Positions 1-41,389 of a stretch of DNA of 41,389 bases are shown piece by piece (position 1 is the first letter of the stretch; each line of letters begins with the position of its first letter). Origin of the DNA: Methylacidiphilum caldifontis (GTDB lineage: Bacteria; Verrucomicrobiota; Verrucomicrobiia; Methylacidiphilales; CAMAQI01); contig CAMCSM010000015.1 in NCBI GenBank assembly GCA_945877805.1, forward strand, positions 1 to 41,389, written 5' to 3'. The notes under the pieces are model-generated. The model was not told the DNA's origin, ran no database searches, and was given only the letters and a program-made list of their open reading frames with translations. Position numbers and translations under genes: made by a program.

Positions 1-332
1 CCCATTTCTTGCATTAGAACTGGAGGGGCAGCCCCGACAGGTCGGGGCTGCAGTTGTACCCCCGTACAAATCTTCGATTTGGTTGTGCCCCGCTTTGCCC
101 CCGCACCAAACAATCAGACCCTGTTTTCTTATTTTTCGTTTCACGAATGGTATTCCCTCCGTACCAAAATTATTTCCGCTTCCAGCGAAGAGATCTTCTC
201 GTTTTACGAGCCTTTTCTCCGTCCGATGAGGCACAGCTCCGAAAGCTTTCGGAGGTGCCCCTCCATTTTTTATCACCATTTTGGTGATATCGTTTGCGAG
301 GTATATCCATTCCCAATGCAAGAAATGGGTTA
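1..332. repeat. Palindromic repeat element, family A (most complete copy)
   Basis: The terminal inverted repeats CCCATTTCTTGCATT (1-15) and AATGCAAGAAATGGG (315-329) are perfect reverse complements. Inside are a perfect hairpin GCAGCCCCGAC/GTCGGGGCTGC (about 30-53) and a smaller inverted pair around GGAGGGGC/GCCCCTCC. The short ORFs inside it have no protein-like character. Positions 267-333 recur as an exact reverse-complement copy at 34786-34852. Interior blocks recur, diverged and inverted, at 32260-32405, and related terminal repeats occur at 24020-24165. It has no transposase, so it is a MITE-like or REP-like non-autonomous element. It touches the window edge and could extend to the left. 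Confidence 0.8.
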
Positions 333-382
333 AATGATTGGCGATTTTAGGATGAAATACCCTTTGTTTGTCGAGAAAGACT

Positions 383-682
383 CTAATTGTTTTTTAAAAA
401 GACTTTTACCTCATCATGATTTCCGATGAAGTGGAAAAAGAGGGTTCTATCAGATTTTTCAAAAACAAGACGTGTGGAAAGATTGAATCGGCATTCAAAA
501 ATGGTTTTTGAAAGGCGTCTTATTCCGAGTCCGTGATGTTGGTGGGGAATACCAAAAGAGGCTTGAGTTTCGACTAGAAGTTGACTGATTTGTTGTCGCT
601 CGTTGGAGTTTCTTTTCCGGACTTGTTTGATGAAATGGGAAGAAAGCTCGATTTCAAAGGAGTTTTTCAAGTGATCCTGCAA
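383..682 (-). CDS. RelE/ParE-like toxin of a type II toxin-antitoxin pair
   Basis: This 99-aa basic protein has the size and general layout of the RelE/ParE/YafQ toxin superfamily: an N-terminal helical part (FIKQVRKRNSNERQQISQLL) and a C-terminal strand region with RLVFEKSDRTLFFHFIGNH followed by DEVKVFL. RelE-type members cleave mRNA at the ribosome and ParE-type members poison gyrase; the sequence alone does not say which applies. Its start lies inside the 3' end of the upstream antitoxin gene (29-bp overlap), typical of co-translated TA pairs in which the antitoxin comes first. The family call rests on pattern and context, not on a diagnostic catalytic motif. Confidence 0.65.
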   Translation of the reverse strand: MQDHLKNSFEIELSSHFIKQVRKRNSNERQQISQLLVETQASFGIPHQHHGLGIRRLSKTIFECRFNLSTRLVFEKSDRTLFFHFIGNHDEVKVFLKNN

Positions 683-926
683 ATTTCTTAGATTTTTTCA
701 AAAGCATTTCCTGACGAGAGGTCTTGGAAAGTTTTTTCTCAATTATTTTCATCTCATGAGAATTGATTCCGTATTCCATATCTGCGTAGTCCAATGCTTC
801 GACAGCAATCGGGCGAAGAGCGATAATCTGATCATGATAGAGGATTGCAACCGACTCCCCTGCCGCCGCTTTTTTAAGCCAAGAGGAGAGATTTGCCCGC
901 GCTTTTGTCGGAGTTAAAGTGATCAT
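654..926 (-). CDS. Phd/YefM-family antitoxin
   Basis: This 90-aa protein begins MITLTPTKARANLSSWLKKAAAGESVAI, the Phd/YefM N-terminal fold: a first strand, the ARANLSSWLKKA helix and an AAAGESVAILYHDQIIALRPI hairpin used for dimerisation and operator binding. The C-terminal half (about residues 45-90) is charged and lysine-rich, as expected of the flexible toxin-neutralising tail. It is the first gene of the pair and overlaps the toxin gene by 29 bp. By family precedent the complex represses its own promoter, which would lie just upstream of 926; no operator palindrome was picked out. The pair sits between two palindromic repeats in a decayed region, consistent with horizontal gain. Confidence 0.8.
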   Translation of the reverse strand: MITLTPTKARANLSSWLKKAAAGESVAILYHDQIIALRPIAVEALDYADMEYGINSHEMKIIEKKLSKTSRQEMLLKKSKKFAGSLEKLL

Positions 927-1056
927 ATGCTCTCAATATCGTCTTTAATAAGACGAAATCAAGTGTTTTTATGAGGAGTCCGACAAAAACTCCTTGTCAT
1001 GATGTTTTTTATCCCGAAATACAAAGTTTTTAAGCTCGAAAAGAGGTACCTACTTC

Positions 1057-1235
1057 ATCCTAAAAAAAGCAGTTGGAACCACGGATATCACGGATCACAC
1101 GGATTTCCAACAGTTTAGGAAAAATTGCACGTTCACCTTTTTGGTGAAGGAAAAAAACAGAGGTTAATTCTCATAAATTCTTCCATCCGTGGTATCTGTG
1201 TTATCCGTGGTTAAATGGATTGCCGAATTTAGGTT
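1057..1235. repeat. Palindromic repeat element, family B, containing ACGGAT words
   Basis: The left end ATCCTAAAAAAAGCAGTT (1057-1074) and right end GATTGCCGAATTTAGGTT (1218-1235) are diverged inverted repeats. They match the cleaner ends of the element at 32190-32425 (ATCCTAAATTCGGCAGTT and its complement). The interior carries ACCACGGATATCACGGAT (about 1079-1096) and, inverted, ATCCGTGG...ATCCGTGGTT (about 1184-1212), so a long hairpin can form. No coding potential is seen. The stretch 927-1056 before it shows no gene; it would hold the TA promoter on the minus strand. Confidence 0.65.
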
Positions 1236-1271
1236 CATTCGCTGCGTCTCTGAGTCGCAGCGGGATATACT

Positions 1272-2017
1272 GATCAGTTAGTGGGATAGGCTACAAACTG
1301 AAGCATTCCCGACTTTTGCCGAACGGTGCGGAACAGGCGCGGCTATTTGCCGTGGCCTGCATCCGTCTTGTTTTCCAGGTCGCCGTTACCGGAACTGAGA
1401 ATGAGAACACTGTTTGCTTCACATTTTAGGTCTATGCCTTTGTCAAGATCGCAGGGCAGGACCTCCAAGGCCACAGGGAATCCAGATGGAGAGGATTGTT
1501 GCTGGCACTGAATCCCGGGGAAAATATGCCGGCCTCCGCGATGACGAGCGGCTTGTCCTTGGCCTTGGGATCTTTTGTCAAAGCATACGCCCAGCTTTCT
1601 CGGTAGTAGTTGAATAGTGCCCCCGTCCTCACCTCATTTTCGGAGGCGTAGCGGTGAATGTCGTAAGCGCCGAAAACGTTATTGAGCTGGTCAACGGTTT
1701 TCGTATGCCAATCTTCCCCGCCGGAGTGATCCGAACCCATGAGGGCAATCTTGCCTTCAATTGGTCTGCATCATGATTCGAGCGATGGACAGCCTCATCC
1801 ATTCGATTCGTTTGCGAATGACTGCGAAATCCGTATCGGTAACGTTATTGTCGTTGTAGCCATTGGAATCCCACTCAACGCCGAAGCCGATAAATCTCTG
1901 ACAGATGACGGTCGAGGGGTCAACCCGGACTAAAACAGGCTCTTCATTTCCATACGCATTCATTTCCATCATAGCTAAAGCTCCTGCACACAGCGCCGCA
2001 CAAAGATACCATTTCAT
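1272..2017 (-). pseudogene. Glycoside hydrolase remnant (TIM-barrel cellulase-like), internally deleted and frameshifted
   Basis: The fragment starts at 2017 with a signal peptide (MKWYLCAALCAGALAM) preceded by a good ribosome site (GAAAGGA). It continues through FIGFGVEWDSNGYNDNN and RLSIARIMMQTN to a stop at 1757-1759. A different frame then carries GKIALMGSDHSGGEDWHTKT, VFGAYDIHRYAS and KPLVIAEAGIF (about 1755-1470). These are the strand/loop segments expected much later in a secreted GH5/GH39/GH30-like barrel, so several hundred bases of the middle are missing. A further frame change follows near 1470, and a weak terminal reading LQFVAYPTN-stop lies at about 1272. Its base composition is richer in G+C than its neighbours. 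The exact GH family cannot be fixed. It is non-functional as it stands. Confidence 0.7.
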
Positions 2018-2239
2018 GTCACGTCCTTTCTTCCATGATTCCTCTCGAGGACCCCATTCCGCCTCCATTTCGATGAGTGCCTGAAGTAAATGCGAATGAT
2101 TTTCAAGGGAATCCTCTATCCAAATATCGAGATCAAAAGTTAAAACCGGTTTATGATTCAATAGGAAGTTCACTCCACCAATGAGAATATAACGAACTTG
2201 GTGTTGATTTAAAGTTGAGAGGATTCCGTCAATGTTCAT
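2018..2239 (-). pseudogene. Nucleotidyltransferase (AbiEii/NTase-like), 3'-truncated
   Basis: About 74 residues remain: MNIDGILSTLNQHQVRYILIG, then GGVNFLLNHKPVLTFDLDIWIED. This gives the GG...DxD signature of small nucleotidyltransferases, with the metal-binding DLD at about residues 36-38. After EWGPREESWKKG the frame runs straight into the start region of the glycoside hydrolase remnant, so the C-terminal part has been lost by deletion. It overlaps the upstream gene by an ATGA-type junction (2236-2239), so the two were once co-translated. Such NTases often act as toxins or accessory enzymes with a small partner, but that role is only inferred here. Confidence 0.6.
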
Positions 2240-2496
2240 AATTGATGGTAGTATTGAGTGAGTAAGTGAGAACCGGCTTTTTGAGCCATTTGGAATTGGG
2301 GCTTACGGGATTCAAAGGGAATATTTTTTTCTGCAAAGGCGATCGCTGAAAGGATCATTTCCCATTTTTTTTGAGGACCTAAGACCGTTAATCTTTTGTT
2401 TTCTTCGAATGTCTTGGAGTTCATAGGATTAAGATAACTGAAGAGAAACAGAGCTTCAATCTGTTTTCTTGAGTTTAGAGCTGATTTGAAATCCAA
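2236..2496 (-). CDS. Small hypothetical protein, partner of the truncated nucleotidyltransferase
   Basis: The frame is 86 aa when read from a TTG at 2496; an ATG at 2424 would give about 62 aa beginning MNSKTFEENKRLTVLGPQKKW. The body is helical and charged, with no motif I recognise. It ends in a 4-bp overlap with the downstream nucleotidyltransferase remnant, so it is probably the first gene of that pair. The 5' end runs into the direct repeat GAAATCCAATTTTGA, present twice at about 2489-2545, so the original start may have been lost. Function unknown; possibly antitoxin-like by position only. Confidence 0.45.
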   Translation of the reverse strand: MDFKSALNSRKQIEALFLFSYLNPMNSKTFEENKRLTVLGPQKKWEMILSAIAFAEKNIPFESRKPQFQMAQKAGSHLLTQYYHQL

Positions 2497-2600
2497 TTTT
2501 GAACCACGAATTCACACGAATGGGCACGAATTGAAATCCAATTTTGATCCACAAAAGGTTCGTAAAACGAACAACTTAAGCCACCGGAGGTGCTCGTAAT
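2487..2600. repeat. Degenerate repeat scraps between the NTase remnant and the exosortase operon
   Basis: The 15-mer GAAATCCAATTTTGA occurs twice about 40 bp apart, bracketing a block of CACGAAT words (ACCACGAATTCACACGAATG). It is followed by GGTTCGTAAAACGAAC, a hairpin-like word also present inside the repeats at about 32300 and, in related form, about 200-216. This is the same kind of low-information interspersed repeat found elsewhere in the window. No gene is supported here. Confidence 0.5.
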
Positions 2601-2770
2601 TTTGGTGCAGTGGGGGATGGGCCGTTCCTGCGTTAAGGAAAATAGCCTCCGATAGTGACTCACGATTTGTCGCAAAAAAAGAGGCGGCTGAAGTTTATCT
2701 CCGACAATACAACGACCATACGGATAAAAACTGGAGAGAAAGACAGCTCATTAACGATCTTTTTAAATAA
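2600..2770 (+). other. Open frame fragment, possible C-terminal remnant of a lost gene
   Basis: An open frame runs from after a stop at 2597-2599 to TAA at 2768-2770 and encodes KIASDSDSRFVAKKEAAEVY followed by LRQYNDHTDKNWRERQLINDLFK. The composition looks protein-like (charged, amphipathic) but there is no convincing start codon. It may be the 3' end of a gene whose front was removed by repeat-mediated deletion. It stops 15 bp before the exosortase start. I do not recognise a family. Confidence 0.3.
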
Positions 2771-2785
2771 AAAGAATTAATCCCC

Positions 2786-3301
2786 ATGATCAAAATCTTC
2801 CTGCTCTTTCTTGGTCTGATCTCCTTCGGGAAAATAATTCCCGATGCATGGATGACCTATTTTTATCTCCCTAGCGCCCAACTGACCTCACTCTACTTGG
2901 GGTTCCCGCTGATTGCAGATTCAATCCATCACTATTTTAAAATCGAACATCCCCTTTATCCGATCGAAATCATTCGTGCCTGCTCTGGATTTCAATTTTT
3001 TAGCATGCTATTTGCGCTTCTTTTTTTCTTAGCCGACTCATGGAATTGGAAAGCAATTTTAAGACTTCTCCTATTCACTTGGGGAGTCACGATCATCGCA
3101 AATACGTTTCGAATGATCTGCACCCAATCCACACGCGCTTGGACAACCCCGATGATCGGAGAGCATTGGCAGGGAGCTCTCCATGAATCCGTTGGAGCGC
3201 TTATTTTTATTATCTCAGGAATTTTAGCCTATCTTTGGAAGAACAACGACTTCCCGATTATTTTTCAATCCTTAAAAACCTCTACCCGGAAACTTCTATG
3301 A
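2786..3301 (+). CDS. Compact exosortase (archaeosortase/exosortase family transpeptidase)
   Basis: This is a 171-aa membrane protein with about four to five hydrophobic segments. The exosortase triad is visible: Cys66 in ACSGFQ, Arg109 in the NTFR motif, and His133 in ALHESVG. Family members cleave a C-terminal PEP-CTERM-type tail at the membrane and transfer the protein to an acceptor. It is short compared with EpsH/XrtA proteins and lacks an EpsI domain, resembling the small single-target exosortases (XrtK or XrtN type; subtype not certain). Its stop overlaps the next gene's start (ATGA at 3298-3301), and that gene carries a PEP-CTERM tail, so the two form a dedicated enzyme/substrate pair. 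The start ATG lies 15 bp after the remnant frame. Confidence 0.85.
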   Translation: MIKIFLLFLGLISFGKIIPDAWMTYFYLPSAQLTSLYLGFPLIADSIHHYFKIEHPLYPIEIIRACSGFQFFSMLFALLFFLADSWNWKAILRLLLFTWGVTIIANTFRMICTQSTRAWTTPMIGEHWQGALHESVGALIFIISGILAYLWKNNDFPIIFQSLKTSTRKLL

Positions 3302-6276
3302 ATAAAGATCAAACCCTTATTGAAGATCAAGTAACACAGCCTTGGATGCCTGATTTCCTTACCACTCCTTGGTGGTGGATTTGGATCGTCACTCTTCCAC
3401 AAATTCTCCTCTTTACTCTCGCTCAACATCACTATTGGATTATTTCAGAGGAAATTAACTCCTCAAGCCGATGGGACTGGTGGACCTTGTTTATTCTGGA
3501 GGGAATTACCGCCATCTCGGGAATTGTCGCTTTTATTCTCAACCGAAAATTTAAAAACCGGATTTCTTGGTGGCAGGGATTGATTCAAATCGCTCTTGGC
3601 TCTCTTCTTGTTACTTGGCTCATGAATAACGATCAAGGGCTCTTCCCCTTAAGCCTTGGCTTTCAAAGTGAATGGATGATTCAATCAAGCGATTTCTTTG
3701 GACTTCATATCGGACTTTGGATGCCGATGATCATCGGAGGACTTTGGAGGATCGCAGGCATTCCCTCTCCTTTTACACTTCGAAAAGATACCGGGTACTC
3801 TGTTTTAGGAATCATTGCCGCCCCCGTTTCTTGGTTTGGAGTCGGTTTTTTAAGCCTCATCTTTTCTCCCTTGAATAACTACGGTTTTGATAGAATTTCA
3901 GGCTCTCTTTTTGTTCTGATATTTGTGACCACAACGTTCGTCCTAATGGTTAGCCTTTTACGTCTCATTCTTCTTTGGGGTCAAAAATGGGGGCTTCGCG
4001 AAAAAGGGGATCACCGACTCGTCACGCTCCTCTTTACTTTGGTCTTTCCACTCGGTGGATTAATTCTGAATCATTACATTCCGTTTCCAACCTCATTTCA
4101 AGAACCGATCATTTACGGGCTCGCTATTTTCAACGGTTTTATCGTCGCTCTTCCTTATCCTGAAGGCTCTTGGGGTCGTCTTGTCCTTTTCACCCTTAAG
4201 GCCATCACCTTCTCTTTTACTCTCTATTTCTTCATCGTCTTTCTTCCTTACCTTCCCCTTTTCATTCCTGCGATGATCCTCTTCGGATTAGGATTTCTGA
4301 TCCTCGCCCCAACGATTCTGATCGGCCTTCATTCGATCGAACTCCATCGTGGCTGGAAAATACTCGGAACTAGTTTCCATCCCGGACTTCGAACATTGAT
4401 TCTCATCATCGGCTTCGCTCTGCTCCCAACTCTTTGGATTTCTATCGCTTCAAGGGATCGGCTCGCGATCCATTCGGCACTCGATTTTGTCTACTATCCT
4501 CACGATGATGGAGATCAAATTTTTGATTCAAATCTTTGGAATCTAAAAAATGCGTTAGATAATCTTAATCAGATTAAATCTCACTCCAATAAACCGTTTC
4601 TCACAAATCTCTACAGTAAGATAGTCATGGATCAAATGGTTCTCCCTGACGATAAGTTAAATAAGCTCTACCACTTATTTTTAGGCCAAGAGCGCCCAAA
4701 AATAGAACCCTCGATGAATGGAATATTTTCTTCATCCCCTCGCAGTGAAAGCCGTTGGGAGGTGGAGCAGCAAAACACCGCTCCTCCTCGAACTGTCGAC
4801 CTTCTCCAAGCGTTATGGTCACAAGTACCTCCTTCTGCTGAAGGAGTCAAATCCCAAGAACTTCATCTTACTCTTAAGAACAGAGGGGAAGGAAATGCAG
4901 AGTTTTGGACAGAACTTGAACTCCCCGAAACCGTCTTGATTGAACAGTTTCAACTCAAAATCGGAGAACAATGGGTCGAAGGTCGTCTTTTTGAAAAAAA
5001 AGCCGCAGAATGGGTTTATCAAAAAATCATCCACACACGACGAGATCCCGCTATTCTCCGTTATTTAACGCCTACTCAGCTTGATCTTCGTGTCTATCCC
5101 TTCGCTTTAAACGAAGTGAGGGAAGTCAAAATCAAGTTTCTCTTTCCGGCAGGGGAACCCGTTGATTTTCAATCTTTTCCCGAGCGTCTCGTTTTTAAAA
5201 CTTCAAAAAACAAAAATCTTCAAGTTAAAGCAAACGATCAATACTACTCCTTGTTCTCTAAAGAATTACTATCCACTCTCCCTCATTTGAATCGAAAGCC
5301 TTATCTTCATTTTGTGGTTGATCGTTCCGCCTCAGGGGCTATCGATCTTTCCTCCATCGATTGGAAGCCTCTTGTTAAAATTCTCACCCCCTCGACCCGC
5401 TTTGCGATACTAGACGCAAACTTCAATCGGATTCATCGATCTACGACAATGATGTCAGATTGGAGTGTAGAAAAAATAATCCATCAATCCCCTCTTCCAA
5501 TCAAAGGAGGCCGAGATGACGATTCTATTCTAAAGTCGATCGAATGGTTTTATCAAAAACAAATCTCCGATAGTTCTGGTAAAAATCAACTCTTTGATGA
5601 ATATCCAGTAGTTATCTGGCTTTCCAAAGTGCCTCCTAAAATCTCCCCTTTACTTCTCCGAGAATGGAAAGAAAAATTTGCATCAGAAGCACTTCTTTAC
5701 TATTGGAACAGCCCACTTTCTCTCCTTGAATCCTTGTTTTTCCAAACGAGTCATACCTCCGTCATCGCTTTTAAATCGGGAAAGCAAACCACATGGGCTA
5801 ACGACGAGACGAATCGATGGCTTCCCTCACTACTTCCCGATTGGAGCCACTTCGATAATGGATCTTTCAAGACGCTTTCTCCCCAGCTCGAGAATAACCT
5901 CCTCGTGAACAAAAAATATCTTCAAGGCTTAAAACTTCTCTCGTTGGAGAAAAGACTGGAAGAGGAAAGATATAATGTAAAAAGACTGCTCCCTGAAATT
6001 GTTCTCCTTTCTAAGTCAATCGGTCTTCTCTCCCCCAGCCTCTCCTTCATTGTTGTTGAAAACTCGATGCAATGGAAAACCCTTGAAGAGGCAGAAAAGA
6101 AAAAACTTAAGGGACATCAATCTTTGGAGTTTAATGAACCCAATTCAAGTTCAACCCCTGAACCATCCACCTACGTTCTTATGATTTTAGCGGGATTGAT
6201 CTTTTATTGGAAAAAATGTTTAGATAAGAAAAATCTCTCGACGATTTCCGCATATAAAGATAGGACAAACTCGTGA
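3298..6276 (+). CDS. Multispanning VIT-domain protein with VWA-like region and PEP-CTERM tail (dedicated exosortase target)
   Basis: The start is set at the ATG overlapping the exosortase stop, giving 992 aa. Residues about 15-400 hold a dozen or so hydrophobic segments. A soluble region follows, with a VIT (inter-alpha-trypsin) domain at about 515-620 (GEGNAEFWTELELPETVLIE, AAEWVYQKIIHTRRDP, LDLRVYPFALNEVREVKIKF). Next comes a VWA-like region with a DRSAS sequence at about 675-679, matching the MIDAS DxSxS pattern. The end has PEPST (about 954-958), a short hydrophobic helix (YVLMILAGLIFYW) and a basic run, i.e. a PEP-CTERM sorting signal. This architecture corresponds to known exosortase-linked VIT proteins (MSEP-CTERM/XrtK or XrtN systems). 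Its job is unknown; exposure of the VIT/VWA part on the cell surface is inferred. Confidence 0.85.
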   Translation: MNKDQTLIEDQVTQPWMPDFLTTPWWWIWIVTLPQILLFTLAQHHYWIISEEINSSSRWDWWTLFILEGITAISGIVAFILNRKFKNRISWWQGLIQIALGSLLVTWLMNNDQGLFPLSLGFQSEWMIQSSDFFGLHIGLWMPMIIGGLWRIAGIPSPFTLRKDTGYSVLGIIAAPVSWFGVGFLSLIFSPLNNYGFDRISGSLFVLIFVTTTFVLMVSLLRLILLWGQKWGLREKGDHRLVTLLFTLVFPLGGLILNHYIPFPTSFQEPIIYGLAIFNGFIVALPYPEGSWGRLVLFTLKAITFSFTLYFFIVFLPYLPLFIPAMILFGLGFLILAPTILIGLHSIELHRGWKILGTSFHPGLRTLILIIGFALLPTLWISIASRDRLAIHSALDFVYYPHDDGDQIFDSNLWNLKNALDNLNQIKSHSNKPFLTNLYSKIVMDQMVLPDDKLNKLYHLFLGQERPKIEPSMNGIFSSSPRSESRWEVEQQNTAPPRTVDLLQALWSQVPPSAEGVKSQELHLTLKNRGEGNAEFWTELELPETVLIEQFQLKIGEQWVEGRLFEKKAAEWVYQKIIHTRRDPAILRYLTPTQLDLRVYPFALNEVREVKIKFLFPAGEPVDFQSFPERLVFKTSKNKNLQVKANDQYYSLFSKELLSTLPHLNRKPYLHFVVDRSASGAIDLSSIDWKPLVKILTPSTRFAILDANFNRIHRSTTMMSDWSVEKIIHQSPLPIKGGRDDDSILKSIEWFYQKQISDSSGKNQLFDEYPVVIWLSKVPPKISPLLLREWKEKFASEALLYYWNSPLSLLESLFFQTSHTSVIAFKSGKQTTWANDETNRWLPSLLPDWSHFDNGSFKTLSPQLENNLLVNKKYLQGLKLLSLEKRLEEERYNVKRLLPEIVLLSKSIGLLSPSLSFIVVENSMQWKTLEEAEKKKLKGHQSLEFNEPNSSSTPEPSTYVLMILAGLIFYWKKCLDKKNLSTISAYKDRTNS

Positions 6277-6794
6277 ACATTCTCCAGAACCCGATGACCC
6301 GATATCGACTATCCCTTGGACTCTTTATCCTCGGACTGATTCTCAGCGGAATCACCGCCTTCCCGCTTCTCATCGAACTTCGACTGCTCTGCCAAATCTT
6401 CGGGATTGATAAGATCACCGATCCTCAAAGCCTTGAGGGTATTCGCTATTGGATTCTGGTAGTTAAACTCGGCCTCGAAGAGATCTACAGCAAATACCCT
6501 TGGTACGCCTACGGGACAGATTGGCTTGCCTTCGGACATTTAGTCATCTCTCTCTTTTTTATTGTCCCTTGGTTCAAACCGATCGGAAATGAATGGGTTC
6601 TGTGGATTGGAATCATCGCTTGCCTCGGCGTCCTCCCTCTTGCCCTCATTTGTGGTGAAATCCGGGGAATTCCTTTTTACTGGAGACTCATCGACTGTTC
6701 TTTTGGGCTGTTTGGGATTCTCCCTCTTATGTACTGTCTCCGACAAATTAAACAATATAAGCAGTCAGCAGATTTCGCTGATCAAAATTCGTGA
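6273..6794 (+). CDS. Four-helix membrane protein, third gene of the exosortase operon
   Basis: The frame is 173 aa from a GTG that overlaps the previous stop (GTGA at 6273-6276); an ATG at 6294 is an alternative. Four hydrophobic segments are apparent (about residues 15-38, 85-102, 107-125, 142-158), with a polar loop EEIYSKYPWYAYGTDWLAFGHL between the first two. I do not recognise a named family. The overlap indicates translational coupling with the exosortase and its VIT target, so a role in the same sorting or display system is likely but unproven. Confidence 0.7.
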   Translation: MNILQNPMTRYRLSLGLFILGLILSGITAFPLLIELRLLCQIFGIDKITDPQSLEGIRYWILVVKLGLEEIYSKYPWYAYGTDWLAFGHLVISLFFIVPWFKPIGNEWVLWIGIIACLGVLPLALICGEIRGIPFYWRLIDCSFGLFGILPLMYCLRQIKQYKQSADFADQNS

Positions 6795-6801
6795 CTCTCG
6801 G

Positions 6802-6960
6802 ATGAAAAGAAGTTTAATCTCCCTTTTCACTGGATTATTATTGATGAATTTTTCTCAATCAGAATCACCACCTTCCAAGGCTACGCTCCCTCAAAAGCTC
6901 CCTGTCGGGATCTTTTATTCCGATCTCTTATCTGCTTTACTCTTAGCCCTCGACCCATAA
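6802..6960 (+). CDS. Possible small exported peptide (52 aa)
   Basis: An ATG eight bases after the previous stop opens a 52-codon frame, MKRSLISLFTGLLLMNFSQS and onward, with a basic start and hydrophobic core like a signal peptide. There is no strong ribosome site, no conserved motif, and a hydrophobic end (SDLLSALLLALDP). It may be real as the last gene of the exosortase operon or just an open stretch before the esterase. Confidence 0.35.
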   Translation: MKRSLISLFTGLLLMNFSQSESPPSKATLPQKLPVGIFYSDLLSALLLALDP

Positions 6961-6971
6961 AATGCTCTCCT

Positions 6972-7934
6972 ATGCCACTAATCGACATGCCTCTCGAAGA
7001 ACTTCATCAATACCAAGGAATCAACCCCAAGCCTGCTGACTTTGATTCCTATTGGGACTCCTCCCTCGCTGAAATGAAGGCCGTCGACCCTCAGGTCGAA
7101 CTCGTTAAAACGACGGAGATTACCTCCAAAAATATCGATTGTTTTCACCTTTATTTTACAGGAGTCGGAGGGGCGCGGATCCACGCCCATTTTTTACGGC
7201 CGAAAAACGGCAGCGGAAAACTTCCTGCAATCGTTCAATTTCACGGCTACACGGGAAACCGTGGGGGATGGCTTGAGAAACTCGCTTGGGCCAACGAAGG
7301 ATTTATTGTCGCTTCAATGGATTGTCGCGGTCAAGGAGGCCAGAGCGAAGATTCCTCTCAGGTTCTCGGAAATACTCATCATGGACATATCATTCGAGGA
7401 CTCGACGATCCGAATCCCAAGAAGCTTCTTTTCCGTCAAATCTTCCTCGATACCGCGCAGCTGGCGGGAATCCTCATGAAAATGCCGGAAGTTGATTCTG
7501 CTCGCGTTGCCTCATTGGGAGGATCTCAAGGGGGGGCTCTGGCGATTGCTTGTGCCGCTCTTGAACCACGAATCGCCCGTACGGCTTCAGCCTTTCCTTT
7601 TTTGAGCGATTACAAACGAACCTGGAAAATGGATCTTTGTAAGGATGCCTACGCAGAACTTAGAACCTTCTTTCGTCACTTTGATCCGCTCCATGAACGG
7701 GAGGAGGAGATCTTTACGAAGCTCGGCTACATTGATATTCAATTTTTAGCTCCTCGCATCAAGGCGGAGGTGATGATGTCTGTCGGATTGATGGACACCA
7801 TCTGTCCTCCTTCGACTCAATTTGCGATGTATAACAAAATTACCTCACCGAAATCGTTGAGGATCTATCCCGATTTCGGTCATGAGGGACTCCCCAAAGA
7901 CAGCGATGCCGTGTTTACATTTTTTACGAAATAG
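6972..7934 (+). CDS. Acetylxylan esterase / cephalosporin-C deacetylase family (CE7) alpha/beta hydrolase
   Basis: This 320-aa protein matches the CE7 family over its full length. It has the typical opening (PLEELHQYQGINPKPADFDS), the FHGYTGN oxyanion region, the RGQGGQS motif, the nucleophile Ser185 in GGSQGG, Asp275 in GLMDTICPP and His304 in FGHEG. CE7 enzymes remove acetyl groups from short acetylated xylo-oligosaccharides and related esters, usually in the cytoplasm; no signal peptide is present. It follows the exosortase operon at 11 bp from the small frame, so it may be read from the same transcript. A role in plant polysaccharide use would fit the sugar-oxidoreductase genes further on. 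Confidence 0.88.
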   Translation: MPLIDMPLEELHQYQGINPKPADFDSYWDSSLAEMKAVDPQVELVKTTEITSKNIDCFHLYFTGVGGARIHAHFLRPKNGSGKLPAIVQFHGYTGNRGGWLEKLAWANEGFIVASMDCRGQGGQSEDSSQVLGNTHHGHIIRGLDDPNPKKLLFRQIFLDTAQLAGILMKMPEVDSARVASLGGSQGGALAIACAALEPRIARTASAFPFLSDYKRTWKMDLCKDAYAELRTFFRHFDPLHEREEEIFTKLGYIDIQFLAPRIKAEVMMSVGLMDTICPPSTQFAMYNKITSPKSLRIYPDFGHEGLPKDSDAVFTFFTK

Positions 7935-8252
7935 ATTCAAAACAGGGGAGTGTCTCTCACGAAGGCGCAAAGGACACAAAGGTTTTAAATTTCCTCTGCG
8001 AAAATCTACGTCCGCTGCGGATAAATCAGTGTAAATAAGTGAAGATCAGTGGTTAAAAACTGTCTTTAAATATCCTGAGAATCCTGTCCATCCCTGTTCA
8101 TTAATTGCCTTCTCACCCCCCCCGCATCAAACGGTTAATCCTCCCTTTTCGATTCATCCGCAATCAAACGAACGGGCCAAACGGCTATCAAGCTGTTTTT
8201 GGGAAGTTTTTCCGTATTTTCAATAAATTCACTCCATAGTCTCGGAAACCCC
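7935..8252. repeat. Intergenic stretch with degenerate repeat words
   Basis: No gene is seen. The first half contains repetitive words such as CGAAGGCGCAAAGGACACAA, GCGGATAAATCAGTGTAAAT and CAGTGGTTAAAAACTG. These belong to the same low-information interspersed class as the ACGGAT and CACGAAT runs elsewhere in the window. A C8 tract lies at about 8117. The second half (about 8130-8250) is plain AT-rich leader DNA before the mreB promoter. Confidence 0.5.
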
Positions 8253-8281
8253 TTGACGTCAACGGCTTTCAACTCTACAAA
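8253..8281 (+). promoter_or_regulatory. Sigma-70-type promoter for the mre operon
   Basis: TTGACG (8253-8258) and TACAAA (8276-8281) are separated by 17 bp. Transcription would start near 8288, leaving a short leader before the mreB ATG at 8304. No repressor site is obvious. Confidence 0.5.
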
Positions 8282-8303
8282 GCATGAACTTTAAAGCACA
8301 AAT

Positions 8304-9335
8304 ATGAGTTTTTTCTCGAATTTCTTCACGAACGATATCGGCATTGACCTCGGTACTGCCAATACATTGATCTACGTTAAAGACCGCGGAATTGTTCTCC
8401 GAGAGCCCTCCGTCGTCGCTATCCAACAAGGGACTAAAAAAGTTCTTGCGGTGGGAGATGAGGCGAAACGAATGCTCGGTCGAACCCCTGGCAATATTAT
8501 TGCCGTTCGTCCGATGAAGGATGGCGTGATCGCCGATTTTGAAATCACCGAGGCGATGCTTAAGGCCTTCATTCAAAAAGTGGCTCGTAAAAATAAATTT
8601 CGTCCCCCTCGTATTGTCATCGCCGTTCCCTCCGGAATTACCGAAGTTGAGAAACGGGCCGTCAAAGATTCCGCACAACATGCGGGAGCACGAGAAGTTC
8701 ATTTAATCGAAGAGCCCATGGCCGCCGCGATTGGCGTCGGTCTCCCCGTTCAAGAGGCCGCTGGAAATATGATTGTCGATATCGGTGGAGGAACCACGGA
8801 AGTTGCGATCATCTCTCTTGCGGGAATTGTTTTTAGTCGCAGCGTTCGTGTCGCTGGTGATGAGCTCGATGAGAGCATCGCTAATTACATGCGCCGTGCC
8901 TATAATTTGATGATTGGAGAAAGAACCGCCGAAGAGATCAAAATCAAGATCGGCTCTGCTTATCCAATGGAAAAAGAGTCCAGTATGGAGGTCAAAGGAC
9001 GAGACCTCGTCGCCGGACTCCCAAAGACTTTGACAGTGACATCGCAGGAAGTACGTGAGGCGATGCTCGAGCCGATTTCCGTAATTGTGGAATCCGTTCG
9101 CATCACCTTGGAGCGCTGCCCCCCAGAACTTTCCGCCGACTTAGTCGAGCGCGGAATTGTTCTCGCCGGCGGAGGAGCATTACTCCGAGGATTGGATCGC
9201 CTCTTGGCGGAAGAAACAGGTCTCCCTGTCCATGTGGCAGAAGATCCGTTGAGTGCCGTTGCGGAAGGTACCGGAAAAGTTTTGCAGGAATTCAAATACC
9301 TTCGCAAAATTGCCGAAGCTGAACGCATGACGTAA
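8304..9335 (+). CDS. mreB: Rod shape-determining protein MreB
   Basis: This 343-aa protein is the full usual length of this bacterial actin. It shows the phosphate-1 motif [19 protein letters not shown] at the start, the [12 protein letters not shown] segment, the phosphate-2 motif [13 protein letters not shown], and the adenosine motif [13 protein letters not shown]. It polymerises under the inner membrane and positions the elongation machinery (MreC, MreD, RodA, PBP2). It heads the shape operon and is followed 55 bp later by the first mreC copy. The start is preceded by a promoter and the sequence is intact. Confidence 0.97.
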
Positions 9336-9390
9336 CCTGCGACCCGATAGCCACGACCGTTAATTCGGAGAGTGGCAAGAAGTTGGTCGC

Positions 9391-10221
9391 ATGACGTTTA
9401 AACAATTTTTATTATTTACAGCATTTGCCCTTTTTTTGGGCTTTTGTTTGACTCGCTCGAGTGAAGAACATCTTCGCTTGCGCGCTCTGACGCTCCAAAC
9501 CCTTTCTCCTCTATTTTATGCGGCGGATCGTCTCTCCTCGCTCTCTGAAAAGGTCGATGTCAACATACAGACTCCAGGATCGGCACAGGCGGCCTTCGAC
9601 AAGCTCGTCGATGAAAATCAAAAACTCTCCATCGAGCGCGAAACGATGCTCCTCATGGTAAAAGAGAATCTCGAACTCCGAAAAAAACTCTCCTTCCGCG
9701 GCGCCCCTCAATTTCATCTCATCGGCTGTCACGTCATTGGCCGCGATCCTGTGAGCTGGTGGAACAGCGTTTATATCAATCGCGGAACCCAAGACCATCG
9801 AGCCCTTGAAAAAGCGATCTATCGACAAGGCCTCCCAGTCATCAGTCCTTATGGAGTCGTCGGAATCACGGGGGTCGTCTCTGAAAAAATGAGTGAAGTG
9901 ATTTTAATCGTCAACGAAAACTGTCAATTTGCAGCCCAACTCGAAGATTGCCGTTAACAAGGAGTCATTCAAGGAGAGGGGTCGGTCCGTGAAGGAAATC
10001 CACAGACCCGAATGAGATATATTCCCAAAGAAACCCCGGTCAAAATCGGTGAAAAAGTTTTTACCAGCGGGCTCGATGGTATTTTTCCCCCTGGACTTCT
10101 CGTGGGCAAAGTCCTCGACGCACGCCCTTCGATCAAAGATTCATATTTAGAAATTACGATCGAGCCGGCCTTCGATCTCGCGCAACTTACGGAACTCTTT
10201 ATCATTGTGGATGAGTCATGA
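9391..10221 (+). pseudogene. mreC: MreC, first tandem copy, interrupted by an in-frame TAA
   Basis: The frame codes for an MreC: N-terminal membrane helix (about residues 4-20), a coiled-coil region (AFDKLVDENQKLSIERETML), then the beta-barrel part with VIGRDPVSWWNSVYINRG and ISPYGVVGITGVV. It stops at TAA 9955-9957 after residue 188. The same frame then stays open with QGVIQGEG, MRYIPKE, KVFTSGLDGIFPPGLLVGKV and on to TGA at 10219-10221, which is exactly the missing MreC C-terminus. The neighbouring paralogue has REHGIIIGG where this copy has R-stop-QGVIQGE, so one substitution explains the break. AAGGAG directly follows the stop, but no good start codon is placed to use it. It could be a pseudogene, a split protein, or a base-call error. 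Confidence 0.85.
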
Positions 10222-11021
10222 AGCGCGGACAAGCCTCCTCAATCCATGTCTTTCTCATGGTGATCTCCCCCTTTGCGGCGCTCGTCTTAGGCTATTACCT
10301 CCATTGGACTTATGTCAAAACGCTGGGAGATACCACCACCACTTTTATCAGTGATGTCGATGATGGATTAGAGACATTGAAGACGCTCCAGCGGGAGGTG
10401 ATTCGACTTCGAAAAGAGAATACGCGAATTGCAACCGAAAACATTTATTATCGGAATCTCACGGGGGAGAACTCTCGACTTCAGGAGATGCTCCTTTTTA
10501 AAAACGCCTCCCCTTATCGACTCCAAGCCTGTAAGGTCATTGGCCGTAAGCAAGAGAGCTGGTGGAGCACGCTTCAAGTGAATATCGGATGGGAAGATGA
10601 AGCCGGAATGACCCGAGATCTGCCTGTTGTCTCTCCTCGCGGAGTGGTTGGAAAAACAGGGGAAATTTATGCCAAAACCTGCGAAGTGATTCTGATGGTG
10701 AACCCCAACTGTAAAATAGCGGCGACCCTAGAAACGACCCGTGAACATGGAATTATCATTGGTGGCGGCTCCCGAACGAAATCTCAACCGCAATCCAAGA
10801 TGACTTATATTCCGCGAGGGGTTGAACTAGGCCTTGGAGAGCGAGTCTTTACCAGTGGCGCTGGAGGAGTCTTTCCTCCCGGACTTTTTCTCGGTACCGT
10901 CGCCTTAATTAAACCGGTGGCCTCACAAAGTAATTTCGGTCTCTATCAGGAACTTTGGATTGATCCTGCGATCGACCTCACTCAGCTCGAAGAACTTTTT
11001 ATTGTCATGGGGACTAAATAA
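10218..11021 (+). CDS. mreC: Rod shape-determining protein MreC, second tandem copy (intact)
   Basis: This 267-aa protein overlaps the end of the first copy by an ATGA junction. It has one N-terminal membrane helix (about residues 10-30), a coiled coil (LETLKTLQREVIRLRKENTR), then the periplasmic barrel domains with CKVIGRKQESWWSTLQVNIG, VVSPRGVVGKTGE and YIPRGVELGLGERVFTSGAG followed by GVFPPGLFLGTV. MreC is the periplasmic scaffold that binds PBP2 and activates RodA/PBP2. It aligns closely with the first copy, so the two come from a tandem duplication. With copy 1 interrupted, this copy is the likely functional MreC. Confidence 0.9.
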   Translation: MKRGQASSIHVFLMVISPFAALVLGYYLHWTYVKTLGDTTTTFISDVDDGLETLKTLQREVIRLRKENTRIATENIYYRNLTGENSRLQEMLLFKNASPYRLQACKVIGRKQESWWSTLQVNIGWEDEAGMTRDLPVVSPRGVVGKTGEIYAKTCEVILMVNPNCKIAATLETTREHGIIIGGGSRTKSQPQSKMTYIPRGVELGLGERVFTSGAGGVFPPGLFLGTVALIKPVASQSNFGLYQELWIDPAIDLTQLEELFIVMGTK

Positions 11022-11022
11022 A

Positions 11023-11553
11023 ATGATTGCCATGTCCCTTTTTGTGCTGACCCTCGGGATCATCGGAACGATTGCGCAAATGTTCTTTCCGAGTTGGGCG
11101 ATCTTCTTTGAAATGGAGCCCCATCTGCCGGTACTTGCGGTGATTTACGCTTGTTTGGTTCTCCGCTCTCATTGGGTCTTTCTGGTCACTTGTCTCATTG
11201 GACTGGCCCTCGATCTGCTCTCTCCGCAAAAAATGGGGCTCAGCGTCCTCTCCCTCACTTTTACAGCTCTCTTAATGCTCACTCAGCGTCGCTCGCTCGA
11301 TGCAGAGCGTTGGGATACCCGAATCTTACTCGTGATCGCAGGCACTTATTTCTACCAAATCACCGACTATCTCCTGTACTCTCTGCAGCTCCAACGCTGG
11401 ATGTGGCCCTCCTCCCTTTGGTATCGAATGCTCTTCCCCGCCTTTTTTAATGCGATCTTAAGTATTCTCCTCTTCCCGATCATCACTCGAATTGCGATTT
11501 TTTTCGGATGGTACGAACCTCGGCATTTCACGGAGGAATATGCTCGAAGCTAA
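11023..11553 (+). CDS. mreD: Rod shape-determining protein MreD
   Basis: The start is chosen at the ATG just after the mreC stop, giving 176 aa. The protein has five or six hydrophobic segments, with the typical MreD order: N-terminal helix, an FPSWAIFFEMEPHLPVLAVI segment, a GLALDLLSPQKMGLSVLSLT segment, and C-terminal helices ending with the short tail WYEPRHF. MreD is the small inner-membrane partner of MreC in the elongasome. Its 3' end overlaps the next gene by 14 bp, implying coupled translation. Confidence 0.88.
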   Translation: MIAMSLFVLTLGIIGTIAQMFFPSWAIFFEMEPHLPVLAVIYACLVLRSHWVFLVTCLIGLALDLLSPQKMGLSVLSLTFTALLMLTQRRSLDAERWDTRILLVIAGTYFYQITDYLLYSLQLQRWMWPSSLWYRMLFPAFFNAILSILLFPIITRIAIFFGWYEPRHFTEEYARS

Positions 11554-13651
11554 ATCCAAATCTCAAAGTACTCATCATGGAAGTCGACAGGGATATCTCA
11601 TCTTTGCCTTTTTCTTGGCCGCCCTTTATCTTGTCTTCCGACTCTATGATGTAACGGTTCAGAAAAACGAGAACTACAAAGATAAACTCCGCAGCCAAAC
11701 GACCGTTGCGATTCGCCTCTCCCCCGCTCGGGGAGCTATTTTAGATCGCAACGGATTTGCGATTGCGGAAAATCGGGCAAGCTTCGATATCGATTTCTAT
11801 CTCGATCAACTCATTCGCGATTACTCTCGGACACATCGCGGCCGGATTCCTAAAATTCCAATTTCCGTTAAACGAAAAGGGAAAGTCATTACGCGCGAGG
11901 AAAATGATATTGTTAAAATTGTTGCGGAATCGGTAGAGCCGTTGAAGAAAACATTGGGAATCGAAATTAAACTTGATGCCAACGATATTCGTAACCACTA
12001 CCGTACTCAGCCCCGAATTCCCTATCCCTATAAAGCGGATGTGGACTTTAATACCCTCGCCCAATTCTCCGAACGAAATCTAGGAATCCCTGGAATCGAG
12101 ATCGGAGCGCGCCCGATTCGTACTTATAATATGGGCGCCTTTGCCCCGCATATCGTCGGCTACATTGGCCGTCCTGAAAGCTCGGAACAGGTCGATGAAG
12201 CGGGAGTTGAATTTGAATTTGTCGGTAAAAAAGGGGTCGAAGAGAAGATGGATTCCCATCTTCAAGGAAAAGCGGGAGGAAAAATTCTTCAAGTTAACTA
12301 CCGCGGCTACATTGTTCCCGGCGATGAAACCGAAGAGCCCCCCACTGTGGGAAATTCAATCACACTCTCCATTGATGCCCGAATCCAGCATATCGCCGAG
12401 GATGCGATGCGAGGAGTCGGACGTGGGGCGGTCGTGATTCTCGATCCGAATAATGGCGACATTTTAGCGATGGTCTCCGTTCCTAATTTCGATCCCAATG
12501 TCTTTATTCCTAAAATTTCCCCCCAGAACTGGAAAGAGCTCACGACGAATCCGACCGCTCCGATGATTAATCGTGCCCTTTCCGAATATGCTCCGGGATC
12601 GATCTATAAACCGATCATTGCTTTGGCGGCACTGAAGTCTCATGCGATTCGCCCGAATACCCTTATCAATACCGCCAGCAGTATGTTCATCGGAAATCGT
12701 TCCTTTAAAGATTGGTATAAAGGGGATCGCGGTCCGATCACGGTTAAGGAGGCGATCCAATGGTCAACGAATACCTTCTTTTATCCTGCGGGAATTAGTA
12801 CTGGAATCGATAAGCTCGTCGATATGGCTCTCCTTTTTGGAATCGGACAACCGACCGAGATTCCGCTCCCAGAAGGGAAAGGAATTCTCTGGAGTCCGGA
12901 ATGGCTCAAAAAACATTATCCTGCCGAACGATGGACCACGGCTTACACCGCTAATTTCTCGATCGGTCAAGGGGCGGTCGAAGTCACCCCGTTGCAAATG
13001 GCGGTGGTGGGAGCCGCGATTGCGAATGGAGGAACGGTCTACTTTCCGAATCTCGTGAAGAGCATTCAAAGTATCGATGGAGATGTTAAAGCGACCTTCC
13101 CGACTCGGATTCGCAATCGAATTGAGTTTGATCTTGCCGACATTGATATCGTTCGCCAAGGAATGCTCGCCGTCGTCGAATCTGGAACGGCGACCAAAGC
13201 TCAGGTCCCCGGCTATAAAATCGCGGGAAAAACCGGAACAGCTCAATTTAAAACTCGGCTCCAAGGGCGCACGGTCAGCGATCAGCGAACTTGGTTTCTC
13301 TCCTTTGCTCCCTACGAGACCCCTCGTTATGCCATCTGCGTTCTTGTCGAAGGGGGAACCTCAGGAGGAGGAACCTGCGCTCCGATTGCTCAAAATATCT
13401 ACTCCCGACTTTTTGCGATGGAAAAAGGGGAGACGATTGCGATGAACTATCTTACCCCCGTTGAGGGTCATTTTGGTGGCGTCACCGATTATGTCCCCCC
13501 TCAAGCCAACGGAGGCGCCACCGCTCCTGGTGCCATTCCCGCAACGGGAACCATTCCGCAAGAGAGCAATCCTGGGGATGCCCCAGCTGAAGTTTCTAAC
13601 GAAGATGACGATCGTAAGCCGTCTCGAATTCTTCCTCAGAGAAGCCGTTAA
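11540..13651 (+). CDS. mrdA: Penicillin-binding protein 2 (peptidoglycan transpeptidase of the elongasome)
   Basis: The start is set at ATG 11540, preceded by GGAGG at 11532-11536, giving 703 aa. An N-terminal membrane anchor (about residues 18-37) is followed by the PBP dimer domain (SPARGAILDRNGFAIAENRA). The transpeptidase domain carries the class B motifs: SxxK in YAPGSIYKPI, SxN in QWSTNTFF, and KTG in AGKTGTAQF. The tail after about 640 is a low-complexity proline/alanine stretch ending in basic residues. PBP2 cross-links glycan made by RodA. It overlaps mreD and is followed 15 bp later by rodA. Intact. Confidence 0.95.
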   Translation: MLEAKSKSQSTHHGSRQGYLIFAFFLAALYLVFRLYDVTVQKNENYKDKLRSQTTVAIRLSPARGAILDRNGFAIAENRASFDIDFYLDQLIRDYSRTHRGRIPKIPISVKRKGKVITREENDIVKIVAESVEPLKKTLGIEIKLDANDIRNHYRTQPRIPYPYKADVDFNTLAQFSERNLGIPGIEIGARPIRTYNMGAFAPHIVGYIGRPESSEQVDEAGVEFEFVGKKGVEEKMDSHLQGKAGGKILQVNYRGYIVPGDETEEPPTVGNSITLSIDARIQHIAEDAMRGVGRGAVVILDPNNGDILAMVSVPNFDPNVFIPKISPQNWKELTTNPTAPMINRALSEYAPGSIYKPIIALAALKSHAIRPNTLINTASSMFIGNRSFKDWYKGDRGPITVKEAIQWSTNTFFYPAGISTGIDKLVDMALLFGIGQPTEIPLPEGKGILWSPEWLKKHYPAERWTTAYTANFSIGQGAVEVTPLQMAVVGAAIANGGTVYFPNLVKSIQSIDGDVKATFPTRIRNRIEFDLADIDIVRQGMLAVVESGTATKAQVPGYKIAGKTGTAQFKTRLQGRTVSDQRTWFLSFAPYETPRYAICVLVEGGTSGGGTCAPIAQNIYSRLFAMEKGETIAMNYLTPVEGHFGGVTDYVPPQANGGATAPGAIPATGTIPQESNPGDAPAEVSNEDDDRKPSRILPQRSR

Positions 13652-13666
13652 CCGGAAATCAAAATC

Positions 13667-14821
13667 ATGTGGACCCTCATTCAAAAAATCGGCCGAATCA
13701 ACTGGATTCTCATGCTCTTGATGTGTGGACTCCTCACCGCGGGACTGATGGCGATCTATAGCGCGACCTATGTCAGTGAGGTCAGTGAATTTCGTGAGGC
13801 CTTCACAAAACAGCTGCGAATGGTTCCGGTCGGATTTGCTATCTTCTTCATTATCGCTTTGGTTGATTATCAATTTTGGATCAAATGCTCCCTTCCGATC
13901 TTTATGGCCACACTTATACTGCTCGTTCTGGTCCTTTTCTTTGGAAAAGTCGTCAACGGAGCCCGAAGCTGGTTCCTGATCGCAGGCTTTGGAATTCAGC
14001 CGGCTGAATTTACTAAAATCTCCTTCATTCTGATGACGGCCTTACTGCTTCCTCTGATGCGGGAGCGATTCTCCGATCTCCCGCTCTTTTGCTGTAGTAT
14101 GGGATTAACTCTTATTCCCATCACGTTGATTATGGGACAGCCGGATCTTGGCTCAGCCTCAGTTTTTATTCCCATTATGTTTTTGAGCCTTTATGTTCTC
14201 GGAATTAAAAATCGCTACATCATGCCCTTTGTCGCCGCCGGCATTCTTCTCTTTGTCGCCTTAAATCTTCTCGGTCCAAAAATCGTTGAAATGGAGAAGC
14301 CGTTTCCGGGTCTCAAAACCTATCAAATGAATCGGATCAAAACCTTTATTAATCCAGAGCTCGACCCATTAAAATCGGGATGGACGATCAACCAATCGTT
14401 GATTGCGATTGGCTCCGGTGGTTTTTTTGGTAAAGGCTATCTTCAAGGAACTCAAAATGTCCGTGGCTTCATCGGTCGAAATATCGCCTTCACTGACTTT
14501 ATCTTTGCCGTCATCGGAGAAGAGACCGGATTTGTGGGGGGCTCAGTGATCATCATGGGAATTGCCTTTGTGATCTTGCTCTCGCTTTATGTCGGCAGCA
14601 AATCTCGAGATTCCACAGGATCGATCCTCACCGCGGGGGTTGCCGCTCTCTTTTTTACTCACTTTTTTATTAACATCGGCATGACCATCAAAGTCGTGCC
14701 AATCACGGGAATACCCCTTCCGTTCATCAGCTTTGGAGGATCGTTCCTCCTGGTTTGTATGTCGGCAATGGGTCTGGTACAAAGCGTGTGGATACACCGC
14801 AAGCCTTTAGAAAGGAACTAA
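13667..14821 (+). CDS. rodA: Peptidoglycan glycosyltransferase RodA (SEDS family)
   Basis: This 384-aa protein has about ten membrane helices. SEDS signatures are visible: GLMAIYSAT near the start, GARSWFLIAGFGIQPAEFTKI, MGQPDLGSASVF (with the conserved Asp of the catalytic loop), NQSLIAIGSGGFFGKG, TDFIFAVIGEETGFVG, and PITGIPLPFISFGGS near the end. RodA polymerises lipid II into glycan strands in the lateral wall, paired with PBP2, whose gene lies immediately upstream. It is the last shape gene; the RNase G gene begins 3 bp later. Confidence 0.95.
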   Translation: MWTLIQKIGRINWILMLLMCGLLTAGLMAIYSATYVSEVSEFREAFTKQLRMVPVGFAIFFIIALVDYQFWIKCSLPIFMATLILLVLVLFFGKVVNGARSWFLIAGFGIQPAEFTKISFILMTALLLPLMRERFSDLPLFCCSMGLTLIPITLIMGQPDLGSASVFIPIMFLSLYVLGIKNRYIMPFVAAGILLFVALNLLGPKIVEMEKPFPGLKTYQMNRIKTFINPELDPLKSGWTINQSLIAIGSGGFFGKGYLQGTQNVRGFIGRNIAFTDFIFAVIGEETGFVGGSVIIMGIAFVILLSLYVGSKSRDSTGSILTAGVAALFFTHFFINIGMTIKVVPITGIPLPFISFGGSFLLVCMSAMGLVQSVWIHRKPLERN

Positions 14822-14824
14822 ACT

Positions 14825-16405
14825 ATGATCATCGAAAAAATACGGGACTTCCTCGGCCTCAAACGAAAAGGGGACGAAAAGGAAATCATCATCAGCGCCG
14901 AAAAATTGGAGCGACGAGTCGCTCTGCTCGAGGGCGGCTCCCTTGAGGAATTTGCAGTCGAACGGGATAGCGACCGCCAAATCTCCGGCAACATCTACAA
15001 AGGACGGGTTCATAATATTGAACCGGGCTTAAAAGCTCTCTTTGTCGATATCGGCATGGAAAAAAATGCATTCCTCCACTATTGGGATGCCCTTCCTGCC
15101 GCACTCGACTCGAATATCGAAACCATCGAGAGAACCAAAAAGAAAAATCCCCGCAAGCGAATCACCTCGGACGATATCCCGAAGCTCTATCCTCCAGGCT
15201 CCGATATTATGGTCCAAGTCTCCAAAGGACCGATCGGAACTAAAGGGGCACGGATCACCACCAACCTCTCCTTAGCCGGTCGTTACATGGTGCTCATGCC
15301 TCATGCCGATCAATTCGGAATCTCCCGAAAGATCGAAGATCCGAAAGAGCGTCAACGGCTCCGTAAAATTCTTCAAGAACTCGAGATCCCCGAAGGAATG
15401 GGGGTCATCATCCGAACGATCGGAGAGGGCCAAAAGGCTCGCTTCTTCGTCCGCGATCTCGCGATGCTTCTCGATCAATGGAATAAGATTACTGAAAAAA
15501 TGGGGGCAATTAAAGCTCCTGCAGTTCTCCAAACGGAACCGGATCTCGTCGAACGCTCCGTTCGCGACTTCTTGACCGATGACATCGATCGCATCGTCAT
15601 CGATAATGAAGAGGCCTATAACCGAGTCCGCGAGTTGATCTCCTCGATCTCCAAACGCTCGGTGCGTAAGGTGAAACTTTACAACGATCCGATTCCGGTC
15701 TTTGAAAAGTTCAATGTTGATAAACAGGTCGATAGCGCCTTCCGCCGTCAAGTCTGGCTTCCTTGCGGAGGTTACTTGGTCATCGATGAAACGGAGGCTC
15801 TTGTCTCCATCGATATCAACACCGGCCGCAATAAAGGAAAAGAGGATCAAGACTCCACGATCCTTCAAACCAATCTTGAATCGGCAGAGGAGATTGCCCG
15901 TCAACTCCGTCTCCGAAATATCGGGGGATTGCTCGTCATCGATTTCATCGACATGAAAAGTCGACGCGATCAACAGATGGTCTATCAAAAACTAAAAGAG
16001 TGCTGCCAACGCGATAAGTCGAAAACGAATATCCTTCCGATCTCCTCTTTGGGTCTGGTCGAAATGACCCGCCAACGAGCTCAAGAAAGTATCCGTAAGA
16101 CTCACTTCCAAGAGTGTCCCTGCTGTAAAGGAAAAGGGATGGTTAAATCGCCAGAAACGATGAGTGTCGAAATCCAACGGGCGATCATTCGCACGATGAG
16201 ACTTCATCCGGATGTCCACGAGCTTCGTGTGATGGTGAACTCACAAATCATGGATCGTCTCAAACATGAAGATGAAGATCTTCTCGTCGATCTCGAACGC
16301 CGATTCCAAGGAAAGCTCGCTTTCCGTATGGAACCGAAATTCCAAATCGAGGAATTTAAGATCATCAACGCCGTGAACAACGAGGAACTTTTAGAAAAAT
16401 CTTAA
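14825..16405 (+). CDS. rng: Ribonuclease G/E family endoribonuclease
   Basis: This 526-aa protein fits RNase G, without the long RNase E C-terminal scaffold. It has an S1 RNA-binding region at about residues 50-160 (GNIYKGRVHNIEPGLKALFV, IGTKGARITTNLSLAGR), catalytic acidic residues Asp330 (VSIDINTGRN) and Asp373 (VIDFIDMKSRRDQQ) with the 43-residue spacing of RNase E, and a zinc-link CPCC at 431-434. It cuts single-stranded RNA in rRNA maturation and mRNA decay. A long antisense open frame (15272-15988) is only a shadow of its codon bias. An rng next to mre genes also occurs in Proteobacteria. Confidence 0.95.
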   Translation: MIIEKIRDFLGLKRKGDEKEIIISAEKLERRVALLEGGSLEEFAVERDSDRQISGNIYKGRVHNIEPGLKALFVDIGMEKNAFLHYWDALPAALDSNIETIERTKKKNPRKRITSDDIPKLYPPGSDIMVQVSKGPIGTKGARITTNLSLAGRYMVLMPHADQFGISRKIEDPKERQRLRKILQELEIPEGMGVIIRTIGEGQKARFFVRDLAMLLDQWNKITEKMGAIKAPAVLQTEPDLVERSVRDFLTDDIDRIVIDNEEAYNRVRELISSISKRSVRKVKLYNDPIPVFEKFNVDKQVDSAFRRQVWLPCGGYLVIDETEALVSIDINTGRNKGKEDQDSTILQTNLESAEEIARQLRLRNIGGLLVIDFIDMKSRRDQQMVYQKLKECCQRDKSKTNILPISSLGLVEMTRQRAQESIRKTHFQECPCCKGKGMVKSPETMSVEIQRAIIRTMRLHPDVHELRVMVNSQIMDRLKHEDEDLLVDLERRFQGKLAFRMEPKFQIEEFKIINAVNNEELLEKS

Positions 16406-16422
16406 AGAAAAATCATTTCAAT

Positions 16423-16480
16423 GGGGAAGGCAGGAAAAAAGGAAGGTTATTAAAAAATCTTCCTGATTTCCTGCTTTCCT
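16423..16480. terminator. Long inverted repeat between rng and aroE, probable terminator or processing hairpin
   Basis: GGAAGGCAGGAAA (about 16425-16437) can pair with TTTCCTGCTTTCC (about 16467-16479) with one mismatch or G-U pair. An inner GGAAG/CTTCC pair lies on a loop of mostly A/T. There is no strong U-tract after it, so it could equally be an RNA-stability or processing structure at the end of the shape-rng transcript. Confidence 0.45.
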
Positions 16481-16534
16481 AAGAGATTTCTTGATTCCAC
16501 TGGAAACAGGAAGGAACCTCGCTTTTATTTCTTC

Positions 16535-17443
16535 ATGAACCCCCTCACCTACTCTCTCGATCAACTGGATCAGCTTCCCCATGGGAAAGCCCACTACGGG
16601 GTCATCGGAGATCCGATTGCCCACTCACTTTCCCCTTTTATTCACAATCCTGCTTTCGAAGAGCTCGGCATCAAAGCCGACTACTCTCGGATTCATCTCA
16701 AGCCAGAGGAACTTCCTCTCGCCGTCGAAAAACTCCTCGAACTCGGTTTCCTCGGATGGAACTGCACTGTCCCGCATAAAGAACTCATCGTTCCGCTCTG
16801 CCATCAACTTGATGAAAGCGCTCAACACTTTAAAGCGGCGAACACCATCCGCGTTGAGGGGGGGAAACGAATCGGCTATAATACCGATGGCCTCGGCTGG
16901 CTCCGTGCCATTCGTGAAGAATTTCAAATCGATGTCAGCGAACTTCGAGTGATGATCTTAGGCACGGGCGGAGCCGGTCGCGCTTTAGCGATCCAATCGG
17001 CTTTTGAAAACTGTGAACGTCTTGTCCTCGTTAATCGTAGCGTCGAGAAAGCCCTGACCCTCGAAAAAGAGATCCATCAACTCCTCAAGCAAGGACATGC
17101 CTGGAAGGAAACTCTTTCGGTCACCTCGATCCCCTTAGAATTGTCTCTCCTGAAAAAAGAGCTCCAAAACATCGATCTCATCGTCAACTGCACCTCGGCT
17201 GGCCTCAATCCCGATCTACCGTCGCTGATCCCCAAAGAGCTTTTCCACGATAATCTCTTGGTTTACGATACCATTTACAAACCGAGTCCGACCCAATTCC
17301 TCTTAGAAGCCCAAAAAGGAGGCGCAAAAACCGCCAATGGCCTGAGCATGCTCCTCCATCAAGGAGCCCTCGCCTTTGAAATCTGGACCGGCCGAACCGC
17401 CCCCATCGAATTAATGCGAAAATCGCTATTGCAACAAATTTAA
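16535..17443 (+). CDS. aroE: Shikimate dehydrogenase (NADP)
   Basis: This 302-aa protein has all the family landmarks: GVIGDPIAHSLSPFIHNPAF for shikimate binding, WNCTVPHKELI with the catalytic lysine, AANTIRVEG, YNTDGLGWLRAI with the catalytic aspartate, the nucleotide-binding loop LGTGGAGRALAIQ, VNRSVEKA, and near the end ANGLSMLLHQGALAFEIWTG. It reduces 3-dehydroshikimate to shikimate in aromatic amino acid synthesis in the cytoplasm. It follows rng after a 130-bp gap containing a hairpin, so it may have its own promoter. It is slightly longer than E. coli AroE but otherwise standard. Confidence 0.95.
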   Translation: MNPLTYSLDQLDQLPHGKAHYGVIGDPIAHSLSPFIHNPAFEELGIKADYSRIHLKPEELPLAVEKLLELGFLGWNCTVPHKELIVPLCHQLDESAQHFKAANTIRVEGGKRIGYNTDGLGWLRAIREEFQIDVSELRVMILGTGGAGRALAIQSAFENCERLVLVNRSVEKALTLEKEIHQLLKQGHAWKETLSVTSIPLELSLLKKELQNIDLIVNCTSAGLNPDLPSLIPKELFHDNLLVYDTIYKPSPTQFLLEAQKGGAKTANGLSMLLHQGALAFEIWTGRTAPIELMRKSLLQQI

Positions 17444-17452
17444 TAGAAAGAT

Positions 17453-17481
17453 TTGACAATTTACTCTCAAGGCAGTAATAA
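17453..17481 (+). promoter_or_regulatory. Putative sigma-70 promoter upstream of the TIGR04073-like gene
   Basis: A perfect -35 TTGACA (17453-17458) is followed after 17 bp by TAATAA (17476-17481) as a weak -10; AGGAAA just before the ATG at 17507 would serve as ribosome site. It starts 10 bp after the aroE stop, making the next gene an independent unit closed by a strong terminator. Confidence 0.5.
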
Positions 17482-17506
17482 TTAGATAACAAAAGGAAAC
17501 CCCTCT

Positions 17507-17890
17507 ATGAAAAAACTCCTATCTTTTGCTACGTTCATCGCTCTTGCAATGATCACCCATGCCGATATCTCCCTCCCTAAAGAGACCACCCTCGCCGATA
17601 AATTAGGTCGTGGATTAGGAAATATCATCGGAGCTCCTGGTGAGGTGATCGATTCCTATCTTCAAGTGACCCAAGAACAAGGACCTATTGCAGGAATCAC
17701 TAAAGGGTTATTGTTTCAAGGAGGATATCGAATGATAACCGATATCGGACACGGTTTCTATGATCTTGCGACCGGCCCCCTTCCGGTTGGACCTTACTAT
17801 TCCTATCAATCTTGGAAAAAGCCTGCCAACAACTCTTCACTCGTTCAAGAGTATCCCCCTTCGATCATTAATACCGATTATTTGTTCTAA
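17507..17890 (+). CDS. Exosortase-system-associated small exported protein (TIGR04073-like)
   Basis: This 127-aa protein has a cleavable signal peptide (MKKLLSFATFIALAMITHA). The mature part is glycine-rich: KLGRGLGNIIGAPGEVIDSY, then GPIAGITKGLLFQGGYRMIT, DIGHGFYDLATGPLPVGPYY. It matches the pattern I know for the TIGR04073 family, found in genomes with PEP-CTERM/exosortase systems, especially Verrucomicrobiota and Lentisphaerota (KLGRGLxN, GPxxG, G-YxxxTxPxP). Its biochemical role is not known to me. It has its own promoter and terminator. Its presence agrees with the exosortase operon at 2.8 kb, though there is no physical link. Confidence 0.72.
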   Translation: MKKLLSFATFIALAMITHADISLPKETTLADKLGRGLGNIIGAPGEVIDSYLQVTQEQGPIAGITKGLLFQGGYRMITDIGHGFYDLATGPLPVGPYYSYQSWKKPANNSSLVQEYPPSIINTDYLF

Positions 17891-17905
17891 GAAGAATTTC
17901 CCTAA

Positions 17906-17945
17906 AATAAAAGCCGTTCAGCACAACTGAGCGGCTTTTATTTTA
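17906..17945 (+). terminator. Rho-independent terminator
   Basis: The stem AAAAGCCGTTCAG and CTGAGCGGCTTTT (one mismatch) closes a short loop and is followed by a T-rich run (TTTTATTTTATT). It ends the TIGR04073-like transcript and, being A-rich on the other side, could act in both directions. Confidence 0.85.
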
Positions 17946-17991
17946 TTCCTAGAGTTGCAGTTTTTATAAATTACGTTATCCTCTGAGCACT

Positions 17992-18153
17992 ATGAATAAC
18001 CTCCTTAAACTCCTCCTCCCTGTCCTCGCCGTTGCCTTTGTCGGATGCGCTAGCACCGAAAAGAGCTGCTCCAAACCCACTCCTGCCTGTGAAACGGCTT
18101 GCAAAAAAGCAACTAAAGATGACTCCAAAGAGGTTCATAAAGTTCAATATTAA
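17992..18153 (+). CDS. Small Cys-rich lipoprotein (53 aa)
   Basis: The sequence opens with a lipoprotein signal: MNNLLKLLLPVLAVAFVGCA, with the lipobox cysteine at residue 19. The mature peptide of about 35 residues has three further cysteines (KSCSKPTPACETACKKA) and a charged tail. It would be acylated at Cys19 and anchored in a membrane. I do not recognise a family; small lipoproteins like this are commonly missed by annotation. It lies between two terminators with the next small exported gene, so they may share a transcript. Confidence 0.6.
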   Translation: MNNLLKLLLPVLAVAFVGCASTEKSCSKPTPACETACKKATKDDSKEVHKVQY

Positions 18154-18200
18154 TTACTAAAATTTGCATTTTTTTAAGTTTGCATTATTTTAAAATTCTT

Positions 18201-18344
18201 ATGAAAAAAATTACCCTTGCCTTGATCGCTGTTATCGGATTCTCAACCGCTGCCTTATCTCCTGTTTTCGCAGAAGATTGTTGTGGTAAAGAGAAGAAAA
18301 AAGAAAAAACGGAAGAGAAGAAGGAAAGCACAGAAAAAAAATAA
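18201..18344 (+). CDS. Small exported Lys/Glu-rich peptide with a CC motif (47 aa)
   Basis: The frame starts MKKITLALIAVIGFSTAALS and has a signal peptidase I-like site PVFA|ED. The mature part of about 23 residues is EDCCGKEKKKEKTEEKKEST and three more residues, so it is highly charged with a vicinal cysteine pair that could bind metal or form disulfides. No family is recognised. A strong terminator follows 22 bp after the stop, supporting a real transcript. Confidence 0.6.
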   Translation: MKKITLALIAVIGFSTAALSPVFAEDCCGKEKKKEKTEEKKESTEKK

Positions 18345-18365
18345 CTCTCCTTTACAAAATTTAAT

Positions 18366-18401
18366 AAAAAAAGGCGCATCCTCCCGATGCGCCTTTTTTG
18401 T
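18366..18401 (+). terminator. Rho-independent terminator
   Basis: A perfect stem AAAAAAGGCGCATC (18367-18380) pairs with GATGCGCCTTTTTT (18386-18399) around the loop CTCCC. It ends the small exported gene cluster; the A-tract on the left lets it work bidirectionally. Confidence 0.92.
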
Positions 18402-18490
18402 TTCGATTCTTGACAAAAGTCGCTAATCCCATGATCGTCACCTTCTGGAGTCGGTCCGTTATTTCGGACTGGAAGGAATCGATATCCTTA

Positions 18491-18526
18491 CTGACCAGTT
18501 AGTGGGATAGGCTACAAACTGGTCAG
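18491..18526. repeat. Hairpin repeat shared with 1274-1300, overlapping the tauE stop codon
   Basis: Perfect arms CTGACCAGTT (18491-18500) and AACTGGTCAG (18517-18526) enclose a 16-base loop. The core CAGTTAGTGGGATAGGCTAC plus AAACTG is identical at 1275-1300, where it ends the glycoside hydrolase remnant. It covers the TauE-like gene's stop codon and may act as its terminator on the minus strand. A further small hairpin, GTCCG/CGGAC, lies at about 18455-18471. Confidence 0.6.
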
Positions 18527-19281
18527 TTAGTAAGCCAATTCACCACTATTAATCTCAATGCCGCAATCGCCGCAAATCCAATCGCCCCCCACTCAAACCA
18601 ATTCTGTGAAATCCGATGGTTAATTCGCCCTCCCCACCAAGCCCCCAATAATAAAATCGGAACGAAAACGAAGTCCAAAAAAAGCGTTTGTGAATGAATA
18701 ATCCCTAAGGAGAGCCCAAAGGGAACCTTCACACAGTTCATCATCAAATAAAACCAGGCCCCGGTCCCCATAAATTCCTCTTTCTTGAGCTTCATCTCTA
18801 ATAAATAAAGGGTCACTAACGGTCCTGCCGCATTCGCAATCATCGTCACAATCCCGCTCGTAAATCCAAAAAAAAGAGCGACCCCCGCTTGATGCGGCTG
18901 CCAGTTCGGAAGGGCTTTCCGAAAAAAGTGGAGCACGACCATCAATAAAATTAAAATTCCGATCCAAAATCCGGCACTGGAATCATTTAAATACTTCATC
19001 GAATAATAGCCGACCACCACCCCCGCAAAGGAAGGAGGGATCAACTTCCACACATGGGACCAAACCGTTTTTCCTCGAAATCGACGAATCGCAACTAAAT
19101 CGGCGACAATCAGGAGTGGCAATGCGATCCCCGTCGAAAGCCGCGCTGGGAAAATCGAGGCAAAAATCGCAACGAATAAAATGCCAATCCCCGGAATCCC
19201 CGTTTTTGAAAGCCCTACCACAAAAACCCCAAAGGCTAACAGCAGCCAAACCCCTAGATCGTTCGGGAAGAGAGCAGTCAT
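18523..19281 (-). CDS. TauE/SafE family membrane permease (sulfite/anion exporter-like)
   Basis: This 252-aa protein has about eight hydrophobic segments in two similar halves. Both halves show the family's glycine/proline-rich helices: VGLSKTGIPGIGILFVAIFA near residues 22-41, and FGFTSGIVTMIANAAGPLVT near 138-157. TauE/SafE proteins move sulfite, sulfoacetate or other small organic anions across the inner membrane; the substrate here cannot be told. The gene starts within the stop of the upstream small gene (ATGA overlap at 19278-19281), so the two are co-translated. Confidence 0.85.
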   Translation of the reverse strand: MTALFPNDLGVWLLLAFGVFVVGLSKTGIPGIGILFVAIFASIFPARLSTGIALPLLIVADLVAIRRFRGKTVWSHVWKLIPPSFAGVVVGYYSMKYLNDSSAGFWIGILILLMVVLHFFRKALPNWQPHQAGVALFFGFTSGIVTMIANAAGPLVTLYLLEMKLKKEEFMGTGAWFYLMMNCVKVPFGLSLGIIHSQTLFLDFVFVPILLLGAWWGGRINHRISQNWFEWGAIGFAAIAALRLIVVNWLTN

Positions 19282-19565
19282 GATTCAGGGGAGGAAAGTC
19301 CCTGCTCCGCGATTGCGGCCTGCGCTTTTACCTTCTGAATAAACTCCGTCACCTCTTCTGACCGGAACTTTCTCTCCCATCCATTCCCATAAACAAAAAC
19401 CTCGGCATCGGCCGGATTTTCATAAACCGACCCCACCTGATTCATATTAAAATAAAAGGTCTGCCCATTCGTTCGTTTTACAGTCATCCAAGGAATACTC
19501 ATAAAAGAACTATCTCTCTCATTTCTAAAAAGAGGAAGATAAAAACTTTTATTTTTCTCACACAA
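19278..19565 (-). CDS. Small conserved-looking protein co-translated with the TauE-like permease
   Basis: The full frame of 95 aa uses a TTG at 19565, chosen because AAGGAGG lies 11 bases upstream. ATGs at 19502 and 19487 are alternatives, and the likely conserved part begins at MTVKRTNGQTFYFNMNQVGS. That core, a strand-rich segment followed by RSEEVTEFIQKVKAQ, superficially resembles the small FlbD-type fold, but no flagellar genes are near and I do not assign it. It overlaps the permease gene by 4 bp. The last 12 residues are low complexity. Confidence 0.6.
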   Translation of the reverse strand: MCEKNKSFYLPLFRNERDSSFMSIPWMTVKRTNGQTFYFNMNQVGSVYENPADAEVFVYGNGWERKFRSEEVTEFIQKVKAQAAIAEQGLSSPES

Positions 19566-19638
19566 CAGTAAGCTTTCCTCCTTAAGACATACTGACCAGG
19601 TTAAAATTATTTACATTCTTGTTGTTTTGTTCAAGAGA

Positions 19639-19675
19639 TTGTCCGTTTTATCCAAGAATTGGGAGCTATGATCAG
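19639..19675 (+). promoter_or_regulatory. Candidate operator: 17-bp motif plus GATCAG box (copy 1)
   Basis: TTGTCCGTTTTATCCAA (19639-19655) is followed 14 bp later by GATCAG (19670-19675). The identical 17-mer with GATCAG at the same 14-bp spacing lies on the other strand at 30976-31012, ahead of the second Gfo/Idh operon. It ends 72 bp before the ATG of the gene at 19728. It is probably a transcription-factor site, possibly for an AraC-type regulator; -10-like hexamers TATGAT or GATATA lie just downstream. Confidence 0.65.
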
Positions 19676-19727
19676 GTAAGATATAGAGCGATCTTTATTC
19701 ATCATTGCATACAAAAAAGAGTAATCT

Positions 19728-21065
19728 ATGAAAATTAACCGGTCCACCACGCGACGCAGTTTTTTAAAAAACACCTTATGGACAGCAGGAGGATTGGCCT
19801 TTCCGGCCATTGTGCGTGCTGATGTTCTTGGGCTTAATAATCGAATTTCTGCATCGAGTAAGTTAAATATTGGGTCGATTGGCTTGGGAAAAATGGGGCA
19901 TTCAGATTTGAATCTCATTTTAGGTTGTTCTGAGGTTCGTGTGACAAGTCTTTGTGATGTGGAGACGAAACGGCTTCAGTGGGGGGTCGATAAAGTGAAT
20001 AATCGCTATCAAAATAGCGAATGCAAAAGCTTCTCCGATTGGCGCCAGCTGCTTGCCCAACCCGATCTCGATGGCGTTATCATCAGTACTCAAGATCATT
20101 GGCATGGAGTCATCGCCACTGCGGCTTGTAAGGCGGGGAAAGCGGTATATTTGCAAAAGCCCATTGCCCTAACGCACTATGAGGGGCAGCAAATCGTTGC
20201 CGCGGCAAAACGTTACAATACCGTTCTTCAGGTCGGGAGTCAGCAACGTTCAGAGGCCTCATTTCATACGGGCTGTGAATTGGTACGAAATGGCTATTTT
20301 GGGGCTTTAAAATCGGTTCGTTTGACTCTCACCAATAGTGTGACTCCATTAAACAGCTTTGAGCCGGAACCGATTCCTCCGACTTTGGATTGGGAGATGT
20401 GGCTGGGGCCAGCTCCTTGGCGCCCTTATTCATCTCAATTGTGTCCAATTAAGGACAAGGAAGCTGACATGCCGTTTCCCAATTGGCGTGGCACTCGCGA
20501 GATGGCTAATGGGGGGCTCGGAGATTTTTCACCCCATAATGCCGATATTGCTCAATGGGGAAGTAATCATGACCACTCGGGGCCGGTTCAGTTTATTCCG
20601 CCGAACTCAAAAGAGAAAAGAGGGTTGAAGTTTGTTTACTCGAATGGGATTGAAATGGAGTGTGGATCTTACGAGTTTGTCGAAGAAGGGACGAATGCAC
20701 CTGCGGATTCGATTCCAATGGTCCGGTTTGATTGTGAGGCGGGGTGGGTCCTTACGGGAAGAGGAGATCTTCTCATGGCAAGTGATCCTGAGCTTTTGCG
20801 TAGAGGGTTAAATGCGGAGGATATCCGACTTTTTCGCGCTCGAAATCACTATCAGGCATGGGTCGATGCGATCCGTAACTCGCATCCGACGATTGCATCC
20901 GTAGAGATGGGACATCGGAGCGCGAGTTTTGGCTGGCTTGGAAATATTTGCATTGAACTCAATCGCCCGCTGCAATGGGATCCGCTTGCAGAGCAGTTTG
21001 TCAATGATCCTGAAGCGAATGCACGGCTGCGTCGTCCGCTGCGTGCCCCTTGGGTTTTGGGATAA
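19728..21065 (+). CDS. Tat-exported Gfo/Idh/MocA-family oxidoreductase
   Basis: This 445-aa protein begins with a twin-arginine signal (STTRRSFLKNTLWTAGGLAF) ending near AIVRA. A Rossmann domain follows (IGSIGLGKMGHSDLN, then VIISTQDHWHGVIATAACKAGKAVYLQKPI, the QKP replacing the usual EKP). The C-terminal domain has GGLGDFSPHNADIAQWG with the substrate-site histidine. Family members oxidise or epimerise sugars and inositols with NAD(P); Tat export with bound cofactor is typical of the Verrucomicrobia/Planctomycetes/Bacteroidetes subgroup. The start is preceded by AAGAG and by the shared 17-bp motif. The ThuA-HEAT gene follows after 21 bp. Confidence 0.9.
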   Translation: MKINRSTTRRSFLKNTLWTAGGLAFPAIVRADVLGLNNRISASSKLNIGSIGLGKMGHSDLNLILGCSEVRVTSLCDVETKRLQWGVDKVNNRYQNSECKSFSDWRQLLAQPDLDGVIISTQDHWHGVIATAACKAGKAVYLQKPIALTHYEGQQIVAAAKRYNTVLQVGSQQRSEASFHTGCELVRNGYFGALKSVRLTLTNSVTPLNSFEPEPIPPTLDWEMWLGPAPWRPYSSQLCPIKDKEADMPFPNWRGTREMANGGLGDFSPHNADIAQWGSNHDHSGPVQFIPPNSKEKRGLKFVYSNGIEMECGSYEFVEEGTNAPADSIPMVRFDCEAGWVLTGRGDLLMASDPELLRRGLNAEDIRLFRARNHYQAWVDAIRNSHPTIASVEMGHRSASFGWLGNICIELNRPLQWDPLAEQFVNDPEANARLRRPLRAPWVLG

Positions 21066-21086
21066 TTACTTTAGGGACTTTCATCT

Positions 21087-23969
21087 ATGAAAAATATTTT
21101 TTTAATTATCGTTTGCATCCTCTTGTTCACGGGAGGGATAAATGCAGCAACAGATCCCGCAGATAAAGTCCTGAACGAGCAGGAGAAGGGTCTTATTCTT
21201 GCTTCTTTGCCTGATAAGCTTCCTGTGCCGATTGCAAAAAAAAGACGCGTTCTTGTTTATGCTGTAACGACGGGGTATCGACATAAGGAGAGTATCCCGG
21301 CTGGGAAAAAATGGTTTGAAACGTTAGGGATTAAAACAGGGCAATTTGAGGTTGTTGTGAGCGACGAGCTTGCAAATTTTGAGGCCGATCAACTCAAGAC
21401 CTTTGATGCCGTCTGTTTTATGTGTACGACAGGAGAGGTTTTCTATCCTTCTCAAAAAGAGGTGGAAGGAAGGAATGAGGAGGGGAAAAAAAAGGCACGT
21501 GAAACGGAGGTACGGCTCAAAGAAAACTTCGTTCAATATTTAAAGAATGGCGGAGGTTGGATCGGATTTCATTCTGCAACAGATACCTTACACAATTGGC
21601 CTGAATATGTGAATATTGCGGGCGGGCTTTTTTCAGGACATCCGTGGGGCTCAGGCGACGAAATTGCGTTACAGGTGGAAGATCCGAAAAGTCCATTGAC
21701 GCGTGAGACCTTAAAGAGCAAGCGATTAATGTTTCAAGAAGAAATCTATCAATACAAAATGGGAACCTTTGATCGAAATCGGTCGCACGTTATTTTGTCA
21801 TTGGATTGGATGCGCACGCCAACGACGAAAACGATTTTTAATCGTATTAATCGTCCCGATTTCGACTTTCCGATTAGCTGGATTCATCCCTATGGAAAGG
21901 GACGAATCTTTTATTCAAATCTAGGCCATAATCCGCACACTTTCTGGCATAAAGATCTAAACGCCTATCATTTGCGTGGTGTTTTATATGCCACAGGGGA
22001 TTTGCCGTTAGATGCGACTCCTCAAGGGAAACTGGTGAAACCGACCGAGGGAATAGTTTTGGCTGAGGTGGCTCCGATTAATGAAACGGAATTGGCCAGC
22101 TCGCTCACGACGATTAAAGATTGGGCCTTTACCAAAGCGCAGGGGGTGTTTGGGTGTCTGAGAAACTCAATGAATCAAGCGCTTCAGGATAAAAAACAAC
22201 GTCCCAAAGCAGTGGAAACGTTGCTGGCTCTTTTGAAGCGACCTTCAAACACACTAGACGAGAAGAAAGTTTTTTTAGAGATGACTCATTGGCTGCAAGA
22301 GGATTCCTTTATTCCGGTACTGTTGCAAGCATTAGCAGATCCTGAAACGGTCTATTCAGCCTGTTACGGCTTAGCTGGTCAGAAGATTGAGCCTCAGATG
22401 GCAGGATTAAAAGAGAGGTTAAAATCGGCTCCTTCAGCTGCAATTCCGCAAATTCTTGGCTATTTGGCCTCTCCCCAATGGAAAGCGATCTCTGGAGAGG
22501 TTGCTCCATTGTTAAAAAATGAAAATCCTCTGATTGCGGATGCAGCGCTCAATACATTGACTAAAATGGCAGATGAAAAAGCCTATGAGGCAATAGCGGC
22601 TCAGTGGAATGCAGTGCAGAAAGTGGAGGTTAAATTAAAATTGACCTATGCTCTAATCGAAGTGGCCAGTTTTTTAAAGAAATATGAAAAGAGTCAAGGA
22701 GAGATGGAGAAAATAGCCAAAGAGGGGGCTTTTCCGGAACATCTCCGAGTGGCGGCAGCAATCCTCTATCTTCGGGCTCCAATTTTTGAGAAGAACGAGA
22801 GTGCGGCGACGGAAGTGGCGTGGGTCAAGTCAGCAATTGAACAGCCGGGAAGCCCGCAGTGGCACGGAATTATGGCATTGATTCAGGAGGCAAAGGAGTT
22901 TCCTGGCTCCCTTAAAGTTCGGGATTCGATCAATTCCTCATTTGAGGCACTGCCAGCAAATCTAAAACGAGTGGTGATTTCAGCTTACGCTGAGTCGAGC
23001 ATTCGAGATCTTCATCAAGCCTCATGTGTTGCTTTGAGTCAAGATCCTACCCTCGGGCCTGTCTGTGCCTATGCCGCGTGGAAATCTCCTGATCGACAAT
23101 GGATCACTCCGTTGATTGAAGCGGCCAAAAAACTTGAAGGACAAGACCGTAATTTAACGATTGAAGGATTGGTGCAAATGAGAACTGTTGCCGTTGAAGA
23201 GGGGTTGCTGGAGGCGATACGTCAAAAGAGTGATGAGAATATTGAGATCTTAGTTGAGGTGATCTCAAATCGTAAGATGTGGAGTGCAAAGCCGATATTG
23301 ATGGAGTGGATTAATGGGGCAGAGCTAAAAGCTAAAAATGCGGGATTAAAGGCCTTTGCCGCTCTCTCTTCGGAAGCAGAGATTCCTCAGTTCTTGAATT
23401 GGCTGACAACTTTTGATCAGGAGAATCAAATTGAACTCGTTGAGCGATGTATTCAACCGTTGATCATCTCGGGAGCTTCTCAAGAGACCCTTAAGTCTCT
23501 TATCGAGAGCTATGAGAAATGCAAGGGGGAGGCCAACAAAATCAGTGTCGTTCGATTGTTGGCGAGAGCGAATAATAACGATGCCATTCTTAAACTTGTT
23601 TCGATCTACGAGCTTGATGCGAGCAATAAAATTAAACGGAAAGCGGTCGAGGGATTGGGAGAGTCGAAAAAGGATGAGACCCTGGCGATCTTAAAGAAAA
23701 TCGCCAATGGAACCGATCCTGCGCTTCAGACGTTAGCCATCCGTTCGGCAGGGAACATTATTAAGAATGTGAATGAAAGACCGATTGAACAGACTGCAAC
23801 CCTGGGGAAAGAGTGGTTATCCCTTTGTAAAAACGCCGATCATTATCGGGGAATTATTTCAGGACTTTCCGAATTTAAGGGGGCCGCAATCAAAGCGATT
23901 TTAGAGCCGTTGCTAGCCAACGCGGAAATTAAAAAAGAGGTCGAGGTGGCTTTGAAGAAGGTAAAATAA
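21087..23969 (+). CDS. Secreted ThuA-domain protein with C-terminal HEAT-like repeats
   Basis: This 960-aa protein has a signal peptide (MKNIFLIIVCILLFTGGINA). The ThuA-like (glutamine amidotransferase-fold) domain spans about residues 50-310: RVLVYAVTTGYRHKESIPAG, FDAVCFMCTTGEVF, GGGWIGFHSATDTLHNWPEY, GRIFYSNLGHNPHTFW and YHLRGVLYATGD. The rest (about 340-960) is a chain of helical pairs resembling HEAT/armadillo repeats (for example LLQALADPETVYSACYGLAG, AVEGLGESKKDETLAILKKI). ThuA domains occur in sugar catabolic loci, where biochemical data are thin. It is paired with the Tat oxidoreductase, suggesting both act in the periplasm on the same glycan or sugar. Confidence 0.85.
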   Translation: MKNIFLIIVCILLFTGGINAATDPADKVLNEQEKGLILASLPDKLPVPIAKKRRVLVYAVTTGYRHKESIPAGKKWFETLGIKTGQFEVVVSDELANFEADQLKTFDAVCFMCTTGEVFYPSQKEVEGRNEEGKKKARETEVRLKENFVQYLKNGGGWIGFHSATDTLHNWPEYVNIAGGLFSGHPWGSGDEIALQVEDPKSPLTRETLKSKRLMFQEEIYQYKMGTFDRNRSHVILSLDWMRTPTTKTIFNRINRPDFDFPISWIHPYGKGRIFYSNLGHNPHTFWHKDLNAYHLRGVLYATGDLPLDATPQGKLVKPTEGIVLAEVAPINETELASSLTTIKDWAFTKAQGVFGCLRNSMNQALQDKKQRPKAVETLLALLKRPSNTLDEKKVFLEMTHWLQEDSFIPVLLQALADPETVYSACYGLAGQKIEPQMAGLKERLKSAPSAAIPQILGYLASPQWKAISGEVAPLLKNENPLIADAALNTLTKMADEKAYEAIAAQWNAVQKVEVKLKLTYALIEVASFLKKYEKSQGEMEKIAKEGAFPEHLRVAAAILYLRAPIFEKNESAATEVAWVKSAIEQPGSPQWHGIMALIQEAKEFPGSLKVRDSINSSFEALPANLKRVVISAYAESSIRDLHQASCVALSQDPTLGPVCAYAAWKSPDRQWITPLIEAAKKLEGQDRNLTIEGLVQMRTVAVEEGLLEAIRQKSDENIEILVEVISNRKMWSAKPILMEWINGAELKAKNAGLKAFAALSSEAEIPQFLNWLTTFDQENQIELVERCIQPLIISGASQETLKSLIESYEKCKGEANKISVVRLLARANNNDAILKLVSIYELDASNKIKRKAVEGLGESKKDETLAILKKIANGTDPALQTLAIRSAGNIIKNVNERPIEQTATLGKEWLSLCKNADHYRGIISGLSEFKGAAIKAILEPLLANAEIKKEVEVALKKVK

Positions 23970-23970
23970 T

Positions 23971-24175
23971 AAATCGGAATTCAATGCGACTGGAACACCA
24001 ATTGCGAAGCAATAAACCTATTTCTTGCATTAGAACTGATCGGATGGGGTCACGGGCTCACTGCCTTCCCCGTCCCCTGAGGCACAGAGCCTGTGCCCCT
24101 CCAGTTTTTCATAACCAGTTTAGTTGCAGAGTTTACGAGGCGAAGTAGTTTCTAATGCAAGAAATGAGATAAACC
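23971..24175. repeat. Palindromic repeat, family A relative, preceded by a shared 19-mer
   Basis: ATTTCTTGCATTA (24020-24032) and TAATGCAAGAAAT (24153-24165) are perfect terminal inverted repeats of the type seen at 1-15/315-329. The interior holds GAGGCACAGAGCCTGTGCCC and GCCCCTCCAG words as in the other copies. AAATCGGAATTCAATGCGA (23971-23989) recurs inverted at 36745-36763. The remainder of the gap up to 24241 shows no gene. Confidence 0.7.
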
Positions 24176-24241
24176 GTACAATCAGAGTTCAGACGTATGG
24201 AGCAATGGGATAGAGACTATTTTCATTGTGGAGATATCCTT

Positions 24242-24268
24242 GGTTTCGGTCTTTGACCGATTTATGAT
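24242..24268. repeat. 27-bp repeat with CGGTCTTTGACCG hairpin (copy 1)
   Basis: The 27 bases beginning GGTTTCGGTCTTTGACCGAT are identical at 32106-32132. CGGTC/GACCG form a tight hairpin around TTT. This copy abuts the stop codon of the glycosyltransferase gene (minus strand) and may serve as its terminator. Confidence 0.6.
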
Positions 24269-25691
24269 TAACGACGGTCCTTAGGATCAATCACCGTAAC
24301 GCCAATATTTTCTCGTAACTCAAGGGATTCGAATGCCGGATCAACGATCAACCGCGGTTCTACTTTTAAAATAAGATCAAATCCATCGGGACCTCCAACC
24401 TCAAAGTATCCTACGGAATGAAAACCTCTCAGATACCAAGGAATCGGCCAGTATGATGCCCCCTCAACGGCAATTCGAATTTCATGATTGAGTGATTTCT
24501 GTTTTTTTTCTACTACCGATAGAACTCCTTCAATCTCTTTCGATGTTGCTGAATAGGAATACGGATAAAAGACCGCTTGCGAAGGCCTCCACTGCAGGCA
24601 ATAAAAACCGATCCCGAGAAGGAATAGCGCAATAATTGCTCCAACTTGATGAACGAATGATGATCTCAAAAAGGCGGCCAATTTACATCCGACAGCAGGG
24701 AGAATAAGACTCCACGCCAACAAAAGAAGCCACGGAGTTTTATAAGAAATCAATGAGTAACTCATGAGCTGACAAAGAGCGATCCATTTCCACTCACGAA
24801 CCCAAGAGGGAGCCATAGGCTCCTTTTTTAAAGGGATCCACGGAATGATCCAAACAAGGGAACAGAGAAACAAGGAAGCATTGAACGGGAATAATCCAAA
24901 GAGTGACTGGAAATACCAAAAAAACGGCTTCGCATGTCCTAACTCCGTTTGATAGCACCAAAAAGTACTCCATGAACGTGCAATGCCGCGGAGGTCATGA
25001 AAAAAACCGGAGTAAAATAAAGTAGAAACGAATACCGCTGTCCCCCAAAAAAAATAAGCGCCGGGGGATCGAAAAAAGAGAGTCAGATAAGATCGAAACG
25101 ATCCCGTTAACCCCCACGCAAAAATCGTGCAAACCGGAAGCAGAACCCATGTTTCCTTACTCGACTGAAACAACCCCGCAAAAATCCCTGCAAAGAGCAT
25201 CATGACCCCGCTGGCTCTCGCTCTTGAGAAATAAAGACAACTTAAAAGCGAAATTCCGAAAAAAACGAAAATCGGCTCATGAATCGCCTGCGAGTGATAA
25301 TAAATTAAATAAGGATGAGCGGCAAAAAGAAGCCCGGTTAAAAACGCTGCAAGAGTCGAATGCCGAGCGAGCATCAGCAAAAAAAGAGCCAGGGTTAAAA
25401 TCGAACAAAAGATTCCCGACCGACGAAGAATCGGCTCCGACCACTCCTCCCATTGGGGACTCTGATGAAAACCAAGAAAAAGTTGGCGAAGATAAAGGGG
25501 AGTAGGACCATGATGATGAAGTGGGTCATACTTCATGTAGCCACTCTTCATTCCTTGTTGCAAAATCCATGCTTGAGTCGATTCATCGTTATGAAAAGGA
25601 AGTTTTTGAGTAAGTTCAAAACGGAAAAAAAACAGACCAACAATAGAAGCGTGAATAAAGAGAACGAAAAAAAAGAGCCGCTTATTTTCAT
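24268..25691 (-). CDS. GT39-like membrane glycosyltransferase (TIGR03663/Agl23-like), 1-base frameshift near the start
   Basis: The main frame (25563-24268, 431 aa) lacks its front. Extending it upstream in the same frame gives HASIVGLFFFRFELTQKLPF followed by HNDESTQAWILQQG, the luminal DE-containing loop expected of GT-C enzymes. An ATG at 25691, 1 bp after the regulator's stop, reads MKISGSFF and would join this frame if the A8 tract at 25667-25674 (T8 on the coding strand) had nine bases. The repaired protein is 474 aa with about nine to eleven membrane helices and a GFDLILKVEPRLIVDP segment near its soluble C-terminus. Such enzymes use polyprenyl-phosphate sugars; the acceptor is unknown. 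The frameshift may be sequencing error, slippage or phase variation. Confidence 0.7.
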
Positions 25692-25692
25692 T

Positions 25693-26483
25693 CTAAGATT
25701 CACTTTTATATTTTTTGCGATATTGAAACGGAGTCATTTTTATTTTTTTGATAAACTCCCGATTGAGATGGCTTTGGTCGCAAAAACCGGTGTCGTAGGT
25801 AATTTCAGAAATGTTTTTATCGGTTCGAATCAAAAGCTGACAAACCGAATTTAATCGAATTTTTCGAAGAAATTGCATCGGGGTCATCTGAAAGAGTCGA
25901 CTAAACCGGCGATTCAACGTGCGTGGCTCTAACTTGGAATGCTCCGCCACGTCCTCCAAATCAATTCTCTTCGAAAAATGAGTTGAAGGTAAGAGAGTGC
26001 CTTATTAATTTCAGGCGAGGAGGTGATTCCTTGATTGGTCTCGGAGACCTGATACGTTGTCCCCACAAGCCCCACGACTCTCTTCTTCGAATCGAAAACA
26101 GGAAACTTATTGGTTTCATACCAATAAACAGAGAGATCGGTGTGAGGAACCAGCTCGATTCGATGAAGGAGCGGCATTCCGGTTTTTAAAACCACTTGAT
26201 CATCCGCCATAAATTTCTGGGCAAGATCGATCGGGAAAAAATCTTCATCCATTTTACCAAGCATCGATCGCTCCTCAGAGCCCACCGCATTCAAGTGAAA
26301 TGCGCGATTCACAGCAATAAATCGACCCTCCTTATTTTTGACAAAAAGATGGACATCGAGCAGAAGATTCATTAACTGAAAAAGGAGATCCGAGGAGATC
26401 GGAAAAGATTCAAATTCCTGAGAAAAAAGGAGTCGATCGGCGGGCTGACCCAAAAAAGAGCTCCGTGTGTTCATCTTCGCCAT
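25693..26483 (-). pseudogene. PAS-AraC family transcriptional regulator, split by a 1-base frameshift
   Basis: The first part (start taken at ATG 26483, MAKMNTRSS) holds a PAS domain: FVKNKEGRFIAVNRAFHLNA, GKMDEDFFPIDLAQKFMADD and YWYETNKFPVFDSKKRVVGL. The second frame (25959-25693) holds the AraC two-helix-turn-helix domain: DVAEHSKLEPRTLNRRFSRL and ISEITYDTGFCDQSHLNREF. They join as LQLIFSKRIDLEDVAEHSK if the T5 tract (A5 at 25974-25978) had six bases, giving a 263-aa protein. It may regulate the surrounding operon and the shared 17-bp motif, by inference from its position. It lies between apbE (9 bp) and the glycosyltransferase gene. Confidence 0.8.
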
Positions 26484-26491
26484 AGCACATT

Positions 26492-27388
26492 TCAATCTAC
26501 CGTCCTCTTTTCGTTTGGGAAAGCCCCAAAACACAACAGCTCACTTTGCTCTGTTTCTTGGATACAAAAAAGTTCTTCAGAGGAGGAATCCAATCGATCC
26601 TGAAACCATTTTAACGGCAGCAGCATTGCCGCTGTCGAAAGGGCATCGCTTCGAGCCGCACTTTTTGCAAAGGTCCAAGCTCGAAATCGTGTGGTTGGCA
26701 TCCCCTTTTGCGGATCAATAATATGGATTCCCTTGATCGGAATCCCAGAGGCCCCGAGAGATCTCTCTGAAATTTCATATTCTTTTTTTCCAAGGGACAC
26801 CTCCCATCCCATTTTGCCCTCAGGAGGGGCTCCCGCAAGAAGACTACTCCCTCCCCCGGAAAGCAGAAAACGAGGAAGATCCCACACCTTTAAAAGGAGT
26901 GCCACTCGATCGAGTGCATACCCTTTACCGATTGCCCCAAGATCAAATGAGACAGGAAGATCGCTGGCAAGTTCGACGCTTCGGTTCGCCTCATCAAAAA
27001 TTAATATCCCTTTCGATTCAGCCGTTAATTTCTTTTTCGAAGCAAACCATTCAGACCAACGTGAGGCATTCCCCTTCTCATCTTTAATCACTTTCATCGA
27101 ATGACCGACATTCGGATCAAAAGCCCCTTCGGTTTCCTGACAAAGCTGAAGGGAAAGAGAGAGCGAACGCCTTGCATGCTCTCCAATGAAAATCGATTCC
27201 CCCAGCCGCATCGCATTGATGCGACTGATATCACTTTCCTCACGATAAAAGCTTAGCTCCGACTCAATTTCATCGACAAGACGCCAAGCCTCTAAGGCGG
27301 CCTGCTTGGCATAGACCCCATCATCAGAATCGATCCAGATTTCAAAAACTGTCGCCATCGCTTGATGCTCAAAACGATGTGACTTCAT
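26492..27388 (-). CDS. apbE: FAD:protein FMN transferase (ApbE family)
   Basis: This 298-aa protein has the family motifs: MATVFEIWID near the start, EIESELSFYREESDISRIN, LCQETEGAFDPNVG, VSFDLGAIGKGYALDRVA, FLLSGGGSSLLAG, and the Mg-binding end HIIDPQKGMPTTRFRAWTFA with ARSDALSTAAMLLP. ApbE attaches FMN covalently to Thr/Ser of extracytoplasmic flavoproteins (such as Nqr/Rnf subunits), usually outside the inner membrane; here no signal peptide or lipobox is evident, so it may act in the cytoplasm or use another start. No flavoprotein target is seen in the window. It follows the truncated oxidoreductase after a 42-bp AT-rich gap. Confidence 0.9.
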   Translation of the reverse strand: MKSHRFEHQAMATVFEIWIDSDDGVYAKQAALEAWRLVDEIESELSFYREESDISRINAMRLGESIFIGEHARRSLSLSLQLCQETEGAFDPNVGHSMKVIKDEKGNASRWSEWFASKKKLTAESKGILIFDEANRSVELASDLPVSFDLGAIGKGYALDRVALLLKVWDLPRFLLSGGGSSLLAGAPPEGKMGWEVSLGKKEYEISERSLGASGIPIKGIHIIDPQKGMPTTRFRAWTFAKSAARSDALSTAAMLLPLKWFQDRLDSSSEELFCIQETEQSELLCFGAFPNEKRTVD

Positions 27389-27430
27389 ACTGTTAAGTTA
27401 AAAATTTAATCTTTCACTCAAGCCCTTAAA

Positions 27431-27949
27431 TTAAGGGGTTCCGTAAACCTCAACTTCAATATAGTGATTTGCCGCATTCGAGGTATTGCCCTTGCTAAAA
27501 AGTCGGACGTAACGTCCCGAAATCTTATTCAATGGAATGACTTTTCCTTCATTCGTGTCGATGTAGGAAAGATTCATTCCTGCGCCGAGTCCTAACGAAT
27601 TATCACGATCGTTATTGAAAACCACATGAAAGCCATTCTTCAAAAAAGCGATCGCAGGGGCGTAATGCAAATGATTCGGAGTGACGATCGAGACAAAGTC
27701 GATCCGCTCACTTTCCGGAAGCTTGGCCTCCCCTTTCGCCATCGAATTAAAATCAGAATAAATACGACGAGGATCGATAAATAAATTTTTTCCAGAAATC
27801 TGATTTCTCTCCTCTTGTGAGGAAAAACATCCGGCAACCAACTCAATTTGACCATCCAAATTCGCGGCCATCCGGTGAACTCCTCCAATGAAGGAGCCTT
27901 CCCCTCCCCAAATCATCCCCATTCGGATCTTTCGAGGCTTTTGACTCAT
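27431..27949 (-). CDS. Truncated Gfo/Idh/MocA oxidoreductase fused to a discoidin-like tail (chimeric frame)
   Basis: The frame is 172 aa. Residues 1-110 are the N-terminal Rossmann half of a cytoplasmic Gfo/Idh/MocA enzyme ([46 protein letters not shown]) and end just where the EKP/DKP catalytic motif should follow. From residue 111 the sequence changes to [40 protein letters not shown] and VEVYGTP, the end of an F5/8-type-C (discoidin)-like carbohydrate-binding domain from secreted proteins. A deletion has fused two unrelated genes in frame. It lacks the catalytic domain and is probably a non-functional relic. Its start overlaps the upstream isomerase stop (27946-27949). Confidence 0.75.
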
Positions 27950-28980
27950 GCGACCTCTTTTGAAAAAGCCGCGTCAAAAGCGACTGCATTCTGCGTAAAC
28001 TGAAGTCGACGAACAAAATCACACGATTCCTTCGCTCCATGAAGACGATCCATACGAGCATCTTCCCACTCAACGGAAAGCGGCCCTCGATATCCGATAT
28101 CATTGAGAGCAACGATCACTTTTTCAAAATTAATATTGCCACGCCCTAAAGAACGAAAATCCCAAAAACGGCGACGATCCCCAAAGGGAAGATGCCCTCC
28201 AAAAACTCCGACCGATCCATCTCCACTCTTCCACCACACATCTTTCATGTGCGCATGAAAAATACGCTCGGCAAATCGATAGATAAATTGGACATAGTCC
28301 ACCCCTTGATAGCCAAAGTGTGAGGGATCAAAATTAAATCCAAAACGCGGATGTCCTTTCACCGCCTCCACCGCCTTTTCTGCGGAGACAATATCGAAAG
28401 CAATCTCTGTCGGATGAGCCTCCAGGGCAAAATAAACATTATTCTCCTCAAAAACATCGAGAATCGGAAGGAAACGATTCGCAAAATCCGCATATCCTTT
28501 TTCCCAGTATCCAGTAGGAAGCGGAGGGAATGCATACAGAGAATGCCAAATGGAAGAACCGGTAAACCCATTGACCACCACCCGCTCTGGTTTGAGTCCC
28601 GCTGGCGCTGCATCAAAAAATTTCCGTGCGGCACGCGCCGTCACTTTCATCCGTTCCGCTGCACGTTGTCGAACTCCCTCAGGCTCCCCATCTCCCCAAA
28701 TCTCCACGGGAAGAATCGCCTGATGTCGCTCGTCGATTCGATCACAGATCGCTTGCCCAATCAGATGAGAGGAAATCGAGACACAGGTTAAGCCATGAGA
28801 TTGTAGTAATTTCCAAAGCTCCGGAATGTACTCCTTTTTTTCAAGGGCGAGTACGGGGTCAAAGTGATCTCCCCAACAGGCCAACTCAACGCCATCAAAA
28901 CCGAGGGCTTTGACATGAACAAGAAGCTCTTTTAAGGGCAAGTCCGCCCACTGTCCGGTAAATAAAGTAACAGGTCTCAT
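27946..28980 (-). CDS. Sugar phosphate isomerase/epimerase (xylose-isomerase-like TIM barrel)
   Basis: This 344-aa protein of the AP endonuclease 2/xylose isomerase-like fold has no signal peptide. Likely metal-ligand segments are visible: [13 protein letters not shown] (Glu), [14 protein letters not shown] (Asp/His), [12 protein letters not shown] (His) and [14 protein letters not shown] (Glu). Such enzymes isomerise or epimerise ketoses or keto-inositols and are regularly paired with Gfo/Idh/MocA oxidoreductases in sugar or inositol pathways, as here on both sides. The start is 24 bp after the repaired stop of the upstream oxidoreductase, and the end overlaps the truncated Gfo/Idh by an ATGA junction. 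Confidence 0.88.
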
Positions 28981-29003
28981 AAATAATTCTTTTTAATTTA
29001 ATT

Positions 29004-30349
29004 TTAAACAGCAAACATCTCGGGGTCAGATCGATCACCTTACGGGCCTCAACAGCCGCATTCACCGGAAAGATCGAGGCCTCACTCTCAAAGGCATGAT
29101 CGGCGGCACAGTTCAAATGCCCTTTTCCACGAACCACCTCAAAAAAGTTTTCAAGATGCGGCTGATGAAGTTTTTTATTCAATACAACGGGAATCTCAAA
29201 CCCTTCAGGCGGCTTACTCTCCCGTGAATCGACTTTCTCTACAGGGGCCGCAACATAGGCCGACTTCGCAAGATAATGTTTCTCAACAAGCGGTTCCCAC
29301 GAAGGGGCCGTAGTCTCACGATAGACTTTCGTCAGACGCGGATTTTCTGAAATCTGCAGCGACCCTTGATCCCCATTGAAAAGCTCGAAATACCCCCCCC
29401 CGGAACTCGTCGTCGTTTGCACCTGATAAAAGGCACGCGCCGTCCCATGCTCAAGGGGATACTCATAAACGACCATCACATTATCGTAATGCTGTCGCCC
29501 TTTGTAATAATCAGTTCCACCCGAGGCCATTAGACTTTTCGGACGAACCCCGAAATACCAATTAAAAATATCGATCTGATGTGCCCCAAGATCAGAAATC
29601 GGCCCCCCACTTAAATCACGGAACCAACGCCAATTACGGAACTGATGCATATCTTTAAAACCAAACCGACTCAATGTCGCCGCGGGAATTTCGTAAGCCT
29701 TCGGAAAACCAACATCTTCTGCCACCGCACGATTCCACTGAGCACTCGCACAGGTCATCTTCCCGAGAAGATTTCCCTTTTGAATCAAATTAAAAAGGGA
29801 GTGCATATAGCGAGGATTACTACGACGTTGATGGCCAATCTGCAGAAGCTTCCCCGTCTCTCGCATCGTACGCACCATCGAACGAGCCCCTTCCACGGTG
29901 TTTGACATCATCTTTTCACAATAAACATGGAGGCCCGCCTTCAGACAGAGATTCGTATGCGGAGCATGCCAGAAATCGGGAGTCGCAATCACCACCGCAT
30001 CAAGTTTCTCTTTTTGAAGCATCTCTTCGATCTCGATGTACCCTGTTGCCTCCATTCCCGCTTGCTTCAATTTGTTAACGGCATATTTGCGGGCATAATC
30101 CCAAATATCACAGACCGCGCGAACACGAATATTCGGAATTTGAAGCAGGGCATCCATTAAAATACGTCCTTGAGCCCCCACCCCCACAATCGCAATCTGA
30201 ATATCATTCGAGGAAGAGGCGGCTACCGCTTTCGCTTCGCTCTCCCCAAACGCCCACGAGCTGGTGAGAATCGTCCCCGCCCCAAGAAGCGCCGAGCGCG
30301 CCATAAAATCTCGTCGAGTCAATAGGGAACCAAAAGTCGGTTGTTTCAT
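29004..30349 (-). CDS. Tat-exported Gfo/Idh/MocA-family oxidoreductase, 1-base frameshift at the extreme C-terminus
   Basis: A twin-arginine signal (SLLTRRDFMARSALLGAGTI) is followed by a Rossmann fold (IAIVGVGAQGRILMDALLQI, VVIATPDFWHAPHTNLCLKA, GLHVYCEKMMSNT, with EKM instead of EKP) and a C-terminal domain with GGPISDLGAHQIDIFNWYFG. The frame as given runs on to 28895, overlapping the next gene by 86 bp with a non-homologous, odd tail. One more C in the C4 tract (G4 at 29022-29025) would give VIDLTPEMFAV-stop at 29004-29006, a normal end (448 aa). It lies 63 bp after the DoxX-like gene in an operon preceded by the shared 17-bp motif. Confidence 0.85.
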
Positions 30350-30412
30350 AGTTTTTTTCCTTGAAGTCTCTTTAAAGAATGAGCGTGAATAGAAGAACGA
30401 ATTAATTAAAAA

Positions 30413-30937
30413 TTAGCGAATGATCTCCAGTTTGTTATGCGCAGATAAATGGAGTGCATAAGCACAAAGCGCCACGTGCACCGCTAAAGCCGAAACACCG
30501 TCGTTCTGATTAATCATAATTAACCCAAAGGTCAGGGAAATATAAAGCAACCCCATCACATACAGGGAAAGACGGGTGAAAAGACCGAGCAATAAACAGC
30601 CTCCAGTGAGAAGAAGGAGCGGCCCCAATACGGTGATGAATGCATTCAACATCAAGGGATGAAGGAGTGGCTCCTTTTTAAAAGTATTTAATAAAGAATC
30701 CGGAAGCCCATGGTAATTTCCCAATGCATAAAACTTGTATTTAACCACGACAATCGCCCCCGTGATATCCGGATTCCCTGCCTCATCTAAAAGCGGCTCC
30801 TGAACAATTTTAAAACCGGAAAACTTTTCAACTCCTGTCAGCAAAGCACGAAAACCTAACCAAAGGCGAAGCAGCCAAAAACTGAGAGTTGAAGGATTTT
30901 TTCCGATTTCAATAAGCCATTGGATAATTGTTTTCAT
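30413..30937 (-). CDS. DoxX-like membrane protein
   Basis: This 174-aa protein has four hydrophobic segments (about residues 17-38, 95-118, 122-142, 148-165). The first helix has the DoxX/DoxD look: SFWLLRLWLGFRALLTGVEK, followed by FSGFK. A polar insert of about 50 residues (PLLDEAGNPDITGAIVVVKY) separates helix one from the rest. DoxX-like proteins are small inner-membrane subunits linked to quinone or redox chemistry; the function here is unproven. It is the first gene of the minus-strand operon, which fits accepting electrons from the exported oxidoreductase encoded next, but that is inference. The operator motif lies 59 bp upstream. Confidence 0.75.
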   Translation of the reverse strand: MKTIIQWLIEIGKNPSTLSFWLLRLWLGFRALLTGVEKFSGFKIVQEPLLDEAGNPDITGAIVVVKYKFYALGNYHGLPDSLLNTFKKEPLLHPLMLNAFITVLGPLLLLTGGCLLLGLFTRLSLYVMGLLYISLTFGLIMINQNDGVSALAVHVALCAYALHLSAHNKLEIIR

Positions 30938-30975
30938 TTGATAATTCCTTGAGAAGGTTTGTTATGATACTCTAA

Positions 30976-31012
30976 CTGATCGACGAACTAATATATTGGA
31001 TAAAACGGACAA
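30976..31012 (-). promoter_or_regulatory. Candidate operator: 17-bp motif plus GATCAG box (copy 2)
   Basis: On the minus strand TTGTCCGTTTTATCCAA (31012-30996) is followed after 14 bp by GATCAG (30981-30976), identical in sequence and spacing to 19639-19675. A -10-like TATCAT lies just downstream (about 30968-30963). The position, 59 bp before the DoxX-like start, parallels copy 1. Confidence 0.65.
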
Positions 31013-31077
31013 AAAATAGAATAAATTGCTCTAAAATCTCATTGACGACCTCCCCCCTCTTCTCCCAACTCTTTAAA

Positions 31078-32061
31078 ATGCAGCTTCTCCTCTTTGCCTT
31101 TTTTCTGAACTCCCTCCTGCTTTTCTCTCAGCCCCCCGAGAGCTACTCCGTCTGTACCTGGAATATCGAGAACTGGGGGGTCACTGACCGATTTGTCAAC
31201 GGACGATTCGAAAAAGAGGCGATGAAGCCGGAGGAGGAGATGAAATCCGTTCTCACGATTCTGAAACGAATTCACCCTGATATTCTCGGTGTCAGTGAAA
31301 TCCTCCGTGATCCTCAAGACCGTTTCCTAAAACTCCTCCAAGAGCGCCTTAAAAAAGAGGGCCTCGATTACCCCTATTTTGCCACCGTTCACGGAAGCGA
31401 CTCCCGAATCCAATGCGCCGTTTTCTCTCGTTTTCCCATACTCGAACAATATTCCCATTCCGACCTACAATTTGAAGTCACCCATCAATCTAAAGAAAAA
31501 AAACGAGAGCGTTTACGCCAAGGACTATTACGAGGACTCCTCCATCTTCGTATTCAAATCACTCCCGATTACGAACTGCAACTCATGCAGGTCCACCTCA
31601 AATCGAAACGCCCCGATCCCTCCCTTCTTTCCGATTCTCCCGATGAAACCGGTGATGACTACGTACGACGTCAGGAAGCCCTCCTCATCAAAAACACCAT
31701 GAACCGAATCCTCGTTGCCCAGCCCGAAGTAAATCTGCTGCTGATGGGAGATCTCAATGATACCCCTCGCAGTAAGGCGGTTAAAACCATGATCGGAACG
31801 AAAGGAAGCGAGACCCCCACCTACGACCTCTGGCTCCAAGACTGGCTCGGGGATTGGTGGACTCACTTCTACTTTCCTGACAAATCCTATAGCCGTATCG
31901 ATTACATGATCGCTAGCGAAGGACTGATGCGAGATTGGATCAAAGAAAAATCGTTCATCTACCGTTCCAAAGAGGGGGACCCCGAATCCTATCTCACCAC
32001 CTCTGCCAGCGACCACCGTCCCCTTGTTGCTTTCTTTAGAGCCTCTGATAAGCGGAAGTGA
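31078..32061 (+). CDS. Exported endonuclease/exonuclease/phosphatase (EEP) family protein
   Basis: The start is placed at ATG 31078, giving 327 aa with a signal peptide (MQLLLFAFFLNSLLLFSQ). EEP fold motifs appear in order: TWNIENWG (Asn), ILGVSEIL (catalytic-metal Glu), MQVHLKSKRPD, LLLMGDLNDTP (Asp/Asn), YSRIDYMIAS and TSASDHRPLVAFF (Asp/His). These are the Mg-binding and catalytic residues of the DNase I/sphingomyelinase/phosphatase superfamily; the substrate (DNA, lipid or phosphosugar) cannot be told. It lies alone and divergent from the DoxX operon, sharing the 140-bp region that carries the operator. Repeats follow it. Confidence 0.88.
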   Translation: MQLLLFAFFLNSLLLFSQPPESYSVCTWNIENWGVTDRFVNGRFEKEAMKPEEEMKSVLTILKRIHPDILGVSEILRDPQDRFLKLLQERLKKEGLDYPYFATVHGSDSRIQCAVFSRFPILEQYSHSDLQFEVTHQSKEKKRERLRQGLLRGLLHLRIQITPDYELQLMQVHLKSKRPDPSLLSDSPDETGDDYVRRQEALLIKNTMNRILVAQPEVNLLLMGDLNDTPRSKAVKTMIGTKGSETPTYDLWLQDWLGDWWTHFYFPDKSYSRIDYMIASEGLMRDWIKEKSFIYRSKEGDPESYLTTSASDHRPLVAFFRASDKRK

Positions 32062-32069
32062 GGTCTGGT

Positions 32070-32132
32070 AACAAGCCCATTAGCCCATCAGCCCATTAGT
32101 GTAGCGGTTTCGGTCTTTGACCGATTTATGAT
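32070..32132. repeat. AGCCCAT tandem words and second copy of the 27-bp repeat
   Basis: AGCCCATTAGCCCATCAGCC followed by CATTAG (about 32073-32098) is a short three-unit tandem. It is followed by the 27-bp hairpin repeat at 32106-32132, identical to 24242-24268. No gene is present; the hairpin could terminate the EEP transcript. Confidence 0.6.
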
Positions 32133-32174
32133 AAATCTCTTTTCAAATATTCAACGGAATGCAAAATCGTCGCA

Positions 32175-33338
32175 TTGAAAGCTCTCTTTATCCTAAATTC
32201 GGCAGTTGAAGCCTCATTTACCTCTCTATCCGCCCTCACCCAAAGGGTGAACAACATTTGGAGGGGCAGACGCCGTCTGCCTCGGGCTACGGGGAAAAGG
32301 TTCGTAAAACGAGAAGATCTCGACGCTGGAAGCGGAAATAATTTTAGTACGCGGAGCGGCGGGGGTACAACTGCAGCCCCGTCCTGTCGGGGCTGCCCCT
32401 CCATTTTAACTGCCGAATTTAGGATCATCCTTTTCATCGCACCGATTTTTTTTCTCTCCGCTCAACCGACAACAACTCCCCCTCCTCCTCTCACTCAATT
32501 TGAACGAGCTCAACTTCAAATCGGACTTGAACAGCGTCACTTCTCTTGTGGCTTCATCGATGGACGAGAAGGCAAGCGTACCACCCGAGCAATTGCCGCC
32601 TTTCAAGAAAACCAAAAACTCCCGATCACGGGAACTCTTGACTCGAATACAAAAAATCTTCTCCAACCGTTAAGCGACCCTTTTACTTATCTCACGATCA
32701 CGGAAAGCGATCTTCTCCAGATCACCCCCCCGCTCTCCACCTGGATCGAAAAAAGTCAGCAAAAAACTCTCGGATTCCATTCCCTATGGGAACTCGTTGC
32801 CGAGCGCCATCATGCGGCTCAACGCTTCATCAAGGAGCTCAATCCCTCCATCACAGAGCCCAAGCTCGGAGACCAACTTCTCGTCCCCAACCTTCAAGGC
32901 TCACTCCCCCTCCCAAAAATCGACTCCCTCCGCATCACTCTTTCGGAAACAAGCATTCAAGGGTTCGATCTCACCGGCCTCATTCAATGCCACTTCGCCT
33001 GCTCCATCGCTGCCGACAAACAAAAAAGACCGACTGGAACTTTAACCGTAAAAAATTACGCCCCCAACCCCAACTACACCTTTGATCCGGAACTTTTTAA
33101 GGCTGCGGCCCTTCAAGAAAAAATTACAAAAAAACTGATCATCCCCCCTGGACCCAATAATCCGGTTGGAACGGCTTGGATTGGCCTCAGTCTTCCGGGA
33201 TACGGCATCCACGGAACTCCCATCCCGGAAGAGATCTCTGCCACTCAATCCCACGGCTGCTTCCGCCTTTGCAACTGGAACGCCGAAAAACTCCTCAAAA
33301 TGATCCGCATCGGAATGACCGTCAGCATCCAGGAATAA
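32175..33338 (+). CDS. L,D-transpeptidase (YkuD) with peptidoglycan-binding and LysM-like domains; repeat inserted in its signal-peptide codons
   Basis: Read from TTG 32175 the frame is 387 aa. Removing a 79-codon insert (32190-32426) gives MKALFILFIAPIFFLSAQ, an excellent signal peptide. The rest is a PG_binding_1-like domain (FIDGREGKRTTRAIAAFQEN, LPITGTLDSNTKNLL), a LysM-like segment (FHSLWELVAERHHAAQRFIK, LGDQLLVPNL) and a C-terminal YkuD domain with HGTPIPE and SHGCFRL (catalytic Cys at 362). Such enzymes form 3-3 cross-links or attach proteins to peptidoglycan in the periplasm. The insert keeps the frame open, but a highly basic 79-residue segment now separates MKALF from the hydrophobic core, so export may be impaired or a downstream start used. 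Confidence 0.82.
   Translation: MKALFILNSAVEASFTSLSALTQRVNNIWRGRRRLPRATGKRFVKREDLDAGSGNNFSTRSGGGTTAAPSCRGCPSILTAEFRIILFIAPIFFLSAQPTTTPPPPLTQFERAQLQIGLEQRHFSCGFIDGREGKRTTRAIAAFQENQKLPITGTLDSNTKNLLQPLSDPFTYLTITESDLLQITPPLSTWIEKSQQKTLGFHSLWELVAERHHAAQRFIKELNPSITEPKLGDQLLVPNLQGSLPLPKIDSLRITLSETSIQGFDLTGLIQCHFACSIAADKQKRPTGTLTVKNYAPNPNYTFDPELFKAAALQEKITKKLIIPPGPNNPVGTAWIGLSLPGYGIHGTPIPEEISATQSHGCFRLCNWNAEKLLKMIRIGMTVSIQE
32190..32426. repeat. Palindromic repeat element, family B, inserted in frame in the L,D-transpeptidase gene
   Basis: The 18-bp terminal inverted repeats ATCCTAAATTCGGCAGTT (32190-32207) and AACTGCCGAATTTAGGAT (32408-32425) are perfect. ATCC also follows at 32427-32430, so ATCC may be a target duplication. 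The interior has nested inverted ends TGGAGGGGCAG/CTGCCCCTCCA and a GCAGCCCCG...CGGGGCTGC hairpin. It is homologous, inverted, to the interior of the repeat at 1-332 (shared AAAATTATTTCCGCTTCCAG, then AGATCTTCTCGTTTTACGA). Its ends match those at 1057-1235. The insertion is 237 bp, i.e. 79 codons without a stop in the host frame. Confidence 0.85.
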
Positions 33339-33389
33339 TCCCCTTTTAGATTGAACTCTCCCCGCTCTCTCGCTTTAATCCCCATCCTT

Positions 33390-34721
33390 ATGAGTCAAGT
33401 TCGCGTTCGCTTCGCCCCCTCACCCACAGGCCTCCTTCATATCGGAGGAGCCCGCACCGCCCTTTTTAATTGGATTTTCGCCAAACGGATGGGAGGAGTT
33501 TTTGTCCTCCGCATTGAAGATACCGATGCGGCCCGCAACTCCAAGGAGGCGGTCGATATTATCTTCAAAGGACTTCAATGGCTCGGACTCAACTGGGATG
33601 AAGGCCCGATGCCTGACGGATCGATTAAGGGAGATCACGGCCCGTACTTTCAAAGTCAACGCAATGAGATTTATAAGAAATATGTTCAGCAACTACTTAC
33701 CGAAGGAAAGGCTTATGAGTTTGAAGGGGCGATCAAGTTTCGTACGCCGAAAACTATTGTCACCGTTCCTGATCTGATCTGCGGAAACGTTCAATTTGAT
33801 CGTACGAACGATCCAGATCTCGTCATTCAACGTAAGGATGGTTCTCCGGTATTTCATTTGGTCAACGTCGTCGATGATCTTGAGATGAAAATTACGCACG
33901 TAATCCGCGGAGAGGATCACCTCTCCAATACGCCTAAACATCTGGCTCTTTTTGAGGCCTTTGGCGCCACCCCTCCACAATACGCCCATATTCCGTTGAT
34001 TCTCAATACCAATGGCTCCAAAATGAGCAAGCGGGATGAAGGAGCCTCGATTGGCGAATATATCGAACAAGGTTACATCTCTCAGGCTTTAAGAAACTAT
34101 CTCTGTTTTCTCGGATGGTCTCCGAAAGATAACCGCGAGGTGATCTCGATTGAAGAGGTGATCCAAATCTTTGAACTCTCTCAAATCAATCGAAGCAACG
34201 CCCGTTTCGGACTCGATAAACTATTCTGGATGAACGGGGAATATACCCGCGAACTTTCAATTGAGGCCTACGCCCCTCTCGCACAAAGCATTCTCGAAAA
34301 ATCGGGAATCTCTTTTGCTGGAGTCGATCCCACCTACTTCAAGGCAGCCCTTGCGATCGTCAAAGAAAAAATCAAAGTAGGACGAGAACTTCCGGAATGG
34401 ATGAGCTACTTCTTCACGGAAGAGTTCGATTTTGATCCTGCCGCCGTTCAAAAAGTTTTTACCCCCGAAGGTCTCGCTCATCTCACCACCCTTCGAGCGA
34501 AACTTGCGGAGCTCAACCCCTTCGACTGTGCCACCCTTGAAAACAGCATCAAGGCCCTTGCGACCGAAAAGGCCGTCAAAGCGGGAGTTTATATCCACCC
34601 GATCCGTCTCGCGACCTCCGGTCGTCCCGTCGGTCCGAGTCTCTATCACCTTTTAGAAGTTCTCGGCAAAGAGAAAGTCCTCTCCCGAATCGACCGCGCT
34701 TTAGCGAAATTTAAAAGCTAA
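33390..34721 (+). CDS. gltX: Glutamyl-tRNA synthetase
   Basis: The start is chosen at ATG 33390 (MSQVRVRFAPSPTG), giving 443 aa. It has the class I synthetase signatures: HIGGARTALFNW (HIGH-type), RIEDTDAARN, HVIRGEDHLSNTPKH and the KMSKR loop in NGSKMSKRDEGA. The C-terminal anticodon-binding part is short, making the enzyme smaller than the usual 470-500 aa. It charges tRNA-Glu in the cytoplasm; if the organism lacks GlnRS it would also charge tRNA-Gln for later amidation, which cannot be judged here. It lies 51 bp after the L,D-transpeptidase gene on the same strand. Confidence 0.95.
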   Translation: MSQVRVRFAPSPTGLLHIGGARTALFNWIFAKRMGGVFVLRIEDTDAARNSKEAVDIIFKGLQWLGLNWDEGPMPDGSIKGDHGPYFQSQRNEIYKKYVQQLLTEGKAYEFEGAIKFRTPKTIVTVPDLICGNVQFDRTNDPDLVIQRKDGSPVFHLVNVVDDLEMKITHVIRGEDHLSNTPKHLALFEAFGATPPQYAHIPLILNTNGSKMSKRDEGASIGEYIEQGYISQALRNYLCFLGWSPKDNREVISIEEVIQIFELSQINRSNARFGLDKLFWMNGEYTRELSIEAYAPLAQSILEKSGISFAGVDPTYFKAALAIVKEKIKVGRELPEWMSYFFTEEFDFDPAAVQKVFTPEGLAHLTTLRAKLAELNPFDCATLENSIKALATEKAVKAGVYIHPIRLATSGRPVGPSLYHLLEVLGKEKVLSRIDRALAKFKS

Positions 34722-34785
34722 TCCTTTCCCTCCTCATTCAAAAAACGAACGACTTGAAAGTTCCAAGCAGGCTCCTGAAATCGCT

Positions 34786-34852
34786 TTAACCCATTTCTTG
34801 CATTGGGAATGGATATACCTCGCAAACGATATCACCAAAATGGTGATAAAAA
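34786..34852. repeat. Partial family A repeat, exact reverse-complement copy of 267-333
   Basis: Sixty-seven consecutive bases, starting TTAACCCATTTCTTGCATTG, are identical to the reverse complement of 267-333 and include the small hairpin ATCACCA/TGGTGAT. The other half of the element is absent; GGAGGGGG follows directly, as in the other copies' inner boundaries. The rest of the gap 34722-34937 shows no gene. Confidence 0.85.
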
Positions 34853-34937
34853 CCGGAGGGGGAAGAGTTGATTCGATCTAAAAAGGACTCGCCCCACAAA
34901 TGAGTCTTGGTTCCGGCTCGTCCGGTTTATGTACTTC

Positions 34938-34966
34938 TTGACTTTCAACTTTTCTCTCGTTAGTTA
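34938..34966 (+). promoter_or_regulatory. Possible promoter of the heavy-metal efflux operon
   Basis: TTGACT (34938-34943) and TAGTTA (34961-34966) lie 17 bp apart, directly before the ATG at 34973, which would leave almost no leader. The -10 is weak. A TTAGTTAGTTTTAA run overlaps it. No regulator gene is next to it. Confidence 0.3.
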
Positions 34967-34972
34967 GTTTTA

Positions 34973-35299
34973 ATGAATTTGAGCCGATTTATCCTTTCTC
35001 TCATCGGCTCTCTTATTCTCCTTAATTTCTTCCTGACAACTCTGAACGCCTCCTCAGTAAAAAGCTCTTTCTTCTCTTCGACCTGCTGTCATGAAGAGGA
35101 AAATACCCCCCCTTGTTCCGACTTACCCCATCATTGTCACTCCGACTGTTTATGTCATTTTACAATCTCTCTTTTTAATTCCTCCATCTATTCCTTTATT
35201 CAAATCTCCCCCATGACATTCAACTTCGAACGTTTCCATCAAACAGCTCCTGAAGAGCCCTTTTTGGGAATTGATTACCCCCCTCAAATTCAATCCTAA
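34973..35299 (+). CDS. Small exported Cys/His-rich protein, first gene of the metal-efflux operon
   Basis: This 108-aa protein has a signal peptide (FILSLIGSLILLNFFLTTLNA) and a mature part with a dense cluster of metal-type ligands: TCCHEEENTPPCSDLPHHCH followed by SDCLCHF. Then comes a hydrophobic stretch and a plain C-terminus. The position before CzcC-type genes resembles small periplasmic metal-binding or sensory proteins of czc/cnr loci (such as CzcI or CnrX types), but I see no specific homology. It probably binds Zn, Cu or Co in the periplasm; this is inferred from composition and context. Confidence 0.6.
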   Translation: MNLSRFILSLIGSLILLNFFLTTLNASSVKSSFFSSTCCHEEENTPPCSDLPHHCHSDCLCHFTISLFNSSIYSFIQISPMTFNFERFHQTAPEEPFLGIDYPPQIQS

Positions 35300-35317
35300 A
35301 GCGGGCTCCCGCTTTCC
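35298..35317. terminator. Short hairpin after the Cys/His-rich gene
   Basis: AAGCGG/CCGCTT closes a GCTC loop right at the stop codon. There is no U-tract, so it may be a partial terminator or an mRNA stability hairpin between the first gene and czcC. Confidence 0.35.
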
Positions 35318-35408
35318 TGAGATATCGTCACGATTACCTCCCCCTCTTCTTATTTGGAAGAGAGATCATTAACCCCTTATTTGCTTGCTCACGATAGAGA
35401 CCTTTAAC

Positions 35409-36698
35409 ATGAATTTTAGACCCCATGATGTTTTGCGATCCTTTTTCTATTTAATGATCTCCGTACTCTTACACGGATTCCTCGCCGCAATAACGCTGCA
35501 AGAGGCAGAATCTCTTGCGTTGAAAAATAATTCTGAATATCGCTTTTATCAGGCGGAGGTCTCTGCGATGAAGGGGGCACGAACGCAAGCGGGACTCTGG
35601 AAAAACCCAGAGATCTCCCTCGAGTATGGGGAGCGTCGGATTAAAAATTCGGGCGATCAACTTCAAAATGAAGGAACCACTCGCGGGGGCTCCGTAAAGC
35701 AAACTTTTGAATTTCCTGGTAAAGGATCGCTTCGCAAAGCAATGGCCGATCAAGATCTTCTGATCGCTGAACTGGGGCTATTACAATTTGAAAAAGCGCT
35801 TGCGGGAAAAGTTCATCTCCTTGCCTTGACCTATCTCTCCGCCTGCCAGCAGAGCGAAGCGATCGAGGAGGTCAGCGAGCGAGCGGTTGCGCTTCTCGAT
35901 CTTTTGCAATCCCGCCCCCTGGCCGGAACCCAACAGCTTCTTGAACTTCGTGTCATCGAGGGAACTCTTCTCTCGCTTCAACAAAGCGCCAAGGAGTGGA
36001 TTCAAGCACGGGAGGAAAGTCGAATTGAGCTCAATACCGTTCTCGGCCTCCCTCAAAGTCATCTACTGACGATCGAGGCCTCTTTATCTACTCCGCCTCA
36101 GTCCCTCCCTGAGATCAGCAAAATTGTTCTGGCAGGACTCTCTCATAATCTTCTCCTGAAAATTCGAATGGCAGAGCTTGAGAAATCAGCCGATGCCGTT
36201 TCCTCTGCTAAACTTGATATCGCCCCCGACTTTTCCGTAGGCCCCTTTTTTAGTCAAGATAAGGCCGGCGAAAGTGAAGTAAATTTTGGAGGATCCCTCT
36301 CCATGACTCTCCCGCTTTGGAATTGGAATCAAGGAACGATTGCTCACTCTCAAGCGCTTCAGAAACAGGCCGATGCATTGCTCCTTGAGGCACGCAGAAA
36401 GGTGGAGGCTCAAATCATGCGCTCTTATCGCTTTCTCCAACTTAACCGTAAACTTCTCGAAGCCACCCCAGAAAAAACGATTTCAAATTTACGTTCCGCC
36501 GCCGATCTCGCCGATCGTCAATATCGCACCGGAGCGATTCCCGTTGCCCTCTACATCGAGGTTCAACGCGAGTTCCTGAATTCACTTAAAATACGCCACG
36601 AGACCTTTCTTCAACTCTGGTCAAACCGACTTGATCTTGATCTGCTGACCTCCGGAGCTCTCACAGAGCCCTCCCCTTATAAATCGGTCAAAGACTGA
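35409..36698 (+). CDS. czcC: CzcC-type outer membrane efflux protein (TolC family)
   Basis: The start is set at ATG 35409 (MNFRPHDVL), giving 429 aa with a signal peptide ending near HGFLAA. It has the two OEP repeats with long helices: TLQEAESLALKNNSEYRFYQ near the start, NPEISLEYGERR, a long coiled-coil region, a second half beginning with ISKIVLAGLSHNLLLKIRMA, then FGGSLSMTLPLWNWNQGTIA, and ADLADRQYRTGAIPVALYIE near the end. It forms the outer membrane channel of the RND tripartite pump that exports divalent heavy metals. It is followed by a 65-bp gap with a repeat and then by the adaptor gene. Confidence 0.88.
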   Translation: MNFRPHDVLRSFFYLMISVLLHGFLAAITLQEAESLALKNNSEYRFYQAEVSAMKGARTQAGLWKNPEISLEYGERRIKNSGDQLQNEGTTRGGSVKQTFEFPGKGSLRKAMADQDLLIAELGLLQFEKALAGKVHLLALTYLSACQQSEAIEEVSERAVALLDLLQSRPLAGTQQLLELRVIEGTLLSLQQSAKEWIQAREESRIELNTVLGLPQSHLLTIEASLSTPPQSLPEISKIVLAGLSHNLLLKIRMAELEKSADAVSSAKLDIAPDFSVGPFFSQDKAGESEVNFGGSLSMTLPLWNWNQGTIAHSQALQKQADALLLEARRKVEAQIMRSYRFLQLNRKLLEATPEKTISNLRSAADLADRQYRTGAIPVALYIEVQREFLNSLKIRHETFLQLWSNRLDLDLLTSGALTEPSPYKSVKD

Positions 36699-36763
36699 AA
36701 CCACGGATATCGCCCCAATGAAAATATTCTCTAACCCATTTCAATCGCATTGAATTCCGATTT
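36699..36763. repeat. Repeat scraps between czcC and czcB
   Basis: ACCACGGATATC (36701-36712) is an ACGGAT-type word. TCGCATTGAATTCCGATTT (36745-36763) is the exact reverse complement of 23971-23989. AACCCATTTC at about 36733 recalls the family A end. These lie inside the efflux operon without breaking a gene. Confidence 0.55.
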
Positions 36764-37543
36764 ATGAATTTTAAAAATACAGTTTTATTTATTTTTTTGA
36801 TCGGATGTCGAGAAAGCTCTACTCCACCCTCTTCCGATCGACAGACCTCTGTTGAAATAGAAGTGGATCATCGATCAGAAAAAGAAGGATCGACCTACGA
36901 AGAGGGAAAGGGAATCTCCTTATTGAAGGAGACCGAGGAATCGTTAGGGGTCGAAATCGCAGAGGTTACCGAAAATCCGATTCAATCCACTCTCCGCATC
37001 ACCGCTCAAGTCTATCGCTCCGCTTTAGAGAAATCGAAAAAACAGGGAGGAGAACAACAGGGCAATGCCTATGCCTCCGCGCTCCTTTCTTCAGAGATCG
37101 CTTCCACGCTTCCTCTTCAAACAACGGTTCACTTCGGGAGCTCTCCAAAAAGCGCTGTGCGCCCGCCAGGAATCGTTTGGAAGATAAACTCTGCGCAGTC
37201 GACTGGACTGGAGAAGACAGAGATCCTCTTAGAACTCCCTGACCCAGAGCAGTCGTTGAAAGTCCGTGACTTTATTGAGTTGGATCTACTCTCTCCGCTT
37301 GCTCTCTCCGCTAAACTCAGTATCCCTCCCTCCGCTCGTCTCAAGACCTCAACGGGCTCCTATGCTTTTGTTAAAAATGGCTCCTTTTTACTTCGTACGG
37401 AAATTAAGACCGGAATCGAAAGTAAGGATTGGATCGAAATCCTCGAAGGTCTCTATGAAGGGGATCAAATTGCCACAAAACCGATTGAGGAACTCTACAT
37501 GATCGAACTCCGTGCCACCAAGGGGGGCGGACACTGTCACTAA
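36764..37543 (+). CDS. czcB: CzcB-like periplasmic adaptor (membrane fusion protein), unusually short
   Basis: This 259-aa lipoprotein has the start MNFKNTVLFIFLIGC with lipobox Cys at 15. The N-terminal segment EGKGISLLKETEESLGVEIA, followed by EVTENPIQSTLRITAQVY, and the C-terminal TEIKTGIESKDWIEILEGLY, followed by EGDQIATKPIEELYMIEL, are typical of heavy-metal RND adaptors. The middle is much shorter than usual (family about 360-500 aa): I see no lipoyl-type pair or long alpha-helical hairpin. The C-terminus ends GGGHCH. It should link CzcA to CzcC; the reduced hairpin raises the question of how it contacts the channel. It ends 8 bp before czcA. Confidence 0.75.
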   Translation: MNFKNTVLFIFLIGCRESSTPPSSDRQTSVEIEVDHRSEKEGSTYEEGKGISLLKETEESLGVEIAEVTENPIQSTLRITAQVYRSALEKSKKQGGEQQGNAYASALLSSEIASTLPLQTTVHFGSSPKSAVRPPGIVWKINSAQSTGLEKTEILLELPDPEQSLKVRDFIELDLLSPLALSAKLSIPPSARLKTSTGSYAFVKNGSFLLRTEIKTGIESKDWIEILEGLYEGDQIATKPIEELYMIELRATKGGGHCH

Positions 37544-37551
37544 ATAATTTT

Positions 37552-40500
37552 ATGATTCATCAACTTCTCCGTTTTTCGCTCCGTCAACGACTTTTCATTA
37601 TCCTATCGAGCCTGCTCCTGCTTTTGATCGGACTTTGGTCTGCCACAAAACTCCCGATTGATGCCGTTCCTGATATCACAAATGTACAGGTTCAAGTCAA
37701 CACCGAGATCCAAGGACTTGCCCCGGAAGAGATCGAAAAACGGGTCACGTATCCGATCGAGATGGAACTCTCTGGAATTCAAAATCTGACGGAGTTACGC
37801 TCACTTTCTAAATTCGGTCTCTCGCAAATCACGATGGTTTTTGAGGAAGGAACTGATCTGTATCGCGCTCGACAACTCGTCAGCGAACGTCTCCAAAATG
37901 CGATTGAAGAACTCCCCAAAGGAGTTACGCCGAAGCTCGCCCCGATTTCAACCGGATTAGGGGAGATCTTCTACTATGTTGTCGAATTTAAAAAAGGGTA
38001 CGAAGGCCCCAATAAACCGCAGGATCGCCAACAGCAACTGATGGAACTCAAACTGATCCATGACTTTCTCTTAAAGCCGCAACTTCGCTCCGTTCCAGGA
38101 ATCGCTGAGGTCAATGCCTCGGGAGGATATGAGAAGCAGATCGTCGTTTCTCCAATACCCGAAAAGCTATGGGGTGTCGGAATGACTTTCTCCGAGGTCG
38201 CCGCCATCATTGCCGAAAATGTCGAGAATTCAGGAGGGGGAGCAGTCCAAATCGGGGGGGAGCAACTCAGTATCCGCTCTAACGGCCGAGTGAGCTCCAG
38301 CGAGGAGATCGCCAATCTTCCTGTAAAATCGGTGGCCGGATCCTCGATCCTCCGGGTTCGTGATCTGGCGGAGGTCAGTATCGGAACCGGAATTCGCGCC
38401 GGAGCCTCCACCTACAACGGCGAGGAGTGCGTTCTTGGTGCAACGCTGATGTTGGCAGGAGAAAACTCCCGCCTCGTCGCAAAACGGGTCGCTGATAAAA
38501 TTAAAGAGATCGCCCCCGCTCTCCCTCCGGGAGTTGAGGTGATTACGGTTTATAATCGAATGGATCTCGTCAATCGAACGATTCAAACCGTCGAAAAAAA
38601 TCTCTTCGAAGGAGCGATTTTTGTCATGATTGTTCTTTTCGTACTTCTCGGAAATATTCGTGCGGCGCTCATCGTCTCCACCGCAATTCCTCTCTCTTTC
38701 CTCTTTGCGATCACCGGAATGGCTCAATCGAAAATCTCTGGAAACTTGATGAGCTTAGGCGCGATCGATTTTGGTCTAATCATCGACGGTGCTGTGGTCA
38801 TGGTCGAAAATATCGTTCGCCATATAAGCCATCAACAAAAGAGGCTTGGAAGAGTTCTTACTCCCCTTGAACGTACACGGGAGGTACTCGTTGCTTCAAA
38901 AGAGGTCGCTCATCCGATGTTTTTCGGAGTCCTGATTGTCACCGTCGTTTATATTCCGATCCTTGCCTTAACAGGAATCGAAGGAAAAATGTTCAAGCCA
39001 ATGGCAATCACCGTGATCTTTGCTCTCGGGGGAGCCTTAATTTTAGCCCTTACACTGATGCCGGTTCTTTGCTCCTATTTTCTCAATACAAAAATTGAGG
39101 AAAAAGAGAGCCGCATCGTTCTTTTCTTCAAAAATATTTATACCCCCCTGCTCTCCTCTGCCTTAACCCATCGCGCTCTTATTTTCTGTGGAACCGTAGG
39201 GCTCTTTCTCTTCTCCTTATTCATCCTCAGTCGAATGGGCAAAGAGTTCATTCCCCAACTCGATGAAGGTTCCTTCGCCACTCATATGATTCGGACAACG
39301 AGTATTGGACTCGATAAATCGATCGAAATGCAGCAACGCGCCGATAAAGCCCTCCTTAAATTATTCCCTGAAGTCACTTATACCTTTAGTCGAATCGGAA
39401 CCGCTGAGATCGCCACCGACCCGATGGGGGTGAATGTCGCTGATTGCTATATCTTCTATCGCCCCAAAAATGCGTGGAGAGAAAAGATCACCTCGAAGGA
39501 TGAACTCGCCTCTAAAATGAGCCATGAATTGGGGGTTCAGGTTCCGGGTCAAGCCTACCTCTTCTCTCAACCGATTGAGATGCGCTTTAACGAAATCCTC
39601 GAAGGAACACGAGCCGATATTGCGGTTAAAGTCTTTGGGGAGGATTACTCCGAAATCGAACGGATTGCCACCGAGGTCCGAGAGATTCTTGAAAAGATCC
39701 CAGGCTCTGCCGATGTCGAATTTGATGCCCTCGGAAAGGCCCCGCTTCTAGAGATTACCCCCAATCGTGAAGCGATGGCACGGTACAATCTTCACTCCTC
39801 AGAAATTAATGAGGCGATCTCGACCGCACTCGCGGGAAAAGAGACGGGGGTCATTGTTGAAGGGAATCGTCGCTATCCGATTGTCGTTCGACTTCCTGAA
39901 GATCGACGCAATCAACAGGAAACGATGAAAGCGATCCCGGTTCGCACCTCAAATGGGGGGATGATCTCTCTCGGTCAAGTCGCTGATTTTTCGGTCTCCG
40001 AAAAAGTAAACACGATTCAACGTGAACTCGGCCAACGACGGGCGGCGATTATGGTCAACCTTCGTGGCCGTGATCTCTCCAGTTGGGTGGAGGAGGCCCG
40101 TCAAAAAACAGAGGCTCTTTCACTTCCTTCCGGATATCGAATTGAATATGGGGGTCAGTTTAAAAACTACATTGAGGCGGCAAAGCGACTGATGATCGTT
40201 GTTCCGCTCTCTCTTTCCTTAATCTTTATTCTGCTCTTTTTCAGTTTTAAATCCCTCCGACAAGCGACTCTCGTTTTTCTCTGTATTCCATTGGCAATCA
40301 CCGGCGGAATTCTGGCCATCGAACTGAGAGGGATGCCCTTCACGATCTCTGCGGCGATTGGGTTTATCGCTCTTTCCGGAATAGCCGTTCTCAATGGAGT
40401 CATGCTGATCTCCTACATCAATCAGCTTCGTCTCGAGGGCAAGTCAATCCGGGAGGCGGTTATCGAAGGAACCTTGACCCGACTCAGACCTAAACTGATG

Positions 40501-40689
40501 ACAGCCTTCGTCGCCGCCCTTGGATTTCTCCCAATGGCCTTAGGATCTGGGGCGGGAGCCGAAGTTCAACGTCCCTTAGCGACCGTCATCATTGGCGGGA
40601 TTATCACCTCCACTTTTTTAACTCTGATCCTTCTTCCTGTTCTTTATGATTGGATAGAAACAAAAATCGAAAACAAAAAAACAACCTAG
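37552..40689 (+). CDS. czcA: CzcA-type heavy-metal efflux RND transporter
   Basis: This 1045-aa protein is full length for the heavy-metal efflux RND family, with twelve membrane helices: one at the start (LFIILSSLLLLLIGLWSATK), five around residues 340-520, one at about 540, and five at about 870-1040. Motifs include LPIDAVPDITNVQVQ, the transmembrane segment DFGLIIDGAVVMVENIVRHI with the proton-relay acidic residues of the Zn/Co/Cd (HME1-like) type, and PQLDEGSFATHMIRTTSIGL. It drives proton-coupled export of divalent cations from periplasm or cytoplasm through CzcB and CzcC. Substrate choice (Zn, Co, Cd) is inferred from that motif. Intact. Confidence 0.93.
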   Translation: MIHQLLRFSLRQRLFIILSSLLLLLIGLWSATKLPIDAVPDITNVQVQVNTEIQGLAPEEIEKRVTYPIEMELSGIQNLTELRSLSKFGLSQITMVFEEGTDLYRARQLVSERLQNAIEELPKGVTPKLAPISTGLGEIFYYVVEFKKGYEGPNKPQDRQQQLMELKLIHDFLLKPQLRSVPGIAEVNASGGYEKQIVVSPIPEKLWGVGMTFSEVAAIIAENVENSGGGAVQIGGEQLSIRSNGRVSSSEEIANLPVKSVAGSSILRVRDLAEVSIGTGIRAGASTYNGEECVLGATLMLAGENSRLVAKRVADKIKEIAPALPPGVEVITVYNRMDLVNRTIQTVEKNLFEGAIFVMIVLFVLLGNIRAALIVSTAIPLSFLFAITGMAQSKISGNLMSLGAIDFGLIIDGAVVMVENIVRHISHQQKRLGRVLTPLERTREVLVASKEVAHPMFFGVLIVTVVYIPILALTGIEGKMFKPMAITVIFALGGALILALTLMPVLCSYFLNTKIEEKESRIVLFFKNIYTPLLSSALTHRALIFCGTVGLFLFSLFILSRMGKEFIPQLDEGSFATHMIRTTSIGLDKSIEMQQRADKALLKLFPEVTYTFSRIGTAEIATDPMGVNVADCYIFYRPKNAWREKITSKDELASKMSHELGVQVPGQAYLFSQPIEMRFNEILEGTRADIAVKVFGEDYSEIERIATEVREILEKIPGSADVEFDALGKAPLLEITPNREAMARYNLHSSEINEAISTALAGKETGVIVEGNRRYPIVVRLPEDRRNQQETMKAIPVRTSNGGMISLGQVADFSVSEKVNTIQRELGQRRAAIMVNLRGRDLSSWVEEARQKTEALSLPSGYRIEYGGQFKNYIEAAKRLMIVVPLSLSLIFILLFFSFKSLRQATLVFLCIPLAITGGILAIELRGMPFTISAAIGFIALSGIAVLNGVMLISYINQLRLEGKSIREAVIEGTLTRLRPKLMTAFVAALGFLPMALGSGAGAEVQRPLATVIIGGIITSTFLTLILLPVLYDWIETKIENKKTT

Positions 40690-40697
40690 GAAAACTG

Positions 40698-41180
40698 ATG
40701 AAAACAATAATACGCCTCGCCCTTTGCACCCTCCTCTCATTGCCGTTAATGAGTGCTCCGAAGGAGAAACATTCCCATGCCCCGCGCGTCGGCCCTCAAG
40801 GGGGAAAAGTTTTAGAAAGCACTCCGCTTCATGCCGAGTTTTTTGTTCAACAAGATCGCAAGATCAGCGTCACTTTTTATGATGAGAAGATGAAAGAGGT
40901 TACTCCCTCCACACAACAAATTAAAGTCATTGCGGAGATGAAATCAGGCAAAAAATCGTTCGATTTGGAAAAGTCGACAACTTCGTTCATTTCAAAAGAG
41001 AGCCTCCCTGAAGGGGATGGCTATCGGATCGTCGTTCAGATCAAAAATGACCCTGCATCGAAACCACAAAACTTTCGCATCGACTATCTCACCGTTCTTT
41101 GCGCAGGTTGCAAACGAGCCGAATATGCCTGCACCTGCGCCCATGCGGAAGGCGGAGAGCACTCGGGACATAAACATTAA
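40698..41180 (+). CDS. Exported His/Cys-rich protein, last gene of the metal-efflux operon
   Basis: The start is set at ATG 40698 (8 bp after czcA), giving 160 aa with a signal peptide (MKTIIRLALCTLLSLPLMSA). The mature protein starts with KEKHSHAPRVGPQGGKVLES, has a beta-rich middle (AEFFVQQDRKISVTFYDE), and ends in a ligand-rich tail CAGCKRAEYACTCAHAEGGE followed by HSGHKH. It looks like a periplasmic metal-binding chaperone or buffer that could feed the pump. Small proteins of this kind with an N-terminal HxH...GPxGG segment occur next to CzcCBA systems in other bacteria; I cannot name the family with certainty. Confidence 0.72.
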   Translation: MKTIIRLALCTLLSLPLMSAPKEKHSHAPRVGPQGGKVLESTPLHAEFFVQQDRKISVTFYDEKMKEVTPSTQQIKVIAEMKSGKKSFDLEKSTTSFISKESLPEGDGYRIVVQIKNDPASKPQNFRIDYLTVLCAGCKRAEYACTCAHAEGGEHSGHKH

Positions 41181-41212
41181 GCGATTAAACAGAATTTTCT
41201 TTTTTCCCTATG

Positions 41213-41257
41213 AAAAACCTCTTCGGTTGAGAAGAGTTTTCAGGGCTTTTTGTTTTG
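41213..41257 (+). terminator. Rho-independent terminator, probably bidirectional
   Basis: AAAACCTCTTC pairs with GAAGAGTTTT (one bulged base) around loop GGTTGA (41214-41240). T-rich DNA (CTTTTTGTTTTG) follows. It ends the metal-efflux operon and, on the other strand, the transposase-like gene entering from the right. Confidence 0.6.
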
Positions 41258-41260
41258 AGT

Positions 41261-41389
41261 TCATAAGACTTTGTTGATGAGTTTGAGGGATTGGCCTGGA
41301 TGAGATCGATAGAACTCGATGGCATGAGGGAACGTGGGGAACTGTTTCTCTTGCAGAAGGACGAGCACAGCATTTCTAAGAAGAGCGAG
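41261..41389 (-). mobile_element. C-terminal fragment of a transposase-like protein (ISAs1/DDE type), cut by the window edge
   Basis: On the minus strand an open frame entering at 41389 reads LALLRNAVLVLLQEKQFPTF, then PHAIEFYRSHPGQSLKLINK and VL-stop at 41263-41261. The (A)LLRN-A-(I/V)-LL start, an A-I/L-xx(F/Y) helix and an end with xLxLIxx resemble the last 40 residues of ISAs1-like/DDE transposases. Only 42 codons are visible and no terminal inverted repeat was identified, so the call is tentative. Confidence 0.45.

Follow-up and report, generated by a model that had tools for sequence, protein, structure and literature searches.

A compact XrtK-like exosortase and its MSEP-CTERM family partner in Methylacidiphilum caldifontis, followed by a third gene that is probably unrelated

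Introduction

A Cys/Arg/His transpeptidase-like model for exosortases was proposed by Haft et al. (2006, PMC1569441), and it was subsequently described that VIT/VWA proteins swap their sorting tails and that dedicated systems tend to adjacency (Haft and Varghese, 2011, PMC3237569). The described systems that come closest to the locus discussed here are MSEP-CTERM with exosortase K (XrtK) and the XrtN-system VIT protein with XrtN. A search of a paper library for MSEP-CTERM, XrtK and exosortase K found no experiment on any MSEP/XrtK pair, while a different exosortase-family protein, XrtF, is needed together with its associated protein for surface colonisation by Flavobacterium johnsoniae (PMC10936215).

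Here I consider three genes on a stretch of 41,389 nucleotides from Methylacidiphilum caldifontis, called the window throughout, which an earlier note had read as one enzyme, one substrate and one partner forming a self-contained surface-display machine. My own reading, to which I would give a probability of roughly 0.85, is that the first two genes are a MSEP-CTERM/XrtK dedicated system and that the third is a bystander, probably unrelated to them.

The locus and its surroundings

The three open reading frames run end to end on the plus strand with a four-base overlap at each of the two junctions, and a check of the sequence and its reading frames bore out this layout, which the earlier note had described with its ATGA and GTGA joins and with correct coordinates. 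The features are as follows.

2786 to 3301, plus strand: compact exosortase, XrtK-like, 171 aa, with catalytic Cys66, Arg109 and His133 and matches to TIGR04178, TIGR04287 and PF09721
3298 to 6276, plus strand: MSEP-CTERM family protein, 992 aa (TIGR04286, VIT domain PF08487, AlphaFold model, ITIH1 match)
4861 to 5139, plus strand: VIT domain, residues 522-614 (PF08487, E = 8.1e-8)
5296 to 5763 (approximate limits), plus strand: VWA-like part with D675-x-S677 (model strands and helices from about residue 667, ITIH1 fold match)
6154 to 6216, plus strand: PEP-CTERM sorting signal, made of PEPST, a hydrophobic helix and basic residues (TIGR02595, 21 bits in a genome search)
6273 to 6794, plus strand: membrane protein, 173 aa, from a family without a name, found in 1 of 79 MSEP loci and outside the conserved system
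6802 to 6960, plus strand: shortened 5' remnant of a histone-deacetylase-family gene that is whole in the same-genus genome G389

At the first junction the ATGA at 3298-3301 contains the ATG of the 992-aa protein (at 3298), and at the second the GTGA at 6273-6276 contains the GTG start of the 173-aa protein (at 6273). This second overlap is credible because an AGGA about 8 nt 5' of the GTG, a plausible ribosome-binding site, is well spaced, and because third-gene homologues have a comparable N-terminal extension, starting a few residues ahead of the conserved block that they share with it. RNA structure was looked for at the ATGA and GTGA overlaps and none was found; the promoter scan gave 6 sites against the 6.8 expected from shuffles, hence no excess, and terminator-like sites numbered 8 against 5.3 +/- 1.8 in shuffles. 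Upstream of the exosortase, on the minus strand from 383 to 2675, lie short open reading frames that mostly have no Pfam match and resemble gene remnants, one of them with a weak Phd/YefM antitoxin match and perhaps belonging to a small toxin-antitoxin pair.

The history of the downstream side can be followed in G389, whose contig 123 matches the deacetylase remnant over 192 bp at 94.8% identity and carries the whole gene (L112, 4313-5428; PF00850, 327 bits). That genome has no MSEP match, and the 3' end of the third gene, 18 codons long, persists before its intact deacetylase-family gene, an AbiEii-family gene also preceding the latter (the counterpart in the window is 6738-6960). Since G389 keeps the end of the third gene and the window only the start of the deacetylase gene, the comparison indicates that the locus is rearranged in both genomes, and their ancestor probably carried the third gene ahead of the deacetylase gene.

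The enzyme and its substrate

Run against the exosortase models, as the earlier note had proposed, the 171-aa protein passes the general ones, namely the exosortase signature TIGR04178 (37.4 bits, cut-off 23) and Pfam PF09721 (33.0 bits, cut-off 25.7), but reaches only 37.8 bits with exosortase K (TIGR04287), below the curated cut-off of 55. Because it falls short there, though TIGR04287 is its best specific NCBIfam model, I file the enzyme as XrtK-like. The same cut-off is reached by only 1 of the 32 MSEP-bearing genomes searched, and of the 25 such genomes that have a TIGR04287 match, 24 likewise score below it, so that the model is narrow and many diverged enzymes fall under it. Cys66, Arg109 and His133, the triad named in the earlier note, are invariant in 59 of 59 enzyme homologues, which together with the general models sustains the identification as an exosortase. 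Two more full-size exosortases, scoring 138 and 135 bits, are encoded in the same genome, as are several other candidate PEP-CTERM proteins.

The 992-aa protein matches TIGR04286 with 414.3 bits against a cut-off of 150, its residues 21-973 covering positions 3-914 of the 920 in the profile. In the AlphaFold model (mean pLDDT 78, pTM 0.79) about 11 long N-terminal helices are followed by a soluble part and then by a C-terminal helix at 958-987; a strict hydropathy cut-off counts fewer membrane segments than the model has helices. The VIT domain already recognised is confirmed by PF08487 (32.9 bits, cut-off 26.5), and in fold the soluble part resembles inter-alpha-inhibitor heavy chain 1 (ITIH1), a VIT and VWA protein (E = 1.5e-11). 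The DxSxS reported for the VWA-like part stands in its first two residues, D675 being kept in 63 and S677 in 61 of 67 homologues, and fails in the third, which is not conserved; a full MIDAS motif is ruled out as a family feature. As for the reported PEP-CTERM tail, it passes TIGR02595 when the terminal 75 aa are scanned in isolation (20.3 bits, cut-off 16) and stays under the cut-off in a full-length scan (14.6 bits), while P956 of the PEP motif is kept in 64 of 67 homologues, other conserved parts of the substrate being a block at about residues 251-341 in the membrane part and the VIT core.

MSEP homologues were gathered from 388 genomes of the phylum, 62 of the order and GTDB contigs, the profile scan of the latter covering Verrucomicrobiota, Kiritimatiellae, Bacteroidota, Treponema, Elusimicrobia and others, and removal of duplicates left 79 distinct loci. 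Of the 69 distinct loci with at least 700 nt of upstream sequence, 57 have XrtK directly before the MSEP gene and in the same orientation; this adjacency was found in Verrucomicrobiota, Bacteroidota and others, with a start codon permitting the same 4-nt overlap in nine loci. Pairing on this scale, with the TIGR04286 score, upholds the proposal of a dedicated compact exosortase with a single multispanning VIT/VWA substrate, and MSEP-CTERM/XrtK, which had been offered as the closest parallel, proves closer still: judged by sequence, the pair in the window is a member, a dedicated exosortase and substrate of a type already named by NCBIfam.

A proposed mechanism

The helices, about 11 of them, would insert the substrate in the inner membrane and leave the VIT-VWA domain exposed to the periplasm. 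An odd number of N-terminal helices implies a periplasmic ectodomain and a cytoplasmic C-terminus, and the model thus predicts the topology that an exosortase substrate needs, with its basic end in the cytoplasm. By analogy with known exosortase biology, from which I infer both cleavage and transfer, and on the model of Haft et al., the tail, which ends in PEP motif, membrane helix and basic residues, would be attacked beside the PEP motif by Cys66 of XrtK with the help of Arg109 and His133; this would remove the C-terminal helix and leave the end of the ectodomain either free or attached to an acceptor in the envelope. The protein so trimmed should remain in the inner membrane and could serve as an envelope tether or as an adhesion or sensing domain, the need for XrtF in F. 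johnsoniae making an envelope or adhesion role no more than plausible.

Tail type and available enzyme

The tail in the window reads TPEPST, which is of the canonical PEP type, and the literal MSEP motif is absent. Only about 16 of the 52 XrtK-paired members have a MSEP-type tail, the verrucomicrobial ones mostly carrying others such as xPAP or SPEP, and the TIGR04286 model therefore does not demand the literal motif. A canonical PEP[SAT][TA] tail is found in 7 of 9 full-length MSEP proteins without a nearby XrtK against 1 of 52 with one, that one being the window (Fisher p = 6e-7, or 4e-6 with two near-identical loci merged, for a rule set after inspection of the tails and a test that ignores phylogeny). 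The TIGR02595 cut-off, a check only partly independent of this rule, is passed by 5 of 8 XrtK-less tails against 1 of the 11 XrtK-paired tails scanned, window excluded; one other XrtK-less tail, from Hymenobacter, is PID-CTERM (32.5 bits), and the five genomes with XrtK-less canonical tails that were surveyed all have full-size exosortases. Tail type may, on these comparisons, track the available enzyme in the MSEP family. I would go further only tentatively, at a little under even odds, and propose that loss of XrtK leads to the gain of a tail for a general exosortase (PEP-CTERM, once PID-CTERM) and that the window is an intermediate in which two exosortases may compete. The loci without a neighbouring XrtK in the tail comparison include L038, L113, L114-L116, L127, L128 and L167, and the MSEP genes of L114 and L115, from two genomes of the same order, stand beside apparent nitrogen-fixation genes (a nifH-like open reading frame, identified by eye).

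The third gene

For the 173-aa protein there is no sequence match in NCBIfam, Pfam or the PDB, and a PDB fold search gave no match (best E 0.83). Its homologues share a DWLAFxH motif that hardly varies, and most are 41-53% identical; they form a family that is sporadic in Verrucomicrobiota, with one member on a Streptomyces plasmid, and elsewhere they adjoin unrelated genes, among them aminoacyl-tRNA synthetases, recA and transporters (neighbouring frames read by eye). With its family profile the gene was found in 1 of the 79 distinct MSEP loci, only the window, 71 of the loci having at least 600 nt downstream; and in the sample of 388 genomes from the phylum, 27 have a MSEP protein above the cut-off, about 12 contain a strong homologue of the third gene and a single one, that of the window, has both, where 0.84 would be expected by chance.

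Shared neighbours do exist in some other XrtK-MSEP loci of Verrucomicrobiota and Bacteroidota: a winged-helix regulator of the HTH_34 type, small membrane proteins that Pfam does not name, a membrane protein of about 400 aa and CreD-like proteins (PF06123, 484 bits in one locus). As possible functional partners they are more promising than the third gene of the window.

Alternative readings

A three-part machine, in which the third protein partners XrtK or the substrate, would make sense of the GTGA overlap with its plausible ribosome-binding site, but the gene was not found in any of the 78 remaining distinct loci, for most of which downstream sequence exists, and its homologues stand beside unrelated genes and co-occur with MSEP at chance level. 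I consider it highly improbable, and the survey of 79 loci and the 388-genome sample lead me to reject it; non-conservation of the third gene in orthologous loci is what the earlier note itself had named as telling against its conserved partner, and a tight overlap in one genome is no evidence of shared function. The third gene codes for a membrane protein, lies next to the pair locally and probably has nothing to do with it. Nor does the pair look like a surface-display system that carries the VIT/VWA domain to the outside of the cell, which I think unlikely even though export of PEP-CTERM proteins and their anchoring outside have been proposed (PMC1569441). Such display is hardly the obvious interpretation, since C-terminal cleavage leaves the N-terminal helices in place; these would hold the protein in the inner membrane if no second cleavage took place, and no protease for that is seen at the locus. 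The earlier claim of self-contained display fits poorly with these helices, and the genome has two more exosortases and several other PEP-CTERM proteins.

Those two full-size enzymes raise another question, whether one of them mainly cuts the MSEP protein of the window while XrtK is redundant or being displaced. The tail scores as canonical PEP-CTERM, as the XrtK-less members do, and the genome has both the general exosortases and other PEP-CTERM candidates; against this, the XrtK gene is intact, encodes the full triad, overlaps the substrate gene and bears no sign of decay. I regard displacement as rather doubtful and hold to the dedicated MSEP-CTERM/XrtK pair. The tail/enzyme correlation is nonetheless the only part of the locus worth following, since it offers a testable route to what a compact exosortase recognises in a tail, with XrtK-paired and unpaired MSEP members as a natural experiment.

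Comparison with known systems

The pair in the window is an ordinary dedicated exosortase pair that brings MSEP-CTERM/XrtK to one more lineage. As in MSEP-CTERM/exosortase K (TIGR04286/TIGR04287), a compact exosortase adjoins a multispanning VIT protein of about 950 aa with a C-terminal sorting tail, and the differences are an enzyme under the curated cut-off, a tail that is PEPST rather than MSEP and the extra, non-conserved gene that follows. XrtN and the XrtN-system VIT protein (TIGR04476/TIGR04477) share the plan of an exosortase devoted to a multispanning VIT protein, but membership was rejected, TIGR04477 reaching no more than 31 bits where the cut-off is 250, with its best stretch over the VIT domain. 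Similarly, PEP_integral (TIGR02921) is a multispanning protein with a PEP-CTERM tail, and here too membership failed, at 20 bits against 200 and over the C-terminal part only. The VIT/VWA families with LPXTG, GlyGly-CTERM or PEP-CTERM tails (PMC3237569) have the same type of ectodomain and, like the protein of the window, a tail that suits a resident sorting enzyme, but they are served by sortase, rhombosortase or a general exosortase and not by XrtK.
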